In this document: positions 1 through 64,000 of the stretch, piece after piece
Layout of the letters: each line of letters starts with the position of its first letter
How positions within the stretch are numbered: the first letter of the stretch is position 1
Position numbers and translations under genes: made by a program
The notes under the pieces: generated by a model
Database searches by the model: none
What the model was told of the DNA's origin: nothing
Seen by the model: only the letters and a program-made list of their open reading frames with translations
Assembly: GCA_963169645.1 (NCBI GenBank)
Contig: CAUJCO010000008.1
Location: 62,001 to 126,000, forward strand
Reading direction: 5' to 3'
DNA: 64,000 bases
DNA from: Bacteroidota bacterium
Lineage (GTDB): Bacteria > Bacteroidota > Bacteroidia > Chitinophagales > JADIYW01

Positions 1-745
1 ACGTTTTTCCGCCGGCTCCGGCACATAAATCTAAAATAGTAATCGGGTGTATTTGTTTTATGTTCTGAATTGTATTCATCAAAAAAAGCCCGATAGTTTG
101 TGAACCGATATCTTGAAATTCAAATAAACCTTGCTTGTAATAAATGCTATTTTTTAAATTATTTTTAGATAGAATTTTTATGCAATTTTCAAGCTGTGTT
201 GGTTCGTAATCTATAGCTTCTTTTTTTAGTAAATCAATGAAATCTGCAGATGTTGTTTTAAGCGTGTTGACACGAATATAGATAGTTGGTTTGTTATTTA
301 AAGCAACTGCTATTGCGTGCCATTGCTCTCCAATGTGTTCTAAACAAAAATTATAAAATGCTTCCGGATAGGATTGTGTGATATGATTTTCCGAAATAGG
401 TAATGTAATTACATTTTCTAATTCTTGAATTTCTTTTTCTGTTACTTCAAATATTTCCGGATTTTTTATTTTATATTTTCTATTTAATAAACTCATTAAA
501 ACTAAATGTGCATACTTCGTATATGCTGGATGGTAAACACCTAATTGATGACTGTATTTTAATTTCCATCGCACAATGTCGTACACGCTTTCTGCAATCA
601 TACTTCTATCTCGTGCACCAAAATTTTTATTTTGTTTCAGTATAAAACCTACTTCTTTATCGGCAACTTTTTGTTCTTCAAAAATCGACTTTAAACAAGC
701 AATAATTGTTTGCAGAATGGATGCGTGTATTTTTATCTCTTGCAT
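1..745 (-). CDS. RsmB/NOP-family rRNA cytosine-C5 methyltransferase (3' part cut by window edge)
   Basis: The reading frame starts at ATG 745-743 on the minus strand and runs off the left edge, leaving 248 codons. The last visible residues are DLCAGAGGKT, which match motif I of the Nol1/Nop2/Sun family (DxCAAPGGKT); this is the S-adenosylmethionine-binding loop. The preceding ~235 residues fit the N-terminal RNA-binding region of RsmB-like enzymes, and a segment reading PTIYIRVNTLK is the usual strand just before the catalytic domain. The catalytic cysteines (motifs IV and VI) lie outside the window. Family members methylate a cytosine in 16S rRNA or tRNA; which target applies here cannot be told. 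The cupin gene upstream ends one base before this start, so the two are probably cotranscribed. Confidence 0.88.
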   Translation of the reverse strand, partial: MQEIKIHASILQTIIACLKSIFEEQKVADKEVGFILKQNKNFGARDRSMIAESVYDIVRWKLKYSHQLGVYHPAYTKYAHLVLMSLLNRKYKIKNPEIFEVTEKEIQELENVITLPISENHITQSYPEAFYNFCLEHIGEQWHAIAVALNNKPTIYIRVNTLKTTSADFIDLLKKEAIDYEPTQLENCIKILSKNNLKNSIYYKQGLFEFQDIGSQTIGLFLMNTIQNIKQIHPITILDLCAGAGGKT

Positions 746-746
746 G

Positions 747-1190
747 TTATCGAGTCAGTTTTTGTATGATTTCGGTATGTTGAGGAAATTGTTCCGATAA
801 TTGTTGTCGGTTGGCTAATTCAAAAAAATCAAATTGAAATTCCGGAACAACAGTGCAACCACACAATGCAAAACCGTGTTCGCCCATGCATTCAGCAGCA
901 AACCAATTTCCGGCACTAACTACATGTTGGAACTGCATATTGTTATTGGAAAGTATTGTTTTTTTATAGCTTCCTCTTGCATCTATTTCATGAATAGATA
1001 TAGCATCACCGAGATACCAATTCCATTGTTCATCCGCATTTATTTTATGAAAGGCAGAAAAATTATCTTGCAACATCAAATATAATATTGCCGAAAAAGC
1101 CTGATTGTTGGCGGTATAAGTACGTTTGTAGTAGCCACCTTCCGGATGTGGTATTAATTGTAGCTGTTCAATAATGGAATCTGCTGTCAT
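747..1190 (-). CDS. DUF985 cupin-fold protein
   Basis: A 147-residue protein with the signature of the DUF985/Cupin_5 family: LIPHPEGGYYKRTY near the N-terminus, a middle SAFHKINADEQWNWYLGD stretch with the cupin His and Glu ligand positions, and a C-terminal PEFQFDFFELA segment (family: PGFxFxDFEL). Family members are small single-domain cupins of unknown or loosely assigned sugar-related function. The stop codon lies one base before the start of the methyltransferase gene, so they probably share a transcript. No substrate can be inferred. The length is normal for the family. Confidence 0.85.
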   Translation of the reverse strand: MTADSIIEQLQLIPHPEGGYYKRTYTANNQAFSAILYLMLQDNFSAFHKINADEQWNWYLGDAISIHEIDARGSYKKTILSNNNMQFQHVVSAGNWFAAECMGEHGFALCGCTVVPEFQFDFFELANRQQLSEQFPQHTEIIQKLTR

Positions 1191-1312
1191 GTGATAAAAA
1201 TAAGACTCTTAATGGATTTAAGTTGAATGCAATAAATCATTCAACTAAATTTAAACTTAAATTTTTAAACAACTCCAAAATTAGTATTACTTTGGATAAA
1301 TTAATTTTTTAT

Positions 1313-2347
1313 ATGCAAAAACCTATTTTGGTTTTCAAAATCGGAACAGCTTCCATTACGGATGATAAAGGTAATTTAGATGAATTGGTCGTGAAAAACA
1401 TTGCCAAACAATTAGCTGTTTTAAATAAAGAATATTGTGTGCTGATAGTATCATCCGGTGCGGTGGGAAGTGGCAAAAAATACATCAAAAATTATAGCGG
1501 AAAAATAGAAGAACGCAAAGCGGCGGCAGCTATCGGAAACCCGTTGTTAATACAAAAATATTCCGAAGCGTTTGCAAAATATAAAATTCCAATTGCGCAG
1601 AGTTTATGTGAACGCGGTCATTTTTCAGATAGAGAAAAATTTTTACAATTACGTGCTACATATAATGAACTTTGGAAAAATGGTATTATTCCGATTGCCA
1701 ATGAAAACGATGTTGTTAGCTCGCGCGAATTAAAATTTTCGGATAACGATGAATTGGCTACTTTATTAGCATTGGGATTTGGTGCTAAATTATTGCTCAT
1801 TGCTACATCGGTTCAAGGTGTGTTAGATAAAGAAGGAAAAGTAATTCCAAAAATCGAAAAATTTAATGAGCAAGTACTGTCATTAGCTACTAAAGAAAAA
1901 TCTAAAACCGGATTAGGTGGTATGATTAGTAAGTTGACTTTTGCTCATTTGGCTACCAATTTAGGCATCAAAGTAATCATCTTTTCCGCCAAAGGAACGA
2001 AAGCATTGCTGCACGCAGTGGAAGAAAAGACAGGCACTGTTTGCGTACCTAAAAATGTGTCCAAAAATGCCCGTCAAAAATGGTTGGCAAGCGGCAGTTT
2101 GGTGATGGGCACAGTTACAGTTGATGAAGGTGCACATAAAGCACTATTAAAACGAAAAAGTTTGTTGGCAGTTGGCGTTAAAAATGTAAATACCATTTTT
2201 GAAGTAGGCGAAGCTTTTGAAATTGCGGATGAGCAAGGAAATACCTTTGCGATTGCAAGAGCCAAAATTTCATCGGCAGAATTATCTAAAAATACGAAAC
2301 AGCAAAATGTATTGTTGGCACACGCCGATGATATCGTATTGTTGTAA
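1313..2347 (+). CDS. proB: Glutamate 5-kinase
   Basis: ProB phosphorylates glutamate, the first step of proline synthesis. The frame is open from 1223, but the conserved N-terminus (MQKPILVFKIGTASIT) begins at ATG 1313, giving 344 residues. The amino-acid-kinase domain (about residues 1-245) carries VFKIGTASIT, VSSGAVGSGKK, an AAAIGNP segment and NENDVVSS, all typical. A C-terminal PUA domain (about 255-340) is present, as in the long ProB form, though the protein is some 20 residues shorter than E. coli ProB. Its partner proA lies 1.1 kb downstream on the same strand but is separated from it by an opposing metallo-hydrolase gene whose stop is 5 bp away, so proB and proA cannot form a simple operon. 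Confidence 0.95.
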   Translation: MQKPILVFKIGTASITDDKGNLDELVVKNIAKQLAVLNKEYCVLIVSSGAVGSGKKYIKNYSGKIEERKAAAAIGNPLLIQKYSEAFAKYKIPIAQSLCERGHFSDREKFLQLRATYNELWKNGIIPIANENDVVSSRELKFSDNDELATLLALGFGAKLLLIATSVQGVLDKEGKVIPKIEKFNEQVLSLATKEKSKTGLGGMISKLTFAHLATNLGIKVIIFSAKGTKALLHAVEEKTGTVCVPKNVSKNARQKWLASGSLVMGTVTVDEGAHKALLKRKSLLAVGVKNVNTIFEVGEAFEIADEQGNTFAIARAKISSAELSKNTKQQNVLLAHADDIVLL

Positions 2348-2352
2348 AAAGT

Positions 2353-3357
2353 TTATAACGTTACAGAAGTAAACGGAAACATGATTTGAATTGGTAGGTG
2401 CTCTTTTTTAAATTCTACTAATTCTTTTTCTAATTTAGAAGAACGCAATTGTTGTAAAGATTTTTTATTGCTGCGAAAAAAATTATTCCAATGATTTAGT
2501 AAGATGATATCCGCCTGCGTGCTTGCTAATGATTGACGTAAGGAAGATTCGTTTATTTTCTTTTTCCAAAATGTTGACGACAACACATCGCATTTTCGAG
2601 TACTGCAAATTGTTTGTATTTTTTGGTACTCACGCTCGGAAATATTTCCACTCAATAATGCCATTCTAAACACAACCGAATCGGCTTGCAACGCATCTAT
2701 GATAAAAGAATAATTACTTTCGCCTAATTTCCATTGCCATAATTTTGTTGGTACAGATGCTAATGCTTCGCTGTAATGTCCGCTGAATAAAACGGTTTTT
2801 CCAAAATGTGGATTGTGTTTGCATAAAATTGGAAATACTCGGAATGCACTATCTTTAGAATATACCCAATCTTTAAAAGGTTTTGCTGTTAATGCAATTT
2901 GATTTGGATTGCTATGTAGCTCGTTATTTAACTGCAAAAGTGTACTCTTATCTGCAACTAAAGTGGTATTAGGTTGCACGATTTGTGCTACATCAAAACA
3001 GTGATCGTAATGACCGTGCGAAATGGTGGTCATGGAAATATTTGCATAATCTGCTGTCGGAATATAATCTGCAATCGACTCTTGCTTCATAGTTCCTATA
3101 AAGGTTGAAATTAAAGATGGGTTGCTGAAAAAAGGATCACTCATGAATTTTTTTCCATGATTGTCAATAATAAAACAAGATGTACCTAAATAAGTGAGTT
3201 TTATATTTTTTTGATTGGTAGATTGCAGTAAAAACGGCTTGCATTTTTCTATGTCAATATCTTTACCGATAAACGAAAATTTTATCACAATAAATACACT
3301 GAAAATTCCAAGGATTCCAAGTGTAACTAATAGGCTTTTGCGTATTCTATTTTTCAT
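2353..3357 (-). CDS. Membrane-anchored metallo-beta-lactamase-fold hydrolase
   Basis: The start is set at ATG 3357 (MKNRIRKS), giving 334 residues; the frame continues upstream to 3402 with no obvious start context. Residues ~5-27 form one hydrophobic segment that would anchor the protein in the membrane or act as an uncleaved signal. The body has the MBL fold: LTYLGTSCFII, an SDPFFSNP strand, the HGHYDHC metal motif (HxHxDH), later KHNPHFG and a C-terminal LLNHWNNFF. Proteins of this type (COG2220-like) hydrolyse phosphoesters, lactones or N-acyl lipids; the substrate is unknown here. It is inserted head-on between proB and proA and overlaps neither. Confidence 0.8.
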   Translation of the reverse strand: MKNRIRKSLLVTLGILGIFSVFIVIKFSFIGKDIDIEKCKPFLLQSTNQKNIKLTYLGTSCFIIDNHGKKFMSDPFFSNPSLISTFIGTMKQESIADYIPTADYANISMTTISHGHYDHCFDVAQIVQPNTTLVADKSTLLQLNNELHSNPNQIALTAKPFKDWVYSKDSAFRVFPILCKHNPHFGKTVLFSGHYSEALASVPTKLWQWKLGESNYSFIIDALQADSVVFRMALLSGNISEREYQKIQTICSTRKCDVLSSTFWKKKINESSLRQSLASTQADIILLNHWNNFFRSNKKSLQQLRSSKLEKELVEFKKEHLPIQIMFPFTSVTL

Positions 3358-3444
3358 TAGACTAAAATTACATATTCTTAATTTAATATGAAAGAATTCC
3401 ATTTTTTCATTTTTCTAAATACATTTAAGTTCAATATTTTCCCA

Positions 3445-4692
3445 ATGGAATCCATAGAAGAACAATTAAAAAGCGTACAAAAAGCAAGTGTTTCTGTTAA
3501 AAATACATCGAAAGAAACTCGTCAACATATTTTATTAAAATTATCCGATTTATTAATAGAAAATACTGCGGAAATTATTGCATCCAATAAAAAGGATTTA
3601 GATAGAATGGAAGATAGTAATCCGAAAAAAGACAGATTACTATTGAATGAAAACAGAATAAAAGATTTAGCGAACAGCTTAAAAGATGTTGTTGCTTTAG
3701 ATATTCCGACAGGAAAAATTTTGTCAACTACAAAAACTGACAATAATTTAAACATCCAAAAAGTAACCGTTCCAATTGGTGTGGTAGGTGTTATTTATGA
3801 AGCAAGACCAAACGTTACGATAGACGTGGCTGCGTTGTGTTTGTTTTCCGGGAATGCGGTAGTGTTGCGTGGTGGCAGTGATGCTGAATGCACAAACGAG
3901 ATTTTAGTTTCACTCATCCATCAAGCATTAAAAGCAAATGCTGTTTCTGAAGATGCGGTACAATTGTTGCCTGTAGACAGAAAATATGTGAAAGAATTGT
4001 TGGAAGCCGTAAAATATGTAGATATTATTATTCCACGCGGATCACAGCAATTAATAGATTTTGTAAGAGACCATTCCAAAGTGCCTACTATTGAAACCGG
4101 TGCCGGTGTGTGTCATACATATGTTGAGCGTTCAGCTGATTTGAATATGGCGGCAAAAATTGTAGTAAACGCTAAAACGCATCGTCCATCGGTTTGTAAT
4201 GCTTTAGATACAATTATCGTTGACAAACAAATTGCAGCCGATTTTTTACCCAAATTAATAAAAGGATTTTTAGAGTTTGACGTGGAAGTTTATGCAGATT
4301 ATGATTCGTATAAAATTTTAGAAGCACATCAATATTCTAATTTACGCAGAGCCATTGATGATAATTTTGGTACAGAATATTTAAGTCAAACGTGCTCTAT
4401 AAAAACAGTCGATAATTTCGACGAAGCAGTGGAGCATATCCAGAAATATTCTTCTAAACACAGCGAAGCTATAGTTACTAAAAATGAAGAAGTAGCAGAG
4501 CGTTTTTTAAATGAAGTAGATGCTGCCGCCGTATATGTAAATGCCAGCACTCGATTTACGGATGGCGGTTGTTTTGGATTAGGTGCAGAAATCGGAATTT
4601 CTACGCAAAAATTACATGCTCGCGGGCCTTTTGCATTGGAAAAATTAACCACTGAAAAATGGCTGGTTAGAGGAAATGGACAAATACGATAA
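3445..4692 (+). CDS. proA: Gamma-glutamyl phosphate reductase
   Basis: ProA reduces glutamyl-5-phosphate to glutamate semialdehyde, the second step of proline synthesis. The start is placed at ATG 3445 (MESIEEQLKSV), giving 415 residues, close to the 417 of E. coli; the frame is open from 3388 but the extra residues are hydrophobic and not conserved. Family hallmarks are VIYEARPNVTID, VVLRGGSDA, the IIPRGSQQLIDFV segment, the catalytic cysteine in ETGAGVCHTYV, and the C-terminal GAEIGISTQKLHARGP. The first ~55 bp of the open frame are the upstream region of the divergent hydrolase gene. Confidence 0.96.
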   Translation: MESIEEQLKSVQKASVSVKNTSKETRQHILLKLSDLLIENTAEIIASNKKDLDRMEDSNPKKDRLLLNENRIKDLANSLKDVVALDIPTGKILSTTKTDNNLNIQKVTVPIGVVGVIYEARPNVTIDVAALCLFSGNAVVLRGGSDAECTNEILVSLIHQALKANAVSEDAVQLLPVDRKYVKELLEAVKYVDIIIPRGSQQLIDFVRDHSKVPTIETGAGVCHTYVERSADLNMAAKIVVNAKTHRPSVCNALDTIIVDKQIAADFLPKLIKGFLEFDVEVYADYDSYKILEAHQYSNLRRAIDDNFGTEYLSQTCSIKTVDNFDEAVEHIQKYSSKHSEAIVTKNEEVAERFLNEVDAAAVYVNASTRFTDGGCFGLGAEIGISTQKLHARGPFALEKLTTEKWLVRGNGQIR

Positions 4693-4706
4693 GCATTTCT
4701 TCCCGA

Positions 4707-5360
4707 CTACATTCTTAAATCTTCAATATGTACTTCCGGATGTTTGCCTTTGTCAAATTTGAAAAAAGTGTCTTCTAAATTTGCTTTAGAATTAAAGGTA
4801 GTTACCGTATAAGTGTAGGTGTTTCCATTTTTGTCAAACACTTTCATTTGCTTAATAAATTTGGCGTTTTTATTTACCCAAATACGCACTTTAAAGAAAG
4901 GTTTGTTTTTATCTTTTGGCATTAAATCCACGATAGCGCAAGTTGCTTTATCTACCACTTCATCGCCATTCATCATGTAATTAAAATCATTTTGATAGAT
5001 GGTAAACATGTTGGATGGTGTGATGTCTTCTTTGCTTGGTTCGTAGTCGTTTATCTGTACTTCTTTAATATCTTTTAAATACGTCCAAACACTTTTGTTA
5101 TCACAAATAATTTCTTGCTTACCCATTAATAATTTGTATTTTTCTCCTTTTAAATAAACCGTTCCTTTTTGATTGGTTGTTTTATTTTGTTGCGGATTAA
5201 AACTTAATAAAGTAAATGTAGCTTCTATTGATTCGTAACTTTTGTACGTTTTGCTGACAGCATCTAAAAGTGTTTTTGCTTTTGGATCATTTAATTGTTT
5301 ATCCGGATTAAATCCAAAAAGTGAAAGTAGAATAGAAAAAATTGAAAAAAGTGTCAGCAT
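4707..5360 (-). CDS. lolA: LolA-like outer-membrane lipoprotein carrier protein
   Basis: A 217-residue exported protein with a hydrophobic N-terminal signal (residues 1-17). The body follows the LolA pattern in Bacteroidota: YKSYESIEATFTL, a GTVYLKGEKYKL strand, DNKSVWTYLKDIKEVQI, and a C-terminal FKVRIWVNKNAKFIKQM block. LolA shuttles lipoproteins across the periplasm to the outer membrane. It sits directly after ftsK on the same strand with a 62 bp gap; the ftsK-lolA order is common in this phylum and supports the assignment. Confidence 0.85.
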   Translation of the reverse strand: MLTLFSIFSILLSLFGFNPDKQLNDPKAKTLLDAVSKTYKSYESIEATFTLLSFNPQQNKTTNQKGTVYLKGEKYKLLMGKQEIICDNKSVWTYLKDIKEVQINDYEPSKEDITPSNMFTIYQNDFNYMMNGDEVVDKATCAIVDLMPKDKNKPFFKVRIWVNKNAKFIKQMKVFDKNGNTYTYTVTTFNSKANLEDTFFKFDKGKHPEVHIEDLRM

Positions 5361-5422
5361 TTTTATGAAAAAATTTCGTGGTTAAAAGTAATAAATTTAA
5401 AGTAAATAAGCACGTACTGTGA

Positions 5423-8029
5423 TTACTCGCCAAACTCCTGCAAAATCCGTTCCAATTCTTCTTCCGTTTTTACATACACTTCACGGGCTTTGCTTCCTAA
5501 GTTGGGCCCAACGATGCCAACGGCTTCTAATTGATCCATTAAACGGCCTGAACGTGCATAGCCTAAAGCTAATTTTCGCTGTATTAAAGAGGTGGAACCA
5601 ATTTGGTTACGGACAATTAAGCGAGCTGCTTCCGTGAATAATTCATCGCGATCGTTATAATTAAATTCTCGTTGTCCGCCTTTTTCTGCTTCTTTCGGGT
5701 CGATGTATTCCGGCAATTCATACGGAGTGGAATACCCTTTTTGGCTTCCGATAAATTTAGCGATATGTTCCACTTCCGGCGTATCTACAAACGGACATTG
5801 CAAACGGGTAATTTCGCCACTTTGCGATAATAACATATCACCTCGACCAATTAATTGGTCGGCACCACCGGCATCTAAAATAGTACGAGAATCCACTTTT
5901 GCGGTTACTTTAAAGGCAATTCGTCCCGGAAAGTTTGCTTTGATGATACCTGTAATAATATTTACTGATGGACGTTGCGTGGCAATTACTAAATGAATTC
6001 CAATGGCACGTGCTAATTGCGCTAAACGTGCAATAGGTGCTTCCACTTCTTTTCCGGCAGTCATCATTAAGTCGGCAAACTCATCCACCACTAACACGAT
6101 ATATGGTAAATAACGATGTCCATTATTTGGATTTAATTGTCGGTTGATGAATTTTTGGTTATACTCTTTTATTTGACGTACTTGTGCTGCTTTGAGTAAT
6201 TCATAACGAGCATCCATCTCAATACACAATGCATTTAAAGTATAAATTACTTTTTTATTATCGGTGATGATTGCATCTTCTTCATCCGGCAATTTGGCTA
6301 AGTAATGATTCTCAATCAGTTTATAAAGATTTAATTCTACTTTTTTCGGGTCTACCAAAACAAATTTTAATTCAGCCGGATGTTTTTTGTATAATAAAGA
6401 AACTAAAATGGCATTTAAGCCAACAGATTTTCCTTGACCTGTTGCACCGGCCATTAATAAGTGTGGCATTTTGGCTAAATCCACTACAAAATCTTCATTT
6501 GAAATAGATTTTCCTAATGCGATTGGTAAATCCATATCGGCATTTCTGAATTTGTCACCTGCTAATAGCGAACGCATGGAAACGATACTCTTTTTAACGT
6601 TTGGCACTTCAATACCAATCGTTCCTCTTCCCGGAATGGGTGCAATTATACGAATACCTAAAGCGGATAAACTCAATGCGATATCGTCTTCTAAATTTTT
6701 TATTTTAGAAATTCGGATGCCCTTTTCAGGAACAATTTCGTACAAAGTTACGGTTGGCCCTACGGTAGCTTTTATTTTTTCAATACCGATGCTGTAATGC
6801 GATAATGTTTGAACAATTTGATTTTTATTGGCTTCTAATTCTTCTTTGTTGATTTCTATCTGTCCATTTCCGTGTTCTTCCAACAAATCTAAAGTAGGAA
6901 ATTTGTATTTAGATAATTCTAATTTGGGATCAAATTGTGTATCTAAGCCCAAATGTTCTTTTTCATCTGTTGCATCAATCGTTTCTGTTGTGTCTATTTG
7001 TGTGTCATCAACAGAACCAAATGCTTGCAATTCTTCTATCTCAAAATCCGGATCTAAGGAAAATTTTTCTTTCTTAGGTTTTTCTTCAAGAATTGGTTGC
7101 ACCACTTCTAACTCGTTCTCTTCTCTTTCAATTAATTCCATTTTTATTCCGGAATTATCTTCGTTATTATCTATTTGATTTTCTATTTCGGTTTCTAAAT
7201 TATTTTCATTTTCATTCAGTATCTCAAAGGTTTCATCTTGGTGATGCGGAACAGGTGTGGCAATCTCTTCCGGTAAAATGCTTTCCATTTCATAACCTTC
7301 ATCTTGTTTTAATTCTTCTTCTTTATAAAAGTCATCCACAATGCCTTGTTCTTTTTGAAGTACTTTTTCTGCTTCGTATTTTTTGCGTTTTTCAGCCCAA
7401 GCATGTTTCCAAGTTACCAGTTTTTCATACGTATCTTTTATATTAAAACCTAAGAAAGTAAATCCGATGATGGCTAATAAAATTCCTAATCCGACAGTAC
7501 CAATTAATGTAGATAGCCATTCGTAATTATTTTTTCCTAATCCACCGCCAAATGGGAAAATAGAAGTTGGAAAGATAAAAGTAGCAACGGTAGCAATAAA
7601 TACAATCCACAACATAGCATTGATACCAACTTTGGTTAGATTGAATATCTTTTCATTAAAAACAAGATTAATACCAATCGTAAAAAATACATAGGATACA
7701 ATAAAGGAAGCAATACCAAAGAAATTGTAAAAGAATAAATGCGAAAAATAAGCACCCATTCTGCCCATTTTATTTAATACAATCGCCTCTTTACTGAAAA
7801 TTATTTTCCAAGAGAAATTTAGTATTTTATCTTGATCTTCTTTCCAAGTAAATAGATAAGATACAAACGCAATAAATAAAAATAAGGATATAAAAAGTAA
7901 TGCTAACCCAATTCCTTTTTTTATATTGTGTTCATCTACAAAAGGTTGAGAAAAGTTTTCTTCCACAGGCTCTTCTGCCAATTGTTTTCTCACTTTTTTT
8001 GTTTTTTCTTTTACTACTTCTTCCGCCAT
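5423..8029 (-). CDS. ftsK: DNA translocase FtsK
   Basis: FtsK pumps chromosomal DNA through the closing septum and helps resolve dimers. The start is ATG 8029 (MAEEVVKEKTKK), giving 868 residues; an in-frame TTG at 8038 is less likely. Residues ~38-200 hold about four membrane helices, followed by an acidic, low-complexity linker (~230-370). The motor has Walker A GATGQGKS near residue 528, Walker B VLVVDEFADLMM, and IATQRPSVNIITG. The last ~65 residues are the winged-helix gamma domain (RKLALGYARSGRLMDQLE), which reads orienting sequences. A consensus -7 box TATCTTTG ends only 6 nt before the start codon. Confidence 0.96.
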   Translation of the reverse strand: MAEEVVKEKTKKVRKQLAEEPVEENFSQPFVDEHNIKKGIGLALLFISLFLFIAFVSYLFTWKEDQDKILNFSWKIIFSKEAIVLNKMGRMGAYFSHLFFYNFFGIASFIVSYVFFTIGINLVFNEKIFNLTKVGINAMLWIVFIATVATFIFPTSIFPFGGGLGKNNYEWLSTLIGTVGLGILLAIIGFTFLGFNIKDTYEKLVTWKHAWAEKRKKYEAEKVLQKEQGIVDDFYKEEELKQDEGYEMESILPEEIATPVPHHQDETFEILNENENNLETEIENQIDNNEDNSGIKMELIEREENELEVVQPILEEKPKKEKFSLDPDFEIEELQAFGSVDDTQIDTTETIDATDEKEHLGLDTQFDPKLELSKYKFPTLDLLEEHGNGQIEINKEELEANKNQIVQTLSHYSIGIEKIKATVGPTVTLYEIVPEKGIRISKIKNLEDDIALSLSALGIRIIAPIPGRGTIGIEVPNVKKSIVSMRSLLAGDKFRNADMDLPIALGKSISNEDFVVDLAKMPHLLMAGATGQGKSVGLNAILVSLLYKKHPAELKFVLVDPKKVELNLYKLIENHYLAKLPDEEDAIITDNKKVIYTLNALCIEMDARYELLKAAQVRQIKEYNQKFINRQLNPNNGHRYLPYIVLVVDEFADLMMTAGKEVEAPIARLAQLARAIGIHLVIATQRPSVNIITGIIKANFPGRIAFKVTAKVDSRTILDAGGADQLIGRGDMLLSQSGEITRLQCPFVDTPEVEHIAKFIGSQKGYSTPYELPEYIDPKEAEKGGQREFNYNDRDELFTEAARLIVRNQIGSTSLIQRKLALGYARSGRLMDQLEAVGIVGPNLGSKAREVYVKTEEELERILQEFGE

Positions 8030-8035
8030 AACTTT

Positions 8036-8043
8036 CAAAGATA
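8036..8043 (-). promoter_or_regulatory. Bacteroidota -7 promoter box of ftsK
   Basis: On the minus strand the sequence reads TATCTTTG, an exact TAnnTTTG match, six bases before the ftsK ATG. Transcription would begin at or within a few bases of the start codon. No clear -33 TTTG is seen. Confidence 0.6.
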
Positions 8044-8217
8044 AGAGATATGTTTAATTGTGTAAAAAAGTAAAATGCACAAGTGGTGATAACTTCCAGC
8101 ATTACAATTTTGGAGAAAAAGGTGTTAATCTACTTTTAAATTCTAACTTAAAATAAGCAGTATTCCTTTCAATTGTGTGTCAATTTTCGTATAATTGAGC
8201 CATTAAAAATATTTAAC

Positions 8218-9396
8218 ATGAAAGAAGTATTTATTGTTTCAATGGCACGTACACCAATCGGATCGTTGAGTGGCGTTTTAGCAGGTGTAAATGTATTGGA
8301 ATTAGGAAAAACCGCTGTGAAAGCAGCGATGGAAAGAGCCGGAATAAACGGAGATCAAGTTGATGAAGTATATATTGGTAATGTGTTGCAAGCAAATGTA
8401 GGACAAGCACCGGCCCAACAAGTATCAATTGCTGCCGGTATTAATACCAAAACACCTTGCACTACTATTAATAAAGTTTGTGCTTCCGGGATGAAAGCAA
8501 TTATGTTAGGTGCACAATCTATATTATTAGGAGATAATGATGTCGTAGTGGTTGGCGGAATGGAAAGCATGACGAATGCACCGCATTATTTGCCAAGCGG
8601 AAGAACAGGCATAAGATATGGTAATGGTGAAATTTTAGATGCCATTTCTAGAGATGGATTACAAGATCCTTATAAAAAATATATGATGGGAAATGCGGGT
8701 GAAGTGTGTGCTAAACATTATTTGTTTTCCAGAGAAGACCAAGATGCGTATGCGATAGCATCTTATAAAAGAGCACAAGATGCGTATGCGAATGGATATT
8801 TTAAAGACGAAATAGTTCCGGTTGTAATCGCATCTAGAAAAGGAGATGTTTCTATCTCAGAAGATGAAGAATATAAAAAATTTGATGAAGCTAAAGTGAG
8901 TGCATTAAAACCGGCTTTTGAAAAAGAAGGTACTATTACTGCTATCAATGCTTCAAAAATTAATGATGGTGCTAGTGCAATGGTGTTAATGAGTGGTGAA
9001 AAAGTAAAAGAGTTGGGCGTACAACCTTTGGCTAAAATAGTTTCGTTTGCAGATGCATCTCAAGATCCGGAATGGTTTACAACGACACCATCTAAAGCTA
9101 TACCAAGAGCTTTGGCAAAAGCTAATTTATCTCTTAATGATGTAGATTATTTTGAAATCAACGAAGCATTCTCTGTTGTTGCATTAGCTAATATGAAAGA
9201 AATGAATATCGCTCACGATAAAATTAACGTGTTTGGCGGAGCAGTAGCACTTGGTCATCCAATTGGAAGTTCAGGATGTAGAATTGTAGGTACGTTAATT
9301 TCTGTATTAAAATATAAAAATGGGAAAATTGGTGCTGCCGGAATATGCAATGGCGGTGGTGGAGCGAGTGCTATTGTTATAGAAAAATGTGCATAA
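8218..9396 (+). CDS. Acetyl-CoA C-acyltransferase (thiolase)
   Basis: Thiolase that condenses or cleaves acyl-CoA units (acetoacetyl-CoA formation or the last step of beta-oxidation). The start at ATG 8218 (MKEVFIVSMARTPIG) matches the family N-terminus; 392 residues is the normal length. The acylated cysteine is in NKVCASGMKA, the loop MESMTNAPHYLP is typical, and the C-terminal catalytic residues are in NEAFSVVALAN, GGAVALGHPIGSSGCR and GICNGGGGASA. Sequence alone favours the acetyl-CoA acetyltransferase (AtoB) type. It stands alone on the plus strand, divergent from ftsK, with 188 bp between the two starts. Confidence 0.92.
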   Translation: MKEVFIVSMARTPIGSLSGVLAGVNVLELGKTAVKAAMERAGINGDQVDEVYIGNVLQANVGQAPAQQVSIAAGINTKTPCTTINKVCASGMKAIMLGAQSILLGDNDVVVVGGMESMTNAPHYLPSGRTGIRYGNGEILDAISRDGLQDPYKKYMMGNAGEVCAKHYLFSREDQDAYAIASYKRAQDAYANGYFKDEIVPVVIASRKGDVSISEDEEYKKFDEAKVSALKPAFEKEGTITAINASKINDGASAMVLMSGEKVKELGVQPLAKIVSFADASQDPEWFTTTPSKAIPRALAKANLSLNDVDYFEINEAFSVVALANMKEMNIAHDKINVFGGAVALGHPIGSSGCRIVGTLISVLKYKNGKIGAAGICNGGGGASAIVIEKCA

Positions 9397-9453
9397 ATGA
9401 GAATTCGTGCGTTTTTACTTAGTATTCGGTATATTTTATAATCTATTTAATTA

Positions 9454-9461
9454 TAAATTTG
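9454..9461 (+). promoter_or_regulatory. -7 promoter box of the barrel-protein gene
   Basis: TAAATTTG, an exact TAnnTTTG match 22 bp before ATG 9484. No convincing -33 TTTG is seen in the AT-rich DNA upstream. Confidence 0.5.
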
Positions 9462-9483
9462 TCTCATCAAATAAATTTAAAGT

Positions 9484-10131
9484 ATGAAAAATCTAGTAAA
9501 ATTAAGTTTAGTATTAGCAATTGTATTTTTTACAGCTAATATTTTCGCAAGTGAAATTGGCATGTCAACTTCTAATATGAAGTTATACAGCCCAATGGCA
9601 AAAAGTAAAAGCAGTTCAAGTGGTGGCATCCAGAAAGGAGACATGCAGTTGGATGTAAGTTTTAACTTAGGTTCACATTCAGGTTTCGGGAAAAAGAGTG
9701 CATTTGGTTTTGGTGGTGTAGGTGTTGGTTTTTCACCGGGCGTTACTATTAATTTTGATTATGCTGTACATCCTTATGCAAGTGTAGGCGGATATATAGG
9801 ATTTGGTGGAGGCGGGAAATTTGCTGGTACCAAAATCAAGGCTGCTTATGTAGGAGTAGGTGCTAGAGGTGTTTTTCATATTTATCAGTTAATAGCAGAT
9901 AAGGCAAACACAAAAGTAGATCCGGGAAAATTGGATTTCTATTTTCCATTCCATGTTGGTGCAACTATTATTATTCCTGGTAAAAAATCAGGTGGTAAAG
10001 CTACTGCAGGAGCAACAGTTGGTGGTGGCTTAGGTGTTCGTTATTACTTTACAAATAATGTTGGTATAATGAGCGAAGTAGGTTGGTTAGAGTTGGCTTT
10101 ATTTAAAGTTGGAGCTGCATTTAAATTCTAA
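9484..10131 (+). CDS. Exported glycine-rich outer-membrane beta-barrel protein
   Basis: 215 residues with a cleavable signal peptide (MKNLVKLSLVLAIVFFTANIFA). The mature part is rich in glycine, serine and alternating hydrophobic residues (GFGGVGVGFSPGVTINFDYA, PYASVGGYIGFGGGG) and ends VGAAFKF with a C-terminal phenylalanine, as expected for a small outer-membrane barrel of about eight strands. No enzymatic motif is seen and the role is unknown. It has its own promoter and a strong terminator directly after it. Confidence 0.7.
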   Translation: MKNLVKLSLVLAIVFFTANIFASEIGMSTSNMKLYSPMAKSKSSSSGGIQKGDMQLDVSFNLGSHSGFGKKSAFGFGGVGVGFSPGVTINFDYAVHPYASVGGYIGFGGGGKFAGTKIKAAYVGVGARGVFHIYQLIADKANTKVDPGKLDFYFPFHVGATIIIPGKKSGGKATAGATVGGGLGVRYYFTNNVGIMSEVGWLELALFKVGAAFKF

Positions 10132-10151
10132 TTTTTAAATTGAAATAAACT

Positions 10152-10181
10152 AAAAAGGTTGCCAACTTGGCAACCTTTTTT
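10152..10181. terminator. Bidirectional intrinsic terminator
   Basis: A near-perfect stem, AAGGTTGCC (10155-10163) with GGCAACCTT (10169-10177), is flanked by A5 on the left and T6 on the right. It lies between the convergent barrel-protein and GMC oxidoreductase genes and can end transcription from both sides. Confidence 0.9.
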
Positions 10182-10202
10182 ATTACTACTTATAAGAAAA
10201 AA

Positions 10203-11795
10203 TTAAGCAATATCTTTGTCTAAAATATCTACCATGGAGCGTTCAGCAATGCCTGCAATTGTTAATGCAGGATTGGCACAACAAGAAAATCCCGGCATCA
10301 TAGAACCATCTAAACAATATAGATTGTTATATCCTTTTAATCTTCCATAATTATCGCTGGCTAAGCCTAAAACTGCTCCACCTAAAGGATGATAACAAAA
10401 ATCATCACCAAGTGCTTTTCCTCCAAAATACATTGTCGATTCTAAAATGCCACCATTTGCAGCATTAAGTTGATTGACGAAATGCAACATTGCTTTTCTG
10501 GAAATGTCCATTTGTGCATGATCAAAATGCAAATCAACATTATCTGTAGTTGGATTGTAAGTAAAATGTCCTCTTTCCGGATTTTTGGTAATGGCAAGTG
10601 CCAACAATTGTCGCAATTCCATGCCAATAGGGAATGGTGCTTGCTCTGCTAAAAGCGGTGTAATTGGATTGTCTAAGTTGCCATAAGCCGTTACAGGAAC
10701 TGTACATTGTTGAGCCCCTGTATCTTGAAGCAACCAAGTACGCATTGCCATAATATTTCCATTATTTCCCCAATGTTTTCCTACTTCATCATTCAAATTA
10801 GGCAAACCACCGTTGAATTTTGATTTTAATAAAATTTGCATAGTGCCTACTACACCTGCATTAATAAATAAATGCGTACAAGTATATTTTTTCTCGTATT
10901 CCAAATCACCTTGTTCGGTAATTTTATGTACGGTTACTTCATATCTGTTGTCTGGTAATTGTTTAACGCTATCTACTTTGTGTAATGTATGGATGGTAAC
11001 ATTTCCGGTTGATTTGGCAGCAGGTATATAATTTCTATCTAAACTATTTTTGAAACCATTATTACCGCCGTAAAGTAATTCACCATTGGTTGCTGATTTT
11101 CTTTCAGTACCGTTTATTTCACCTTCTACTACATCAAAGTCAACGCCAACATTCAACATGATTTTTTCCATGCCGGCTTTTTCGCAATGTTGTAAACCTA
11201 CTCTTGCAAATCGATAATATTCTGAATTGGTTACTGCATCCGGAGCAGTACTAAAATTAAGAACACTTTTTACTTTCGGATACCATTTGTTCTCCATTTC
11301 ACTGTAATCTATAAAAGGGAAAAACTCATTCCAAAGGGATGGTTGAGCGTACGGTAACATAGCACCATATACAACGGAGCCACCACCTAAGCAAGTTCCT
11401 CTGTAAATTCTCATATAAGATGTTGGAAACTCCACTCTATCTAATACGCCTACGTATTGTGGTATATCAAATTGTATGGTAGTTACCGGTAGAACTGTTT
11501 TCTTTTTCAACCAAGTAGAACGACCATCCGGTTTTAACATGTTACAGAAAGTATCACCGCTTTCGCTCACTTTATATTCTTTTCCCATTTCGAAAAGTGT
11601 TGTTTTAATTCCGGCTTGTCCTAAACGTAAGGCAGCAACAGAACCACCAAAGCCGGAACCAATAACTATTGCTTCCGCATCAGAATCGGATGGGATAATA
11701 GGCTCTTTTTTACAACTTGTGAGAGGTAAGCTACTGGCAACACCAGCTAATGCTGAAAGTTTGACAAACTTTCTTCTAGAAAGTGATTTCTTCAT
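10203..11795 (-). CDS. GMC-family FAD oxidoreductase, cholesterol-oxidase-like, Tat-exported lipoprotein
   Basis: 530 residues. The N-terminus has a twin-arginine signal (SRRKFVKLSALAG) followed by a lipobox-like LTSC, so the folded flavoprotein is probably exported and lipid-anchored. The FAD-binding motif is AIVIGSGFGGSVAALRL (~residues 41-57), then GTCLGGGSVVYGAM. C-terminal active-site blocks are FCYHPLGGAVLG (His) and SCCANPALTIAGIAE (Asn), the arrangement in cholesterol oxidase and related GMC enzymes. It oxidises an alcohol, likely of a sterol or hopanoid type, but the substrate is inferred only from family. The promoter lacks a -33 element and instead carries two palindromes of Crp/Fnr type upstream. 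Confidence 0.85.
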   Translation of the reverse strand: MKKSLSRRKFVKLSALAGVASSLPLTSCKKEPIIPSDSDAEAIVIGSGFGGSVAALRLGQAGIKTTLFEMGKEYKVSESGDTFCNMLKPDGRSTWLKKKTVLPVTTIQFDIPQYVGVLDRVEFPTSYMRIYRGTCLGGGSVVYGAMLPYAQPSLWNEFFPFIDYSEMENKWYPKVKSVLNFSTAPDAVTNSEYYRFARVGLQHCEKAGMEKIMLNVGVDFDVVEGEINGTERKSATNGELLYGGNNGFKNSLDRNYIPAAKSTGNVTIHTLHKVDSVKQLPDNRYEVTVHKITEQGDLEYEKKYTCTHLFINAGVVGTMQILLKSKFNGGLPNLNDEVGKHWGNNGNIMAMRTWLLQDTGAQQCTVPVTAYGNLDNPITPLLAEQAPFPIGMELRQLLALAITKNPERGHFTYNPTTDNVDLHFDHAQMDISRKAMLHFVNQLNAANGGILESTMYFGGKALGDDFCYHPLGGAVLGLASDNYGRLKGYNNLYCLDGSMMPGFSCCANPALTIAGIAERSMVDILDKDIA

Positions 11796-11831
11796 GCTCT
11801 TTTATTTGGTTAATAATTGTTTACGTCTAAC

Positions 11832-11839
11832 CAAAAATA
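11832..11839 (-). promoter_or_regulatory. -7 promoter box of the GMC oxidoreductase gene
   Basis: Minus strand TATTTTTG, exact TAnnTTTG, 36 bp before the ATG at 11795. No TTTG lies 17-23 bp upstream; the palindrome centred at 11868.5 occupies that region instead, which suggests activator dependence. Confidence 0.6.
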
Positions 11840-11861
11840 AGGAGAAATGCAATTTTTTCTG

Positions 11862-11875
11862 ATGATTTAAATCAT
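11862..11875. promoter_or_regulatory. Perfect palindrome, Fnr-type operator candidate (proximal)
   Basis: ATGATTTAAATCAT is a perfect 14-bp palindrome with the core TGAT-N4-ATCA, as in Fnr boxes. Its centre is 33 bp upstream of the centre of the GMC -7 box, i.e. about position -40, the place for a class II activator. Confidence 0.6.
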
Positions 11876-11885
11876 GAAATATTTT

Positions 11886-11903
11886 TTTTGACAAAAGTCA
11901 AAA
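11886..11903. promoter_or_regulatory. Perfect inverted repeat, Crp/Fnr-type operator candidate (distal)
   Basis: TTTTGAC-AAAA-GTCAAAA is a perfect 7+4+7 inverted repeat with core TGAC-N4-GTCA. Its centre lies 26 bp beyond the proximal palindrome. It overlaps the stop codon of the upstream helicase gene. Confidence 0.5.
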
Positions 11904-14900
11904 CTTGGAAATGTGTTCCAAAATTTTCTGAATTTCTGCATCCTTATCTTTCCACCAATGAAGTGCCCAAATGTGATACGTGTGTATGTTATACTGTTGT
12001 AAGATATCCTGTTGATGTAGTTTCTTGCGATAGGCTACTTCGGAATGATACATTTCAGAATTTTCAAAATCGAAAACGAATGCAATTTTCTCATTTTGTA
12101 TCCAAGCTAAATCGAAATGAAAGCCTCCAAATGTTTGATTTTGTTGTAAGGAATCTCCCAAATGTTTTTTTAATTGTTCATAAATATATTGTCGAAATAT
12201 ATCATCTGGATTGCTTTTTAGATGTTGTATGTTGGATGTTTTTTGCTTCGTTACTAATGAAGCAAATAAAGCTTGGATTTGTAGTTTATTATTTTCTGCA
12301 CACGATTTTACAAAAGCCAAATACGCATAAAAGATTCCTTTTCCGGTGTTGCCTTTTTCTTGCAAATCGGTTTCATATTTCATGAAAATAGTTTCCGGAA
12401 TCGAAGTGTATACATGTAGTGCTTGTTTGGCTCGCGTAATTATTACATTTAAAAGTTGATATCCTTTCTCTTGATTAATTGGACCAAATGCTTGTCTAAA
12501 TTTTCCATTTTCATCTGCACCAAAGGTTGTAGAAAGCAACATGATATCTCGTTCATCACCTTGAATGTTTTCTAAATTTTTCACAAATAACCCTTTGGAT
12601 AAAAGAGCCTGAAGATGTTCATTTTTATACTTGTCAGCGTATGCTGCTTCATATAATTTATCCAATATTAAATCGCGTTGATAAATATTAAATGTAGCAA
12701 TGCCAATGCTTGGTAATTCATTATTTTCTGGTTGTAGCGTATAAATATATTGTACGATTTCTTCTGCTTCTTTTACATTTGTTCCATTGGTATAAATACC
12801 ATTTACGGCATTGTAATAAATAGCTTGGTAAGCTTGTTTTTGTGGCATAGGTATCAATCGAGATTGATAGAATGCATGGTTGGAAAAGCCAATTAAATCG
12901 GGATGTTTGGAGCGGTAGTGAAAATCTAAATACGTACTTTTAAATTGAGTATCATCCGCATATTCTAATAAAGATTTACTTTCCGCTAAGAAATCATCAT
13001 TGTTGTTTTCTGCTTCTTCATCGCTATAAAAAATTACTTCATTTCCAAAAAAATTGCTTGGTGGCATTTGATGTCTGTCGCCGGAAATTACTTTTATTTT
13101 TCCTCGTATTAATGACGAATAGGTGTCTTCTAATCTCAATTGACTTGCTTCATCTAAAATAATAAAATCAAAAATATCTTTTTGTAATGGTAAAATGGAA
13201 GAACTGACACTTGGGTTCACCATTACCACCGGAAACATATTTGTAAAGAATTCAAAATCTTGATGGATTATTTTTCGAAGTGAATTTTTGGAAGCAAATT
13301 GTTTGTTTTTTCGTTGATTATATAAATACTTTAAAGCTGTTATGTCGCTTGATTTTACGGCAGTTTTAGCCGCGTCCTGCCAGATAAAGCGTATTCTTTC
13401 ACTTAGTTTTTGTTTCAATGCAATATCAGTATTTTTTAGATCTTCATACAGCTGAATCGTATCTTCTTTCAGTCCATTTTGTAAACAAATTTTTAATATA
13501 ACTTGATTGATATAGTACGTTTCTACAATTTTGGCTGCGTTTAAATTATCGGTATCAAGAACAGCTTGCAGTAAAATTTTTGTTTTTTCATCTTGCTGTA
13601 AAACAAATTTTTGATACATGAAAAAAGCTTCAAAATGCTGCGCATTTTCTTTTATTGGAAGTGTGTTGTTTTGTATTTTTTGCAATGCAATTTTAAGTTC
13701 ACTTATGTCGTTGATGCTTAAAGTATCCGTAAATTCTATTGTTTCCGTGAATATCTTATCTTGTAAAAGGTTGTTTTTTATTTGTATATAAGATAGTAAA
13801 GTTGCTTTTTGTTGTTCAATAATTTGTTTGTAATAAGCTGAGAAGAATGCCATTATTCGCACCAAATATTTTCGCCAAGTGCGAAGTTGCGTGTAGTTTT
13901 TTTGAAATGTAGAAGTGTTTTGTTCAATTTTTTGAAGCAATGATGCACTCGCATTGTGATGTGTGATAACGGTATGGAATAACGCATCACTATCGGTAGT
14001 TTCCTGAATTTTATTTGTTTGTATTTTTTCAAAAAGTTGCTTGTTGTCAGGCATATTTTGATGTAATGGAATAGCAGTTTGTATTGCTTTTTGCAATCCA
14101 ACAAATTCATTAAAATCAAACTGAAAAAGATGGTTTCGAATAATTTTATTCAGCTCGTTAGCCTTCGCTAAGGTAATTGAATCTTCGTTTAAAATTAAGC
14201 TTCTGTGTAGTAACTCAGTCCACGTATTATCGCCAAAAACAAGTTGTGTACTTAAATTTATCCGGTGATTGATTTCTTCTTGTAAGGTTAAGAATTTGGC
14301 ACGCAAAGTTTCGTATTCATTCTCTTTAAAACGAAAATTTAATTGCTCTATATTTTCAATGATATCCCGAACATTTTCTACAATGCTCTTTCTATCTGTA
14401 TAAACGTCTTCAATTAAAACACAAAGATGATGTAGATTTTCTTTCTTTAAATTATTATACAACACTTCCATTGCCGTTCGCTTTTCGCATACTACCAATA
14501 CTTTTTGTTTGTTGAGTAATGCTTGCGTGATAACTGCCGTCAGTGATTGGCTTTTTCCGGTTCCCGGCGGACCTTGAATGATGATGTTGTTGGAATTTTT
14601 TAATTGAAATAAAACATTTTCCTGACTTGGATCTAAAGTAATAGGTGTTAATATTTCACCATCAAAAGTAGAAAATTCTGTTTCATTTGAAGATGTTGTT
14701 AGGTTGTTTTTCTCTAACAATTCCATGTCTTTAATGATTGATTGTTTTTGTACTTTGTACAATCCAAAAACTCCACTCCAACGAACCCAAGGTGTTTCTT
14801 TAGTGATGGATTCAATTGTTTCTTTATTGGTGCAAGGTAAAATAGTAGCAATGTTTTCTTCTATAGAAAATGGCGTATTGAGTTTGTCCATCAATGTTTT

Positions 14901-15494
14901 ACAAAACGCTTTTAATTGCAGCTCATTTACAAATTCCTCCTCTAATAAAACATCCAAATCTTGTGTAGTAATTTTTTCATTGCTTTCAACGTGTGCTTGC
15001 AAAAGTTCGTTAAAAATCAATGGATGTTCATCGTCTCTGCTGATGGTCCAAGTGTTATTCTTTTGTGCATCTTTTTCAATTTTTAAATACCAAATTAATA
15101 AAGGTGCTTTTAGAATTCTATCCCGATTTATTGGGTCTCTTTTTATCAGTAGTGGATAGCCGAAACCGAATGCATGATAGCCATGCTCTGCATAGCCTTC
15201 TTTATCTTGATAATCTAAATGATTGAGTTTTTTGATTAACTTCTGTATGATTTTTTTCTCTTCCGCATTTTTATGTTGCAAGATAGTAGGTGGGATGGTA
15301 ATAGAAAATTTGAAATTTCGTTTCGTTAATAAATTTTCTAAAAATTGATGATGCAAACTTTGTTCAATATTTATTAAATCATAAATATCTAAACGAGCAA
15401 AATTTCCGGGTATGGCATTAAGATGTATGCTTCGGGCATCGCCTTGTTTTAGCCGAATTAAAATTTTTTCTAAAAAAGTGGATGTTGTCATCAA
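11898..15494 (-). CDS. Large superfamily I helicase with C-terminal Vsr/MTES_1575-like nuclease-fold domain
   Basis: 1198 residues. The first ~285 form an accessory region (LNAIPGNFARLDIYDL, later FGFGYPLLIKRD and KAPLLIWYLKIEKD) found in a class of AAA-type helicases. Walker A is IIIQGPPGTGKSQSLTAV at ~304-321; a long helical insert follows; Walker B is FIILDEASQLRLEDTYS; then GDRHQMPPSNFFGN and, near the end, QGDERDIMLLSTTFG and NVIITRAKQALHVYTS, the superfamily I C-terminal motifs. The last ~100 residues resemble Vsr/MTES_1575 nucleases (FHFDLAWI, MYHSEVAYRKK, HIWALHWWKD). The E-x-D pair usual just before the MYH motif is not evident, so cleavage activity is uncertain. Related helicase-nuclease proteins include defence genes. 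No partner gene is adjacent. Confidence 0.75.
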   Translation of the reverse strand: MMTTSTFLEKILIRLKQGDARSIHLNAIPGNFARLDIYDLINIEQSLHHQFLENLLTKRNFKFSITIPPTILQHKNAEEKKIIQKLIKKLNHLDYQDKEGYAEHGYHAFGFGYPLLIKRDPINRDRILKAPLLIWYLKIEKDAQKNNTWTISRDDEHPLIFNELLQAHVESNEKITTQDLDVLLEEEFVNELQLKAFCKTLMDKLNTPFSIEENIATILPCTNKETIESITKETPWVRWSGVFGLYKVQKQSIIKDMELLEKNNLTTSSNETEFSTFDGEILTPITLDPSQENVLFQLKNSNNIIIQGPPGTGKSQSLTAVITQALLNKQKVLVVCEKRTAMEVLYNNLKKENLHHLCVLIEDVYTDRKSIVENVRDIIENIEQLNFRFKENEYETLRAKFLTLQEEINHRINLSTQLVFGDNTWTELLHRSLILNEDSITLAKANELNKIIRNHLFQFDFNEFVGLQKAIQTAIPLHQNMPDNKQLFEKIQTNKIQETTDSDALFHTVITHHNASASLLQKIEQNTSTFQKNYTQLRTWRKYLVRIMAFFSAYYKQIIEQQKATLLSYIQIKNNLLQDKIFTETIEFTDTLSINDISELKIALQKIQNNTLPIKENAQHFEAFFMYQKFVLQQDEKTKILLQAVLDTDNLNAAKIVETYYINQVILKICLQNGLKEDTIQLYEDLKNTDIALKQKLSERIRFIWQDAAKTAVKSSDITALKYLYNQRKNKQFASKNSLRKIIHQDFEFFTNMFPVVMVNPSVSSSILPLQKDIFDFIILDEASQLRLEDTYSSLIRGKIKVISGDRHQMPPSNFFGNEVIFYSDEEAENNNDDFLAESKSLLEYADDTQFKSTYLDFHYRSKHPDLIGFSNHAFYQSRLIPMPQKQAYQAIYYNAVNGIYTNGTNVKEAEEIVQYIYTLQPENNELPSIGIATFNIYQRDLILDKLYEAAYADKYKNEHLQALLSKGLFVKNLENIQGDERDIMLLSTTFGADENGKFRQAFGPINQEKGYQLLNVIITRAKQALHVYTSIPETIFMKYETDLQEKGNTGKGIFYAYLAFVKSCAENNKLQIQALFASLVTKQKTSNIQHLKSNPDDIFRQYIYEQLKKHLGDSLQQNQTFGGFHFDLAWIQNEKIAFVFDFENSEMYHSEVAYRKKLHQQDILQQYNIHTYHIWALHWWKDKDAEIQKILEHISKF

Positions 15495-15573
15495 ATTTTT
15501 TTCTGTTACAATGTACGATGTTGGTTTTGTTTTTATCTCGTTACATGCTGTATTTTCTCCTAAAAATAAAAAT

Positions 15574-15603
15574 AAAAAAAAACCTTCGAGTAATCGAAGG
15601 TTT
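15574..15603 (-). terminator. Intrinsic terminator after the RRM gene
   Basis: Stem AACCTTCGA (15581-15589) with TCGAAGGTT (15594-15602), loop GTAA; on the minus strand it is followed by a run of seven or more T. It lies 25 bp past the RRM stop and ends that transcript before the helicase gene. Confidence 0.85.
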
Positions 15604-15626
15604 AAGATATATTGTTTCTTTTTGTA

Positions 15627-15965
15627 TTAATATCTTTTTTTGTAAGAGTTGTCTCTGTTGAAACCGCCTTTGTTGTAGCCACCGCCACCGCCACCTCTGT
15701 TGAAAGATGGTTTTTTGTATTCTTCTTTTGGACGAGCTTCATTTACAGCTAATGCTCTGCCTAAAAGTTCAACTTGGTTTAATCCATTGATAGCGTTTTG
15801 AGCTTCATCATCATTTGGCATTTCTATAAATGCAAAACCTTTGCTTACGCCGGTGTCACGATCTTTAATTAATTTCAATGAAGAGATTTCTCCATACTGA
15901 GAAAACAATTCTTGTAATTGTTCTTCAGTTACTTTTCTTTCAATGTTTGCAACGAAAATGTTCAT
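15627..15965 (-). CDS. RRM-domain RNA-binding protein with glycine-rich tail
   Basis: 112 residues: a single RRM (~1-80) with RNP2 IFVANI at the N-terminus and RNP1 KGFAFIEM, followed by a basic, glycine/asparagine-rich tail (FNRGGGGGGYNKGGFNRD). This architecture is shared with the cold-induced RNA chaperones of cyanobacteria and is common in Bacteroidota. It probably acts as a general RNA-binding protein in the cytoplasm. It has its own terminator, so it is monocistronic. The tail length makes it a full-length member. Confidence 0.92.
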   Translation of the reverse strand: MNIFVANIERKVTEEQLQELFSQYGEISSLKLIKDRDTGVSKGFAFIEMPNDDEAQNAINGLNQVELLGRALAVNEARPKEEYKKPSFNRGGGGGGYNKGGFNRDNSYKKRY

Positions 15966-16106
15966 TTTTTACTTTTTATTTTAATAATTAATATACTACA
16001 AAAACTTTTTAATATCAAATCAAATGAACATTTAACTACATCAGACAAGAGAGATAAAAAGAACTATAGTAACACAAATGTAATATTTAAAATGGTACGT
16101 TGTATA

Positions 16107-16943
16107 TTATCCAATTATTTTGTTGCACCAATTTAATATATTTTTCAATACTTCAGCTTTTTCCGGTTCATTGTGGCACTCGTGGTAAAATCCATCGTAT
16201 TGGATAAAGGTTACATTTTTGCCTGCATTCGTTGCAAATTTCTTACTATCGTTGAAAGAGGTTAATTTATCGGCTGTGCCGTGAAATAATAAGGTTGGGT
16301 ATTTTAATTGACTGGCATTTTGTACTGCTTCTGCCCCAAATTCAATTAATTCAATGCCCATTTTAGATGAAATACTATCAAAAACCAATGGATCACTGCT
16401 GTATTTTTTCACTACTTCTTTGTCTCTGGAAATGGCATTGACATCTAATCCGGATGGTAAGGAAAAGGATGGAATTAGATTACGCATCAAACGGCCGGCA
16501 GCCAACTTGATAGCCGGCGGCGCAAATCCGGGTTGGAAGAAAGGCGATGATAATACAACACCCACTACATCAGGATTTCGCTTTAAGGCATAGTTTGCAA
16601 CAATTTGTCCGCCCATACTATGTCCGTATAATATTTTTGGCAATCCGGGATAATGTGTGTTTGCTTGTTTTAATAAATTACCAACGTCATTTAAAAACTC
16701 ATCGTAGCTTGGAAAATGCCCACGCTTGCCTTCTGATTTTCCATGTCCGCGTGCATCATACGTAATAAGTGCATATTGATTGTCGGTAAAAAATTGTGCT
16801 ACATGTTCATAGCGGCTACTGTGCTCGCCAAAACCATGTACTAAACATATAACTGCTTTGGGTGCTATTGTTTCGGAATCCCATTTTTGACCAAAAATAG
16901 ATAAACCGTCGTTCGATTTCCATTGGAGTGTAGTATTTCTCAT
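16107..16943 (-). CDS. Alpha/beta-hydrolase, monoacylglycerol-lipase-like
   Basis: 278 residues with the serine hydrolase fold. Motifs: oxyanion region VHGFGEHSSRYEHVA, YDARGHGKSEGKRG, the nucleophile elbow YGHSMGGQIV, the aspartate in LLFHGTADKLT, and the histidine in YDGFYHECHNEPE. This set is typical of monoacylglycerol lipases/lysophospholipases (the Hydrolase_4 family). No signal peptide, so it is cytoplasmic. The start at ATG 16943 gives the usual N-terminus. It is a single gene; the next gene is divergent. Confidence 0.87.
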   Translation of the reverse strand: MRNTTLQWKSNDGLSIFGQKWDSETIAPKAVICLVHGFGEHSSRYEHVAQFFTDNQYALITYDARGHGKSEGKRGHFPSYDEFLNDVGNLLKQANTHYPGLPKILYGHSMGGQIVANYALKRNPDVVGVVLSSPFFQPGFAPPAIKLAAGRLMRNLIPSFSLPSGLDVNAISRDKEVVKKYSSDPLVFDSISSKMGIELIEFGAEAVQNASQLKYPTLLFHGTADKLTSFNDSKKFATNAGKNVTFIQYDGFYHECHNEPEKAEVLKNILNWCNKIIG

Positions 16944-17083
16944 TCGTTCTGTATTTATTTAAAAATATGCTTAAATTTAATTAAAAATCATGGATAATTC
17001 TAAAAATCGTATTTTCGAAACGAAACTTTCGATTTGCTGAAAACGCCGGAACTTCCATCAAATGTATAAATTATTAAAATTAC

Positions 17084-18151
17084 ATGAAAGCAAAAATGAT
17101 ATTAGTATTTAAGATTTTATTGGGCGTTGTACTGCTCTTTGGTTTGTATGTGTTATCCGCTATTTTATATGCACAATTTACCGACTATAAACCTAAAGCA
17201 GAAGAAGATGCAATTTCGTTAATTCCGAAAGAAAAATTATCCAACTTAGAGAAAGATACATTGGTGTTTTATAATTGGAATATTGGCTATGCCGGATTGG
17301 GAAAAGAGTCGGATTTTTTTTACGATGGTGGAAAGATGGTTCGCTCTTCTAAAGAAGTAACTGCCAAAAATTTATCCGGTATTTTAGCTACGTTACAGTC
17401 GTGGAAAAATGATGCAGATTTTATTCATATTCAAGAGATAGATAGAGGTTCAAAGAGAAGTTATTATCACGACCAATTTCAAGAAGCATTTGTAACACTT
17501 GGAAATTTTAAGGCCGTTTTTGGAAAAAATTATGATGTGAATTATGTGCCAATTCCGATTTTGCATCCAATGGGAAAAGTACTTGGTGGAATTGCTACTT
17601 TTTATAAATATCAAGATGTTGGAACACCTGTAAAATATGCCTTTCCAAGTAATTTTTCATGGCCAAAAGGTTTGTTTTTTTTAGATAGATGTTTTGTGAA
17701 ACATCGCTTCAATTTAAAAAATGGAAAACAGTTGGTCGTTATTAATACACACAATTCGGCGTATGACGGTGGCACACTCAAAAAACAAGAAATGGCATAT
17801 TTTAAAAAGTTTATTGTGGATGAGTACAAAAACGGAAATTATGTAATTGTTGGTGGTGATTGGAATCAAATTCCACCGGGTTACTCGCCACTTAATGCGA
17901 ATAGTGATTATGAAGAAATGCCAATACCATCGGATTTTATAGAGAAAAATTGGATATTTGCATTTGATGGAAAAACACCAAGTAATAGAAAAGTGGATAG
18001 GCCTTATGTGAAATCAGAAACATATACAACCGTAATTGATTTCTATTTGTTATCACCTAATATCGAATTACTCGAAGTAAATGGTTTGCAAAATGATTTT
18101 GAATTTTCAGACCATCAACCGGTGAAAATGGTTTGTAAATTGAAATATTAA
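17084..18151 (+). CDS. Membrane-anchored endonuclease/exonuclease/phosphatase-fold protein
   Basis: 355 residues with an N-terminal membrane segment (~8-30). The EEP fold is shown by LVFYNWNIGYAG, the metal-binding glutamate in DFIHIQEIDRG, VVINTHNSAYD, VGGDWNQIPPG and a C-terminal FSDHQPVKM. These are the metal and catalytic residues of the DNase I/sphingomyelinase superfamily. Being tethered with the domain likely outside the cytoplasm, it might act on phosphodiesters or phospholipids of the envelope. The substrate is not predictable. The YoaK-like gene follows after 14 bp, so they probably share a transcript. Confidence 0.82.
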   Translation: MKAKMILVFKILLGVVLLFGLYVLSAILYAQFTDYKPKAEEDAISLIPKEKLSNLEKDTLVFYNWNIGYAGLGKESDFFYDGGKMVRSSKEVTAKNLSGILATLQSWKNDADFIHIQEIDRGSKRSYYHDQFQEAFVTLGNFKAVFGKNYDVNYVPIPILHPMGKVLGGIATFYKYQDVGTPVKYAFPSNFSWPKGLFFLDRCFVKHRFNLKNGKQLVVINTHNSAYDGGTLKKQEMAYFKKFIVDEYKNGNYVIVGGDWNQIPPGYSPLNANSDYEEMPIPSDFIEKNWIFAFDGKTPSNRKVDRPYVKSETYTTVIDFYLLSPNIELLEVNGLQNDFEFSDHQPVKMVCKLKY

Positions 18152-18165
18152 ATTGAAATTTTTAG

Positions 18166-18891
18166 ATGTTTAAGCATAAAGGTAAAACACGTACTTTTAG
18201 TCATAATTTACAAATTGCTTCTTTGTTATCTTTAGTTGCCGGCATTGTAAATGTTGTTGGCTTTTTCTCAGTGCAACGTTTAACAACAAACGTTACGGGT
18301 CATTTTGCATTTTTTGTAGAAGAGATTTTACAAACCAACTATCTCGAAAGTTTTGTTTATTTTTTATTTATCTTCTTTTTCTTTTTAGGTTCTTTCGTAT
18401 CAAGTTTTATTATTGAAATAGTATCTAAAATTAATGAACGATATATTTATATCGTTCCGGCATTTATAGAGATAATTATCTTACTACTATTAGGAATTTT
18501 TGGTGCTTTTTTTCAATCTATTCATCCCAATATTATTGCATTTAGTTTGCTGTTTTCAATGGGTTTACAAAATTCATTTGTTACAACTATATCAAATTCT
18601 GTTGTACGCACTACACATTTAACCGGCTTATTTACGGATTTAGGTATCGAAATTTCTCAATTGTTTTTTTACAAAGAAGTGGAACAAAATAGAAAACTAA
18701 AATCATCTATTAAATTGCGTTTGGTAATTATTTTTAGCTTTTTCATAGGTGGAATTTTAGGTGGTGTACTCTATGTTCGCTTCGCCATGCATACACTTTT
18801 GTTAGCAGCATTTATTTTGTTAATAGGCATGATATACGATTCAATAAAGTTCCAACTTATTTTATTACGACGTAAGATTCGAAATGTATAA
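18166..18891 (+). CDS. DUF1275 (YoaK-like) membrane protein
   Basis: 241 residues, about six hydrophobic segments. Family markers are ASLLSLVAGIVNVVGFFSV near the N-terminus, TTNVTGHFAFF, the SMGLQNSFVTT segment in the middle and TTHLTGLFTDLGIE; this fits YoaK/DUF1275, a family of inner-membrane proteins of unknown transport role. It follows the EEP-fold gene by 14 bp. The next gene starts after 69 bp and has a degenerate -7 box (TATCTTTA) in the gap. Confidence 0.82.
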   Translation: MFKHKGKTRTFSHNLQIASLLSLVAGIVNVVGFFSVQRLTTNVTGHFAFFVEEILQTNYLESFVYFLFIFFFFLGSFVSSFIIEIVSKINERYIYIVPAFIEIIILLLLGIFGAFFQSIHPNIIAFSLLFSMGLQNSFVTTISNSVVRTTHLTGLFTDLGIEISQLFFYKEVEQNRKLKSSIKLRLVIIFSFFIGGILGGVLYVRFAMHTLLLAAFILLIGMIYDSIKFQLILLRRKIRNV

Positions 18892-18960
18892 TTCTATCCG
18901 GTTTCCATTCTTTTTCTTTGTATCTTTAAGTATAATTTTACGGAAAGAAAGAATACGAAT

Positions 18961-20181
18961 ATGCAGATAAACTCAGAAATACAAACGCTCGATAAGGTGA
19001 TAGTTCACGAACCAAATGTTGGTATTGAGCATATCTCGCCGGAAATTGCCGAACAATTACTGTATGATGATATTGTTTTTTTACCACGCATGATTGAAGA
19101 ACATTATCAGTTTACGCAAACATTAAAACAATTAATAGGAAAAGAGAATGTATATGAGTTTACCGATTTATTGCAAGAAACCTTAACGCAAGATGCTGTT
19201 CGAGAAGAATTGATAGAGTATTTATTTGAGAAGGAAGATTTTGGTTTAGGAAAATATGAATTACTAAAACAATTATCACCCGAACAACTCTCAACAGTGT
19301 TAATTTCAGGCGTTCATCCTGAAACGAAGCAATCTATCTTAGCACCTTTACCCAATTTGGTTTTTACACGCGATTTAGGATGTGTAATCAATGATTATAT
19401 TTTGGTGTGCAAAGCCAATAAAAATGCCCGTTTGCGCGAAAATTATTTGACAAAATTTATAGTTCGAAACCACAATCTATTTCAACCATTTAAAAATAAA
19501 ATTATTGATTTTGTTACCGATGAAAATCTGGAAAAAGATTCCGGAATTTCTATTGAAGGCGGCGATGTGATGTTGGTGAATAATCGGCATATTTTGATAG
19601 GCGAAAGTGAACGAACTACACTAGATGCTATTTTTGAACTAAAAGCCATTTTGTTCGAAAAAGATATTGTAGATTATGTAACCGTTGTAGAGATTCCAAA
19701 TGAACGATATTGCATGCACCTCGATACGATTTTTACGTTGTTAAGTGCAGAAACATGTGTAGGTTTTTCTCCACTTTTATATGAGAAAAACGATAAAGTA
19801 GATATTGTTACGTATTCCAAAAATAATGCACGCGCTGTACTGCATCCAACGTTGAAAGATTTAATAAAAGAGTTGTATCCGACTATGAATTTTATTGCTT
19901 GTGGTGGTGGAATTTCTCCGTTTGCACAACGCGAACAATGGACAGATGGTTGCAATTTTGTAGCCGCAAAATCGAATGTGGCCTATTCATACGAACGCAA
20001 TATTAAAACCTTACAGTCGTTAAGAGATAACGGATTTACAATTATGAATTCCAAACATCTGCTCAGCGAAGAATTATCCTTAGACCAACTCCAAAATACG
20101 ATTATAACATTGGCTTCTGCCGAATTATCGCGTGCACGTGGTGGTCCGCATTGTATGACATTTCCTATATCAAGAAAATAA
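18961..20181 (+). CDS. Arginine deiminase family amidinohydrolase
   Basis: 406 residues, the usual size. Motifs of the guanidine-modifying superfamily: VIVHEPNVGIEHISPE, PNLVFTRDLG (substrate-binding), SIEGGDVML, the catalytic histidine in RYCMHLDTIFT, and the nucleophilic cysteine in RGGPHCMTFP near the C-terminus. The enzyme would convert arginine to citrulline and ammonia. No ornithine carbamoyltransferase or carbamate kinase lies nearby, so the classic ATP-yielding arc operon is not present here; other members of the superfamily with different guanidino substrates cannot be excluded. Confidence 0.85.
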   Translation: MQINSEIQTLDKVIVHEPNVGIEHISPEIAEQLLYDDIVFLPRMIEEHYQFTQTLKQLIGKENVYEFTDLLQETLTQDAVREELIEYLFEKEDFGLGKYELLKQLSPEQLSTVLISGVHPETKQSILAPLPNLVFTRDLGCVINDYILVCKANKNARLRENYLTKFIVRNHNLFQPFKNKIIDFVTDENLEKDSGISIEGGDVMLVNNRHILIGESERTTLDAIFELKAILFEKDIVDYVTVVEIPNERYCMHLDTIFTLLSAETCVGFSPLLYEKNDKVDIVTYSKNNARAVLHPTLKDLIKELYPTMNFIACGGGISPFAQREQWTDGCNFVAAKSNVAYSYERNIKTLQSLRDNGFTIMNSKHLLSEELSLDQLQNTIITLASAELSRARGGPHCMTFPISRK

Positions 20182-20194
20182 CTATTTGTACACA

Positions 20195-20223
20195 TTTGCT
20201 TTAGTTGCAGTCTATTAACTTTG
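20195..20223 (+). promoter_or_regulatory. Complete Bacteroidota promoter of the alpha-galactosidase gene
   Basis: TTTG (20195-20198), a 17-bp spacer and TAACTTTG (20216-20223): both consensus elements match exactly. The box ends four bases before ATG 20228, so the mRNA should be leaderless or nearly so. Confidence 0.75.
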
Positions 20224-20227
20224 AAGT

Positions 20228-22270
20228 ATGGATTTTCAATATTTTTTTATAAAATATACAGATGCCAATGGACAGCATCACGAATTCACTTCATCCGATT
20301 TTTCCTTGTTTGAAAATCAACATTTTCAATTAGAATTTTTATTAGAAGAAATGAATCATGATAGACGATATAAAGTAGCTATCCAACCTAAAACATCACT
20401 TACTTTACTCGACTTTTTTATAGAAACTAAGCTGGATTATGCTGCATCTAAACAGGTTCTATGCAACGGTTTTCAATCGTGGACAGAAACAAAATTATAT
20501 ACTAAAGAGGATAAATTACAAGCACAACGTTGGGGAATACGTGCCATTGGTGAAGCGTACGGAGATGGGTTAATTTATACGTATAAAAATAAAAAAGGTG
20601 TAGTACACAGCTGGACATATACATCCATTAAATTGGCTAAAAAACGAGCTGTTTTTTTAGGCTCTTTAGATGAAAAAAAAGGATACACCATCTTTGAACA
20701 TCATCAAATAGAAAATAAATTAAAAATAAAAAAAGATGTATTTGGAAGCAAAATAGAACAAGCCACCATTTTATTAGATATCTTTCATTCAGAAAACTAT
20801 GAACAATTTTGTTATCAAAATTATTTTGAAGCGCAAGCACTACAACCAATACATGCCAAGCCGGCAATTGGCTGGACGAGTTGGTATTATTACTATACCG
20901 GCATTACAGAAAAAATTATAGAAGATAATTTACATGCTTTTAAACAACAACAAATTCCAATCGAAATTTTTCAAATAGATGATGGTTGGCAACAAGCTGT
21001 CGGCGATTGGCTGCATGTAAACAAGAAATTCCCAAATGGACTAAAAGCAATTTCCGATAAAATTCATGCTCAAAATATTAAAGCCGGTTTATGGTTGGCA
21101 CCATTGGCTTGTGAGCAAAATTCCTTTATCGTAAAAGAAAAACCACATTGGATTTTAAAAAATGAAAAGGGCAAATTTCTAAAAATTGGATTTAATCCAT
21201 TGTGGAGCTATTGGTTTTATGCATTAGATATTTACAACGAAGAAGTGCGTTCGTATCTGAAATCGGTCTTTCTTACTATATTACACGAATGGAATTTTGA
21301 TTTAGTAAAATTAGATTTTTTATACGGTACAGCATTGCTGCCCAGAAATGGGAAATCACGTGGAGAAATTATGATAGATACGATGCAATTTTTGCGTACT
21401 TGTGTTGGCGATAAAATGATATTAGGTTGCGGTGTTCCTTTGTCTGCTGCTATAGGTACAACCGAGTATTGCCGCATTGGTCCGGATATTCATTTAAGCT
21501 GGGATTTTTCTATATTAAAATGGGCTCGTGCAAGAGAACGACCTTCGGTTTTAAATGCCATTCATAATACCATTTCGCGTCGTCAACTTTCCGGAAAATG
21601 GTTTTGGAATGATCCGGATGTTTTGCTGTTGCGAAAAAATAAGAACACACTTTCTAAAGCAGAAAAATATGCACTTTTATTATCTAATGTATTGTTTGGG
21701 CATTTAATTTTTACTTCGGATAATATAGCAGAATATGATGCCGAAACACTTCGTTTGTTTCAATCAATTTTTCCGTTGATGACAATTGAAAACCCACAAG
21801 TATCAGAACATCATGGTTTCTACACCATCCACTTTCATATAAAAGAACGCTATTACACAGCTTTTATCAATACAGATAATAAAACACGGATGTATAAATT
21901 GCCGAATAGCTTATTTTTTGACAATGTAACACAGGAATTAGTAAATGGCAATAAACGCATTGAAGTTCCGAAGCATTCTGCAAGGTGTTTGTTGAATGTA
22001 GGCCATACTCCATTTGGGATTGCCGGAAGCAATGGTCATTTTTTTTCTGGCACAGAAATTGAAAATATTTACATAAGTGGTAATACTATCGAATTGGAGT
22101 GGACAAAAGGCATGCTGTCAGATGCAGTTGTGTACATTAAAGTTCCACTTGATTACGATGTGGTTACTATAAACAATAGTGGAAATTTCAAACGAATTAA
22201 TAAATCGGATTTTTCTATTATTGAGGTCAGATCAGGAAACAACCAGAACATAGAATTGGAAAATGCGTAA
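20228..22270 (+). CDS. GH36-family alpha-galactosidase
   Basis: 680 residues. The (beta/alpha)8 catalytic domain has IGWTSWYYYYTGITE, FQIDDGWQQAVGDW, AGLWLAPLACE, the nucleophile aspartate in FDLVKLDFLYG and the acid/base aspartate in CRIGPDIHLSWD, the order found in clan GH-D family 36. The first ~210 residues fit the N-terminal beta-sandwich (FQSWTETKLY) and the last ~100 the C-terminal beta domain. No signal peptide is visible, so it probably works on imported oligosaccharides such as raffinose-type sugars or galactosides. The TPR gene overlaps its end by 8 bp. Confidence 0.88.
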   Translation: MDFQYFFIKYTDANGQHHEFTSSDFSLFENQHFQLEFLLEEMNHDRRYKVAIQPKTSLTLLDFFIETKLDYAASKQVLCNGFQSWTETKLYTKEDKLQAQRWGIRAIGEAYGDGLIYTYKNKKGVVHSWTYTSIKLAKKRAVFLGSLDEKKGYTIFEHHQIENKLKIKKDVFGSKIEQATILLDIFHSENYEQFCYQNYFEAQALQPIHAKPAIGWTSWYYYYTGITEKIIEDNLHAFKQQQIPIEIFQIDDGWQQAVGDWLHVNKKFPNGLKAISDKIHAQNIKAGLWLAPLACEQNSFIVKEKPHWILKNEKGKFLKIGFNPLWSYWFYALDIYNEEVRSYLKSVFLTILHEWNFDLVKLDFLYGTALLPRNGKSRGEIMIDTMQFLRTCVGDKMILGCGVPLSAAIGTTEYCRIGPDIHLSWDFSILKWARARERPSVLNAIHNTISRRQLSGKWFWNDPDVLLLRKNKNTLSKAEKYALLLSNVLFGHLIFTSDNIAEYDAETLRLFQSIFPLMTIENPQVSEHHGFYTIHFHIKERYYTAFINTDNKTRMYKLPNSLFFDNVTQELVNGNKRIEVPKHSARCLLNVGHTPFGIAGSNGHFFSGTEIENIYISGNTIELEWTKGMLSDAVVYIKVPLDYDVVTINNSGNFKRINKSDFSIIEVRSGNNQNIELENA

Positions 22271-23411
22271 GCATATTTATAAGATAAGTAAATCAATAGT
22301 TGGAAATAAAAGACTACGCTCTTTTCTTTTTATTTTCAATTTATATCTGTCTGCATGGGCAGTATCAAGTCCTCAATTGGATTTTGCCAAGCAACTAATC
22401 AATCAAAAACAATACAAAGCAGCTATATCTACATTGAATAGTATTTTATCTAATAATAAGAATGATGTTGATGCATTGTATTGGAAAGGATATTGTTATC
22501 AAAAATTAGAAAATTTTACAGCTGCAACATTAAATTTTGATGCAGTATTACAAAAAGATCCACGCTACGTACCTGCCTTATTAGAAAAGGCGAATGTTTT
22601 AAAAGAACAACAACAATACGAAGAAGCAATTCGGTATTATACGGCTGTTATAAAACAAGTTGATACCAGCATAAATGTACGAAACAGCAGAGGAATGAGT
22701 TATTATTACTTAGGACTTTTTGAGCAAGCAATTAAGGATTTTAACCAAGTTATTAAAATGGAGCCTCTAAATTATTTAGCGTATAATAATAAAGGTGCAG
22801 CCATTTTTAGAAATCAAAATATTGCTGCACCCAGTAGAGTGGATTTAATGTTGGCATTGTCGGATTTTAATAGTTCCCTAAGTATTAAACCTGATTTTGA
22901 ATTGGCTTTGCGGAATAGAGGAATTATTCGGTATTATTTGGATAGTACTGATTTAGCATATACTGATTTATTACGAGCCACACAATTAGAACCCAAAGAT
23001 GAAGATGCACATCATTATTTAGGAAAGGTGTTGTTTAAACAAGAGAATTATCCTATCGCTATTCAATTTTTTGATAATGCCATAAAGCTGGTTAACTATG
23101 ATGCCGATATGTATATTGATAGAGGTAATTGTAAAATTGAATTAGGTAATTTTGAGTCGGCTCGTACCGACTTCTATAAGGCATTACAAGTTAAAGGAGA
23201 TAGAGCTGTTATATATTACAATTTTGCTCGTTGTTCTGCTGCGGAAGGTGATAAGGATAAAACATTTTATTATTTGCGTGAAGCAAAAAGTGCAGGTTTG
23301 TTTAAAAATGCAATTTATTATAGTTACATCAAAAAAGACCGCTACTTCGCAAGTTGGCAAAAAGACAAAGATTTTATCGATTTAATAAATTGGATTAAAT
23401 TTGGGAAATAA
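22263..23411 (+). CDS. Exported TPR-repeat protein
   Basis: 382 residues with a hydrophobic stretch at ~20-35 that could be a signal or membrane anchor. From ~residue 40 the chain is built of tetratricopeptide repeats (e.g. DALYWKGYCYQKLENFTAA, VRNSRGMSYYYLGLFEQAI, ADMYIDRGNCKIELGNFESA), about eight to nine in total. It is a protein-interaction scaffold; the partner is unknown. The ATG overlaps the end of the alpha-galactosidase frame, pointing to translational coupling. Its stop lies one base from the stop of the opposing TonB-type barrel gene. Confidence 0.82.
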   Translation: MRKHIYKISKSIVGNKRLRSFLFIFNLYLSAWAVSSPQLDFAKQLINQKQYKAAISTLNSILSNNKNDVDALYWKGYCYQKLENFTAATLNFDAVLQKDPRYVPALLEKANVLKEQQQYEEAIRYYTAVIKQVDTSINVRNSRGMSYYYLGLFEQAIKDFNQVIKMEPLNYLAYNNKGAAIFRNQNIAAPSRVDLMLALSDFNSSLSIKPDFELALRNRGIIRYYLDSTDLAYTDLLRATQLEPKDEDAHHYLGKVLFKQENYPIAIQFFDNAIKLVNYDADMYIDRGNCKIELGNFESARTDFYKALQVKGDRAVIYYNFARCSAAEGDKDKTFYYLREAKSAGLFKNAIYYSYIKKDRYFASWQKDKDFIDLINWIKFGK

Positions 23412-23412
23412 A

Positions 23413-25956
23413 TTATCCGCCGCCACCGCCTTCAATTCCATTTTCATTATCAATAAAATTTGATTTATTATTGGTTTTATTTGCAGCTTTTTTGCTTTCA
23501 GATTTCCCGAAACGATACGTAAATACAATATTTCCAACGGTAGATTCCCAATTTCTTTTGTATGTGCTTTTATAATTTGCACCGCTTGTTGCAATACCAA
23601 AATATTGCGTATTGAAAATGTCGCTCACGTTAATGGCAATACTTGCTCTGTTTTCTTTTAAGAAATCATACTTAAATCCAATATTAGCAAATACCATAGG
23701 CCTAATTTCTCCTTGTAAGAATTTTATTTTACTACGATACATTACCATAAATTGTAAAGATGCACGTGAACTAATATTGAAATTACTGTTTAAGCGAAGA
23801 TTGTAACCAAAACTATTTGATGCAGCATCTACTTCACCATTCGGAATATCACCTTTTAATTTGCTTTGGAATAAATTGGCAGATAATAAGAAATTCCACC
23901 ATTTAAAAAATGCAAAACGACCGGAAAATTCAACACCTATATTTTGCCCAACATTTAAATTATCAAAACTAACAATAGAACGTCCAAGGCTGTCAACATT
24001 GTTAAAACGAGTAAAAACATTATAAGCATAACGATAGTACAAAGTTGTGCTTAAGAAGATGGAACGCTGAAAAGTAGAATCGCGTTTGCCCGTTTTCAAA
24101 TCAAAATTTTTAAAGTGATTTAACTCTACGGAATGCGTATAAGATGGTTTTAAATTTGGATTTCCGGTTAAAATATTATACGGATCATCGTAGCTTCCAA
24201 ACGGATTTAATTGATGTGCGTGCGGTCGATTAATTCGCTTACTGTATGCCAGACTCAATGAATGTGATTTCGGTAAATTAAAAGATAAAGATGCAGATGG
24301 GAAATAATCAAAATAATTTTGTTTATACGTTTGATTACCTACATTTTGATGAATATTGATTTGTGTATTTTCTACACGTAAACCAAATTTGTAATTCATT
24401 ACTTTTTTTACAGCACCACTAAAAATAGCATATGCAGCATGTATCTTTTCTTTATATGAATAGGCATTACTAATGCTACTATCTGTTACAAATTGTTGTG
24501 TGGCAGTATTTAATGAATCGGCATACAGCTCATTTTCTAAACCACGTATATAAAAACGATAACCCAATTCTAATTTTGTTTTGGATTTCTCAAAAGGCTG
24601 TGTGTAATCTGCTTGTACAAAACCGGAGTGCGAATTGGAAGTACTGATATTGCGTTGAAATAATTCAATATTGTCTATTTCATTTCCATTGATGTCAATT
24701 GATTTTTGTGTGTAGTTTGGTTTGGACTCTCCATTTGAATAAGCATAATTTCCGGACAACACTAAATCATGCGATTTGTTTTTAAAGGTTCTTCTATAAG
24801 ATGTGTTTACTTGTGCATCCCAATTAATGCCTTTATCATCCGTGTACCGATTGTACGCATCTATATATTCTACTAAAGAATCTAAGAAATTAGACTCCAA
24901 TGTGTTTTTGTCTTTACTATTTGATTCACTAAAAAGAGTGCTGAATGAAATTGTATTTTTTTCTTTAAAATCATAATCCAAACTGGTATTAAGCGTATTA
25001 GAAAAATTATGTCTTTTCCCTTTATCATACGTTGTTAAATAAAATGGGCTTCTTCCCGGATTCGTGTTGTAACGTTGCCCAAATCCTTTGCTCGTATTTT
25101 CTCTAAATCGAAAATTATACGATGTTGTAAAACTAAGATTGTTTTTCCTAAAACTTAAAGTAACACCTGTGTTGGCATCGTATTTTGTACCGTAACCAAT
25201 AGAGAAATTTCCATTTAATCCCGTATTGATATTCTTTTTAAGGTTGATGTTTAAAATACCGGCGTCACCGGATGCTTCATATTTAGCTGATGGATTGTTG
25301 ATGATTTCTATATTGTCTATTTGAGAAGCGGGAATTGCATCTAATATTGCTTTAATATTGTTTGATGTAATTCCGGATGGTCTTCCATTAATAAAAACTT
25401 GAATATTTTCTGAGCCTCGCATAGATACTTTTCCGTCTTGATCCACTTCAACAGTTGGTACTTGCTTTAAAGCATCAATAGCGGAACCGCCGGTTGCCAT
25501 GGCGTTTTTATCCATGTTGAAAATCTTCTTTTCAGCATTTAATTGCATAAACGTACGCTCGGCGGTAATCTCAACATTTTGCAATACTTTAGAATCTTCT
25601 TCTATTTTGATAGTACCTATATTAATATCCATTTTATCCGGTGGCACTATCAAGAGTGGTTTTTGTATATAATCTTTATAACCAACAAATGAAATACTTA
25701 CACTATATGCACCAAATGGAATATTGCTTACTTCAAAAAATCCTTTTTCATCTACCAAAGCACCTAATAGAATAGATGAATCTTTTAAATTTTGAAGTGT
25801 TACGGACGAATAACCCAATGCTGCGTTGGTTGTAGCATCGACCACTTTACCACTTAAACGACCACCACCTGTATTACCGGAAAATTGTGATGTCTGCTGG
25901 GCATTTACAAAAGGAAAAATTGAGATTAAAAGAAAGAAAAATATGGAGTTTCTCAT
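23413..25956 (-). CDS. TonB-dependent receptor-like outer-membrane protein (CarboxypepD_reg + plug + OMP_b-brl_3 barrel)
   Basis: 847 residues. A signal peptide (MRNSIFFFLLISIFPFVNA) precedes a carboxypeptidase-regulatory-like Ig domain (~30-120; LSGKVVDATTNAALGYSSV, GFFEVSNIPFGAYSVSISFVGY). The plug (~125-240) includes DALKQVPTVEVDQDGKVSMR, VFINGRPSG and IEIINNPSAKYEASG, typical of the barrel type in which an Ig domain replaces a usual TonB box. The remaining residues form the barrel. The C-terminus ends in five glycines after a charged tail rather than an aromatic residue, which is unusual. No substrate-binding lipoprotein is adjacent, so the ligand is unknown. Confidence 0.85.
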   Translation of the reverse strand: MRNSIFFFLLISIFPFVNAQQTSQFSGNTGGGRLSGKVVDATTNAALGYSSVTLQNLKDSSILLGALVDEKGFFEVSNIPFGAYSVSISFVGYKDYIQKPLLIVPPDKMDINIGTIKIEEDSKVLQNVEITAERTFMQLNAEKKIFNMDKNAMATGGSAIDALKQVPTVEVDQDGKVSMRGSENIQVFINGRPSGITSNNIKAILDAIPASQIDNIEIINNPSAKYEASGDAGILNINLKKNINTGLNGNFSIGYGTKYDANTGVTLSFRKNNLSFTTSYNFRFRENTSKGFGQRYNTNPGRSPFYLTTYDKGKRHNFSNTLNTSLDYDFKEKNTISFSTLFSESNSKDKNTLESNFLDSLVEYIDAYNRYTDDKGINWDAQVNTSYRRTFKNKSHDLVLSGNYAYSNGESKPNYTQKSIDINGNEIDNIELFQRNISTSNSHSGFVQADYTQPFEKSKTKLELGYRFYIRGLENELYADSLNTATQQFVTDSSISNAYSYKEKIHAAYAIFSGAVKKVMNYKFGLRVENTQINIHQNVGNQTYKQNYFDYFPSASLSFNLPKSHSLSLAYSKRINRPHAHQLNPFGSYDDPYNILTGNPNLKPSYTHSVELNHFKNFDLKTGKRDSTFQRSIFLSTTLYYRYAYNVFTRFNNVDSLGRSIVSFDNLNVGQNIGVEFSGRFAFFKWWNFLLSANLFQSKLKGDIPNGEVDAASNSFGYNLRLNSNFNISSRASLQFMVMYRSKIKFLQGEIRPMVFANIGFKYDFLKENRASIAINVSDIFNTQYFGIATSGANYKSTYKRNWESTVGNIVFTYRFGKSESKKAANKTNNKSNFIDNENGIEGGGGG

Positions 25957-26010
25957 AAAAGATGAAAATATTTGAAATAAACAATGTAAGTCGTGTTTTT
26001 GTTTGGTTTC

Positions 26011-26400
26011 TTACAGCTTTCTAAAAGAAAGCAATAATAATATCCAACCAATAATAAAACACAAACCACCTAAGGGTGTGATGGGCCCAAGTATGGGTGT
26101 CATTGAATCTAAGCCTAATAAATGTCGCGTTGCCAATAGATATAATGAGCCGGAAAAAAATAAGATACCAATAGTGAAACTCCAACCGGCAAACACGAGT
26201 GTTTGTGAACTTAATCGTTGTGCAAAGAATGCAACTGCCAATAATGCGAATACATGGTAAAATTGGTATTGCACACCTTTGTTAAAGATTTCTAACTGAT
26301 ACGTATCTAATTTTGATTTTAGACCATGTGCACCGAAGGCACCTAATATTACTGCTGTTGCACCGTAAAAAGCAGCAATTATTCCAAATGTTTTCTGCAT
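26011..26400 (-). CDS. DUF423 membrane protein
   Basis: 129 residues with four membrane helices. Family motifs: GATAVILGAFGAHGLK, a VQYQFYHVFALL segment and GSLYLLATRHLLGLDSMTPILGPITPLGG, as in YgdD/DUF423 proteins, a widespread inner-membrane family without a known function. A -7 box (TAATTTTG) ends four bases before the ATG. The palindrome array lies upstream of this gene. Confidence 0.9.
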   Translation of the reverse strand: MQKTFGIIAAFYGATAVILGAFGAHGLKSKLDTYQLEIFNKGVQYQFYHVFALLAVAFFAQRLSSQTLVFAGWSFTIGILFFSGSLYLLATRHLLGLDSMTPILGPITPLGGLCFIIGWILLLLSFRKL

Positions 26401-26404
26401 GGCG

Positions 26405-26412
26405 CAAAATTA
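26405..26412 (-). promoter_or_regulatory. -7 promoter box of the DUF423 gene
   Basis: Minus strand TAATTTTG, exact TAnnTTTG, four bases from ATG 26400; predicts a leaderless transcript. No -33 TTTG is evident. Confidence 0.5.
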
Positions 26413-26477
26413 CGGATAAGAATACGTTTCACTCGCTATTAATATGTAAAAATTTCCTAAATATTGTTATAAGAGCC

Positions 26478-26838
26478 ATGGTTCGTGTCCACACGAACCA
26501 TTTTATATTGGTTTGTGCAGACACAAACCAAGGCAAAGTGGAAACCTCATGTAAAAGCAATGGTTCGTGTCCACACGAACCATTTTATGTTGGTTTGTGA
26601 AGACACAAACCAAGGTGAATATGTTGGTTTGTGCAGACACAAACCAAGGCAACTGTGGAAACCTCATGCAAAAGCCATGGTTCGTGTCCACACGAACCAT
26701 TTTATGTTGGTTTGTGAAGACACAAACCAAGGCAAGGAGGTTTGTGCAGACACAAACCAAAGTAGGAACCTCATGCAAAAGCAATGGTTCGTGTCCACAC
26801 GAACCATTTTAATTTTATTTTTTGCAGAGATAAACCAA
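26478..26838. repeat. Array of two covarying 24-bp palindromes
   Basis: This fills most of the 448-bp gap between DUF423 and clpB. Type A hairpins, ATGGTTCGTG-TCCA-CACGAACCAT, lie at 26478-26501, 26560-26583, 26677-26700 and 26784-26807 and are identical. Type B hairpins, TTGGTTTGTG-(C/A)AGA-CACAAACCAA, lie at 26508-26531, 26590-26613, 26624-26647 and 26707-26730, with an 8-bp-stem copy at 26739-26758 and a decayed copy at 26815-26838. A and B have the same stem plan, GGTTYGTG/CACRAACC, with paired changes on both arms. A-B pairs are joined by TTTTAT(A/G)T and separated by a spacer containing GGAACCTCATGCAAAAGC or close variants. The array begins 10 bp past the clpB stop. Confidence 0.95.
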
Positions 26839-26848
26839 GGTAAGAGTA

Positions 26849-29449
26849 TTATTCGTTTCTAAAAATGATTTCGTCGTTGAAGCTATCGGCAATTACTTTT
26901 TTGTTTTTGTCGATTTTATCTGCCAATATCATTTTTGATAATTGATTGATTAATTCCTTATTGATTAATCGTTTCAATGGTCGAGCACCAAATTGTGGTT
27001 CGTAACCTTCTTTTGCAAAATAATCTACCAACTCGTCTGTAAATTCCAATTCAATTTCCATGTCTTTTAATTGCTTTTTCAAGCTGTTTAATTGAATTTT
27101 TACTACTTCTTTGATATCATCTTGCAACAAAGGTTTAAACATAATTACTTCATCGATTCTATTGAAAAATTCCGGACGCAACACTCGTTTTAATGCATCA
27201 AATACTTGTGCTTTGGAAGTTTCTGTTGCCGTAAAAATATCATTGTCGTTTTCTACATTTTCAAAATTTTGTTGAATCAAATGTGAGCCAATGTTAGATG
27301 TCATAATGATGATGGTATTTTTGAAATCTACAACTCTACCTTTGTTATCAGTTAATCGTCCATCTTCCAACACTTGTAACAATATATTAAAAACATCCGG
27401 ATGTGCTTTTTCAATTTCATCTAATAATACTACTGAGTACGGATGATTGCGTACGGCTTCGGTAAGCTGACCGCCTTCATCGTAACCAACATATCCCGGA
27501 GGCGAACCGATTAAACGTGATACAGCATGTTTTTCCATGTATTCGCTCATGTCGATACGCACCATTGCTTTTTCATCATCAAATAGTAACTCGGCAAGTG
27601 CTTTGGCTAATTCAGTTTTTCCAACACCGGTTGTTCCAATGAATAGGAAAGAACCTAAAGGACGTTTTGGGTCTTGCAAGCCTGCTCTGCTTCTACGAAT
27701 GGCATCGGCAACGGCAACGATAGCTTCATCTTGACCAACTACTCTAGCGTGCAAATAGCTTTCTAAATTCAATAGTTTATCTTTTTCTGTTTGCAACATC
27801 TTAGCTAATGGAATACCGGTCCATTTGGCAACTACTTCTGCAATATCTTCGGCTGTTACTTCTTCTTTCATTAATCGACTGCCTTTTTTCAACGCATCTA
27901 ATTCTTTTTCAAAGTCAATTAATTTTTGTTCTGCTTCTTTTATTTTACCATAGCGTATTTCAGCAACCTTTGCATAGTCACCATTGCGTTCTGCTTTTTC
28001 TGCATCAACTTTTAAATTTTCGATAGATTCTTTTACATTCGATATTCTATCTACGATTGTTTTTTCACTTTGCCATTTGGCTTTCATGGCATTTCGTTTT
28101 TCAGAAAGTTCGGCAATGGTTTCAGACAAGTCGTTTACTTTTATGGTATCATTTTCTCTCTTTAATGCTTCTCGTTCAATTTCCAATTGACGAATTTTTC
28201 TATCTAATTCATCCAATTCTTCCGGAACAGAATCCATTTCTAAACGTAGTTTTGCGGCCGCTTCATCTATTAAGTCGATGGCTTTATCCGGTAAAAATCG
28301 GTTGGTTATATATCTGCTGGAAAGCTCCGTAGCTGCAATGATAGCTTCATCTTTGATAGTTACTTTATGATGTGTTTCATAACGTTCTTTCAGACCTCTT
28401 AAAATGGAAACGGTATCTTCTAAGCTGGGTTCTTGCACCATTACTTTTTGGAAACGACGCTCTAAGGCTTTGTCTTTTTCAAAATATTTTTGATATTCGT
28501 TGAGTGTAGTGGCACCAATAGCACGCAACTCACCACGAGCCAATGCCGGTTTTAAAATATTGGCTGCATCCATTGCACCTTCGCCACCACCGCCGGCACC
28601 TACTAAAGTATGTATCTCATCTATAAACAAAATAATTTGTCCGTCGGAGCTGATTACTTCTTTAATTACTGCTTTTAATCGTTCTTCAAACTCACCTTTG
28701 TATTTTGCACCTGCAATTAATGCACCCATATCTAAAGAATAGATGGTTTTGGATTTTAAGTTTTCCGGTACATCGCCGGAAATGATGCGATGTGCAATGC
28801 CTTCTGCGATGGCCGTTTTTCCAACGCCGGGTTCGCCGACTAAAATCGGATTGTTTTTAGTTCTACGTGATAAGATATGCAATACACGTCGTATTTCTTC
28901 ATCGCGACCAATCACAGGGTCGAGTTTATTGGATTGTGCTAATTCGTTTAAATTTTTTGCGTATTTATCTAACGAATTATACGTGGTGTCGGCACTTGGA
29001 TTGTTGACAGTTTGTCCTTTTCTCAATTCTTTTATAGCTTGTTTTAGGCTTGATTCTGTAATGTTATTGGCTTTTAATAATTTTGATGTTTCATCGTTCG
29101 CACTAAGCAATGCTAAAAGTAAATGTTCAATAGACACGTATTCATCATTTAATTCTTTTAAATACGAATTGGCTTTTAATAAAGTTTGTGCTAATGCCTG
29201 TGATGGATATTTCATCGCATCGCCTGAAACGGTTGCTTGTTTTTTTAATAAAACAGATAAATCATTTTTGATTTTAGCAATATCGGCATGCACTTTTTTA
29301 AATAAGAAAGGTGTTACATCTGCATCGGTTTCAATGATGGCTTGTAATAAATGAAACGTATCTAAAGATGCATGTTTTGCATCGAAAGCAATTTGTTGTG
29401 CTTGAGCAATGGCTTCTTGTGATTTAATGGTATAATTATTTGGATTCAT
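26849..29449 (-). CDS. clpB: Protein disaggregase ClpB
   Basis: 866 residues, the normal ClpB length. Order: N-terminal double Clp-N domain (~1-145), first AAA+ module with Walker [14 protein letters not shown] (~205), the coiled-coil middle domain (~400-520, e.g. [20 protein letters not shown]) that distinguishes ClpB from ClpA/C, and second AAA+ module with [16 protein letters not shown] (~600), [22 protein letters not shown] and the C-terminal GARPLKRLI. With DnaK it rescues aggregated proteins after heat stress. No CIRCE-like heat-shock operator is seen upstream. Its 3' flank carries the palindrome array. Confidence 0.97.
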
Positions 29450-29622
29450 ATCTTGTATTTTTTTCTGTTAGTATATAAATGAAATCTAAACTTGTTTGTA
29501 GAATCGAATTTCAATTTATACTAAAACATCAAAAATTATGCAAGATGACAAAAGGATATTTTTATTTCTATAAATAAGAAATATTGTCAGAATGAATACG
29601 AGAAATCAGTAATATTTTCCGA

Positions 29623-29988
29623 TTATTTATCGTCCACGATGAACTTTTCGACAGTAGCTGATATAAAAGAGAAAGCTAAACTGAAAATAAGTGCTGCTAC
29701 CCAACCACCAACTTGGAATCCATCTAATAAATTATCGGCTAAAACTACCATGGCAGCACTGATAACTAAAGAGAATAAACCCAACGTAAGGCAAGTAATT
29801 GGTAAGGAGAAAAAGCTTAAAATGGGTTTCAAGAAAGTATTTAAGATTGATAATACTAAGGCTACTTTTACGGCATCTAAAGGTGTGTTTACAATAGGAT
29901 TGCTAAAGCCATTCCAAATGGTTGGCAAGATGTATGATAGTGCAATTACAGTTGCAACTTTTATAAGGAAACGAATGATTATTTTCAT
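29623..29988 (-). CDS. Four-helix phage-holin-family (PF04020-type) membrane protein
   Basis: The start is set at ATG 29988 (MKIIIRFLIKVATVIALSY), giving 121 residues; the frame runs further upstream but those residues look non-coding. Four hydrophobic helices with KVALVLSILNTFLKPILSFFSLPIT and LTLGLFSLVISAAMVVLADNLL match the small 'mycobacterial-type 4 TMS phage holin' family, which is common on bacterial chromosomes outside prophages. No phage genes surround it, so a lytic role is not implied. Confidence 0.78.
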   Translation of the reverse strand: MKIIIRFLIKVATVIALSYILPTIWNGFSNPIVNTPLDAVKVALVLSILNTFLKPILSFFSLPITCLTLGLFSLVISAAMVVLADNLLDGFQVGGWVAALIFSLAFSFISATVEKFIVDDK

Positions 29989-30103
29989 TGTAGATAGTTT
30001 TGTAACGTGAAAGTAATAATAATATGTCAGTTTAAAAAATGAATATATTAACGGATGAAAAACTAAAAAATAGCAAGTTATAATTTCTATCTGATTTTTA
30101 CCT

Positions 30104-30856
30104 TTATTTTTCGAGCAGATACACCCAATCGTGTCGTATACATTTGTATTGATTTTTTTCAAAGGCTCTTGCTGAAAATAAATTTAATAATCTTGTAGAG
30201 CAATATAATCTTTCTATTCCTTTGTTTTGTATGAATGATTTTAAAGATTGGACAATCTTAAATTGATTACCTTTATTTCTCTCATCTTTTGATACACCAA
30301 TATAATATATATATGCGGCTGTACTTTTTTCTCCTTCATGTTTTAAATCAAGGATTGAACAACCGATTAACTTTTTATTTGTATTATAGAAATAAATGGC
30401 ACATTTATCATCTGATTGCCCAGTATAGAAATCATTAAAATAGGCAGCTAATGCTTTGAGTTGTTTTTCTTTTGGGATGATATTTAATATAGTAGATGAT
30501 GTGTAATTTCCAAATGGTATATCTTCATACGTATCTAACACGAATTGCCCTAAGTTGCTATTGTTTTTATTGTCTGCTATCTCAATAATTAAATCTTCTT
30601 GTGTTTTTGATAATGATGATAAATGCTCACTACTATATACTCGTAGAATTTCTAATAGATGCGCATTGGTAGTTAAACTTATTAATTTATCCAATTGAAT
30701 TCCATTAGGATTTTTAATTTTTACTCGAATAAATTTATAAGGTGATGTATTTATTTCTTGTTTTAACTCTTCCCAATCGTTAAAATTTTCGTCTAAATTT
30801 AGTCGCCCAAATGGAACGTTGAAAATATTACTTTCTTGTTTCGAATATTCTATCAT
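30104..30856 (-). CDS. GNAT-fold N-acetyltransferase
   Basis: 250 residues. The C-terminal half (~140-245) has a GNAT pattern: YYIGVSKDERNKGNQFKIVQSL is the acetyl-CoA pyrophosphate-binding loop (R/Q-x-x-G-x-G/A variant), then RLYCSTRLLNLFSARAFEKNQY. The N-terminal half has little recognisable sequence, as in WecD-type sugar N-acetyltransferases, and the divergent glycosyltransferase 22 bp away points to glycan or nucleotide-sugar modification. That link is inference. Codon and base use are like the neighbours. Confidence 0.7.
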   Translation of the reverse strand: MIEYSKQESNIFNVPFGRLNLDENFNDWEELKQEINTSPYKFIRVKIKNPNGIQLDKLISLTTNAHLLEILRVYSSEHLSSLSKTQEDLIIEIADNKNNSNLGQFVLDTYEDIPFGNYTSSTILNIIPKEKQLKALAAYFNDFYTGQSDDKCAIYFYNTNKKLIGCSILDLKHEGEKSTAAYIYYIGVSKDERNKGNQFKIVQSLKSFIQNKGIERLYCSTRLLNLFSARAFEKNQYKCIRHDWVYLLEK

Positions 30857-30878
30857 ATATTTATGCCATTAAAAATTT

Positions 30879-31721
30879 ATGGATTTTTCGGTTGTAATTC
30901 CACTCTATTATTATGCAAACAATACGGCAACGCATTTGGCTGATATCAGCAAAGCCTTGGCGAGCAAATATAAAGATTTTGAAATTATTTTTGTTATTGA
31001 TAATAGTCAAATCAGTAAAGAGATTGCACATTTAATAGACATTCAAAAGCAATTGAACGAAGTTAAAATTGTTCAGTTAAATAAGAATTATGGTCAACAT
31101 TTTGCAACACTCTGTGGCTTTTATCTGGCAAAAGGAAAATATATTTTATCGGTAGATGAAGATATGTCGCACTATATTGTTGATGTTTGTAAGAATTCAA
31201 ATTTCGAACAGGCTGATATTTATTTTTATTTCTATGATAAAGATAAAATGTATCAATCTACCATTCGAAAAACATTAAGTAATGTATATAAGAATATGCT
31301 TAATTACACAATGTCACTGAAGCCAAGCTCTACTTTTCGCATTATTAAAGCTGATTTAAGAGATAAGATTTTAAATAGCAAGCATATTTTTTGGAATATT
31401 GATATTATGTTATTTAAGCACACCGAAAATATTAATGGTGAATTGATAGAAGGATTTAATGTTACGGATCAACATTCATCTTACAATTACAAGAAGTTAT
31501 TTCAAATGGCTTTTGAAATTATCTATGAACATAATACCGTATTGATGAACCTTCTATTGGCATTTTTTCCTACCATACTATATTATTGGTTATTTCAAGA
31601 TACACTGCGTAACATCGGTGTGTATGTTATCTTTACACTAGCGATTACGGCCTTTTTTAATTTATTAAAGTTTTTTACGCCAAGCACCGCTTCTAAAATA
31701 GAAGCAGCATTGAAAAAATAA
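30879..31721 (+). CDS. Family 2 glycosyltransferase with C-terminal membrane segments
   Basis: 280 residues: GT-A domain (~1-210) then two hydrophobic helices (~220-262). FSVVIPLYYYANNTATHLADI is the GT2 start; VQLNKNYGQHFATLCGFYLAKG and YILSVDEDMSH (metal-binding D-x-D position) follow. The usual first acidic motif (DDGS) is replaced by IDNSQIS, so binding of the sugar nucleotide may differ. The domain order resembles polyprenyl-phosphate-type glycosyltransferases (DPM1/GtrB-like) that transfer a sugar to a lipid carrier. It faces the GNAT gene head-on in the upstream direction with 22 bp between the starts. Confidence 0.78.
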   Translation: MDFSVVIPLYYYANNTATHLADISKALASKYKDFEIIFVIDNSQISKEIAHLIDIQKQLNEVKIVQLNKNYGQHFATLCGFYLAKGKYILSVDEDMSHYIVDVCKNSNFEQADIYFYFYDKDKMYQSTIRKTLSNVYKNMLNYTMSLKPSSTFRIIKADLRDKILNSKHIFWNIDIMLFKHTENINGELIEGFNVTDQHSSYNYKKLFQMAFEIIYEHNTVLMNLLLAFFPTILYYWLFQDTLRNIGVYVIFTLAITAFFNLLKFFTPSTASKIEAALKK

Positions 31722-31744
31722 AACTACCATTTCTGCTTATGGAA

Positions 31745-33670
31745 TTATTTAATAAGTACGCTATAATACTTAGCTTTTTCTGCATTACCTTTCTGTTTGT
31801 AAAAGTCACTTATTTGAGCAATTAAGCCAGATTCTTTATATCCTAATTGTACCGCTTTTTCAAGATATACAATCGCACTATCATCTTTTAAATTAGTAGA
31901 ATAATAGATTCCCATATTGAGGTATGGATACGGTAAATTGGGATATAATTGAATAAACTCGTTGTTTATCTTAAAGGCTGTGTCCATTTCATTTACATAG
32001 GTTGCGCATTGCCCGTAATAAAATAAAGTTAATGAATCAGTAGGTGTAAGTTGATGTGTGCGTTGAAAATATTTATAGCTATTCTTGAAATCTCTTGTGT
32101 CAAAAAGTAATTTAGCTAATTCAAAATTAGCATGTCTATATAAAGAATCAATAGTGACGGCATACCTGAAATATAATTTTGCACTATCCATATTTTGTAA
32201 ATTATATCTGTAAGTACTGCCTATTTTAAAATATATTTCAGGATATTCTGGTGCCAATTCCATGCATCTGTTATAATAAATAAGGGCTTCGTTTCCATAC
32301 ATTTCTGCCTCTTCTTTACTCGATGCTTTTTTACTATAATCTTTTAAGATATTGGCATAAATATAATTTCCAATTACAGAATTTTCCATAGTTGTTATGT
32401 CGTGTGACAATAAACTCAATTCATCTTTCCAATAAAAATTACGTTGTATTGTTGAATAAGAGAATATCAGCATGATGCCTGAAAATAAAATAGCCGATTT
32501 TTTATTTAGGATAAGATTGTTACGTTTTATATTTCGATGTAATATTTTGGGTTGCATTAGTATGCTTAATAGAATTACAATAAACCATAAACTACTTAAA
32601 AATAATGCTCTTTCAGAAAATAATCCGGTATATAGTATTGGGTAATTCACATACAATGCAATTGAAATAAAATAACAAACTATAAATAATCCTATTATTT
32701 CTTTTTTGAAAAATTTATACAATCCATAAGCCAATAACCCAACATGAAAAAGGAAGGATAATAATGGAATAATTGCATTTATCCCAATTACCGGAAACAT
32801 ATTATAGCCATAATAAAATCGAAGCGGATAAGGAATCAATAGCATCTTAATGTGGTACGCAAGTACATTGAAAATTGTTCCGATAAATAAGTTAATATCT
32901 TTTGTTAATACAAGAGGATTTTCATAAACACTTATTTGCCGATTATAGTCAGCATAAATGTCAAAAAATGCAATAAACGTAATGCTTAAAGCGAGCAGAA
33001 TAAATACATAATTGAGGTAATTTTTTTTGTTGTTATTGCTAAAAATAAAAAGCGCAATTAATAGGAAAACATAAACCAATTCATTTATTTTACTCAATAA
33101 ACCAATAGTTAGAAACACTAAACTTAGAATTAGATTTCTAAATTTATTGGGCGATTCTTCAAACACTTTTGTTCCGTGTTTTAAAAAAAGTAATCCAAAT
33201 AGCATCACTAAAAGTTCATCTCTGTTTTTTAAGGAGGCCACTACCTCTGTGTGTATCGGATGAACTGCATATAATATGGTTACTAAAAATGGAAGTAAAT
33301 AATGTAGGGTGTCTAATTTAAAAACACGCTTTAATGTTTGGAATAATACTATTAAAAGTAGAGCATATAGCAATACATTGATAAAGTGACTAACGTGTGG
33401 ATTCGCACCAAAAAATTGATATTCGATGGCGAACGTACTTACGGATACCGGACGTTTGTCTAAAGTAACGTCTTTAGATTGAAAGTAGTTGCTCTTAAAA
33501 ATATCATCAATTCCGGCTAATCCATTTTGCACATATGAGTTTTCTGTTACAATTAATCTGTCATCCAAACTATATTCATTAAAAATGGTGTTTCCATATA
33601 AAACGAATGCAAGCAATATCAGGATAAAATAAAACCACTTTTCAAAATTTGGACGTTGAGTAATTGACAT
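31745..33670 (-). CDS. TMTC-like multi-pass membrane protein with C-terminal TPR repeats
   Basis: 641 residues. The first ~390 contain about ten membrane helices; the external loop motif FNEYSLDDRLIVTENSYVQNG and HPIHTEVVASLKNRDELL match the GT-C-like TMTC family (protein O-mannosyltransferase-like). The C-terminal ~200 residues hold TPR repeats (ALIYYNRCMELAPEYPEIYF, DSLTLFYYGQCATYVNEMD). Bacterial members are common in this phylum and are suspected glycosyltransferases; activity is inferred only. A -7 box lies 19 bp before the ATG. Confidence 0.78.
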   Translation of the reverse strand: MSITQRPNFEKWFYFILILLAFVLYGNTIFNEYSLDDRLIVTENSYVQNGLAGIDDIFKSNYFQSKDVTLDKRPVSVSTFAIEYQFFGANPHVSHFINVLLYALLLIVLFQTLKRVFKLDTLHYLLPFLVTILYAVHPIHTEVVASLKNRDELLVMLFGLLFLKHGTKVFEESPNKFRNLILSLVFLTIGLLSKINELVYVFLLIALFIFSNNNKKNYLNYVFILLALSITFIAFFDIYADYNRQISVYENPLVLTKDINLFIGTIFNVLAYHIKMLLIPYPLRFYYGYNMFPVIGINAIIPLLSFLFHVGLLAYGLYKFFKKEIIGLFIVCYFISIALYVNYPILYTGLFSERALFLSSLWFIVILLSILMQPKILHRNIKRNNLILNKKSAILFSGIMLIFSYSTIQRNFYWKDELSLLSHDITTMENSVIGNYIYANILKDYSKKASSKEEAEMYGNEALIYYNRCMELAPEYPEIYFKIGSTYRYNLQNMDSAKLYFRYAVTIDSLYRHANFELAKLLFDTRDFKNSYKYFQRTHQLTPTDSLTLFYYGQCATYVNEMDTAFKINNEFIQLYPNLPYPYLNMGIYYSTNLKDDSAIVYLEKAVQLGYKESGLIAQISDFYKQKGNAEKAKYYSVLIK

Positions 33671-33688
33671 AGTTTTCTTGATTTAAAA

Positions 33689-33696
33689 CAAATATA
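33689..33696 (-). promoter_or_regulatory. -7 promoter box of the TMTC-like gene
   Basis: Minus strand TATATTTG, exact TAnnTTTG, 18 bases before ATG 33670. Confidence 0.45.
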
Positions 33697-33769
33697 CATT
33701 TTTAAGGGAAATGATTATAACGAATATCTAACTACTATTTTCTATATTGTGTTAGTTTAATTCGATATT

Positions 33770-34258
33770 ATGGACGTTAAAAACAGAGAAGATTATAAGA
33801 AAATGGCACTTTCACCATTTTTCAAAGCAGGCATGTTAACGGTGATGCCAATGGGCACCATTGCAGGTCTTAAAATTATAGAACTCAATGATCAACAATG
33901 CAAAGTAACCGTGCCTTATAAATATGTCAATAAAAATCCGTTTAACACTACCTACTGGGCTGTGTTAGGCATGGCGGCTGAAATGGCAAGTGGTGCAATG
34001 GTGCAAATGTACACGCATAAAACCAAACCTTCTGTTTCTATGTTTGTTACCGGTTGCAAAGCCAAGTTTATAAAAAGAGCCGTTGGTTTAACTACTTTCA
34101 TTTGTGATGAAGGACATATTATTGCGGATAAAGTTCAAAAAGCAATACAAACCAAAGAACCGCAAACAATCATTAACAACATAAAAGGGTTTGATGAACA
34201 AAATAACCTACTTGTAGAGTTTGAATTTGAGTGGAGTATCAAAGCAAGAAGTAAATAA
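33770..34258 (+). CDS. DUF4442 hotdog-fold thioesterase-like protein
   Basis: 162 residues with the hotdog-fold plan of DUF4442: MPMGTIAGLKIIELNDQQCKVTVPYKYVNKNPF, the central helix TYWAVLGMAAEMASGAMV, and GCKAKFIKRAVG on the far strand. Relatives include acyl-CoA thioesterases of the PaaI group, but DUF4442 members have no firmly assigned substrate. Its stop codon is followed at once by the hairpin that serves as terminator of the opposing tRNA gene. Confidence 0.8.
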   Translation: MDVKNREDYKKMALSPFFKAGMLTVMPMGTIAGLKIIELNDQQCKVTVPYKYVNKNPFNTTYWAVLGMAAEMASGAMVQMYTHKTKPSVSMFVTGCKAKFIKRAVGLTTFICDEGHIIADKVQKAIQTKEPQTIINNIKGFDEQNNLLVEFEFEWSIKARSK

Positions 34259-34281
34259 AAAAAGCCACCTAAACGGTGGCT
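34257..34281 (-). terminator. Intrinsic terminator of tRNA-Arg
   Basis: Stem AGCCACC (34263-34269) with GGTGGCT (34275-34281), loop TAAAC; on the minus strand it is followed by a T run. It starts four bases past the tRNA 3' end. Confidence 0.85.
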
Positions 34282-34284
34282 CTG

Positions 34285-34357
34285 TGATCGCGGCACGAAT
34301 CGAACGTGCGACCGACTGCTTAGAAGGCAGTTGCTCTATCCCCTGAGCTACGCGACC
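34285..34357 (-). tRNA. tRNA-Arg (anticodon TCT)
   Basis: 73 nt cloverleaf on the minus strand. Acceptor stem GGTCGCG pairs with CGCGATC (one G-T pair), discriminator A. The anticodon stem ACTGC/GCAGT encloses the loop CTTCTAA, so the anticodon is TCT (codon AGA). The T-arm has GTTCGAT. CCA is not encoded. It has a full promoter and its own terminator. Confidence 0.96.
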
Positions 34358-34401
34358 ATCCTAATCACAAAATAATGTGACGGTTATTTTGCAATGGAGT
34401 G

Positions 34402-34433
34402 CAAAGATAGCTTCTTATTGATTAATTTTCAAA
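34402..34433 (-). promoter_or_regulatory. Complete promoter of tRNA-Arg
   Basis: On the minus strand TTTG (34433-34430), a 20-bp spacer, then TATCTTTG (34409-34402). The -7 box ends 44 bases before the tRNA 5' end. This is the clearest consensus promoter in the window. Confidence 0.8.
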
Positions 34434-34557
34434 AAAAAATTCTTTAAATAATTATGTTGAATTTCCGATATTCTTTTTTTGTAAGTCAATGATATTCCAT
34501 ATAAAGAATAAACGGTATCTTTTCAACCTCATTTATAAACATATATAGCTATTTTTT

Positions 34558-35241
34558 ATGTATACGGATAACATCCAAATGGAAGAAAGTTGGAAACAAG
34601 TTCTGCAAGCCGAGTTTGAAAAACCTTATTTTGATGACTTGCGTACATTTTTGTATAATGAGAAAAAACAAGGTAAAACAATCTATCCGCCGGGTTCGCA
34701 GATATTTAATGCTTTCAATTCCACAGCTTTCGCCGATGTGCGCATTGTAATTCTTGGGCAAGACCCATATCATGTAGCAGGTCAAGCTCATGGCTTGTGC
34801 TTTTCTGTCCAACAGGGAATTAAACCACCACCCAGCTTGGTAAATATTTTTAAAGAGCTAAAAAATTCCATCCCAAATTTCCAAATTCCGACACATGGAT
34901 GTTTACAAAATTGGACAACACAAGGTGTATTCTTGTTGAATGCTATTCTTACGGTGGAAGCTAACCAACCGGCATCTCATCAAAAAAAAGGTTGGGAAAT
35001 TTTTACAAATGCCGTAATACAAACCATATCTAAAGAAAAAACAGGTGTCATCTTTTTACTTTGGGGAAATTTTGCTCAGCAAAAAGCCGCATTAATTGAT
35101 ACAGAGAAACATATCATCCTTAAAGCTCCACATCCTTCTCCATTTTCGGCACATTCCGGTTTCTTTGGTTGCAACCATTTTTTTCAAGTAAATGAAATTC
35201 TTAAGGCAAGAGGTGAGGAGCCAATACAGTGGCAAGTGTAA
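34558..35241 (+). CDS. ung: Uracil-DNA glycosylase
   Basis: 227 residues, family 1 UDG. The catalytic aspartate is in VILGQDPYHVAGQAHGLCFS, the uracil-binding region is PPPSLVNIFKEL, and the C-terminal motif is HPSPFSAHSGFFGCNHF with the catalytic histidine. It removes uracil from DNA to start base-excision repair. An alternative start, ATG 34579 (MEESWKQ), would drop seven residues. Two overlapping hairpins follow the stop and probably end the transcript before pyrR. Confidence 0.96.
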   Translation: MYTDNIQMEESWKQVLQAEFEKPYFDDLRTFLYNEKKQGKTIYPPGSQIFNAFNSTAFADVRIVILGQDPYHVAGQAHGLCFSVQQGIKPPPSLVNIFKELKNSIPNFQIPTHGCLQNWTTQGVFLLNAILTVEANQPASHQKKGWEIFTNAVIQTISKEKTGVIFLLWGNFAQQKAALIDTEKHIILKAPHPSPFSAHSGFFGCNHFFQVNEILKARGEEPIQWQV

Positions 35242-35263
35242 GATTTTATTTTTATGTAGATAA

Positions 35264-35301
35264 AATCAGATTAATTTAAACATCTGATTGCATATTTTTT
35301 T
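35264..35301 (+). terminator. Probable ung terminator with an overlapping alternative hairpin
   Basis: Stem AATCAGAT (35264-35271) with ATCTGATT (35282-35289), followed by T7 (35295-35301). A competing stem, GATTTTAT (35242-35249) with ATAAAATC (35260-35267), shares the AATC segment, so only one can form at a time. Confidence 0.5.
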
Positions 35302-35302
35302 G

Positions 35303-35310
35303 TATTTTTG
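35303..35310 (+). promoter_or_regulatory. -7 promoter box of pyrR
   Basis: TATTTTTG, exact TAnnTTTG, five bases before ATG 35316; predicts a leaderless pyrR-pyrB mRNA. No good -33 TTTG. Confidence 0.5.
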
Positions 35311-35315
35311 TGCCA

Positions 35316-35858
35316 ATGTCAGATGCTATCATTTTAAATGGCAAACAAATTCAACTGACCATAGAGCGGTTAAGCAGAGAAGTTATAGAATCCATTAATT
35401 TTGAAAATACTGTTTTAATTGGTGTGCAACCAAGAGGTGTATTATTGGCAGAACGTATCCATCAACGCATTAAAGAACTAACCCAAATTAACATTCCTTT
35501 CGGTAAAATTGATACCACCTTTCATAGAGATGATTTCCGAAGAGGAAAATCACTGAATGCAAAAGTAACAGAAATCGATTTTCACATAGAGGAAAAAAAT
35601 GTGATTTTGGTAGATGATGTTTTATTTACCGGCAGAACAATCCGAGCAGCCATGGATGCATTGCTTTCTTTTGGTCGCCCTTTAAAAATAGAATTATTAG
35701 TATTGATAGATAGACGATTTAATAGAGAATTACCTATTCAACCAGATTTTGTGGGAAGAGTAGTAGATACGATAGAAAAAGTAGATGTGGAAGTGCATTG
35801 GGCTATCAATACTACGGATGCAGATGAAGTAGTGTTTGTGAAAAGTAATAATGGCTAA
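35316..35858 (+). CDS. pyrR: PyrR-type uracil phosphoribosyltransferase / pyrimidine regulator
   Basis: 180 residues from ATG 35316 (MSDAIILNGKQIQ); a GTG two codons earlier belongs to the promoter box. The PRTase fold is shown by LIGVQPRGVLLAERI and the PRPP-binding motif VILVDDVLFTGRTIRAAMDAL. FHRDDFRRG and GRVVDTI are typical of PyrR, which in Gram-positives binds pyr mRNA and also has weak UPRTase activity. Here it is followed by pyrB after 44 bp, supporting a role in pyrimidine control or salvage. Confidence 0.9.
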   Translation: MSDAIILNGKQIQLTIERLSREVIESINFENTVLIGVQPRGVLLAERIHQRIKELTQINIPFGKIDTTFHRDDFRRGKSLNAKVTEIDFHIEEKNVILVDDVLFTGRTIRAAMDALLSFGRPLKIELLVLIDRRFNRELPIQPDFVGRVVDTIEKVDVEVHWAINTTDADEVVFVKSNNG

Positions 35859-35902
35859 AAATGTTACACTAAAAAATAGATACATTAATAGAAGTTAAAG
35901 AT

Positions 35903-36829
35903 ATGAGTCAACTTAGTTCAAAACATGTCATTGGAATAGAACATCTAACGGTGGATGATATTCAATTGATTTTGAAAACGGCGACTCAGTTCAAAGAAAT
36001 TATCAATCGACCTATTAAAAAAGTACCTACCTTACGCGACATCACCATTGCCAATTTGTTTTTTGAAAATTCTACCAGAACACGCATCTCGTTCGAATTG
36101 GCACAAAAAAGATTGTCGGCTGACGTCATCAATTTTACTTCGTCTTCTTCGTCTGTAAAAAAAGGAGAAACTTTATTAGATACCGTGAATAATATTTTGT
36201 CTATGAAAGTAGATATGATAGTGATGCGGCATGAAAGTCCGGGTGCTGCACATTACCTGGCAGAACGCGTAGATGCACAAATAGTAAATGCAGGTGACGG
36301 TACACACGAACATCCGACACAAGCTTTATTGGATACCTATTCAATGCAAGAAAAAATTGGTGATGTAAAAAATAAAAAAATTGCCATCATCGGTGATATC
36401 ATGCATTCCAGAGTGGCATTATCCAATATTTTTTGCTTGAAAAAATTAGGAGCAGAAATTTTGTTGTGTGGTCCTTCAACTTTGATACCAAAACATATTG
36501 GTGCATTAGGTGTACACGTTTCGCATAATGTAGATGAAGCCTTGCAATGGTGCGATGTGGCAAACGTGTTACGTATTCAATTAGAAAGACAAAATACTAA
36601 ATATTTCCCGTCGTTGCGAGAATATGCTTTATATTTTGGCGTTAATAAACAACGATTAGATAAACTCCAAAAAGAAATCGTTATCATGCATCCGGGTCCG
36701 ATAAATCGCGGTGTGGAGTTGACATCAGATGTGGCAGATAGCGAACATTCTATTATTTTAGAGCAAGTAGAAAATGGGGTTGCCATCCGTATGGCAGTAA
36801 TGTATTTACTTGCCAATAAACAAGCTTAA
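35903..36829 (+). CDS. pyrB: Aspartate carbamoyltransferase catalytic subunit
   Basis: 308 residues. Carbamoyl-phosphate-binding motif FFENSTRTRISFELAQKRL and the GDGTHEHPTQALLDTYS block are diagnostic; HPGPINRGVEL near the end is the aspartate-site loop. The enzyme makes N-carbamoyl-aspartate, the committed step of pyrimidine synthesis. It sits behind pyrR; no pyrI regulatory-subunit gene is adjacent, so it may be the unregulated trimer type. The PhnA gene begins 8 bp downstream and probably belongs to the same transcript. Confidence 0.96.
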   Translation: MSQLSSKHVIGIEHLTVDDIQLILKTATQFKEIINRPIKKVPTLRDITIANLFFENSTRTRISFELAQKRLSADVINFTSSSSSVKKGETLLDTVNNILSMKVDMIVMRHESPGAAHYLAERVDAQIVNAGDGTHEHPTQALLDTYSMQEKIGDVKNKKIAIIGDIMHSRVALSNIFCLKKLGAEILLCGPSTLIPKHIGALGVHVSHNVDEALQWCDVANVLRIQLERQNTKYFPSLREYALYFGVNKQRLDKLQKEIVIMHPGPINRGVELTSDVADSEHSIILEQVENGVAIRMAVMYLLANKQA

Positions 36830-36837
36830 ATTTTTTT

Positions 36838-37389
36838 ATGAATCCAAACTTAAAAGCACGCTGCGAAAATTTGTGCGAATTATGTAGTAATCAAGATGCA
36901 ACTTATGCATATACAGTAACACCTAAAGACGATACTTCAATAGCCAACCAAGTGGCAGTTTGCGATACTTGTTTAGAAAACATGGAAGCACCCAATACAG
37001 GAAATTATTGGACTTTTTTAGAAGGTAGTATTTGGAATCCGGAGCCAAGTGTACAAGCCCTTAGCTATCGAATTATATTTAAACATAAAGAGGAAAGCTG
37101 GGCAAATGAATTATTGAGCGGTGTAGAAATAGACGATAATATTGTGCAATGGGCATTAAGTGCTTTCGAGCAAGCCGATGTGCACAAAGATGCTTACGGA
37201 AATGTATTAGAAAATGGCGATACCGTCGTGCTTACACAAGCCCTTAATGTAAAAGGCACCAGCTTTTCAGCTGCAAAAGGCACCATAGTAAAACGCATCA
37301 AATTGGTGCACGATAATACCGAGCAAATTGAAGGAAAAATCAACGACCAAACGATCGTTATTTTAACGAAGTATGTGAAGAAATCCTAG
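36838..37389 (+). CDS. PhnA (YjdM-like) zinc-ribbon protein
   Basis: 183 residues. An N-terminal zinc ribbon (CENLCELC ... CDTC) is followed by the PhnA domain near the C-terminus (DAYGNVLENGDTVVLTQALNVKG, ending TKYVKKS). Despite the name, the family's link to phosphonate breakdown is weak and its function is unknown. It follows pyrB by 8 bp. A hairpin with no T run follows at 37452-37488. Confidence 0.88.
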   Translation: MNPNLKARCENLCELCSNQDATYAYTVTPKDDTSIANQVAVCDTCLENMEAPNTGNYWTFLEGSIWNPEPSVQALSYRIIFKHKEESWANELLSGVEIDDNIVQWALSAFEQADVHKDAYGNVLENGDTVVLTQALNVKGTSFSAAKGTIVKRIKLVHDNTEQIEGKINDQTIVILTKYVKKS

Positions 37390-37451
37390 TTTTCTTAGTC
37401 GTTCGTAGCAAGATATTAGTAGTAGGTAAGATGGTGGATGGAGTAAAAAAT

Positions 37452-37488
37452 AATTGAGTATATAAATAGTAAGCTATATATCTCAATT
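37452..37488. terminator. AT-rich hairpin between convergent genes, possible terminator
   Basis: AATTGAG (37452-37458) pairs with CTCAATT (37482-37488), extended by TATATA on each side past one bulged T. No T run follows, so termination is uncertain. Confidence 0.35.
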
Positions 37489-37520
37489 CTGAACTCCTAA
37501 TTTTTTAGTTGCCAACACGC

Positions 37521-38558
37521 TTAAACGATTTCTTGCGGAACGTAGTTTGGTTGCATTGAGTCATCGTAATAAAATTGTTGTGCCCACATTCTATATTGTG
37601 CTACCGGACCATCTCCTTTTGCTAATATAGGCGGATCGATGTAAATCTTATTTTTCCAAATATCAAAATCCATACTTACATCATGGCAATATCCTTTATA
37701 TGCACCTTTTAATATGAGTTTATGGGCTAATTTATTTGGTAAAATATTTAGTAAAGGTGATATTTTACTAAAGCTTTTCATTTTTTTGATACTTACACCA
37801 ATACGTAATTTCAACTTCCCGATGTCTGTTGGAGTAGGTAATACAAAATGTCTGGTTTCTAATCCTAATTCCGGAATATCAGTTTTTACAAACGAATAAC
37901 CTAAACCATGTACATTCACATGAAATTCGGTACGAATTAATCTCTTTTTGCCTACAAAATCCGCTAAGCGATGCATAGCGTATTTAGCATATAAATAATG
38001 TTCGTGTGCTTCCATTTCATGTAACGTTTCTACACCGGAATAGCCATGTACAATACCGAAATGTCCAACATCTACACTGTTTTCAGAGGTTTCCTGCGGA
38101 TGCGAGTTAAAATTATATTCTGCAAATTTTACTTCTGTCCATTCACTCCAATCTTCTTGCGGTACAAACCAAGAAGGTGCAGTATTTTTCTCATCAAACC
38201 AAACTAAAATTAAATCATTTTTTTCATCAAAATGAAAGGTTGGAATTTTTAAACGAGAAGATGGTTTGGTGCCATACCCTGTTGCTGTACAATCACCTTT
38301 AGAATCAAAACAAAAATGATGAAAAGGACATTTAATGTTTTCACCTTCTATTATTCCGCCATGACCGAGATGTGCACCCATGTGTGGGCAATAAGGCTCT
38401 GTTACATTTAATTTCCCGCTTTCTGTTCTATATAAAAGTATATCTTTCCCAACTAATCTTTTTGTTACAACAGCTCCATTTGGAACCTCGTGTGCATGTG
38501 CTACTACATACCAACCATTTGGAAATGGTTTTAAAGGAATCTTTTTATAGCTTGCCAT
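37521..38558 (-). CDS. Rieske non-haem iron oxygenase, KshA/DAF-36-like
   Basis: 345 residues. Rieske [2Fe-2S] ligands: CPHMGAHLGHGG (C-x-H) and CPFHHFCFD (C-x2-H) at ~57-85. The catalytic iron site is ENSVDVGHFGIVHGYSG (D, H, H) at ~160-175. This arrangement is that of 3-ketosteroid 9alpha-hydroxylase and the cholesterol 7-desaturase (Neverland/DAF-36) branch. It acts on a steroid-like or polycyclic substrate with electrons from an unseen reductase. It is divergent from the acyl-CoA dehydrogenase gene, with two perfect palindromes between them. Confidence 0.82.
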   Translation of the reverse strand: MASYKKIPLKPFPNGWYVVAHAHEVPNGAVVTKRLVGKDILLYRTESGKLNVTEPYCPHMGAHLGHGGIIEGENIKCPFHHFCFDSKGDCTATGYGTKPSSRLKIPTFHFDEKNDLILVWFDEKNTAPSWFVPQEDWSEWTEVKFAEYNFNSHPQETSENSVDVGHFGIVHGYSGVETLHEMEAHEHYLYAKYAMHRLADFVGKKRLIRTEFHVNVHGLGYSFVKTDIPELGLETRHFVLPTPTDIGKLKLRIGVSIKKMKSFSKISPLLNILPNKLAHKLILKGAYKGYCHDVSMDFDIWKNKIYIDPPILAKGDGPVAQYRMWAQQFYYDDSMQPNYVPQEIV

Positions 38559-38588
38559 CGTTTTATGTGTTATGCATCAAAAAAAGGG

Positions 38589-38596
38589 CAAAATTA
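38589..38596 (-). promoter_or_regulatory. -7 promoter box of the Rieske oxygenase gene
   Basis: Minus strand TAATTTTG, exact TAnnTTTG, 30 bases before ATG 38558. The palindromes lie 61-99 bp upstream of it. Confidence 0.5.
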
Positions 38597-38656
38597 TTGA
38601 TTCTATGCTGAATTTCTCTATAACATTTGATAACAAATAATTAACTTTTATTGTTG

Positions 38657-38670
38657 ACCAAACGTTTGGT
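38657..38670. promoter_or_regulatory. Perfect 14-bp palindrome, operator candidate 1
   Basis: ACCAAACGTTTGGT. It overlaps the -33 TTTG of the acyl-CoA dehydrogenase promoter, the place for a repressor. The form resembles TetR-family operators. Confidence 0.6.
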
Positions 38671-38696
38671 ATTTCAATGCATGCATTGTATTTTAG
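38665..38696 (+). promoter_or_regulatory. Promoter of the acyl-CoA dehydrogenase gene
   Basis: TTTG (38665-38668), 20-bp spacer, TATTTTAG (38689-38696), one mismatch from TAnnTTTG. The -33 element lies inside the first palindrome and the spacer contains the second. Confidence 0.6.
38675..38688. promoter_or_regulatory. Perfect 14-bp palindrome, operator candidate 2
   Basis: CAATGCATGCATTG, four bases after the first palindrome and directly against the -7 box. Its sequence is unrelated to the first, so two regulators may meet here. Confidence 0.5.
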
Positions 38697-38756
38697 TATT
38701 GTATTTAGCTGATAAATAAAAGCAAAAAAATAATTAATAATATTAAAATTAAAAGG

Positions 38757-40556
38757 ATGAGTGAAACACTAACCGAAACTAAAAATTTACTTAAAGGTGG
38801 TGAATTTTTAGTGAAAGAATCAAATTACAATGACGTCTTTACACCGGAAGACATCAATGAAGAGCAACAAATGATTATCGATACGGTTGTATCATTTGTG
38901 AACACAGAAATTATTCCTGTTTATGATAGAATTGAACACCAAGAACCCGGATTAACGGAATCTTTGTTAGTTAAAGCAGGTGAATTAGGATTATTAGGAT
39001 TAGCCATTCCGGAAGAATATGGCGGAATGGGAAAAGATTTTAATACCAATTCATTGTTAGTTGAGTATATGGCAAAAGCGCGTTCTTTTTCTTTGTCATT
39101 AGGTGCACATATTGGTATTGGAACTTTGCCTATAGTATATTTTGGTAACGAACAACAAAAATCTTACTATTTACCCAAATTGGCGAGCGGTGAATTAAAA
39201 GCGGCTTATTGCTTAACGGAACCAAGCTCTGGCTCTGATGCATTAGGTGCAAAAACCATTGCTACATTAAATGCAGAAGGCACACATTATATTGTAAACG
39301 GACAGAAAATGTGGATTACCAATTCCGGTTTTGCGGATGTTTTTATTGTGTTTTGCCAAATTGATGGCGATAAATTTTCTTGTCTTATTATCGAAAAAGG
39401 CATGGAAGGTTTGACTTTAGGAGCAGAAGAGAAAAAAATGGGAATTAAAGGTTCATCCACTCGTCAAGTATTTTTAGAGAATGTAAAAGTTCCGAAAGAA
39501 AATTTATTAGGTGAAATTGGGAAAGGACATTTAATTGCATTCAATATTTTAAATATTGGTCGTTACAAATTAGCTGCAGGTGTGTTAGGTGGTTCAAAAG
39601 GTGCATTGGAGCAATCTGTTTCGTACGCTGTGGAACGCCAACAATTCAAAACTCCAATTGCTAGTTTTGGTGCTATACAATACAAATTGGCTGAAATGGC
39701 AACGCGTATTTATGCATTACAAAGTGCATGCTATCGTGCAGCAGATATGATAGATAACAAAGAAAAAGAATTGGTAGCAGAAGGAAAAAAATATCAAGAA
39801 GCAATTATGTTGGCTGCGGAAGAATACGCAATTGAATGTTCTTTGTTGAAATTTATTGGATCAGAAGTGTTGGATTATTGCGTAGATGAAAACGTACAAA
39901 TACATGGTGGAATGGGCTATTCCGAAGAATTGTCGGCAGCAGGCACTTACCGCGATGCACGTATCAATCGTATTTTTGAAGGCACCAACGAAATTAATCG
40001 ATTACTTTCTGTAGATATGTTGTTTAAACGTGCTATGAGCCAAAAAATAGACATCATGTCGCCGGCAATGGCAGTACAAAAAGAGCTAATGAGCGTACCT
40101 GATTTTAGTAGTGATGCAGATGAAACACCATTAGCTGCTGAGGTGAAGGCAATTCGCCATGCTAAAAAAGCGATATTAATGACAGCAGGTGCAGCCGCTC
40201 AAAAGTTAATGACAAAACTAAAAACAGAGCAAGAAATTTTGATGAATGTGGCTGATATGTTGGCAGAATTATATCCTATGGAATCCACCGTGTTGCGTAC
40301 GCAAAAATGGATTGAAAAATCCGGTGAAGTAGCTTGTCAGACACAAATTGATATGACAAAAGTATTCATTTCGGATGCTATGGAACGTTTAAATTTACAC
40401 GGTAAACATGCACTACAATCCTTTGCAGAAGGAGATGAATTAAGAATTATGTTGATGGGTTTAAAACGCTTTACAAAATATGATACATTTAATACGAAAG
40501 AAGCGAGAAGACGCATTGCTGCAAAAGTAATTGAAGTCGGAAAATATCCTTTCTAA
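38757..40556 (+). CDS. Acyl-CoA dehydrogenase, long C-terminal-extended type
   Basis: 599 residues, longer than the ~380 of short/medium-chain types because of a ~170-residue C-terminal extension like that of VLCAD/ACAD9-type enzymes. Motifs: LGLLGLAIPEEYGGMG, AYCLTEPSSGSDALG (FAD contact), MWITNSGFADVF, GGMGYSEELSAAGTYRDARI, and FEGTNEINRLL, which holds the usual catalytic glutamate region. It carries out the first step of fatty acid beta-oxidation. A repressible promoter with two palindromes is directly upstream; a strong terminator follows. Confidence 0.93.
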   Translation: MSETLTETKNLLKGGEFLVKESNYNDVFTPEDINEEQQMIIDTVVSFVNTEIIPVYDRIEHQEPGLTESLLVKAGELGLLGLAIPEEYGGMGKDFNTNSLLVEYMAKARSFSLSLGAHIGIGTLPIVYFGNEQQKSYYLPKLASGELKAAYCLTEPSSGSDALGAKTIATLNAEGTHYIVNGQKMWITNSGFADVFIVFCQIDGDKFSCLIIEKGMEGLTLGAEEKKMGIKGSSTRQVFLENVKVPKENLLGEIGKGHLIAFNILNIGRYKLAAGVLGGSKGALEQSVSYAVERQQFKTPIASFGAIQYKLAEMATRIYALQSACYRAADMIDNKEKELVAEGKKYQEAIMLAAEEYAIECSLLKFIGSEVLDYCVDENVQIHGGMGYSEELSAAGTYRDARINRIFEGTNEINRLLSVDMLFKRAMSQKIDIMSPAMAVQKELMSVPDFSSDADETPLAAEVKAIRHAKKAILMTAGAAAQKLMTKLKTEQEILMNVADMLAELYPMESTVLRTQKWIEKSGEVACQTQIDMTKVFISDAMERLNLHGKHALQSFAEGDELRIMLMGLKRFTKYDTFNTKEARRRIAAKVIEVGKYPF

Positions 40557-40576
40557 ATTTTTTTTTCAATTTTTAT

Positions 40577-40613
40577 AAAACGGAGTCAATTTGTTTTGAC
40601 TCCGTTTTTTTTT
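40577..40613 (+). terminator. Intrinsic terminator of the acyl-CoA dehydrogenase gene
   Basis: Stem CGGAGTCAA (40581-40589) with TTGACTCCG (40596-40604), loop TTTGTT, followed by T9. The A tract on the other side makes it usable in both directions. Confidence 0.93.
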
Positions 40614-40782
40614 CATATTATAATTATCTCATAAGCAAATATTAAACTAAAATGCAAGCACGCTGCAAATGCCTTTTTCCAGCGTTTCTGCTAAAAAATC
40701 AAATCAATTGCCATTTTTTCACACTATATTTTATTGTTTAAAACTTAAAAATATCCAATTCCAAAATCCACTTCGATTTTCG

Positions 40783-40790
40783 TATTTTTG
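40783..40790 (+). promoter_or_regulatory. -7 promoter box of dnaX
   Basis: TATTTTTG, exact TAnnTTTG, six bases before ATG 40797; the mRNA would be leaderless or nearly so. No clear -33. Confidence 0.5.
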
Positions 40791-40796
40791 TATCGC

Positions 40797-41936
40797 ATGG
40801 AAAATTTCATTGTTTCGGCTCGTAAGTATCGTCCTTCCAAATTCTTAGATGTGGTTGGGCAAGAGCAAGTATCCGAAACCTTGAAAAAAGCCTTGTCTTC
40901 CGGAAAATTAGCCCAATCTTTCTTGTTTTGCGGTCCGCGTGGTGTTGGAAAAACAACATGTGCCCGAATTTTAGCTAAAGCAATCAACTGTGAAAATGCC
41001 GGTGCTGATTTTGAACCATGCAATGAATGCAATTCTTGTAAGTCGTTTGCACAAAATGCATCGTTTAATATTTTTGAATTAGATGCTGCTTCAAATAATA
41101 GCGTGGACGATATTCGAACTTTAGTAGATCAAGTTCGTTTTGCACCACAATCCGGAAAATATAAAGTGTATATTATAGACGAGGTACACATGCTGTCGTC
41201 CGGTGCGTTTAACGCATTTTTGAAAACCTTGGAAGAGCCACCAAGCTATGCCATTTTTATTTTGGCTACTACCGAAAAACATAAAATTATTCCAACGATA
41301 TTATCTCGTTGTCAAATCTTTGATTTTAAACGTATTTCTGATAAAGATATAGTTCGACAATTACAGAAAATTGCCCACAGTGAAGGAATTACGGCAGAGC
41401 CATCTGCATTGCATGTAATTGCACAAAAGGCGGATGGTGGTTTGCGTGATGCATTATCGCTGTTCGATAAAATTGTCAGTTTTGCCGGAAAAAATATAAG
41501 CTATCAAGATGTAATTAATAACCTGAATATTCTGGATCACGATTATTATTTTAAAATCACAGAATATTTTATGATAGAAGATTCGTCAGCTGTATTGAAT
41601 GCATTTAATGAAATTATTCATAATGGTTTTGATGCTGAAATGTTTTTGTTAGGAATGGCCGAACATTTTAGAAATTTATTAATCAGTAAAGACGATAAAA
41701 CTGTTTTATTATTAGAAGCGGCAGATGACGTAAAAGATAAATATTACAAACAAGCCAACTTAGTAAACGAAACATTTTTATTAAATGCTTTGAATACGAT
41801 TAATCAATGTGATATTGATTATAAAACATCCAAAAACAAACGCTTACACGTTGAGTTGGCTTTGTTGAAAATTTGTTTCTTAAATACACAAATAGAAAAT
41901 ACACTTTCTGTGATTTTAGGTGAAAAAAAAAACTAA
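40797..41936 (+). CDS. dnaX: DNA polymerase III clamp-loader subunit, zero-frame (gamma-like) product
   Basis: 379 residues ending at TAA 41934, one base after an A10 run. The start is ATG 40797 (MENFIVSARKYRPSKF); a TTG three codons earlier lies in the promoter box. AAA+ clamp-loader motifs: CGPRGVGKTTCARILAKA, the zinc module C-x8-C-x2-C-x2-C (CENAGADFEPCNECNSCKSF), DEVHMLSSGAFNAFLKTLEEPP, and SRCQIFDFK. The C-terminal part is the collar domain. This is a complete gamma-type subunit. The tau extension is in the -1 frame beyond the A run. Confidence 0.93.
   Translation: MENFIVSARKYRPSKFLDVVGQEQVSETLKKALSSGKLAQSFLFCGPRGVGKTTCARILAKAINCENAGADFEPCNECNSCKSFAQNASFNIFELDAASNNSVDDIRTLVDQVRFAPQSGKYKVYIIDEVHMLSSGAFNAFLKTLEEPPSYAIFILATTEKHKIIPTILSRCQIFDFKRISDKDIVRQLQKIAHSEGITAEPSALHVIAQKADGGLRDALSLFDKIVSFAGKNISYQDVINNLNILDHDYYFKITEYFMIEDSSAVLNAFNEIIHNGFDAEMFLLGMAEHFRNLLISKDDKTVLLLEAADDVKDKYYKQANLVNETFLLNALNTINQCDIDYKTSKNKRLHVELALLKICFLNTQIENTLSVILGEKKN
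41923..41932 (+). other. A10 slippery tract in dnaX (frameshift/transcript-slippage site)
   Basis: Ten A follow GGTG, and the zero frame reads GAA AAA AAA AAC TAA, stopping at once. A shift of -1 anywhere in the run gives AAA CTA AAA TCC and stays open to 42613. AGGTG (41918-41922) could act as an internal Shine-Dalgarno stimulator. No hairpin is evident downstream. Confidence 0.75.
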
Positions 41937-42613
41937 AATCCATCCTTCAATTTTATAAATCGAAACGAAATAAACCACCTGATGTTGTTCAGTTAGAAGA
42001 TGAATCTTTGTATTTTTCATCGTTAGATAATCCAAATTCAAATGCTGTTTCTATAGAAGAAGTTTTGCAAACACCATTAGCAGAAATCAAAACACAGATT
42101 GAAGCAGAAAAAGTTATGAATCCTTCTGTAAATAAAGAGCAACTAACCACCCAAGGATCGAAACGAGAACTGCCAAAAAGTTCCGGTTTAGGCTCAATGT
42201 TTAAGGATATCAATAAGCATATTGTGGTCGTAGAAAAAAAACAGAAAGTGGAATTGACAGCAGATAATGTGGAGGAACTTTGGAAAAATTTTTTAGCGGA
42301 AGGAAAACAACATTTGCAACCCGCTTTTTTAAATGTAGCGCAAACACAAAAGCCGGTTTTGGTAAACGACAAAATTCAATTTACACTTACGAATAATATC
42401 TCACTCGAGATTTTGCAATTGCATAAATTAGATATTACATCGTATTATAGAAACCATACATCCAATAATACAGTGGTACCGGAATTTATTTTGCTTCGCG
42501 ATCCCAATGCAACTAAACAATACAAAACCAATAAAGATAGGTTGAAAGATATGATAGATAAAAATCCGGTTGTGTTGAAACTGTTAGAAAAGTTTGATTT
42601 GAACGAATATTAA
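41930..42613 (+). CDS. dnaX: dnaX tau-specific C-terminal region (-1 frame, expressed by frameshift or slippage)
   Basis: Open in the -1 frame from the A10 run (residues KLKSILQFYKSKRNKPPD) to TAA 42613, about 227 residues. It contains an acidic linker and a C-terminal domain with VEELWKNFLAEGKQHLQPAFL and KLDITSYYRNHTSN, features of the C-terminal region of full-length DnaX in Bacteroidota. Joined to the first 378 residues the product would be about 605 residues, the expected size of a tau subunit. There is no plausible independent start, only TTG codons such as 42008, so it is read as a fusion and not as a separate gene. A genuine frameshift or an assembly error in the homopolymer are the alternatives. 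Confidence 0.75.
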   Translation, partial: KLKSILQFYKSKRNKPPDVVQLEDESLYFSSLDNPNSNAVSIEEVLQTPLAEIKTQIEAEKVMNPSVNKEQLTTQGSKRELPKSSGLGSMFKDINKHIVVVEKKQKVELTADNVEELWKNFLAEGKQHLQPAFLNVAQTQKPVLVNDKIQFTLTNNISLEILQLHKLDITSYYRNHTSNNTVVPEFILLRDPNATKQYKTNKDRLKDMIDKNPVVLKLLEKFDLNEY

Positions 42614-42621
42614 TATTTTTG
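42614..42621 (+). promoter_or_regulatory. -7 promoter box of the CoA-binding protein gene
   Basis: TATTTTTG, exact TAnnTTTG, 15 bases before ATG 42637 and directly after the dnaX stop. Confidence 0.4.
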
Positions 42622-42636
42622 TTTATTAGTTATAGC

Positions 42637-42999
42637 ATGAATAAGAAAACAGTCGTTTTAGGTGCAAGTCCAAAAGTAGATAGATACAGCAATAAAGCGG
42701 TGCGTATGTTGCGTTCTAATCAGCATGCTGTAATTGCATTAGGTTTTGAAGAGGCATTTATCGGTGATACACAAATTGAGACAGATTGGAAATTGCACAA
42801 AGACGTAGATACAGTTACTTTGTATCTTAATCCACAACGTCAACAAGCCTATTACGATTATATTTTAAGCTTAAATCCAAAACGCATTATCTTTAATCCC
42901 GGAACAGAGAATATTGAATTAGCATCTTTGGCACACCAAAAAAATATAACTACACTGGAGGCTTGTACATTAGTACTTCTGTCAACCGGACAATATTAA
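42637..42999 (+). CDS. CoA-binding domain protein (YccU-like)
   Basis: 120 residues from ATG 42637 (MNKKTVVLGASPK); an upstream TTG extension is not supported. The Rossmann-type CoA_binding_2 signature is VVLGASPKVDRYSNKAVRMLRSNQHAVIALG, then DTVTLYLNPQRQQAYYDYIL and RIIFNPGTENIEL. Family members bind CoA; the biological role is unknown. It lies just after dnaX and has its own -7 box. Confidence 0.87.
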   Translation: MNKKTVVLGASPKVDRYSNKAVRMLRSNQHAVIALGFEEAFIGDTQIETDWKLHKDVDTVTLYLNPQRQQAYYDYILSLNPKRIIFNPGTENIELASLAHQKNITTLEACTLVLLSTGQY

Positions 43000-43022
43000 T
43001 TGCATTATTGTAAGATGCTACT

Positions 43023-43598
43023 ATGAGAATATTTGGGTTGTTTATTTGTTTTTCTTGTATGATAGCTTGTAATCATTCTGCTAAACTAAACCCGGAAAAT
43101 GATTTTGTAGAATATATTATTCAGGCAGGTGAACAATATTCCTCCAATAATACTATCCGAATAGTAGATAGCATTTCTGAGATGAAATTTATAGCAAGAT
43201 TTGACAGCACAGCAATTTATACTTCACTTGATTCTATTAATCAATACGACATTTATAAACTATATGGTTTCTCGGATAATAACACCATGCATCATGCAAA
43301 TAGTGCACGCATTGGATGGTGTTGGCTGCATCAGAAGTTACAATTATTTGGTTATATTTATAATGATTCTGTTCGTTCAAGTCAATATATAAAATCTGTT
43401 GCATTGAATACAAACATAGATTGTTCCATTAAAGTAGCAACCAATAAGTACATCTTTACTATAGATGGCACAACCATTACAATGCCACGAACCGCTACAA
43501 TTGCAAAAGGATATCAATTGTTTCCATATTTTGGTGGTGATGAAGTAGCACCACATCTAATTAGAATTTGGATAAAAGATAATTCTGTTTATAAATAA
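43023..43598 (+). CDS. Uncharacterised exported lipoprotein
   Basis: 191 residues with a lipoprotein signal (FGLFICFSCMIACNHSAK; lipobox MIAC). Segments HHANSARIGWCWLH and QLFPYFGGDEVAPHLIRIWIKD look conserved by composition, and I recall similar blocks in unannotated Bacteroidota lipoproteins. No known domain is recognised. It would sit in the periplasm or on the outer membrane. It follows the CoA-binding gene by 23 bp, with no promoter box seen between them. Confidence 0.6.
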   Translation: MRIFGLFICFSCMIACNHSAKLNPENDFVEYIIQAGEQYSSNNTIRIVDSISEMKFIARFDSTAIYTSLDSINQYDIYKLYGFSDNNTMHHANSARIGWCWLHQKLQLFGYIYNDSVRSSQYIKSVALNTNIDCSIKVATNKYIFTIDGTTITMPRTATIAKGYQLFPYFGGDEVAPHLIRIWIKDNSVYK

Positions 43599-43656
43599 TA
43601 CGTTGCATTAAACCTTTCCAACTTTTTGTAGTCTATCATCTAAAAAAATAGAATAG

Positions 43657-44103
43657 ATGAAAACAAAGACATTCTTATTTAGCCTTTTTCTGTTGATTGG
43701 ATTATGTAGTGCGTATGCTAATCCAACACAAAAAAACAAACATTCCAAAATTTCTGTGGAGCAACAAGCTGTCAATAAAACGGATACAATGAAAGTAATT
43801 GTGGGTTTGACAGATGAACAATATCAAAAATTATATGCTATTAATTTGGATTATTTTATGAATAGAAAAGCATTGAAAATGCAATCAAAATCGGACACCA
43901 TTCAATCTGATAAAGCAGAAAATAAATCAGCATTTATACAATTATCTAAAAAATATAAAGCGACTATTCATCAAGTGATGACTGATGAGCAAAGACAACG
44001 TTGGCAAGCATACAAACAACAAAATGAACCAATACAGAAACAACATTTATCAAAGAAAGATTCCTTAAAAAAAGAGATAGGTGGTATGCCGAAAGAGCCA
44101 TAA
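43657..44103 (+). CDS. Small exported protein with LTxxQ-like helices
   Basis: 148 residues with signal peptide (MKTKTFLFSLFLLIGLCSAYA). The mature chain is helical and rich in Lys/Gln; GLTDEQYQKLYAINLDY and VMTDEQRQRWQAYKQQ form the paired L/M-T-x-x-Q motifs seen in Spy/CpxP-like periplasmic proteins. A chaperone or stress-sensing role is possible but not shown. It is followed after 37 bp by the DUF1800 gene. Confidence 0.6.
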   Translation: MKTKTFLFSLFLLIGLCSAYANPTQKNKHSKISVEQQAVNKTDTMKVIVGLTDEQYQKLYAINLDYFMNRKALKMQSKSDTIQSDKAENKSAFIQLSKKYKATIHQVMTDEQRQRWQAYKQQNEPIQKQHLSKKDSLKKEIGGMPKEP

Positions 44104-44140
44104 TTCAAATATGCAATAAATGGGATAAAATTTATTTTTT

Positions 44141-45559
44141 ATGTTGACAGAGCAAGAAAAAATTAAACATTTATATTATAGAGCAGCGTTTGGATGTTCT
44201 ATTCATAAAATGCCATATAGTGTGTCATTGCAAGCAAACATTGATGCTTTGCTGGCACCTCAGCAATTTCAATCGTTGCATATCATTTCACAAAGTGAAG
44301 TAGATGCTGTAAAAGCAGCAGCCAAATCAAAAGGAAAAGAAGCAAAGGTAGAAGTGAAGAAAATGTTGAAAGAAAATATCGTGGAGTTGAATGAAATGTG
44401 GTTGAATGAAATGATACATACATCAGCACAATTACAAGAAAAGTTAGCACTGTTTTGGCATGGTCATTTTGCTTGTCGCACTCCGAATCCTTATTTTAAT
44501 CAGCAATATTTAGATATAATTCGAAAAAACGCATTGGGAAATTTTAAAACATTGTTGATTGAAATATCGAAAACGCCGGCGATGTTACAGTTTCTCAATA
44601 ATCAGCAAAATAAAAAAGATCATCCGAATGAGAATTTTGCACGCGAGGTAATGGAATTATTTACATTAGGCAGAGGTAATTATACGGAACAAGATATCAA
44701 AGAAGCTGCAAGAGCTTTTACAGGGTATGGTTTTGATGCACTTGGTGAATTTAAATTTAGAAAAGCACAACACGATTTTGGAAATAAAACATGCTTCGGG
44801 AAAACCGGGAATTTTGATGGCGATGATATTTTAGAAATAATTATGCAAAAGCCGGAATGTGCTTATTTTATTACCAAAAAACTGTATCAATTTTTTGTGC
44901 ATGATGAAAGTGTAGATGAAAATTTGGTACAAGATTTGGCACAGAAATTTTATCAGTCAAATTATAATATAAAACAACTGATGAGCCTTATTTTAAAGGC
45001 AGATTGGTTTTATGATGTTAAAAATGTAGGAAATAAAATCAAATCTCCAACAGAATTAATAGCCAATACATTTCGGTTAATACCAACAACTTTTGATAAA
45101 CCAAACAGCATTTTATTTATGCAACGAACACTTGGGCAAGTGCTCTTAAATCCGCCAAATGTTGCCGGATGGAAAGGCGGAAAATCTTGGATTGATAGTT
45201 CCTCTCTTTTATTTAGAATGCGATTGCCGCAAATCATTTTCTACGATGAAGAATTGGATTTTTCACCTAAAGCATATCAGCCGGAAATGGGCGATATAAA
45301 AATGAAAATGATGGATGAGTATGTGAAAAAGTTAGCATCTAAAAAATTATCAGCAAAAGTAGATTGGTCCAAAACATTCGTTTATTTTTCAAATAAAAAG
45401 GATAGTTGGAATGAAATTGTTACGGCTGTTTTGCCTTGTAAAATAGATGGTGCAATTGCCAAAATTGTAACACAAAATGCTGATATATCTACTAAAGAAA
45501 ATGAGATAAAAAGTAAGCTCATACACGCAATGTCATTACCGGAATTTCAACTGTGCTAA
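44141..45559 (+). CDS. DUF1800 family protein
   Basis: 472 residues. Family markers: LYYRAAFGCSIHKMP, LALFWHGHFACRTPNPYFNQQYL, FAREVMELFTLGRGNYTEQDIKEAARAFTGYGF, HDFGNKTCFGKTGNFDGDDILEI and NPPNVAGWKGGKSWIDSSSL. DUF1800 proteins are nearly always encoded next to DUF1501 proteins, as here, and are thought to work with them outside the cytoplasm. No signal peptide is apparent. Function unknown. Confidence 0.9.
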   Translation: MLTEQEKIKHLYYRAAFGCSIHKMPYSVSLQANIDALLAPQQFQSLHIISQSEVDAVKAAAKSKGKEAKVEVKKMLKENIVELNEMWLNEMIHTSAQLQEKLALFWHGHFACRTPNPYFNQQYLDIIRKNALGNFKTLLIEISKTPAMLQFLNNQQNKKDHPNENFAREVMELFTLGRGNYTEQDIKEAARAFTGYGFDALGEFKFRKAQHDFGNKTCFGKTGNFDGDDILEIIMQKPECAYFITKKLYQFFVHDESVDENLVQDLAQKFYQSNYNIKQLMSLILKADWFYDVKNVGNKIKSPTELIANTFRLIPTTFDKPNSILFMQRTLGQVLLNPPNVAGWKGGKSWIDSSSLLFRMRLPQIIFYDEELDFSPKAYQPEMGDIKMKMMDEYVKKLASKKLSAKVDWSKTFVYFSNKKDSWNEIVTAVLPCKIDGAIAKIVTQNADISTKENEIKSKLIHAMSLPEFQLC

Positions 45560-45583
45560 CCATTGATAAATAAACTAGTAACC

Positions 45584-46780
45584 ATGAAAAGAAGAGCATT
45601 TATACAAACTTCCGCCTTAGCATCTGCAGCAATGCTATTGCCAAAATTTTTAAAAGGACATGAGCAAAACGCCGACATAAAATCCAATAAAATTTTAGTT
45701 GTGATACAGCTTACCGGCGGAAATGATGGATTAAACACAGTAGTTCCGTACGAAAATAGTTTGTATTACAACGCACGACCTACGATTGCCATACCCAAAA
45801 ATCAAGTTCATAAATTAAACGATGAATTGGGATTACATCCGGATATGAAAGGCATTAAAAATTTATTCGATAACGGTCAAGTTTGTGTGATAAACAATGT
45901 TGGATATCCGGAACCCGACCGATCACATTTTCGTTCTATGGATATTTGGCATACAGCCAGCAATAGTAATGAATACAAGCATTCCGGCTGGTTAGGAAGG
46001 TATTTAGACGATAAATGTAAGAGTTGCGATTTGCCTACACAATTATTGGAAATTGACGATACTTTAAGCTTAGCGTTAAAAGGAGAAAAATTAAATGGAT
46101 TGGCTTTAAAAGATGTGAAACGTTTATACAATACTACAACATCGCCTTTTATTCATCAACTTTCTACACAGTATTTGGCAGCCAACCACGAACATGAGAA
46201 TGCCACTTATCTATACAAAACATTAGCAGAAACAGTATCTTCCGCAGATTATCTTTATAAAACATCTAAAATTTTTCATAATGCCACTACGTATCCCAAT
46301 CATGAATTTGGCAAAAGCATGAAAACGATTTCTGAGTTTATTATTTCCGGCATTAATACAAGTGTATATTATGTTTCGTTGGGTAGTTTTGATACACATT
46401 TTAATCAACCGAAACGACAATCCGATTTATTAAAACAACTCTCTGAAACGGTAGAAATCTTTATGAAAGATATGCAACAATATGGGAAATTAAACGATGT
46501 ACTGTTAATGACTTTTTCAGAGTTTGGTAGAAGGGTGCAAGAGAATGCAAGTAGCGGAACCGATCACGGTACGGCAAATCAGCTCTTTCTATTTGGGAAT
46601 AATTTTAAGAAAAACGGCATTTATAATGCAGCACCTAATTTATCCGATTTAGATGATGGTGATTTAAAATTTACAGTAGATTTTAAAAATGTATATGCAA
46701 CAATTTTGAAAAAATGGTTACAAGTTGATGAACAAAAAATATTAGGGAAGTCGTATGCGTATTTAGATTTTATTGGATAA
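45584..46780 (+). CDS. DUF1501 family Tat-exported protein
   Basis: 398 residues from ATG 45584; the frame opens at 45563. KRRAFIQTSALASAAMLLP is a twin-arginine signal. Core motifs: VVIQLTGGNDGLNTVVPYENSLYYNARP, RSHFRSMDIWHTAS, GWLGRYLDD, SFDTHFNQPKRQSDLL and MTFSEFGRRVQENASSGTDHGTA, which resemble the alkaline-phosphatase/sulfatase-like metal site of the DUF1501 family. It follows DUF1800 by 24 bp and is probably cotranslated with it. Substrate unknown. Confidence 0.92.
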   Translation: MKRRAFIQTSALASAAMLLPKFLKGHEQNADIKSNKILVVIQLTGGNDGLNTVVPYENSLYYNARPTIAIPKNQVHKLNDELGLHPDMKGIKNLFDNGQVCVINNVGYPEPDRSHFRSMDIWHTASNSNEYKHSGWLGRYLDDKCKSCDLPTQLLEIDDTLSLALKGEKLNGLALKDVKRLYNTTTSPFIHQLSTQYLAANHEHENATYLYKTLAETVSSADYLYKTSKIFHNATTYPNHEFGKSMKTISEFIISGINTSVYYVSLGSFDTHFNQPKRQSDLLKQLSETVEIFMKDMQQYGKLNDVLLMTFSEFGRRVQENASSGTDHGTANQLFLFGNNFKKNGIYNAAPNLSDLDDGDLKFTVDFKNVYATILKKWLQVDEQKILGKSYAYLDFIG

Positions 46781-46834
46781 GCAACATCTCCACAGGTGTT
46801 AGTTATATCTTGTTTTATTTGAGCAGTTGCTTCG

Positions 46835-46842
46835 TATTTTTG
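46835..46842 (+). promoter_or_regulatory. -7 promoter box of the 46860 gene
   Basis: TATTTTTG, exact TAnnTTTG, 17 bases before ATG 46860; a TTG lies 22 bp upstream as a possible -33. Confidence 0.5.
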
Positions 46843-46859
46843 TTTATTAACGTCTTGTC

Positions 46860-47540
46860 ATGAAACAAATTAGCCTATTCTTTTTCTTTTATTATATATT
46901 GATGTCAAGCATTCGTGCTCAAAGTATTATTGATATTGTGGATCCTTACGAAATGAAAGTAGCACGTTCTGCAAGTGCCGATACGTTTTATATTACACCT
47001 TCCAATAAACAAGTGATATCTAATCTTAAACAAGACACATTGCGTACATACGATGTGTTTTTAGAAGAAAGGCCAACACCTTTTGGTATTGCCTATATCT
47101 GCAATGGAAACGAAGTAACCAAGCAAAAATATTTGGAGTATAAAAAATTCTGGAATGCAATGGATGCATGTACACCGTGCTTGCTATATACGTATGATGA
47201 TAAAAGTCAATTGAAATATACGGCATATCAATATAAAAATTGTATGTGTGGTGAGTATAAAGAATATTATCCGGAAAAAGTGCTAAAAGTAGAAGGACAA
47301 TTTAAACAAAACACCATCGGAAATTGGGACGTTTTTAAAAAGAATAATTTCTGTAATATAAGAAATGGTGTTTGGACGTATTACTACGAAGATGGTACTG
47401 TAGAGAAAACAGAAGTTTATGTGGATGGAAAATTAAAAGAATCTAAATTACTCAATAATTCTACAAACCCTTCTTCATCAAATCAAGAAACAGAAGATAA
47501 ACCTACCAAGTCAAAATTCAATATCTTCAAACGTAAATAG
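46860..47540 (+). CDS. Exported protein with MORN-like C-terminal repeats
   Basis: 226 residues with signal peptide (MKQISLFFFFYYILMSSIRA). The C-terminal part has a degenerate MORN/YwqK pattern, GVWTYYYEDGTVEKTEVYVDGKLKE and GEYKEYYPEKVLKVEGQF, which builds flat beta hairpins. A cysteine-rich patch (ACTPCLLY, KNCMCGEY) may form disulfides. The tail is serine/lysine-rich. Function unknown. Confidence 0.6.
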   Translation: MKQISLFFFFYYILMSSIRAQSIIDIVDPYEMKVARSASADTFYITPSNKQVISNLKQDTLRTYDVFLEERPTPFGIAYICNGNEVTKQKYLEYKKFWNAMDACTPCLLYTYDDKSQLKYTAYQYKNCMCGEYKEYYPEKVLKVEGQFKQNTIGNWDVFKKNNFCNIRNGVWTYYYEDGTVEKTEVYVDGKLKESKLLNNSTNPSSSNQETEDKPTKSKFNIFKRK

Positions 47541-47730
47541 ATATTTTAGTACAAAGCATTGTTTTCGTTGACTTTTTAATTACCAAAATAACCTTCTATT
47601 ATTTACTTCTATTTATTGCAGATAAGCATACTCAGCGTATGATTTCATTAATATATTGTTGAAGTAAAAAGAAATAAAAATCGAACTCTTCTGCGGAATA
47701 CACTTTCTGAGTAGTAAGTAGTGCGTAGCA

Positions 47731-47797
47731 TGTCATTCTCATGTAAATGGAAATCTCAACACACATAAATAAGATTTCCTTATTCGATGGAATGACA
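47731..47797. repeat. Imperfect 67-bp palindrome
   Basis: TGTCATTC (47731-47738) pairs with GAATGACA (47790-47797) and GGAAATC (47749-47755) with GATTTCC (47773-47779), with equal 10-base gaps on both arms. It could fold as a long hairpin or be a decayed mobile-element end. It overlaps the start of the microsatellite by two bases. Confidence 0.55.
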
Positions 47798-47922
47798 TTA
47801 CTTCATTACTTCATTACTTCATTACTTCATTACTTCATTATCTCATTACTTCATTATTTCATTACTTCATTACTTCATTATTTCATTACTTCATTATTTC
47901 ATTACTTCATTATTTCATTATC
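47796..47922 (+). repeat. Octamer microsatellite (CATTAYTT)n
   Basis: Fifteen in-phase copies of CATTACTT (variants CATTATTT, CATTATCT) from 47796 to 47915, then a partial copy. From the seventh copy on, ACTT and ATTT forms largely alternate, suggesting duplication of 16-bp units. It lies 98 bp upstream of the TonB receptor start. The rest of the 480-bp gap (47541-48020) holds the palindrome above and AT-rich DNA; I see no gene. Confidence 0.95.
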
Positions 47923-48020
47923 ACCATTATTGAGTATATTTTCACGAATACAAACAAATGTTAAGAAATAATATGCCTATTGTTAATTTTTATTATTATT
48001 TTGGTTGAAAATAAACCTTT

Positions 48021-51000
48021 ATGAAGAACTTAAAATTATTGTCTACGCTATGTCTGCTCCTGTTATGCAGTGTAACGATGATAGCACAAACAAAACTCAA
48101 GGGAAAAGTAACCGATGGGAAAGAACCTATCATTGGAGCCAACATCACGGTGAAAGGTACTACAGAAGGCACGGTTACCGACCTAGATGGAGTTTTCGAA
48201 TTTACCACTAATCAGCCTACACCTTTAACCTTGGTAATTTCTATGGTAGGTATGGCTACTACCGAATTAAAAATTGAAGGCAGTAAAGAAGATATCAATG
48301 TTGCCTTATCGGAAGAAACAAGTTTGCTAAATGATGTGGTGGTGGCCGCATCTCGTGTAGAAGAAAAAATCTTAGAATCTCCGGTTACCATTGAGAAAAT
48401 GGATGCTAAAATGGTAAAAACAGCCGCAGCTGCTGATTATTATGACGATTTAGCTAAATTAAAAGGTGTACAAACCATCAATGGTTCTATGACATTAACT
48501 TCTGTAAATACGCGTGGTTTCGGTGGTATTTCCAATACGCGTTTTGTACAGTTGATGGATGGAATGGATAATGCCGCTCCATTACTAAATTTTCCTACCG
48601 GAAACGTAGTCGGTATTGGTGAGTTAGATATTAATAATGTTGAGTTAGTACCGGGTGCAGCATCTGCATTATATGGTCCAAACGCATTCAACGGTATCTT
48701 ATTAATGAACTCTAAAAATCCTTTTGAACAACCCGGTTTCAGTATGCAAGTAAAAGGTGGATTTGCACAAGCCAATAATGGATATGGTGTAAAACCATTA
48801 GGAAGTGCAGCAATGCGAATCGGCCATATATTTAAATCCAAAAAAACAGGACAAGATTTTGCAGCAATAAAAGCCAATTTTAGTATTTTCCAAGGTACAG
48901 ATTGGTATGCAAATGATTATACTACAGATAGAAACTTAGGTACTGCTGATAATGTAGGAAATCCAAATTTTGATGGATTAAATTTATATGGTGATGAAAC
49001 AAGAATCTTTGTTCCTTACGGTGCAGTAAGAGGATTGTTAGTAGGTAGCGCATCTCAAAGTTTACAAAATTCACCTATATTCCAAGCAGGTGTTACAGCA
49101 GCAGTAACGGCACAAGTAAACGCACAATTACCGGCTATTACAGCAGGTGTTACAGCAGCAGTGCGTCAAAATGCATATAACCAAGCTGTTTTAGGTGGTT
49201 CACCTGATCCGGATGCTGATGCAGATGCATTTGTAGCGTCTCCAGCAGGTCAGGCAATTATTGCGGCACAAGTGCAAGCACAAGTACAATCTTTAATTGC
49301 ATCGAATGTAGCTACGCAGCTACCTATACAAGCAGCTGCTCGTGCAGCTTCAAAAGTGGACTCTATTAGTTCACTCTTAAATTTAGATATACGTAGAACT
49401 GGTTTGTCTGAAGGAAGATTGTTAGATAATAATAAAGCACAATCCGTAAAAGGGGATTTTGGTGTTTACTTCCGACCATTCAAAGATAAATCGTATGAGT
49501 TCTCTTATAATTATAGAATTGGTCATGGTAATAGCGTATATCAAGGTAGCGAACGTTATGCTTTGAGAAATTTTATTCAACAATTCCACAAAGCAGAAAT
49601 TAAAGGAAAAGATTTCTTTGTACGTTCTTATATGTCACAAACAAAAGATGGTGATTCATACAATTTATCTGCATTAGGTGCTTATACTAATGAAGGAGTT
49701 TCGCCATCTTCCGCACAATGGGTGCCAACGTATTTAAAAACATATGCAGGTCCATTAATTCAAACAGCCTTAATGCAATCTGCGGCTGAAGTATTGGCAA
49801 ATGCAAATGCTTTAACAAGTGTAGCACATGATTCAGCCCGTTCTTTAGCAGATAGACCATGGAATAGCATGTCTCCTGAACAACAACAAGCTTTGATTGA
49901 ATCTGTACGTACCGGTTTATTCCAAAGAGGTGGTGCCGGCTTCATTGATAATTCAAGATTATTCCACACGGAAGCTATGATTGATTTATCTCGTTGGACT
50001 GGAAAATGGATTGATATTCAAGTTGGTGGTAACCACAGAATGTATAGTTTGTCAACACAAGGTACGGTATTCAATGAAGATCCGGATGGAACAGGAAAAT
50101 ACAAACGTATTAAAATAAATGAATATGGTGCTTTTGTTCAATTGCAACGCAAATTCTATAAAGATATGTTCAAAATCCAAGCTTCTGTTCGTATTGATAA
50201 AAATGAAAACTTTAAAGTGATTGTTTCACCTCGTGCAGCGTTTGTAGCTACCTTAGGAAAAGATAGAAATCACAATATTCGTTTATCTTACCAAACAGGT
50301 TTCAGAAATCCGGATTCACAAGCACAATACATTTTCTTCTCAACAACAAATATCTTGTTAGGTGGTACCAAGAAAAATGCAGAACGTTATGGCATCTATA
50401 ATGGCGGTGCTTATACAATGGATTCATATAATGCCTTTGTAGCATCTGCATTGGCAGGTTCACCAGATCCTACTTTATTAGAAGAATCTAATTTTGATTA
50501 CGTAAAACCGGAACAATTACAAGTAGTAGAGTTAGGTTATAAAACAGTTTTATTCAAAAAATTAATGATTGATGTAAACGGATATTTCAATATCTATAAA
50601 GATTTCATTACTCAAATTACGGTTGTTAGCAAAGACAGTACTCGTCATAAAGGTGTATTGTTGCCGGGTGTTTCTCAAGTGATTCAAGGGTTGACAAACT
50701 CAGCTACTACTTGGAGACCGTATGTAAACATACCAGGTAAAACATTCTCGTACGGTGCCGGTTTAGGTTTAGCTTATTCATTACCTAAAAATATGACGGT
50801 AAAAGCAAATTATAGCTATATGGATTATAAAGTAAAAGGTGGTAAACCTGCAATTGGAACTGAAAAAGATCTAGGATTTAATGCTTCTAATCATCAAGTA
50901 TATTTAGGTATTTCCGGCGATCGAGTTTGGAAAGGATTAGGATTTGCTATTGATTACAGATGGCAGTCTGCTATTGATTGGAGTTCAGATTTTGCAGATG

Positions 51001-51224
51001 GTACGGTGAAAGCACGCGGTGTTTTAGATGCAAATATTGGATACTTTGTTGAAAAAGCAATGACTACTTTCAAAATTGGTGCAACAAATATTGCTGGTCC
51101 TACTTATAGAACAAACGTAGGTGGTCCATTTATTGGAAGAACATTCTATGCTTCTATAACATTTGACCAGTCTAAATTGTGGAAAGAACACCACAATGAA
51201 GTTACAGCTGGCAAAGAATTTTAA
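48021..51224 (+). CDS. TonB-dependent receptor with alanine/glutamine-rich loop insertion
   Basis: 1067 residues. Signal peptide (MKNLKLLSTLCLLLLCSVTMIAQ), carboxypeptidase-like regulatory domain (~24-100; LKGKVTDGKEPIIGANITVKGTTEG), plug (~105-235; VNTRGFGGISNTRFVQLMDGMDN, NNVELVPGAASALYGPNAFNGI) and a long barrel. Residues ~338-455 hold an Ala/Gln/Val-rich low-complexity stretch including two copies of AGVTAAV and a DPDADADAF run; this has no place in standard receptors and probably forms an external loop. A second odd stretch (~570-630) is helix-like. The receptor is not paired with a SusD gene, so it is not a typical polysaccharide system. Its upstream region carries the microsatellite. 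Confidence 0.88.
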   Translation: MKNLKLLSTLCLLLLCSVTMIAQTKLKGKVTDGKEPIIGANITVKGTTEGTVTDLDGVFEFTTNQPTPLTLVISMVGMATTELKIEGSKEDINVALSEETSLLNDVVVAASRVEEKILESPVTIEKMDAKMVKTAAAADYYDDLAKLKGVQTINGSMTLTSVNTRGFGGISNTRFVQLMDGMDNAAPLLNFPTGNVVGIGELDINNVELVPGAASALYGPNAFNGILLMNSKNPFEQPGFSMQVKGGFAQANNGYGVKPLGSAAMRIGHIFKSKKTGQDFAAIKANFSIFQGTDWYANDYTTDRNLGTADNVGNPNFDGLNLYGDETRIFVPYGAVRGLLVGSASQSLQNSPIFQAGVTAAVTAQVNAQLPAITAGVTAAVRQNAYNQAVLGGSPDPDADADAFVASPAGQAIIAAQVQAQVQSLIASNVATQLPIQAAARAASKVDSISSLLNLDIRRTGLSEGRLLDNNKAQSVKGDFGVYFRPFKDKSYEFSYNYRIGHGNSVYQGSERYALRNFIQQFHKAEIKGKDFFVRSYMSQTKDGDSYNLSALGAYTNEGVSPSSAQWVPTYLKTYAGPLIQTALMQSAAEVLANANALTSVAHDSARSLADRPWNSMSPEQQQALIESVRTGLFQRGGAGFIDNSRLFHTEAMIDLSRWTGKWIDIQVGGNHRMYSLSTQGTVFNEDPDGTGKYKRIKINEYGAFVQLQRKFYKDMFKIQASVRIDKNENFKVIVSPRAAFVATLGKDRNHNIRLSYQTGFRNPDSQAQYIFFSTTNILLGGTKKNAERYGIYNGGAYTMDSYNAFVASALAGSPDPTLLEESNFDYVKPEQLQVVELGYKTVLFKKLMIDVNGYFNIYKDFITQITVVSKDSTRHKGVLLPGVSQVIQGLTNSATTWRPYVNIPGKTFSYGAGLGLAYSLPKNMTVKANYSYMDYKVKGGKPAIGTEKDLGFNASNHQVYLGISGDRVWKGLGFAIDYRWQSAIDWSSDFADGTVKARGVLDANIGYFVEKAMTTFKIGATNIAGPTYRTNVGGPFIGRTFYASITFDQSKLWKEHHNEVTAGKEF

Positions 51225-51243
51225 TTCATAAAATTTATTTTTT

Positions 51244-51272
51244 AAAACCCTCGATTTTTCGAGGGTTTTTTT
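51244..51272 (+). terminator. Intrinsic terminator of the TonB receptor gene
   Basis: Stem AAAACCCTCGA (51244-51254) with TCGAGGGTTTT (51259-51269), loop TTTT, followed by T7 overall. Confidence 0.93.
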
Positions 51273-51333
51273 ATGAATTTAATATAGCAGCCCAAATATT
51301 TTTAATAATTTTAGTAAACTATAAAATCATACT

Positions 51334-52305
51334 ATGAAAAATATACGTAAAGTATTCCTGATAATTTTAGGATTATTTATTGTCTTCGTCCTTGTTGCAT
51401 TAACTTATATAAAAACCATGCTTCCAAATGTTGGTGATGCACCCAATATGAAAGTGGAAACGAGTGCAGCACAAATTGAACGAGGTAAATATTTAGCAAA
51501 TCATGTTACCGTGTGTATAGATTGCCATTCCAATAGAGATTGGACGCTATATTCCGGTCCCATCATTTCCGGTACAGAAGGAAAAGGTGGAGAAATTTTT
51601 GATCAGAAATATGGTTTTCCCGGAAAATTTATTGCACCCAACATCACACCATTTAGCTTAAAAAATTGGACAGATGGTGAAATCTTTAGAGCCGTTACTA
51701 CAGGTGTTTCTAAAGATGGTCGTGCTTTGTTTTCCTTGATGCCTGCTCATAATTATGGTAAATTAGATGAAAATGATATTAAAGCAATTATTGCATACTT
51801 ACGATCATTGACTCCAATTGAACATAAAACAGAAACTTCAAAACCGGATTTTCCATTTAATTTTATTATTAATACCATTCCTAAACCTGCTCAGTTTTCT
51901 AAAATTCCGGATAAATTAAATAAGGTAGAATACGGCAAATATTTAGTTACAGCAGCCGGTTGCTATGATTGCCATACCAAACAAGAAAAAGGAAAATTTA
52001 TTGGAGAACCTTTTGCCGGTGGAATGGAATTCAAATTAAGCGAGCATTTACTAGTTCGTTCTCCAAATATAACACCGGACAAAGAAACCGGTATTGGATT
52101 TTGGGACCAAACAACATTTATTTCAAAGTTTAAAGCATATAACGATAGTACCATAAAACAAATGAAGGTTGCACCGGACGGATTGCAAACACCTATGCCA
52201 TGGACGATGTATGCCGGAATGACGGATGAAGATTTGGCTGATATTTATGCCTATTTACAACAAGTAAAATCAGTTAAAAATCAGGTTGTCCGTTTTGAGA
52301 ATTGA
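51334..52305 (+). CDS. Membrane-anchored dihaem c-type cytochrome
   Basis: 323 residues. An N-terminal hydrophobic segment (~8-28) anchors the protein; two haem c sites are CIDCH (~65) and CYDCH (~212), with distal methionines possible in FSLMPAHNYG and AGMTDEDLADIYAYL. Two cytochrome-c domains in tandem, each ending with a helix DIKAIIAYLRSL or EDLADIYAYLQQV, indicate a periplasmic electron carrier of the alcohol-dehydrogenase-subunit type. Partner dehydrogenase not seen nearby. Confidence 0.87.
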   Translation: MKNIRKVFLIILGLFIVFVLVALTYIKTMLPNVGDAPNMKVETSAAQIERGKYLANHVTVCIDCHSNRDWTLYSGPIISGTEGKGGEIFDQKYGFPGKFIAPNITPFSLKNWTDGEIFRAVTTGVSKDGRALFSLMPAHNYGKLDENDIKAIIAYLRSLTPIEHKTETSKPDFPFNFIINTIPKPAQFSKIPDKLNKVEYGKYLVTAAGCYDCHTKQEKGKFIGEPFAGGMEFKLSEHLLVRSPNITPDKETGIGFWDQTTFISKFKAYNDSTIKQMKVAPDGLQTPMPWTMYAGMTDEDLADIYAYLQQVKSVKNQVVRFEN

Positions 52306-52320
52306 TACTATAAAAATACA

Positions 52321-52345
52321 AAAGTCCTGAATTAATCAGGACTTT
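52321..52345. terminator. Bidirectional terminator between cytochrome and tRNA-Gln
   Basis: Perfect 10-bp stem AAAGTCCTGA (52321-52330) with TCAGGACTTT (52336-52345), loop ATTAA. It serves the cytochrome gene (plus) and the tRNA (minus), with T-rich sequence on the minus side. Confidence 0.85.
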
Positions 52346-52346
52346 G

Positions 52347-52417
52347 TTGACCGACAAGGATTCGAACCTCAACTAAAGGCACCAAAAACCTCTGTGCTAC
52401 CGTTACACCATCGGTCA
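52347..52417 (-). tRNA. tRNA-Gln (anticodon TTG)
   Basis: 71 nt on the minus strand. Acceptor TGACCGA pairs fully with TCGGTCA; the U1-A72 pair is characteristic of tRNA-Gln. The D-arm is GTGT/GCAC and the anticodon loop is TTTTGGT, giving TTG (codon CAA). T-loop TTCGAAT. CCA is not encoded. A -7 box lies upstream. Confidence 0.95.
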
Positions 52418-52428
52418 TTTTCGGAGTG

Positions 52429-52436
52429 CAAATTTA
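52429..52436 (-). promoter_or_regulatory. -7 promoter box of tRNA-Gln
   Basis: Minus strand TAAATTTG, exact TAnnTTTG, 11 bases before the tRNA 5' end. No good -33. Confidence 0.45.
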
Positions 52437-52524
52437 TAGTTTCTTTTTACAATTTGAAAATTTTTTGGCAAAATTTTTATTAATAAAACTTTATTTGTGT
52501 TGCGCACCACCTATTATGCTAGAA

Positions 52525-53766
52525 TTATTTCTTTTTCTTCTTTTTTAGTTTTTGTTCCAATGCTTCTGCTTCTTTTAAAAGCGATTGTAAATCTTCTTTC
52601 AGTATTGTGTCATTTGCAAATTCAACGGTTTCTAAATAATCTTCTTTTTCAATGTCAATAACATGAATCGGTTTTGTTAAAAATGTTTCTATCGTTTTTA
52701 AAGTTGGTTTTTCTTCTGTACTACAAAATGAAATAGCTTGTCCTTTTTGGTCACCACGTCCGGTTCTGCCTACGCGGTGTACATAATTTTCTGCCACATC
52801 CGGTAAATCATAATTCACTACAAAATCTACATTTGGAATGTCGATACCACGCGCATTGATGTCGGTGGCAATTAATACTTTTGTTTTCCCTTTTTTAAAT
52901 GCTTCTAAAACCTGCAAACGTTCTTTATGTTCTTTGTCGCTGTGCATGGTAAGTGTTTTGATTTCTGCACGACTCATGGCATTGGCAACTCGCTCTGCAC
53001 GTACTTTGGTCCGCACAAAAACTAATACTTTTTTATCAGCATGTTCTTTCAATATTCGTTCTAAAAAAAAGCGTTTGTCATCCATTTCTATAAATGCAAC
53101 GGCATGTTGCACATTTTTAGAAACCGGATCTTTAGGTGAAATTTGAATGCGAATGGCATTGTTCACTAATGAATATGCCAACTTCTTGATATGCTCATTA
53201 ATTGTTGCTGAGAAAAACAAAGTTTGTCTGTTTTTAGGCAAAAATCGTTGCATATCTCGGATGTCTTTGATGAAACCAAGGTCGAGCATGTGGTCGGCTT
53301 CATCGAGTACTAAAATTTCTATTTTGCTTAAATCTAAAGCACCTTGATGTTGCAAATCAAACATGCGGCCTGGTGTTGCAATTACGATATCGATTCCTTT
53401 ATAAAGCGATTTTATTTGAGCATCTTGTTCCACACCACCAAAAATACAAAGTGTTTTTACGCGTGTTTTTTCAGCTATTTTTTCAAAAACTTCGTTTACT
53501 TGCAGTGCCAATTCATGAGTAGGTACCATCACAATGCATTTGATAAAGTCGGTGCGTTTGGAACTTTTGTCGGAATGTATTTTATGAATAATCGGAATTG
53601 CGAAAGCAGCAGTTTTTCCGGTACCTGTTTGTGCAATTGCCAATACGTCTTCGCCTCGTAAAATAGCCGGTATAGATTTGTATTGGATGTCTGTAGGTTT
53701 TTTAAAACCCAGTTGTTCCAAGTTGAATTTTATATCTTCATTGATGCGATAATCGGAAAACTTCAT
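52525..53766 (-). CDS. DEAD-box RNA helicase, RhlE-like
   Basis: 413 residues. Q motif (LGFKKPTDIQYKSIPAILRG), Walker A AQTGTGKTAAF, PTHELALQV, VLDEADHMLDLGF (DEAD), SAT in FFSATINEHIK, and in the second domain ATDINARGIDIPNVDFV and HRVGRTGRGDQKG. The C-terminus is a short lysine-rich tail. Likely roles are ribosome assembly or mRNA turnover. It is divergent from the restriction cassette and separated from it by ~180 bp. Confidence 0.95.
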   Translation of the reverse strand: MKFSDYRINEDIKFNLEQLGFKKPTDIQYKSIPAILRGEDVLAIAQTGTGKTAAFAIPIIHKIHSDKSSKRTDFIKCIVMVPTHELALQVNEVFEKIAEKTRVKTLCIFGGVEQDAQIKSLYKGIDIVIATPGRMFDLQHQGALDLSKIEILVLDEADHMLDLGFIKDIRDMQRFLPKNRQTLFFSATINEHIKKLAYSLVNNAIRIQISPKDPVSKNVQHAVAFIEMDDKRFFLERILKEHADKKVLVFVRTKVRAERVANAMSRAEIKTLTMHSDKEHKERLQVLEAFKKGKTKVLIATDINARGIDIPNVDFVVNYDLPDVAENYVHRVGRTGRGDQKGQAISFCSTEEKPTLKTIETFLTKPIHVIDIEKEDYLETVEFANDTILKEDLQSLLKEAEALEQKLKKKKKK

Positions 53767-53912
53767 ACCACAAAGATAGATAAACCTACGGGTAATTAGA
53801 AATGTAGAAATTAATGTAGAATTTTTGATTATTCCAGTTTATTAATTATATAATATTATTTATATTTATAATAATCAATTTTAAAATCGCATTCTAACCA
53901 AATTTTTTATTG

Positions 53913-53920
53913 TAAATTTG
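53913..53920 (+). promoter_or_regulatory. -7 promoter box of the restriction cassette
   Basis: TAAATTTG, exact TAnnTTTG, 25 bases before ATG 53946. The only box seen for the four-gene cassette. Confidence 0.5.
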
Positions 53921-53945
53921 AAACATCTAATTGATAATAGTCGAT

Positions 53946-54872
53946 ATGAATATTGATAAAAATGCAAAACCATTTTTAAAGTGGGCAGGTGGTAAAACAC
54001 AGCTCCTTAACAACATTGAAATGGCTTTGCCAAAAGATATTTTAAAGGGAAAATTCACTTACATTGAGCCATTTGTTGGAAGCGGTGCAGTTCTATTTTG
54101 GATGTTGAATAATTTCCCAAACATGGATAAAGCTATAGTTAATGATGTTAATGAAGATCTCATCAATACCTACAAAACGATAGCTGAAAAACCTAAAGAA
54201 CTGATTTCGATACTTCAAATCTTACAAAACGAGTTTCACGGACTTGAAGGACAAGACGATGCAAAAAAAGAATATTACTACTCTAAAAGAGAGCTTTATA
54301 ACAAAAGAAATAAAGAACAAAGCGTACAAGCTGCCTTATTTATTTTTCTCAATCGAACTTGTTTCAACGGACTTTACCGCGTAAACCGTAAGAACGAATT
54401 TAATGTTCCAATGGGTAGTTACAAACGACCAACCATTTGCGATAAGGAAAATATTTTGGCAGTTAGTCAAGCGTTGCAAAATGTGGCAATACTTTGTGGT
54501 GATTATGAAGAAACACTGAGTTATGCAGATAATAACACCTTATTTTATTTCGACCCACCCTACAAACCATTGAGCGAAACATCAAGTTTCAATTCGTATG
54601 CAAAAGACGAGTTTAATGATGAAGAACAAATAAGATTAAGAGATTTTTGCTACAAATTGGACACTTTGGGGCACTCTTGGATTTTAAGTAATTCAGATGT
54701 AAAGGGAAAGAATGAAAACGACAATTTCTTTGATGATTTATATGCTGACTTTAACATACAAAGAATAAATGCGAGACGTAATATCAATGCCAATCCAGAA
54801 AAAAGGGGCGTATTGAAAGAGTTATTAATTACAAACCATGTATCAAGTCAAGAATATGTCAGAGCAATTTAA
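53946..54872 (+). CDS. dpnM: Dam/DpnM-type adenine-N6 DNA methyltransferase (D12 class)
   Basis: 308 residues from ATG 53946. Motif order is alpha-type: FLKWAGGKTQLL and YIEPFVGSGAVLFWM (SAM-binding), then FYFDPPYKPLS (catalytic DPPY) at ~205. Between them, NRTCFNGLYRVNRKNEFNVPMGSYKRP is the segment shared by Dam and DpnM. It would methylate adenine in GATC to protect host DNA; the target is inferred from family and from the DpnII-type nuclease next door. It overlaps the nuclease gene by 17 bp. Confidence 0.9.
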   Translation: MNIDKNAKPFLKWAGGKTQLLNNIEMALPKDILKGKFTYIEPFVGSGAVLFWMLNNFPNMDKAIVNDVNEDLINTYKTIAEKPKELISILQILQNEFHGLEGQDDAKKEYYYSKRELYNKRNKEQSVQAALFIFLNRTCFNGLYRVNRKNEFNVPMGSYKRPTICDKENILAVSQALQNVAILCGDYEETLSYADNNTLFYFDPPYKPLSETSSFNSYAKDEFNDEEQIRLRDFCYKLDTLGHSWILSNSDVKGKNENDNFFDDLYADFNIQRINARRNINANPEKRGVLKELLITNHVSSQEYVRAI

Positions 54873-55695
54873 AATCTTCTTATCGCAATTATCAGAAACA
54901 AATGCTACTCTTGACTATTTCACCGACTTCAAGAAAATTAAAGGCAACGTAAACAAAATTGCAATAAAGCTAAATCAACTCAATTATTTAATTGGCAAAA
55001 CAGACATAAAAGTAGCAGTAAACGAACTTTACGAAGAAAATCCAAAAGTGTTTGAAGTATTAGATATGCTTGTAGCAATTCGTAAAAACAAAAATGCTAA
55101 GACCTTTAATAACAAAGGTAAAATAGTTATGCTTGATTCTTATTTCACCTCACCTGAAAACATTTGCGAATACATAGAAGAAACAGGCTTAGGTGAAATT
55201 TTTAGGAACAAAGACGTTAAAAATTTAGTGGATTATGTATTTGGGATTGAAGTTGGTTTAGACACTAACGCAAGAAAAAACAGAGGTGGCGAAAATATGT
55301 CAAAAGCTGTTTCTCTTTTTTTTGACAAATCCAACGTTTTTTACAAAAAAGAAGTTAATAATACAGCATTTCCAGAAATACTGAGTTTAGGTGCTGACGT
55401 GAAACGGTTTGATTTTGTTATTAAAACAAAAAGGAAAACGTATTTAATTGAAACTAATTTTTATAACGGTGGTGGTTCTAAATTAAATGAAACCGCAAGA
55501 TCTTATTCCGATGTTGCACCAAAAATAAATAAATATCCAAACTATGAATTTGTTTGGATTACAGACGGTCAAGGTTGGCTTTCAGCAAAGAACAAATTAG
55601 AAGAAGCATACAGCATTATTCCAAGCATGTATAACCTCTCAACACTTAATCTGTTTATCAAAAAAATACTGAACGAGAAAGTTATCACATTCTAA
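54856..55695 (+). CDS. dpnB: DpnII-family type II restriction endonuclease
   Basis: 279 residues from ATG 54856 (MSEQFKIFLSQL), preferred to ATG 54838 because relatives begin a few residues before this block; it then overlaps the methyltransferase gene by 17 bp. VKRFDFVIKTKRKTYLIETNFY is the PD-(D/E)xK core with D and E-T-N in place, followed by GGGSKLNETARSY, the hallmark of DpnII/MboI-type enzymes. VLDMLVAIRKN and SYFTSPENICEYIEETGL are further family segments. It should cleave unmethylated GATC. Confidence 0.88.
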   Translation: MSEQFKIFLSQLSETNATLDYFTDFKKIKGNVNKIAIKLNQLNYLIGKTDIKVAVNELYEENPKVFEVLDMLVAIRKNKNAKTFNNKGKIVMLDSYFTSPENICEYIEETGLGEIFRNKDVKNLVDYVFGIEVGLDTNARKNRGGENMSKAVSLFFDKSNVFYKKEVNNTAFPEILSLGADVKRFDFVIKTKRKTYLIETNFYNGGGSKLNETARSYSDVAPKINKYPNYEFVWITDGQGWLSAKNKLEEAYSIIPSMYNLSTLNLFIKKILNEKVITF

Positions 55696-55704
55696 AACTC
55701 ACTT

Positions 55705-57369
55705 ATGGAAGTAGAAGCATTTAGCCAGAAAATATCTAATGTATTAAGTAAAGGCAAATTTATTATACCTGATTATCAAAGAGAATATGATTGGGATGAG
55801 AGTGAAATAAATGAACTTTTAGAGGATCTCGAAGATGTAAAACCAGATGAAAGTTACTTTATTGGACACATGGTTTTTGAAGGTAAGTTCACAGGAAATG
55901 AGTTTAAAGTAATTGATGGACAACAGAGAATTACAACGCTTACAATAATGCTAAGTGTAATTAGAGATTTGTTTTACACAAAACAATTAAATAATTTAGG
56001 AGATGGGATAAATGATAAATACATTTTTGCAAAAGATGTAGATAATAACCCGTTCGTCATTCTTGAAAATAAAATGCCTTATCCTATTCTACAATCTTAT
56101 GTTCAAAGTGTTCCTGATAAAAAGGACTTGACAGCCCAACCTATTAAAAGCGGGGAGAAAAAAATCATAAAAGCATATGATCACTTTAACGCATTGTTTA
56201 AAAATAAATCAGAACAAGAGCTTAAAGATTTAAGAGATAGGATATTAAATTTAGAGGTCATATTTGTTGCTGCTAGCGATAAAGTTGATGCACATTCAAT
56301 TTTTATGACACTTAACGCAACAGGTAAAGATCTTACTCCAATTGATTTAATAAAGAATCAAATTTTTAGTTTATACCCAAAGCAACCACATATCGATGAA
56401 CCAAATGATACTTGGAATAAAATCATTGACAACATAGACGAGAAAGGTGTTAAATTTTTTAATAACTATTGGTCTTCTCGATACAAAAAGATATCCGACT
56501 CAAGATTATTTAAGGAATTTTATAAAAACATTATTAAAGCAAAGGTTCCTGTTAAAGATTTCTTGAAACAAATATTAAAGGACTCTGAAGTATATCGTAA
56601 AATTACAAATCCAAGCGAAGATGATTGGTCAGGACAAAACGAATATCAAATTTATCTTTCAATAAATGCAATAACAAATGTGTTTGGTATTGAAGTATCA
56701 AATGCAATGTTAATTTCATTAATTAGAGAGTACGAAAACAGAGGTGTTTCACTAGCTTATTTAGTTAAGGCATTAAATACCATTGAGAAGTTTCACTTTA
56801 CAAATAATGCAATTTGCTCAAACAGATCATCTGGCTTGGATCAATTCTACTCCAAATATTCTCGAGAACTTTTAAATGAAGTAGACAAAAATAGCAAGCA
56901 TATTGTTATTGATTCCTTTATCAAAAGTTTAGAAGAAAAACTTCCCAAAAAAGAACAATTTGAAGTAAACTTTGATTCCAAACTATACTTTTCATCTAAA
57001 TCTACAAAGCAAAGAAAATTAGTTTACTATGTTTTAAATAAAATTGAGTTCAAAAAGCAAAATGGTAATATGACGTTACATAATATGAGTATTGAACATA
57101 TTTATCCAGAAGCTCCAAAATCGAATGTGTGGAAGCCTTTGGATGAAAAGCATATTATTAACATTGGCAACTTAGTGTTGCTTGACGCAGGATTAAATTC
57201 AAAAATTGGCAATATTGATTACCAAAAGAAGAAAGAAATAATTCTCAAAGAATCTAATTTAATTTCAACTAAAGAAGTGCTTAATAACAATATTGACTGG
57301 TCTGAAAAAGAGATAGCTGAAAGAAGGAAAGATTTAGTAGAATATTGTTTTGAAGATATTTGGAAATAA
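55705..57369 (+). CDS. DUF262-DUF1524 protein (GmrSD/SspE-like) inside the DpnII-type operon
   Basis: 554 residues. DUF262 (~1-235): FIIPDYQREYDWDESEINEL, SYFIGHMVFEG and the nucleotidase motif KVIDGQQRITTLTIML, then FMTLNATGKDLTPIDLIKN. DUF1524 (~440-554): SIEHIYPEAPKSN is the HNH His-x-x-Pro motif, with NIGNLVLLDAGLNSKIGN. This is the domain pair of GmrSD, which cuts DNA with modified bases, and of SspE, which senses phosphorothioate DNA. It begins 9 bp after the nuclease stop and ends against the next start. Such a gene is not part of the classic DpnII operon (dpnM-dpnA-dpnB); the pairing suggests targeting of phage DNA that escapes the nuclease. That role is inference. Confidence 0.85.
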   Translation: MEVEAFSQKISNVLSKGKFIIPDYQREYDWDESEINELLEDLEDVKPDESYFIGHMVFEGKFTGNEFKVIDGQQRITTLTIMLSVIRDLFYTKQLNNLGDGINDKYIFAKDVDNNPFVILENKMPYPILQSYVQSVPDKKDLTAQPIKSGEKKIIKAYDHFNALFKNKSEQELKDLRDRILNLEVIFVAASDKVDAHSIFMTLNATGKDLTPIDLIKNQIFSLYPKQPHIDEPNDTWNKIIDNIDEKGVKFFNNYWSSRYKKISDSRLFKEFYKNIIKAKVPVKDFLKQILKDSEVYRKITNPSEDDWSGQNEYQIYLSINAITNVFGIEVSNAMLISLIREYENRGVSLAYLVKALNTIEKFHFTNNAICSNRSSGLDQFYSKYSRELLNEVDKNSKHIVIDSFIKSLEEKLPKKEQFEVNFDSKLYFSSKSTKQRKLVYYVLNKIEFKKQNGNMTLHNMSIEHIYPEAPKSNVWKPLDEKHIINIGNLVLLDAGLNSKIGNIDYQKKKEIILKESNLISTKEVLNNNIDWSEKEIAERRKDLVEYCFEDIWK

Positions 57370-58248
57370 ATGCTTAAACCATATTTCAAATCCTCGGACA
57401 AAAACTTCTATCTTCTTCACGGAGATACAATGGAGCTTTTGCCTCAATTTGGGCACAAGTTTGATATGGTGTTTGCAGATCCTCCCTATTTTCTTTCTAA
57501 CAACGGTTTGTCAATTCAAAGCGGAAAAATCGTAAGTGTCAACAAAGGAAAATGGGATAAGTCCGAAGGATTTCAGTTTATTAACGATTTCAATAGAAAA
57601 TGGCTTTCGTTGGTTCGTGATAAAATGAAAGATAATGGTACGATTTGGATAAGTGGTACCATGCATAATATTTTTTCTGTAGGACAAATCTTGACGGAAT
57701 TAGGCTTTAAAATTTTAAACATCATCACTTGGGAAAAGACTAATCCACCACCCAATTTTTCGTGTCGTTATTTCACTTATTCAACAGAACAGATTATATG
57801 GGCAAGAAAATGTGAAAAAGTTCCTCATTACTTCAATTATGAACTGATGAAGCAACTCAATGGAGATAAACAAATGAAAGATGTTTGGAAATTTCCTGCA
57901 ATCGCTCCTTGGGAAAAATCATGTGGTAAACACCCAACACAAAAACCACTTTCCGTATTAACAAGACTTATTTTGGCTTCAACAAAACCTAATGCTTGGA
58001 TTTTAGACCCATTTACAGGTAGCTCAACAACAGGAATTGCTGCTAATTTGGCTAACAGACGGTTTCTTGGAATTGATCAAGAAGAAAATTTTTTAGCATT
58101 AAGTAAGAATAGGAAAATTGAAATAGAAAACACTAGAATAGCTGAAAATTATAGACAAATGATTTGTGGTTTCAAAGATAAATCTGAGCTTGAATTATTC
58201 TTAGTAAATGAACCAACTATTGAATATACGACAGAAATCAATTTTTAA
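57370..58248 (+). CDS. dpnA: Second adenine methyltransferase of the cassette (DpnA-like)
   Basis: 292 residues. Beta-class motif order: FADPPYFLS (DPPY) at ~38, then C-terminal ILDPFTGSSTTGIAA (SAM-binding FxGxG) at ~215. The middle holds KWLSLVRDKMKDNGTIWISGT, WEKTNPPPNFSCRYFTYSTEQIIWA and HPTQKPL, as in DpnA, the enzyme that can methylate single-stranded DNA. It abuts the DUF262 gene stop with no gap, so it is co-translated. Together with DpnM it gives host protection. Confidence 0.9.
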   Translation: MLKPYFKSSDKNFYLLHGDTMELLPQFGHKFDMVFADPPYFLSNNGLSIQSGKIVSVNKGKWDKSEGFQFINDFNRKWLSLVRDKMKDNGTIWISGTMHNIFSVGQILTELGFKILNIITWEKTNPPPNFSCRYFTYSTEQIIWARKCEKVPHYFNYELMKQLNGDKQMKDVWKFPAIAPWEKSCGKHPTQKPLSVLTRLILASTKPNAWILDPFTGSSTTGIAANLANRRFLGIDQEENFLALSKNRKIEIENTRIAENYRQMICGFKDKSELELFLVNEPTIEYTTEINF

Positions 58249-58269
58249 ATACACACACAACTAATTTAT

Positions 58270-58321
58270 ATAGGATATTTATTAATTGAAATTAGTAAGT
58301 TAATATAGTATCCTATTTTTA
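58270..58321 (+). terminator. Likely terminator of the restriction cassette
   Basis: ATAGGATA (58270-58277) pairs with TATCCTAT (58309-58316), followed by T5; inside, TTATTAATT (58279-58287) pairs with AATTAGTAA (58290-58298). AT-rich, so moderate strength. Confidence 0.5.
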
Positions 58322-58337
58322 TAAATTCGTGTTATAC

Positions 58338-59093
58338 CTAATCCTTAGATGCCATTTTTCCATCAAATTTTTCTACTAATTCTTTGGCTTTTGGTTGATA
58401 ATAATTAGGAGATTCAGCGAGTGCATGCAATAATGGAATAGCTGCTGTTACATTTTTATTTTTGATGTATGCCAATGCTAAATACCACTGGATATCTTGT
58501 TGGTATTCGGTAGCCTGTTGTATGCCGGATAACACCACAATAGCTTTTTCTGTTTGGTTGCTACTTAGATAGGAAATACCCAAAAAAAGCCTATTTTTTA
58601 TATTTTCCGGATTGTTGTTTACTAGTTTCTGATAAAGGTTAGCTGCTTCAAAATAATCTTCTTTTTCGTATAGTGCTATTGCATCTTTTTCACTGTGCTT
58701 GTTGTCCTCACCTCGTACCGTACCGTCAGGGTGGGTGAGTGGCTGGTAGTAAGCTGCAAAAAGTTGATCTGTGTTAGGTGTGTTTCCTTGTAAAATAAAA
58801 TGCCAGCTAACCGTTACAATTAATCCAATAAAACATGCGGCAAACGCCCAAAGTAAAAATGGATTTATTTTTTTAATGGATGCTTTTTTTGTTGTCGTTT
58901 TTTGGTTGATGGAAGTAAATAAGTCGTGTTGTACTTGTTGCAATTGTGAAATGGTATGCGTTGCTGCAAATTGTTGCAATCCTTCCACACTTTCCATTAA
59001 GAACGGATCGTTTTCCATTTCCAATTCGAAAGCATATCGTTCTTCCGGTGACAGCTCGTTGTGTACATATTTCAATACTAAATCATCCTTCAT
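58338..59093 (-). CDS. Anti-sigma-like membrane protein with periplasmic TPR domain
   Basis: 251 residues. The N-terminal ~50 residues (LVLKYVHNELSPEERYAFELEME) resemble the cytosolic anti-sigma region (the usual zinc ligands are missing). One membrane helix (~80-102; FLLWAFAACFIGLIVTVSWHF) follows. The C-terminal ~120 residues outside the membrane form TPR repeats (DAIALYEKEDYFEAANLYQKL, IKNRLFLGISYLSSNQTEKA). Its start overlaps the sigma gene stop by 11 bp. It probably holds the sigma factor and releases it on an envelope signal; the TPR part would be the sensor. Confidence 0.72.
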   Translation of the reverse strand: MKDDLVLKYVHNELSPEERYAFELEMENDPFLMESVEGLQQFAATHTISQLQQVQHDLFTSINQKTTTKKASIKKINPFLLWAFAACFIGLIVTVSWHFILQGNTPNTDQLFAAYYQPLTHPDGTVRGEDNKHSEKDAIALYEKEDYFEAANLYQKLVNNNPENIKNRLFLGISYLSSNQTEKAIVVLSGIQQATEYQQDIQWYLALAYIKNKNVTAAIPLLHALAESPNYYQPKAKELVEKFDGKMASKD

Positions 59094-59655
59094 GTTGGGT
59101 GCTATTTTCTTCCATAAATAATTTTAAATTTCTTTTTCCATTCTGAATAGCACTTTTTACTTTATTCAGATCGTAACCGGATATGGAAGCAACTTCTTGG
59201 TAGGATTTCTGCTGGTAATAAAACAATTCAATGCACGTACGTTGCTCTTCGCTTAAGTTGCTTATCGCTTTCGTGAGTAATTCACTTTGTTCTTCTTTCT
59301 CATAAAGAGTCAAATCCACTTCATTTTCCATAAATTTTTCTGAAATATTTTTTAATTCAGTGGTTTCCAATGGATTAATTTTCTTTGTTTTCTTGTAAAG
59401 ATGATTTTTACTCACGCTATATATCCAAGCTCTGAAGTACACAATTGGTTGTTTGGAAGCATTTTCTAATACCAATTCAAAAATATCATTTACACTGTCT
59501 TTGGCATCTTCTTCATTTTTTAAATATTTAAAACAAAGCCCGTACACTAACATCGCATACCGTTTAAACAATTCACCAATAAGTTGCTTGTTTCCGGTTT
59601 GTTGGAATTGCTCTATTAACAACTGATCAGAAAATTCGGAATACTGTTCGGGCAT
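59083..59655 (-). CDS. ECF-type RNA polymerase sigma factor
   Basis: 190 residues. Region 2 (FKRYAMLVYGLCFKYLKNEEDAKDSVNDIFELVL) and region 4 (LSEEQRTCIELFYYQQKSYQEVASISGYDLNKVKSAIQNGKRNLK) of the sigma-70 family are present; the short linker is ECF-like. It directs polymerase to its own promoters, which cannot be recognised here. The anti-sigma-like gene overlaps it downstream. The next gene on the minus strand lies upstream (TonB receptor 59746). Confidence 0.9.
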   Translation of the reverse strand: MPEQYSEFSDQLLIEQFQQTGNKQLIGELFKRYAMLVYGLCFKYLKNEEDAKDSVNDIFELVLENASKQPIVYFRAWIYSVSKNHLYKKTKKINPLETTELKNISEKFMENEVDLTLYEKEEQSELLTKAISNLSEEQRTCIELFYYQQKSYQEVASISGYDLNKVKSAIQNGKRNLKLFMEENSTQHEG

Positions 59656-59745
59656 AAAGTAAATATACTTAAATATACATTAAAAACAAATGCTATTTAA
59701 TATAGATAATAAATTTATTTACTTTATAAAAGTTGTCCACTTTGT

Positions 59746-61770
59746 TTAGTTTGTTTTCGTTTTGCTATTAAAAATGAAAGCTATATTCAAATAAAAATTT
59801 CTTCCTTTTTGCGGTATTTTATTCCAATCAGAGAAGGTTGCATAATACGTGTCTGCAATATTCTCTACACCTAATTTAAAAAATATACTGTGTTGTTGAA
59901 CAGGTAATACATAGCCGGCTGCACAATTAACAATTGCATACGCTTTAGTTGGATTTTCGCCATATACTTTTCCAATTGCATATTGTTTTGTTGAACTCTC
60001 CAAATCTACTTCCATTTCTAATCCTTTAATATGATACGATATACCACCTCTAAATGTAAAAGGTCGAATAAGCGGAAGTGCTTGTTTTAGATAATCTCTT
60101 CCAAAATTATAACTCAATGCCATATTTATTTTTAAAGATGTAATAGGTTGATATTGTACACTACATTCTGTATTAATGATATTAACTGATTTCAAGGATT
60201 GATATACTTTGATGCCTTTTGCACCAATTGTCATTGCAATATATTCCGGCATTGGAACACCTACCATGTAATCAAGTATATGGAAATAATTGAATTTTAA
60301 ATTCCATTTTACTTTGGTTGTTTTATAAGATATTGCTGTATTTACTTCTAATGATTTTTCATTTTTTAAAGTTGGATTTCCTATGTAATCATATCCATCA
60401 GAACTATTAAATAAATAAAAACCATAACCTTCGGAAATACTGGGTGCACGTTCACCATAGCCAATTGTAGGTTTAAATTCCCAATTATTTTTTGTAAACG
60501 TATAACCAACTTGTGTACTAATAATGCTTCTGTTTTTATTTGCATTCAAATTGGGATATAGAATTTGCAAACTTTGCAATCCAATTTGGTTGCCGATATG
60601 ATTTCTGTGTATGCCAACGGATGCTGCAATATTTACACTGTGGTGTACGTTTATTGCATATTTTTCAGCAACATTTAGTCCAACATAAAGTGCTTGCACA
60701 TTTGGCCACGTGTACATAAACATACTTTTTTCAGTAGTATCTTTTGGATACATCGTCATTTCTGCAATGGCTTTGTTTAAATATGCATTTACATTAAAAG
60801 ACAATGTATGTTTTTTGCGAGATGCTTTAATCTTAGAGTAAAAACCATACGTAGAGCTCCAGCCCGGCATGTCCATGTGTATGGGCACTTCCGGTCGTTT
60901 GGTATCATCCATTTGATGTTGTATGGTGTTGAAATATACACGCGAAACCCATTCTTCAATAAATGGATTTACATTTTCTACACTATGTTCTAACGATGCG
61001 ATATATGCACGCGCAAACGCAACATCCATAGGCAATGCCGGATAACCAACATGCTCTGCATCATCAAAAATAAACGAACCACGTAGTTCATTTTTTGCAT
61101 TAAGTTTTACACCTAAAGTTGCCGATGCATTGTATTTAGTGTATTGTGAATAGGGAACAAGTGTGCGCTTTCCGGCTTTATAATTTCCTGCATCACGATA
61201 CGTAAAATCTATGTCAGCGAAAAATTTTGAATGTGCATATTTCAATCTTCCGGCCGTGGTGAATAAATTTCCATTGCTTTCATAACCTAAATTTACGGAG
61301 CCACTCCAACCAGGAAAACAGAAATCGTGTTTCTTTCTAACCATATCTATTGAACCACCAATTGTTGGACCATAGGTTGTGCCATCTTGTCCGGAATGTA
61401 CTTGTATATCGGATATGTTGGATACATCTACATACGAAGTTATGGGATCCATTTTATCCGTACACGCACCAAAAATATGCATGCCGTCTATGGTAACTTG
61501 CAAGCGTTCGTTGGTCATGTTGTTCAACATTGGCTCCCAAGCATAATTTCCTCTTCGTATCAACGTGAGATTTAATTGCTTATTTAAATATTCATCAATC
61601 GTTGAAAGTGGTTTGCTTTGTTTGGTATGATTGATTAAAGGTCGACTACTTATCACAAGTTCATCTAAATGCACGGAACTTAACGAATCAAGATTGGTAT
61701 CTTGTGTAAAAGAATTCTTTATAAATAAGATTAATGTAAGACCTACTAATAAAAGATGTTTCGGTTGCAT
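59746..61770 (-). CDS. OprC/NosA-type copper TonB-dependent receptor
   Basis: The start is placed at ATG 61770 (MQPKHLLLVGLTLILF), giving 674 residues with a signal peptide; the frame runs 28 codons further but over a hairpin. The plug has ARRG-like NLTLIRRGNYAWEPMLNNMTNERLQVTIDGMHIFGACTDKMDPITSYVDV: the GAC-x3-MDPxTSYV block is the signature of OprC/NosA copper porins. The barrel ends NFYLNIAFIF. The ligand is copper by family inference. It lies behind a lipoprotein and a Cys-rich protein gene on the same strand. Confidence 0.85.
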   Translation of the reverse strand: MQPKHLLLVGLTLILFIKNSFTQDTNLDSLSSVHLDELVISSRPLINHTKQSKPLSTIDEYLNKQLNLTLIRRGNYAWEPMLNNMTNERLQVTIDGMHIFGACTDKMDPITSYVDVSNISDIQVHSGQDGTTYGPTIGGSIDMVRKKHDFCFPGWSGSVNLGYESNGNLFTTAGRLKYAHSKFFADIDFTYRDAGNYKAGKRTLVPYSQYTKYNASATLGVKLNAKNELRGSFIFDDAEHVGYPALPMDVAFARAYIASLEHSVENVNPFIEEWVSRVYFNTIQHQMDDTKRPEVPIHMDMPGWSSTYGFYSKIKASRKKHTLSFNVNAYLNKAIAEMTMYPKDTTEKSMFMYTWPNVQALYVGLNVAEKYAINVHHSVNIAASVGIHRNHIGNQIGLQSLQILYPNLNANKNRSIISTQVGYTFTKNNWEFKPTIGYGERAPSISEGYGFYLFNSSDGYDYIGNPTLKNEKSLEVNTAISYKTTKVKWNLKFNYFHILDYMVGVPMPEYIAMTIGAKGIKVYQSLKSVNIINTECSVQYQPITSLKINMALSYNFGRDYLKQALPLIRPFTFRGGISYHIKGLEMEVDLESSTKQYAIGKVYGENPTKAYAIVNCAAGYVLPVQQHSIFFKLGVENIADTYYATFSDWNKIPQKGRNFYLNIAFIFNSKTKTN

Positions 61771-61820
61771 ACGCTTCTTTTTATTTTTTATAAATAGATT
61801 GAATGTAGTATAATAAAAGT

Positions 61821-61844
61821 GGAGGCAATACGGCGATTGCCTCC
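61821..61844 (-). terminator. Hairpin between lipoprotein and copper-receptor genes (terminator or attenuator)
   Basis: Perfect stem GGAGGCAAT (61821-61829) with ATTGCCTCC (61836-61844), loop of six, followed on the minus strand by ACTTTTATT. The T run is weak, so partial readthrough into the receptor gene is likely. Confidence 0.55.
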
Positions 61845-61857
61845 TTCGTTTCATCTA

Positions 61858-62706
61858 TTAAAATTCAACCTCTAAAAACAAACTGCTGCTTTCTGTAGTA
61901 TCCGAAATGGCTTCTCCTTTTATAACCGTATCCGTTGCATCTTTTACAATAAAATTTAGTTTCCAATAACCGGACATTGATAAAGAAAGTTGACCGTGAT
62001 ATAAATTATCAATTGCACTAAATGTAGGCTGTACATTGTTTGGGCTGGAGTGGTTGTCCATGCTTGGCATGCGCGGGTCGAACAAGATAGTAGCATCTGT
62101 TACTGCTGGGAAAGATAGCATGCTTTCTCGTTTAAATAAGGCTACTGAAAAATCATTTATTCCAATAAATGGAACTTGTGGGTTGGCTAATGCCAAAATA
62201 TATTTTTTGCCATCATTTCCTGTAAACGATACTACTTTTTTTCGGGTATCTGTCGCTGATTTTACTGCAATAGTATCAGTTAATACAGCTGTATCTCCGT
62301 TGCGCATTACATTAACTGTTAATGTCCATTTTTCTACATCGTTTTCCGGCATTTGAAATACGATATAGCCTTTATACAGTGTATTTTTTCCGCTTACTTT
62401 TGATATATTAGATTTGGGTCCGGAATGCGACATTGAAATCATGTGCATCATTGGCATCCATGTTAAATTGGCATCTGTTATATAATTTCCGGTAGATTTA
62501 TTTTTAATTCGTAAATAAATATCATTATATCCAACTGTTAGGTTTCCGGTTTGAGTTGTATATAGTTCAATACTTGAGCTATCATTACTCATTTCTTGTA
62601 ATAAAGTAAGTCCTTCTGTTTCATCAATGGGTTTTATGGTTTCGTTTTTGCAAGCGATAGTAAATATGGATAGTATAGCAATAGCTATTAGAAAAAATTG
62701 TTTCAT
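61858..62706 (-). CDS. Methionine-rich exported lipoprotein with two YtkA/FixH-like domains
   Basis: 282 residues with lipoprotein signal (FLIAIAILSIFTIACKN). The chain has two similar beta domains (~45-150 and ~160-280), each with a strand like WKLNFIVKD or WTLTVNV. The first has MPMMHMISMSHSGPKSN, a Met/His-rich patch suited to copper binding; the second has DPRMPSMDNHSSPN in the same place. YtkA/FixH-like domains occur in copper-handling proteins. A role as copper carrier for the receptor is inferred. No promoter box is seen in the 72 bp before its start. Confidence 0.7.
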   Translation of the reverse strand: MKQFFLIAIAILSIFTIACKNETIKPIDETEGLTLLQEMSNDSSSIELYTTQTGNLTVGYNDIYLRIKNKSTGNYITDANLTWMPMMHMISMSHSGPKSNISKVSGKNTLYKGYIVFQMPENDVEKWTLTVNVMRNGDTAVLTDTIAVKSATDTRKKVVSFTGNDGKKYILALANPQVPFIGINDFSVALFKRESMLSFPAVTDATILFDPRMPSMDNHSSPNNVQPTFSAIDNLYHGQLSLSMSGYWKLNFIVKDATDTVIKGEAISDTTESSSLFLEVEF

Positions 62707-62778
62707 TTCATTTAATTTTTAAGTAAAAAATAGATAAGGATGCATCGTATTCTTTGAGAATACAAGCAGTAGAATGTA

Positions 62779-63162
62779 TTATATTAAATTAGTGAAACAA
62801 GGCGGATGGAATGTTACCATGGAGAATTGAAAAAGGTAATGATGTTTATAGTTGGCATATTTCTTATCGGAAGAAACGTTTGCCATTGCTGTGAAATTAA
62901 ATGGAGAAATTTCTTGTGAAAATAGAATAGAAACTTCTTCTGTTGTTGTTGTTTTTAAGGGTGATTTTTCGTTGTTTTCTTTTGCAACATCCGATAATTG
63001 TTTTTGTAAATGACATTTACCATTACAATCTTTTTCCGGATTGTCTTTGTTGATACACAATACATTTTTGATATAATCATAATTAATGAAATATTCTATA
63101 ATAGGTACTATTGGCCTTGCTAATAGTATCGTAGAGAATATGACAATTATGAAAAATTTCAT
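62779..63162 (-). CDS. Small exported cysteine- and histidine-containing protein
   Basis: 127 residues with a hydrophobic N-terminus (MKFFIIVIFSTILLARPI). A C-x-N-x4-C-x3-C-H block (CINKDNPEKDCNGKCHLQKQL) follows, and the tail has TFHPPCFTNLI. The cysteines could bind metal. I do not recognise the family. It precedes the lipoprotein and copper receptor on the same strand, with 72 bp to the lipoprotein. The promoter has a Crp/Fnr-like palindrome in place of a -33 box. Confidence 0.6.
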   Translation of the reverse strand: MKFFIIVIFSTILLARPIVPIIEYFINYDYIKNVLCINKDNPEKDCNGKCHLQKQLSDVAKENNEKSPLKTTTTEEVSILFSQEISPFNFTAMANVSSDKKYANYKHHYLFQFSMVTFHPPCFTNLI

Positions 63163-63166
63163 GCAT

Positions 63167-63174
63167 CAAAATTA
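63167..63174 (-). promoter_or_regulatory. -7 promoter box of the Cys-rich protein gene
   Basis: Minus strand TAATTTTG, exact TAnnTTTG, four bases before ATG 63162. No -33 TTTG at 17-23 bp; the palindrome centred at 63203.5 takes that place. Confidence 0.55.
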
Positions 63175-63195
63175 AATTCTAAAATAACTTTTTGC

Positions 63196-63211
63196 TATGA
63201 CAAATGTCATA
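63196..63211. promoter_or_regulatory. Perfect inverted repeat, Crp/Fnr-type operator candidate
   Basis: TATGACA-AA-TGTCATA, core TGAC-N4-GTCA. Its centre is 33 bp upstream of the centre of the -7 box, the same distance as in the GMC oxidoreductase promoter. Confidence 0.6.
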
Positions 63212-63344
63212 ATTTATGGCAGACTGCAAGTAATTAACAACTTAATAATACTGCGTTAGTTTTTTGTGAAGTTGTATTAAAATAGAGAATGAAGGCAATT
63301 AAATGCAAAAATTCTAAATTTTCTCAGATACATATTCAAATAAA

Positions 63345-63379
63345 AAGGAGGCTGTTTCATGTTTCGAGACAGCCTCCTT
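63345..63379 (-). terminator. Intrinsic terminator of the FocA-like gene
   Basis: 14-bp stem AAGGAGGCTGTTTC (63345-63358) with GAGACAGCCTCCTT (63366-63379), one G-T pair; T5 follows on the minus strand. Confidence 0.88.
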
Positions 63380-63413
63380 GATTGGTATTTTTAAAAATTA
63401 AAGTTGTTTCTAT

Positions 63414-64000
63414 CTACAATGTTTTTAATTGATGTTCTTTCTTATTTCTGAATGTATAGTATATTGCTATTCCGGTAAAAATGAGTCCTCCTATTATGTT
63501 TCCTACTGTTACAATTAGTTGGTTGTACAACCACCAGTCCGTAATAGATACTTGTGCTCCAAAAAGTATTCCTGCCGGAATAACAAACATGTTTACTACG
63601 GCGTGCTCATATCCTAATGCAAAAAATATAAAAATGGGAATACCGGATGCAAGTATTTTGCCAACTGTAGAATTTGATGTCATTGCCATTACTACACCCA
63701 TACAAACCATCCAGTTACAAAGAATTGCTTTTACAAATGCGATAAGCATACCAAGCGTCCCATGTTGTGCATAGCCTATTGTTTTCTTTTCTGCTACTGC
63801 AATAATCATTTGGTCTATGGCACTGGTTGTTGTAATGGTGCCGGCTTCAGATGCGGCTACCCAATACAAAATAGCATATAACAAACTACCGATAAGATTA
63901 CCTAAGAAAACTAAAGACAGGTTTTTCATCATTGTCGTGATGTTTATTTTCTTCTCAAAATAAGCCAATGGAACCAATGCAAAATTTCCTGTTACCAGTT
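63414..64000 (-). CDS. Formate/nitrite transporter family channel (5' end beyond window)
   Basis: The frame is open to the right window edge, so the start is outside; 195 residues are visible. The visible N-terminal residues LVTGNFALVPLAYFEKK match the conserved 'ELxTGN' block of FocA/NirC. Four hydrophobic helices remain, with NWMVCMGVVMAMTS and ALGYEHAVVNMFVIPAGILFG, the latter containing the central-pore histidine region (N-M-F/Y). The transported ion (formate, nitrite or hydrosulfide) cannot be told from sequence. Together with the copper genes next to it, a link to denitrification or anaerobic respiration is possible but not shown. Confidence 0.88.
   Translation of the reverse strand, partial: LVTGNFALVPLAYFEKKINITTMMKNLSLVFLGNLIGSLLYAILYWVAASEAGTITTTSAIDQMIIAVAEKKTIGYAQHGTLGMLIAFVKAILCNWMVCMGVVMAMTSNSTVGKILASGIPIFIFFALGYEHAVVNMFVIPAGILFGAQVSITDWWLYNQLIVTVGNIIGGLIFTGIAIYYTFRNKKEHQLKTL

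Follow-up and report, generated by a model that had tools for sequence, protein, structure and literature searches.

The 64,000-nucleotide stretch of DNA analysed here (the window) carries on its minus strand, at 10203-11795, a gene for a GMC oxidoreductase of 530 residues, the start of which is twin-arginine and lipobox-like (MKKSLSRRKFVKLSALAGVASSLPLTSC; signal-peptide reading by eye). The gene is convergent with 9484-10131 and is, for that reason, probably transcribed singly. On the same strand, immediately upstream (11898-15494), lies a DUF4011/AAA helicase gene with a weak match to the MTES_1575 nuclease; it resembles the anti-phage proteins ProA and Hhe at scores far under their cut-offs, and a similar helicase C-terminus was seen by eye upstream of GMC orthologues in the genus.

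Between the two genes lies a -7 box of the TAnnTTTG type, TATTTTTG (11832-11839, minus strand, centre 11835.5; CAAAAATA on the plus strand). The initial annotation had described a Crp/Fnr-like palindrome centred 33 bp above this box, a second one 26 bp further and a promoter devoid of the -33 TTTG, and each of these statements agrees exactly with the sequence. The proximal palindrome, ATGATTTAAATCAT, occupies 11862-11875 (centre 11868.5) and the distal one, TTTTGACAAAAGTCAAAA, occupies 11886-11903 (centre 11894.5), overlapping the stop codon of the helicase gene, while TTTG is absent 19 bp above the box. Read on the minus strand (sequence 11796-11903), the order is thus TTTTGAC-TTTT-GTCAAAA, ATGATTTAAATCAT, TATTTTTG and the GMC start at 11795. 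Scans of 11700-12100 for promoters and for terminators gave no matches, the promoter scan being one for sigma-70 promoters and not applicable here. The leader following the box (GGTTAGACGTAAACAATTA, window 11796-11831) is mostly kept in orthologues that have no palindromes, and ACGTAAACAA words similar to it also occur downstream of the box at two other loci (L044 and L147).

The available part of a transcription-start map of Flavobacterium psychrophilum places TAnnTTTG at -12 to -5 (PMC9723704), which puts the box centre at -8.5 and the centre of the proximal palindrome at -41.5; GMC transcription would then start near 11827. In the accessible text of PMC5957442, -41.5 is the class II position of E. 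coli, and the proximal site is a TGA-N6-TCA palindrome predicted to lie precisely there. The suggestion that both palindromes stand at activator positions, near -41 for a class II activator, consequently holds for the proximal site, but not for the distal one, which is predicted at -67.5, out of phase with the usual class I positions by about half a helical turn. Other tandem sites in this data set, above the FNR-adjacent operon, the NorC-like gene and the porin gene (three sites), are 22-23 bp apart, so the 26 bp between the GMC palindromes are unusual, by roughly half a turn. In E. coli the TA of the -10 element lies 30 bp from the activator centre, and the TA of TAnnTTTG also lies 30 bp from it.

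The TGAY-N4-RTCA core alone occurs at chance level (6 in the window, 5.04 expected from shuffles), and the information resides in its distance from the box. A search of the own genome (G000; 2.70 Mb, 14 contigs) for this core together with TAnnTTTG at gaps of 15-30 bp found 17 pairs as against 1 in a reversed control, and the gap was exactly 23 bp, i.e. 33 bp from centre to centre, in 12 of the 17 (binomial 1.6e-11 against 1 in 16). The remaining five matches are spread over 15 gap classes, from which about 0.3 of the 12 would be expected by chance. When only gap 23 was allowed and the core was loosened to TGA-N6-TCA, 14 matches were obtained and none in the control; 12 of the 14 carry the inner Y...R letters, where about 1 in 4 is expected. 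This gap is found in 36 of 76 matches from seven further members of the genus and, among the matches listed, in 14 of 57 from five further family or order genomes and in 42 of 137 from 18 order or class genomes (besides G000) of a 296-genome phylum draw; these statistics treat sites as independent, and orthologous sites in relatives are dependent counts. For one genome, G014, the matches listed are 15 of its 21. The peak is absent in some of the genomes, order or class genomes among them (G013, 0/9; G015, 0/10; G054, 0/13; G305, 0/7). In the own genome and in the genus, the position is shared by many promoters beyond chance.

The expectation that palindromes 33 bp from TAnnTTTG boxes would mark a coherent set of genes is borne out by the 12 own sites, which precede respiratory, NO-defence, haem and Fe-S genes. 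One of them follows the gene of an FNR-like regulator (Reg1, below) and directly precedes genes for a RIC-like protein and a copper P-type ATPase. Others stand before CcmC (behind CcmB), a ScdA/hemerythrin RIC protein, a class V aminotransferase taken to be a cysteine desulfurase, a radical SAM protein that looks by eye like HemN, a porin of the alginate-export type, a secreted protein of unknown kind and the GMC oxidoreductase itself. A cytochrome c protein and its membrane partner behind a further site were read by eye as NorCB; a profile search of this pair gave cytochrome c only for the first and no match for the partner. Two sites have no reading frame behind them and are treated below as small-RNA candidates. 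The last of the 12 is a second class II arrangement within the window (63167-63209, minus strand), comprising TGACATTTGTCA (63198-63209), 23 bp and the box TAATTTTG (63167-63174), behind which lie an unknown protein of 127 residues (62779-63162, minus strand) as first gene and a YtkA-like protein (61858-62706, minus strand); in G008 (L158) a small protein similar by eye to the former also stands behind a gap-23 site.

Across 40 stretches from eight genomes, own genome included in the counts, the same spacing recurs before HemN-like genes in five genomes, before CcmC, the NorC-like gene, the FNR-adjacent operon, the porin and a CcoN-like oxidase (by eye) in three each, and before RIC and GMC in two each. 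Two further arrangements were seen in passing. A palindrome above nuoA stands at gap 25, not 23 (L041, G000:C6:182794-182838), with look-alikes at gap 25 in G003, G004 and G005 and at gap 24 in G006, and is possibly a weaker or differently faced activator site; upstream of the porin gene, three TGAY-N4-RTCA sites lie exactly 22 bp apart (G000:C9:96410-96465; L010, L011).

Three Crp-type HTH proteins were found in the own genome. Reg1 (L058, G000:C6:230966-231670) has Fnr and FnrL as its best models, both below cut-off; it scores 115.3 bits against the curated NCBIfam Fnr cut-off of 228, and we regard it as FNR-like and claim no membership in the curated Fnr subfamily. Its cysteines, C10-x2-C13-x8-C22 together with C112, are kept in six of six orthologues (own included), and alignment with an FNR structure shows both the N-terminal motif and the central cysteine. 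We take these four to be the Fe-S ligand positions of FNR, the third being displaced by three residues towards the C-terminus relative to E. coli FNR. Reg3 (L060, G000:C12:236370-236918), a possibly DNR/NnrR-like paralogue about 2 kb from the RIC gene site, has no N-terminal cysteine motif. Both Reg1 and Reg3 have E at the position of CRP residue 181 and no R at 180, and Reg2 has V at 181. According to the available part of PMC1274295, E at 181 without R at 180 is tied to a TTGA-type half-site, and on this account both Reg1 and Reg3 carry the residue expected for reading TGA. Reg1 orthologues (77-92 %) are present in G003-G007 and in neither G001 nor G002; Reg3 stands next to RIC in G000 and G005, and no close Reg3-like match was found in G003.

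Upstream of 11 GMC orthologues, eight perfect palindromes were found in six genomes, while shuffles gave a mean of 0.22 and none of 500 reached eight. Both palindromes are kept in G005, at 59 and 33 bp from the box; the proximal one is identical to the own copy in 14 of 14 bases, whereas the spacer to the box agrees in only 8 of 22. In the distal one both half-sites have changed together, from TGAC..GTCA to TGAT..ATCA, at the same spacing, and a paired half-site change also separates the palindromes of G011 and G009. G004 has one palindrome, at 60 bp. Three orthologues of another genus (about 48-50 % identical) have a palindrome exactly 82 bp from the box (about -90.5), and two of their boxes read TAnnTTTA. 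No palindrome was found above GMC in G002, G003, G006, G007 and G010 (five of the 11), even though G003 has a GMC protein 87 % identical to the own one as well as Reg1. The link of GMC to a regulator of this kind thus appears to be old but not universal, its position differing between genera.

Considering the spacing peak, the coherent targets, the conservation in orthologues, the features of Reg1 and the predicted position at -41.5, we consider it probable that GMC is transcribed from an activator-dependent promoter and belongs to a low-oxygen regulon of FNR type, most likely with Reg1 as the activator. The initial annotation had proposed that the oxidoreductase is switched on by an anaerobic or nitrosative-stress regulator; position, gene set and the FNR-like regulator lend support to this proposal, with activation, binding, the oxygen signal and the choice of Reg1 over Reg3 being what we infer from sequence. 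A Crp/Fnr dimer, most likely the putative Fe-S protein Reg1, would bind TGAT-N4-ATCA at -41.5, where it would stand in for the missing -33 element and contact RNA polymerase as in E. coli class II promoters, possibly assisted by a second dimer at -67.5. A fall in oxygen would then turn on production of the exported GMC oxidoreductase, along with the copper ATPase encoded next to the regulator, NO reductase, the functions of cytochrome c assembly, Fe-S repair and HemN-type haem synthesis, and a pair of small RNAs.

The strongest competitor, which we consider unlikely yet worth keeping in view, holds that the GMC promoter is mainly under Reg3, a regulator of NO type, the signal being NO and not the loss of oxygen. 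Reg3 shares E181 with Reg1 and is encoded close to the RIC gene site; the two genomes with both palindromes, G000 and G005, carry it beside RIC, and G003 has neither a Reg3-like match nor a GMC site. The distal half-site TGAC..GTCA, moreover, resembles the HcpR motif TTGACnnnnGTCAA given in the available part of PMC1274295. However, two genomes are too few for such a correlation, G003 keeps several gap-23 sites with Reg1 and no Reg3-like match, and the site sequences form no two classes (attempts to sort them into FNR and NO groups, whether on the half-site or on the flanking base, failed).

It is much less probable that the palindromes are read by another TGA-N6-TCA protein or serve as a repression operator. 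The core is short, and G001, which has no Reg1 orthologue, has 5 of its 10 sites at gap 23, some of them (L150-L152) before small heat-shock-like and other stress-type proteins, as judged by eye; this suggests another Crp-family activator using the same position, and hence that related proteins can use it. Against this reading, only three Crp-type HTH proteins were found in the own genome, Reg2 among them with its V at 181, and a position at -41.5 that replaces the -33 element favours activation over repression.

Lower still do we place the idea that the helicase gene ends in a terminator hairpin formed by the distal palindrome, which was considered and rejected: the palindrome can fold as RNA and stands at a gene end, but two of the seven pairs in its AT-rich arms are G-C, the arms are followed by A and not by U, the terminator scan found none there, and in G005 a palindrome with the paired change stands equally far from the proximal site. 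Chance in AT-rich DNA, for which only the shuffle-like frequency of the core in the window speaks, is contradicted by the spacing peak, the conservation in orthologues and the gene set, and is scarcely credible.

The FNR-type regulon, our preferred reading, would also include RNA. The two own gap-23 sites that drive no protein (L046, G000:C7:259660-259780; L051, G000:C10:74800-74877) are each followed by about 60-75 nt with GAAACAUAAAAA and no reading frame, and then by a hairpin with a U run behind it. The site-and-box pattern, used by itself, brought up eight more copies in G003-G007, and a divergent additional copy occurs in G002 (L149). The combined pattern, searched in 396 genomes of the order, yields exactly ten copies, all at gap 23, none elsewhere and none in the control; the ten lie in the six genomes with Reg1 and in neither genus genome without it. 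In the hairpin, both sides vary in 7 of the 9 pairs, and pairing holds in 96.8 % of cells, a value that none of 500 shuffles reached, the calculation being based on the seven RNAs with gap-free hairpins and omitting three with other hairpin lengths. No Rfam match at gathering level was obtained for these candidates. As a possible mRNA-binding segment, TTTTTATGTTTC showed no enrichment when searched with one mismatch (79+88 places vs 101+117 in the control). Of its 13 exact places, two are the FNR-driven RNAs themselves and several belong to a second RNA family or to degenerate repeats of that family, while another (L171) coincides with the start codon of a lipoprotein-like gene of 259 residues. 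Neither RNA seed has a near match (up to two mismatches) in the window, and no link to the GMC mRNA was seen.

This second family is marked by GGGTTTTTATGTTTC, for which a search allowing one mismatch counted 67 places in eight genus genomes (forward plus reverse) vs 9 in the control. In many of 30 loci read it lies just below a -7 box, at a distance of a few bases, with a small hairpin and then a terminator after it; the others comprise degenerate repeats, the FNR-driven RNAs read in reverse, and start codons of lipoprotein-like genes (L238, L257). One form, starting with GGGUUUUUAUGUUUCUAGACUUUA, is nearly letter-identical over about 68 nt in all eight genus genomes (L246, G000:C7:56951-56965, minus strand; relatives L232-L237, L247 and L251) and has an inverted repeat, GTTAAACAAC...GTTGTTTAAC, over its promoter; another form has the promoter TTTG-N19-TAnnTTTG. 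No Rfam match was found for 12 loci of this family. Several degenerate GGGTTTTTATGTTTCT copies, partly tandem-like between genes, lie within 4 kb at G000:C10:18844-22546, and similar clusters occur in G003 (C125) and G005 (C22).

The FNR-driven candidates are complementary to the 5' end of the second family over about 9-17 bases. Duplex energies of the ten against two GGG RNAs of the own genome, with 300 shuffles each, were mixed: against type A, 0, 0, 0 and 3 shuffles were at least as good for four RNAs and 14 for own_a, and 22, 51, 88, 153 and 192 for the other five. Pairing over the full length is thus convincing in roughly half of the candidates. An FNR-controlled sponge would be the simplest reading of such complementary RNA candidates. 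A wider proposal, which we put forward tentatively and would not yet favour, is that in this genus an FNR-type regulator drives small RNAs whose unpaired UAGAAACAUAAAAAUCC sponges the nearly invariant second family at its GGGUUUUUAUGUUUCUA start, so that loss of O2 frees the targets of the latter, and that the -41.5 rule is phylum-wide. If true, this would amount to an oxygen-controlled RNA-against-RNA switch in Bacteroidota, with Crp/Fnr regulons readable from sequence across the phylum by one -41.5 rule.

Taken alone, the GMC promoter is of a known kind; the added worth lies in a spacing rule that relatives share and in two RNA families complementary to each other. A spacing rule exact to a single base would permit oxygen- or NO-controlled promoters to be listed from sequence in a phylum with a core promoter unlike that of E. 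coli, and would place an exported GMC enzyme in the low-oxygen programme, while the two RNA families make post-transcriptional oxygen control in Bacteroidota directly testable. In the accessible parts of the open literature we found no statement of a class II rule, an FNR regulon or an FNR-dependent RNA for Bacteroidota. As far as the available portions of these reports extend, CRP/FNR homologues of Bacteroidota are assigned to MalR-like carbon sensing (PMC8510549), cbb3 oxidase and haem genes are more highly expressed under low oxygen, and neither Crp nor Fnr occurs in the text (PMC9723704), and the term 'bacteroid' does not occur (PMC12531629).

Among known systems, the class II CRP/FNR promoters of E. 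coli, in the available part of PMC5957442, share the palindrome at -41.5 overlapping the upstream promoter element; they differ in that the box here is TAnnTTTG, with the -33 TTTG in 0 of 52 sites examined, and in that the position 5' of TGA may hold bases other than T. With the FNR and FnrL sensors Reg1 shares the four cysteines, the best models and the regulon content, and departs from them in scoring under the curated cut-offs and in its C-x2-C-x8-C spacing, its cluster being putative. The HcpR/DNR/NnrR networks, in the part of PMC1274295 at hand, have in common with the present set the TGAY-type palindromes and the NO-reductase-like and RIC targets; the HcpR2 motif given there for most genomes, Bacteroides included, is GTAACnnnnGTTAC, and Reg3, having E181, differs. 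SnoA and HcpR of Bacteroides thetaiotaomicron likewise tie a small RNA to a Crp/Fnr regulator in Bacteroidota, but SnoA is, in the available text, antisense to the hcp promoter and HcpR-independent (PMC13370916), whereas the candidates described here stand under the palindrome and are complementary to another RNA. FnrS of enterobacteria is an FNR-dependent small RNA with no reading frame and a terminator; the candidates here, as ten sequences in six genomes, share with it a class II FNR-type site, the lack of a reading frame and a terminator, and have a conserved unpaired segment, and unlike FnrS they are without an Rfam match at gathering level.

Follow-up and report, generated by a model that had tools for sequence, protein, structure and literature searches.

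A probable REPIN cluster downstream of clpB in a Bacteroidota bacterium and a hairpin consensus for Bacteroidota RAYT genes

Immediately behind clpB, in a stretch of 64,000 nucleotides from a Bacteroidota bacterium (hereafter the window), lies an array of hairpins with two stem forms, a C/T difference on one arm being matched by G/A on the other. What are these hairpins, and why has pairing been kept? The array is very probably a cluster of REPINs, non-autonomous elements that a RAYT (REP-associated tyrosine transposase, of the HUH/Y1 type) encoded on another contig (C13) of this Chitinophagales genome would copy or insert in the form of folded single-stranded DNA. This reading is based on dispersal, polarity of tag and loop, inverted pairing, linkage to a transposase gene, covariation of the stems and lineage-specific presence.

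Layout of the array

The array spans 26478 to ~26841; its start agrees with an earlier note on this DNA, which had placed the end at 26838. Its GC content is 42%, compared with 33% for the window. The four type A hairpins reported earlier (ATGGTTCGTG-TCCA-CACGAACCAT) were found again, all identical, at the positions bracketed in Table 1. Up to six hairpins of type B (TTGGTTTGTG-MAGA-CACAAACCAA) had been counted; five are intact, two of them outside A-B pairs (26624-26647 and 26737-26760, the latter having lost its outer two pairs), and the sixth is decayed. Loops had been described as constant within a type, which is true of A (TCCA in all four) but not of B (CAGA in three, AAGA in two). A and B are separated by 6 bp (TTTATR), as noted before, and are 30 bp apart from start to start. 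Matches to the palindrome on the two strands numbered 18, against 0.32 +/- 0.60 expected from shuffles, and a chance origin of the array hairpins is excluded. In a comparison with Rfam, no model scored close to its gathering threshold; ten weak matches, mostly to eukaryotic microRNA or snoRNA models, were such as any hairpin gives.

The linker between the REPINs recurs at 26655-26673 and, in the form GTAGGAACCTCATGCAAAA, at 26762-26780, and the A-B unit with its linker is repeated in tandem with a period of 117. The array linker was looked for in the other REP clusters read in the genome and was not found. Local amplification at clpB has therefore taken place. The same two observations would favour a tandem duplication of one hairpin pair confined to this site, in which one mutation plus conversion would account for the different stems of A and B, but pairs of a C-stem and a T-stem hairpin at 30-31 bp recur on four other contigs. 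For the palindromes this explanation is contradicted; it accounts for nothing beyond the number of copies behind clpB, and for the whole it is extremely improbable.

Table 1. Features of the array and its flanking genes (window coordinates).
Feature	Coordinates	Strand	Description	Basis
DUF423 membrane protein gene	26011..26400	-	Downstream of the array	
REPIN 1	26475..26534	.	GCC-tag + A (26478-26501), spacer TTTATA, B (26508-26531) + inverted tag GGC	Sequence; DNA fold
Inter-REPIN linker	26538..26556	+	Conserved, GTGGAAACCTCATG(T/C)AAAA ahead of GC(C/A) tag	Sequence
REPIN 2	26557..26616	.	GCA-tag + A (26560-26583), spacer TTTATG, B (26590-26613), inverted tag GGT	Sequence
Extra B-type REP	26624..26650	-	Tag on - strand, GCC TTGGTTTGTG-TCTG-CACAAACCAA	Sequence
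REPIN 3	26674..26733	.	GCC-tag + A (26677-26700), spacer TTTATG, B (26707-26730), inverted tag GGC	Sequence
Extra B-type REP	26737..26763	-	8-bp stem, decayed tag	Sequence
REPIN 4	26781..26841	.	GCA-tag + A (26784-26807), decayed B partner (~26814-26837, ...TTTTTTGCAGAGATAAACCAAGGT)	Sequence
clpB	26849..29449	-	866 aa; stop codon ~8 bp from array	

Elsewhere in the window, 15.6 copies of the 8-bp unit CATTACTT stand in tandem at 47796-47920 and end ~100 bp upstream of a gene (48021-51224) for a TonB-dependent-receptor-like protein of 1067 aa; the number of copies could be variable and affect expression of that gene.

Dispersal, polarity and the transposase gene

The palindrome was searched for in the window's own genome (G000; 2.70 Mb in 14 contigs). 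About 65 relatives were found in about a dozen clusters, and a reading of the array as mainly a local feature linked to clpB is not supported. With up to two mismatches allowed there were 70 matches, while a backward-read control pattern gave none in this genome, either exact or with up to two mismatches. Copies are located on contigs C4, C6, C8, C9, C12, C13 and C14, with weaker ones on C7. The clusters read hold 63 REPs with an assigned orientation, of which 54 carry a GCC or GCA tag (GCA in 21 of the 63). The tag stands two bases ahead of the 8-bp core, on the strand that has the TCNN loop. In the window this strand is + for A and - for B; the supposed two palindrome types are a single REP that occurs in either orientation and differs by C/T in the stem, and each A-B pair forms an inverted doublet with its tags outward, that is, a REPIN. 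Pairs in opposite orientation at 30-31 bp also occur on C6, C8, C9, C12 and C13 and nearly always join a C-stem to a T-stem partner. Fourteen C-stem/T-stem pairs were counted by hand from the clusters read, many being duplicates of each other, and because the copies are related by duplication these are not 14 independent events.

The repeat thus has the properties of a REP: a palindrome of 20-40 bp in many dispersed copies, mainly extragenic, with a polar 5' tag at the foot of the hairpin and, in several clusters, inverted doublets with outward tags (the 30-31 bp pairs). The canonical GTAG/GTGG tag was not found; the tag is GC(C/A), so this is not a canonical GTAG REP. Pseudomonas REPs reach copy numbers well above ~65. 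On C14 (102810-104560; L029:4811-6561), units of ~176 bp in tandem each carry one REP of the same family, all in the same orientation and unpaired, unlike the inverted pairs of the other clusters.

All but one of the clusters lie between genes, downstream of genes, with convergent or co-directional flanks; none was seen between divergent genes among the clusters of this genome, and the remaining cluster is intragenic and in frame. This setting could point to a function in clpB RNA: in the 3' region of the gene the hairpins would act as terminators or 3'-exonuclease barriers, and selection on the transcript would keep the stems. The array begins ~8 bp behind the clpB stop codon, terminator-like sites number six against 0.7 in shuffles (two are on the clpB strand and followed by GCTTTT), and published REPs share the bias to gene 3' ends (PMC3733652). 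However, the same palindromes surround a transposase gene and recur at about a dozen unrelated sites, the array is absent behind clpB in a congener (G005), and copies stand in both orientations relative to clpB although tag and loop are polar. We consider this explanation rather unlikely; at most, a terminator or mRNA role at clpB is secondary, a by-product, and it does not explain the data.

The transposase gene is an ORF of 186 aa at C13:202155-202715 (L026:4155-4715) with REPs on both sides, and the check for dispersed REP-like copies with a Y1 transposase, suggested in the earlier note, was accordingly positive. Its product matches PF01797 (Y1 transposase; 25.9 bits, cut-off 23) and, just above the cut-off, NCBIfam NF047646 'REP-associated tyrosine transposase' (80.8 bits, cut-off 80). 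The motifs are NHVH, WQ and YIHNNP, in keeping with the NH[LIV]H, WQ and YIH[QN]NP and the length of about 180 aa of TnpA_REP subclass 2.6. A search of PDB sequences gave E. coli TnpA_REP (PDB entry 4er8) as the top match, a weak one (E = 0.019). The gene is present in one full copy plus a 3' fragment, and a single copy flanked by cognate REPs is the arrangement of a REPtron. The RAYT of congener G005 is 78% identical and lies inside the same hairpins, which also flank RAYTs of 51-55% identity in three genomes from another family of the order (G027, G041 and G053). Among 60 genomes, a RAYT of at least 50% identity goes with the REP (5/6 versus 5/54, p = 0.0003); the REP occurs without a close RAYT in G047 (16 copies) and in G055 and G058 (some copies). 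In G047, a related genome, the best RAYT is 34% identical and has other hairpins beside its gene; the REP family there has perhaps outlived its transposase.

A second RAYT of the genome (C7 ~227000-227960, L030:1300-2260; 182 aa; NHIH, WQ and YLHENP) is 33% identical to the first. The hairpins adjoining it (CGAGAC-tcca-GTCTCG and GCGGTC-aga-GACCGC) are unrelated to the REP, suggesting that every RAYT is matched with a hairpin of its own. Fragments of RAYT 3' ends were also noted. That of the C13 gene (L026:4840-5016, ~202839-203015; ~60 codons, 69% identical) lies downstream of it between two REPs, G005 has a similar one (L076, 94% over 35 aa), and a duplicated 3' fragment accompanies the C7 gene (58% identical over 31 aa). 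Such fragments beside REPs were considered as a signature of one-ended copying; a duplicated fragment was present in only 12 of 82 loci and the fragments were of mixed kinds, so they are not a general feature.

Two congeners were compared at the clpB site. In G003, whose contig stops short of clpB, the left (DUF423) flank can be followed as far as TTCCTAAATATTGTTATAAG and similarity is lost at the start of the first tag; G005 keeps both flanks of the array with unrelated DNA between them. The DUF423-clpB interval of these genomes (L157, L158) holds other palindromic repeats (ACGGGTCACAAGACCCGT units in G003, TTGGTCGGTGC-GCA-GCACCGACCAA in G005), as if the site behind clpB were repeat-prone. 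The intragenic cluster consists of two REPs in frame (L021:4747-4816) in a biotin carboxylase/BCCP gene of 684 aa (C4 ~124122-126176, L021:3123-5177). The insert of roughly 60 bp adds ~20 residues between the carboxylase and biotinyl domains, and the orthologue in G003 (93% identical) is without it, the flanking codons being conserved. These differences show that copies were gained or lost after the species separated, and for the conserved biotin carboxylase gene insertion is the simpler reading.

Hairpins beside RAYT genes across the phylum

A scan of genome contigs yielded 80 named Bacteroidota RAYT loci (Chitinophagaceae, Pedobacter, Niabella, Cyclobacteriaceae, Arcicella, Spirosoma and others). 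The hairpin search in these loci imposed the GTG/CAC tip and used the TC loop to set orientation, and the tag was left free. GTG-N3-5-CAC hairpins have a density of 7.87 per kb up to 300 bp from the RAYT gene and of 0.10 per kb beyond 1.2 kb, an enrichment of 79-fold. The tag is GCC in 111 of 176 hairpins, and 148 of them have CC on the 5' side, compared with six that have GG on the 3' side. REPs upstream of the RAYT are on the + strand in 63/87 cases and downstream REPs on the - strand in 66/89.

For 167 distinct sequences, chosen by the tip GTGTCNNCAC alone, pairing at the outer seven positions is 86%, versus 56% in shuffles (maximum 60%). The covariation score is 0.405; shuffles gave 0.115 and sliding no more than 0.121. 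Stem distance tracks RAYT identity (Mantel r = -0.60, p = 0.001), a statistic that still contains shared genus history. G-T pairs are rare at the inner variable stem positions (5/591 cells at positions 5-7), which further counts against selection on a clpB transcript. With stems covarying throughout the phylum, the compensatory change seen in the clpB array is real and general, and the proposals of selection for the folded form and of one protein recognising both palindromes are supported. Two findings had been named in advance as adverse to selection. One, absence in related strains, was indeed encountered at the clpB site in the two congeners; the other, covariation arising from a single conversion event, was not, since the covariation is both genome-wide and phylum-wide.

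The palindromes, clustered and mostly intergenic, might instead form a protein-binding array in duplex DNA, each being a dimer site for a nucleoid protein, gyrase or an IHF-like factor and not a transposition substrate. E. coli REPs bind gyrase and IHF, which provides a precedent. A dimer site, however, has no need of a one-sided GCC tag (the 148 to six asymmetry above) or of a strand-specific loop, and a stem that changes freely with pairing kept would be unexpected; we regard this alternative as very unlikely. Spacing, polarity and linkage to a transposase gene already explain the observations, and no CRISPR, attachment-site or toxin element is needed for them.

Proposed mechanism and relation to known systems

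In the REPIN reading, the C13 RAYT would be the enzyme that moves these REP copies, with a strand chemistry modelled on its relatives. By analogy with the E. coli, Stenotrophomonas and Marinomonas enzymes (PMC8266576), it would bind the folded, tagged strand and cut at a dinucleotide chosen by the guide. It probably reads, on a single strand, a 5' guide of three nucleotides, GC(C/A), a TCNN loop and a 10-bp stem that ends in a GTG/CAC tip; there is no tag on the reverse strand. Owing to the C/T stem difference each A-B pair is a heterodimer, which folds into two small hairpins and not into one long cruciform. DNA folding of the pair gives -20.4 kcal/mol for two hairpins (in REPIN 1 separate and closed by GCC/GGC) and -12.7 for one long hairpin, which fits the suggestion that heterodimers escape enzymatic removal (PMC3733652). 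After insertion behind clpB, the A-B unit with its linker was multiplied in tandem at a spacing of ~82-117 bp. No target-site signature of REP insertion was established. This counts against the REPIN reading, as do the low copy number beside Pseudomonas REPs, the GCA tag in 21 of 63 copies, the genomes that have the REP but no close RAYT and the narrow margin of the NCBIfam match.

Bacteroidota RAYTs might use a guide code unlike that of the GTAG enzymes (GCC guide, GTG-TCNN-CAC tip), cleaving at GG or GC and not at CT or CA, with a mid-stem that is free to drift with the enzyme. In this proposal, to which we give slightly less than an even chance, the cleavage sites follow from the rule of cross-complementarity established with the Marinomonas enzyme (PMC8266576). 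If it is true, the left and right stems of one REPIN can differ.

By motif, length and phylum, the C13 RAYT likely belongs to subclass 2.6 (Bertels group 5). In the main text of Quentin et al. (2018; PMC6006769), these RAYTs of Bacteroidetes are associated with 'atypical secondary structures', found by eye, lacking GT[AG]G and given no consensus. The C13 system agrees in phylum, in size (186 aa; median 179 aa), in the motifs, in lacking the GT[AG]G tag and in having hairpins on both sides of the gene and more copies at other genomic sites. Beyond that main text, the GCC tag, the 10-bp stem with GTG/CAC tip, the TCNN loop, the outward-tagged inverted pairs at 30 bp and the stem covariation over 80 loci are specified here; the hairpins are called weaker there, whereas many of ours are perfect 10-bp stems.

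The REPINs and BIMEs of Pseudomonas and E. coli (Bertels and Rainey 2011, PMC3116915; Di Nocera 2013, PMC3733652) are likewise outward-tagged inverted doublets with a short conserved spacer and tandem clusters, a bias to gene 3' ends, occasional in-frame intragenic insertion and heterodimers with different stems; they differ in the tag (GTAG) and in being far more numerous than the ~65 copies here. CGTC-tagged REPs (PMC3733652) have similar stems (8-9 bp) and loops (4-5 nt), occur in some Bacteroidetes and are mostly dimers, but have another tag and were described without a dedicated transposase, whereas here the repeats flank a transposase gene. The subterminal hairpins of IS200/IS605 are also read, with a 5' guide, by single-strand HUH/Y1 enzymes; unlike a multicopy IS, the C13 RAYT has one full copy, and most REPs around RAYT genes are inverted and face each other.

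Dimers, heterodimers, 3'-end bias and intragenic copies have all been described for other REPs (PMC3116915, PMC3733652), and the papers listed by a literature search with the stem sequence were all unrelated. The kind of element is known; the GCC-tag/GTG-TCNN-CAC recognition consensus may be new. The REP reading explains away an apparent regulatory array at clpB. For the family, the consensus over 80 loci addresses the gap left where the main text of Quentin et al. (2018) describes the REPs of Bacteroidetes RAYTs as 'atypical', and it provides a searchable pattern and a concrete prediction of what the RAYT would read and where the cut would fall.

Follow-up and report, generated by a model that had tools for sequence, protein, structure and literature searches.

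We found that a gene for a 554-aa protein with a DUF262 and a DUF1524 domain, hereafter G, is embedded in a DpnII-type restriction-modification operon of a Bacteroidota bacterium, and that all six close copies of G that we know of, this one included, lie inside operons whose enzymes are predicted to act on GATC. This points to a second line of defence, built into the operon, against viruses that get past the first one. G occupies a slot whose content changes between sister operons, and its closest solved relatives are DndI and SspE, nucleases that read marks on host DNA.

A compact operon of predicted GATC specificity inserted between two neighbouring genes

The window, the whole stretch of 64,000 nucleotides that we analysed, carries four tightly packed plus-strand genes at 53946-58248, as the original prediction had claimed; all four are intact, and Pfam confirmed their domains with scores well over the cut-offs. 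The first (53946..54872) encodes a 308-aa D12-class, DpnM-type Dam adenine-N6 methyltransferase with predicted GATC specificity (PF02086, 229.5 bits; TIGR00571, 304 bits). It is followed by a DpnII-family restriction endonuclease (54856..55695; PF04556, 320.5 bits) whose start we placed by homology: the first ATG of the frame lies at 54838, but alignments with relatives begin at the ATG at 54856, which probably makes the true overlap with the D12 methyltransferase 17 bp. G comes third (55705..57369; PF03235, 127 bits; PF07510, 67.6 bits) and is a predicted NTPase-HNH nuclease of the GmrSD/SspE/DndI superfamily. The last gene (57370..58248) encodes a 292-aa DpnA-like or CcrM-like beta-class adenine methyltransferase, MTase2 (PF01555, 195.5 bits). 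With the nuclease starting at 54856, the first two genes overlap by 17 bp; G begins 9 bp past the nuclease stop, and MTase2, with a gap of 0 bp, at the base directly after the stop of G. This close spacing suggests that the four genes are co-transcribed. Terminator-like sites were not seen on the plus strand within the operon, and promoter-like matches there are at chance level.

The restriction-modification part has the hallmarks of a Type II system of the DpnII (GATC) type, namely a PF04556 nuclease with its catalytic positions conserved, a D12 Dam and a DpnA-like second methyltransferase. The DPPY motif is intact in both methyltransferases, and the nuclease keeps the conserved D, E, N and K positions in an alignment with 11-12 relatives. 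Among solved structures, the first methyltransferase is closest to DpnM (2DPM, E=5e-54), and MTase2 has CcrM (6PBD) and DpnA (5HEK) among its best relatives; by homology to these enzymes, those of the operon probably recognise and methylate GATC.

GATC is depleted in the operon's own genome, at 0.31-0.35 of expected over the ~104 kb counted. Members of the genus that lack the DpnII gene are depleted equally (0.15-0.56 of expected, with the exception of G785 at 1.34), so the depletion is no proof that the operon is active, and we dropped it as such; a value of 0.77 from a small pooled sample of genus loci, which had pointed to a depletion specific to this genome, was superseded by this larger genus sample. 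Like GATC, CTAG and GGCC are strongly depleted, both in this genome and in most members of the genus (window and loci L155-L166), those without DpnII included.

Compared with other members of its genus, the operon is cleanly inserted. It is flanked by a helicase gene (52525-53766) and an anti-sigma/TPR gene (58338-59093), both on the minus strand, which in the genus members G788 and G786 are direct neighbours, ~50 and ~90 bp apart with nothing between; a segment of exactly the four operon genes (53767..58337) is therefore present here and absent there. The DpnII gene was found in none of seven genus members. The host genome encodes a single PF03235, a single PF02086 and a single PF04556 protein. 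G is under purifying selection, with dN/dS of 0.12-0.13 (0.04-0.08 for the other genes); this value for G, together with recurrence in five other genomes, indicates that the association of G with the operon is more than chance.

All known close copies of G lie within predicted GATC operons

When 84,980 species genomes were scanned once with patterns taken from the G sequence only, five relatives of 49-86% identity turned up, in Bacteroidota and Campylobacterota. They come from a contig labelled Patescibacteria (L018, 86%), whose genes are 77-86% identical to those of the window, and from Capnocytophaga sputigena (L019, 73%), Paludibacteraceae (L020, 52%), Prevotella (L021, 49%) and Nitratiruptor, of the Campylobacterota (L022, 57%). 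Mis-binning or a recent transfer could account for the Patescibacteria label beside a Bacteroidota-like operon. Among culturable bacteria, Capnocytophaga sputigena NCTC11653 carries the operon. All five lie within an operon of a D12 Dam, a restriction nuclease and a second methyltransferase, making six of six with the window. The linkage of a DUF262-DUF1524 gene to Dam, nuclease and second methyltransferase thus recurs in distant genomes, and neither of the doubts attached to the original prediction, that the order might be unique to this genome or G a chance insertion, was borne out. Because the linkage recurs, with every known copy in a GATC operon, the proposed two-layer system in one transcript is well founded as anatomy, its single transcript being suggested by the spacing.

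The partners of G are not all constant. The Prevotella operon lacks DpnII and has in its place a MutH-fold protein whose nearest match is Sau3AI (4PXG, E=1e-19), a GATC enzyme too; a 443-aa protein without Pfam or PADLOC match lies between this nuclease and G (L021:6626-7957). In Nitratiruptor the order is Dam-G-DpnII-MTase2, and MTase2 is from another lineage. The DpnM-type Dam is the only same-family partner in all six operons.

No close copy of G without methyltransferases was found in the 84,980-genome scan, and 310 genomes from the order of G002 held no further close copies. Around homologues at or below ~34% identity (plasmid loci L024-L028; genome loci L074-L076, L079 and L080), we saw no restriction-modification genes in the readable surroundings, some of these contigs being short. 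We rejected a phage origin of G, since viral relatives reach only ~20-40% identity and none is close, and likewise spread by plasmids, as no plasmid match exceeds ~34% across the full length. Five of the six associations stem from one operon lineage, so the number of independent events is about two.

G occupies a swappable cargo slot

Between the window and Capnocytophaga, identities are 71% for Dam, 75% for DpnII, 80% for MTase2 and 73% for G, indicating co-divergence within the Bacteroidota operons. The Nitratiruptor operon differs: its G is 57-59% identical to those of the window group, but its Dam only 44-47%, its DpnII 42-45% and its MTase2 29-34%. G being far closer than its neighbours, it must have moved alone, again into a GATC operon, of a different DpnII lineage. 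This lone transfer is a single event, yet no other sign of coupling is as strong. On a tree of both methyltransferases, the presence of G takes four changes, at least three of them forced by well-supported branches. Between the window and L018, dS is lower for G (0.61) than for its neighbours in the operon (~1.7), which hints that the cargo was exchanged recently, although dS is near saturation and G is AT-richer.

Sister operons hold other genes, or none, at the place of G, which identifies it as a swappable cargo slot; the original prediction had missed this. Between nuclease and MTase2, the slot is empty in L073, L098 and L099, and holds an 88-aa ORF in L077, a 184-aa ORF in L168 (the operon nearest to the window's, in the same family), a DndB/DpdB-like protein (PF14072) in L097 and an OLD/AAA_15 protein in L100 (genome G507). 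Two operons carry longer cargo that begins alike: L102 has DUF6997, a homologue of the 88-aa ORF, a membrane ORF and a DndB-like gene, and L020 has DUF6997, the 88-aa homologue and G, so that two slot genes are in common and the last differs. Other positions are taken by a 383-aa protein in L103 and, in L078, by a 123-aa ORF that contains the motif DGQHR; a related slot holds an Mrr_cat nuclease (L083 and L092, from Fusobacterium and a phage contig).

Several further genes were seen in or beside these operons. The small slot proteins at L020:7659-7931, L077:6290-6556 and L102:3365-3637 form a family of 88-90 aa (RHKCA.CAYE.GY) that matches no Pfam family above cut-off. In G507 the DpnII match runs across two TAA codons (L100:4818-5525); the nuclease looks broken, and both methyltransferases and the OLD-like cargo are retained. 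On a Staphylococcus cohnii plasmid an AIPR/AbiU-like gene lies directly 3' of the DpnII operon (L081:4964-6664). A small ORF (GGGA.TN.NGL.FE...EKKFQ..AGSVDEK) recurs beside DpnII operons at L101:3907-4392, L104:1611-2132, L109:2530-3066 and L113:5937-6464, with a weak PD-(D/E)XK match in L101. On viral contigs with Dam, DpnA and DpnII, ORFs with motifs that by eye look like MutH/Sau3AI (NKGKTGQLLE...FEDGELKTNKCD) adjoin the operon (L105:2579-3250, L116:5903-6547 and, on the minus strand, L119:1673-2323); these are possibly paired GATC nucleases.

The closest solved relatives of G read host marks

G carries the motifs of the GmrSD family, DUF262 with DGQQR (residues 71-75) and DUF1524 with the EH..P motif of His-Me nucleases (EHIYP, residues 464-468), and matches Pfam GmrSD_N and GmrSD_C. 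The motifs are intact in all six proteins of the subfamily. A profile built from the six scored 86 bits against DndI (9JFL), 40-47 bits against SspE and 10.7 bits (E=1.1) against BrxU. A structural model of G (20-sequence alignment, pLDDT 84, pTM 0.64) ranked its relatives in the same order (DndI, E=7e-15; SspE, 5e-12; BrxU, 8e-4), as did an earlier, weaker model (pLDDT 69); full-length TM-scores were below 0.5, probably due to the two domains packing differently, so the fold result is a ranking of the solved structures compared, which did not include GmrSD, and not a superposition. The closest solved relatives of G are thus DndI and SspE, which read host marks; the match to BrxU, a type IV enzyme, is far poorer.

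G shares domain architecture and predicted fold with these two proteins, as well as linkage to a host DNA-modification module, in the form of methyltransferases in six of six operons. Its operon has m6A methyltransferases only, and no dnd or ssp phosphorothioate genes; we therefore do not file G as SspE or DndI. DndI and SspE use a hydrophobic patch to sense sulphur. Their mark-sensing tyrosine (Y25 in DndI, Y30 in SspE) has an equivalent, Y24 (YQR), in five of the six G proteins, with F in L019; YQR is widespread among DUF262 proteins generally, and we set this residue aside as not discriminating. The best PADLOC family for G is HEC-06 (full length, 272 bits); stand-alone homologues score similarly, which makes G a relative of HEC-06 and not clearly a member.

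A candidate second layer coupled to GATC methylation

We consider it likely that G is a second-layer nuclease of one kind or another, whether coupled to host methylation or of type IV. Our leading reading, tentative and held at somewhat less than even confidence, is functional coupling to GATC methylation in the manner of DndI and SspE. The operon would be a mobile GATC restriction-modification unit in which Dam and the DpnA-like enzyme methylate host GATC and DpnII cuts unmethylated GATC. G, borne in the slot, would be an NTP-hydrolysing HNH nuclease forming a second layer against incoming DNA that escapes DpnII. It would engage DNA broadly and take host G6mATC as self, either by hydrolysing NTP and then releasing the DNA or by a licensing step, and would nick or cut DNA without G6mATC; G could thereby stop phages that evade DpnII in the simplest way, by losing their GATC sites.

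Coupling is favoured by the strict linkage, by a Dam that stays constant while nuclease and MTase2 change, by the lack of orphan copies among those found, by the nearest relatives and by the purifying selection on G. DndI is nuclease-active and toxic in the absence of host phosphorothioate (PMC11662687), and SspE is licensed by the host phosphorothioate mark (PMC9646914). These solved relatives, with BrxU not among the close ones, and the strict tie to GATC methylation lead us to lean towards a G that reads or depends on the host mark. Several points count against coupling: we know of no DUF262 protein that reads m6A, the independent associations number about two, and the cargo of sister slots is unrelated, which is what one expects of a slot open to any defence gene. 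In addition, TgvAB (PMC11411939) and BrxU (PMC8565348), GmrSD-like proteins that have been assayed while embedded in loci based on methylation, act on modified cytosine. The boldest form of the proposal seems rather unlikely to us: G would be the first DUF262-DUF1524 nuclease to read ordinary base methylation, G6mATC, as a self mark, giving two layers from one mark, in which DpnII cuts unmethylated GATC and G attacks DNA wholly lacking the mark, closing the site-loss escape, with the slot swapping G for other ParB-fold proteins (DndB-like).

Just behind coupling we place the possibility that G is an independent modification-dependent (Type IV) nuclease against phage hypermodified cytosines that block DpnII, needing no host methylation and sharing the operon for co-expression and co-transfer; this would be the TgvAB/BrxU arrangement in a Type II operon. 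TgvAB in Type I restriction-modification loci and BrxU in BREX hit modified cytosine and complement the host system. The GmrSD_N, GmrSD_C and HEC-06 matches fit this reading, HEC-06 being reported to work independently though embedded in Hma loci (PMC11411939), as do the varied slot cargo and the Mrr_cat nuclease in the related slot of Fusobacterium and the phage contig. Type IV activity alone, however, leaves unexplained why every close copy found sits in a GATC operon with no orphans and why G crossed into another DpnII lineage, and BrxU is the weakest of its solved relatives. If, instead, defence genes merely land in the slot and travel with the operon, G would be a passenger without functional coupling and perhaps of little present benefit. 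The varying and sometimes empty slot, the three to four changes of G presence on the operon tree and the insertion of a whole operon not common to genus members are what one would then expect; the low dN/dS of G, its motifs intact in all six proteins, its co-divergence with the methyltransferases in the Bacteroidota lineage and the repeated association make this improbable. Least probable is that G is a guard like PrrC, kept inactive by the restriction-modification enzymes and freed once DpnII or the methyltransferases are inhibited by an anti-restriction protein of a phage: PrrC-type guards do occur in Type I operons (PMC3710099) and an OLD-like ATPase holds the same slot in G507, but the nuclease partner is not conserved (Sau3AI-like in Prevotella), leaving Dam as the sole common partner, and the DUF262-DUF1524 proteins studied to date sense DNA.

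An embedded GmrSD-like nuclease thus recurs in the simplest and best known kind of restriction-modification system, the Type II GATC operon, and the slot that holds it changes cargo from one bacterium to another. Two questions become testable in this operon: can a DUF262 nuclease treat m6A as the mark of self, and do Type II operons act as mobile carriers of second-layer effectors against phages escaping through site loss or base modification?

Comparison with known systems

GmrSD-like genes embedded in Type I restriction-modification, BREX and Hma loci are already known; of one in a Type II GATC operon we found no description in the literature searched (subscription papers thinly covered, REBASE outside the search). 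Homologues of GmrSD are enriched close to Type I restriction-modification genes (Machnicka et al. 2015, PMC4619093), and restriction-modification operons with embedded HEPN and Abi genes have been described (PMC3710099). Embedded cases that have been tested or proposed include TgvAB (PMC11411939), BrxU (PMC8565348) and HEC-05/06.

The window operon has the same three enzymes as DpnII, LlaDCHI and MboI-type systems (dpnM-dpnA-dpnB), a D12 Dam, a beta-class methyltransferase and a PF04556 nuclease, but differs from the DpnII type in its order, Dam-nuclease-[slot]-MTase2, and in its fourth gene. The Bacillota plasmid operons we inspected are compact, either Dam-MTase2-nuclease or Dam-nuclease without MTase2, and have no embedded gene. 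Like TgvAB, the window operon has DUF262/DUF1524 coding capacity inside a restriction-modification operon as a putative second restriction layer; TgvAB, however, consists of two proteins in a Type I operon, whereas here one predicted protein lies in a Type II GATC operon, and we do not assign it to TgvAB. HEC-06, an Hma-embedded candidate of PADLOC and the best family there for G, is also embedded, but in Hma loci. BrxU, of the GmrSD family, is likewise a single-chain DUF262-DUF1524 protein within another defence locus, BREX, but is very distant from G in both profile and fold. SspE of SspABCD-SspE (PMC9646914, PMC13251355) is a DUF262-DUF1524 nuclease gated by a host DNA mark; it differs in being larger (771-818 aa), in its phosphorothioate mark and in its ~14% identity to G in the fold alignment. 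DndI of IscS-DndBCDE-DndI (9JFL, PMC11662687) is the nearest solved relative in sequence and predicted fold and is likewise linked to a host DNA-modification module; the host mark in its case, phosphorothioate at GAAC/GTTC, differs from m6A at GATC, and it is ~20% identical to G.
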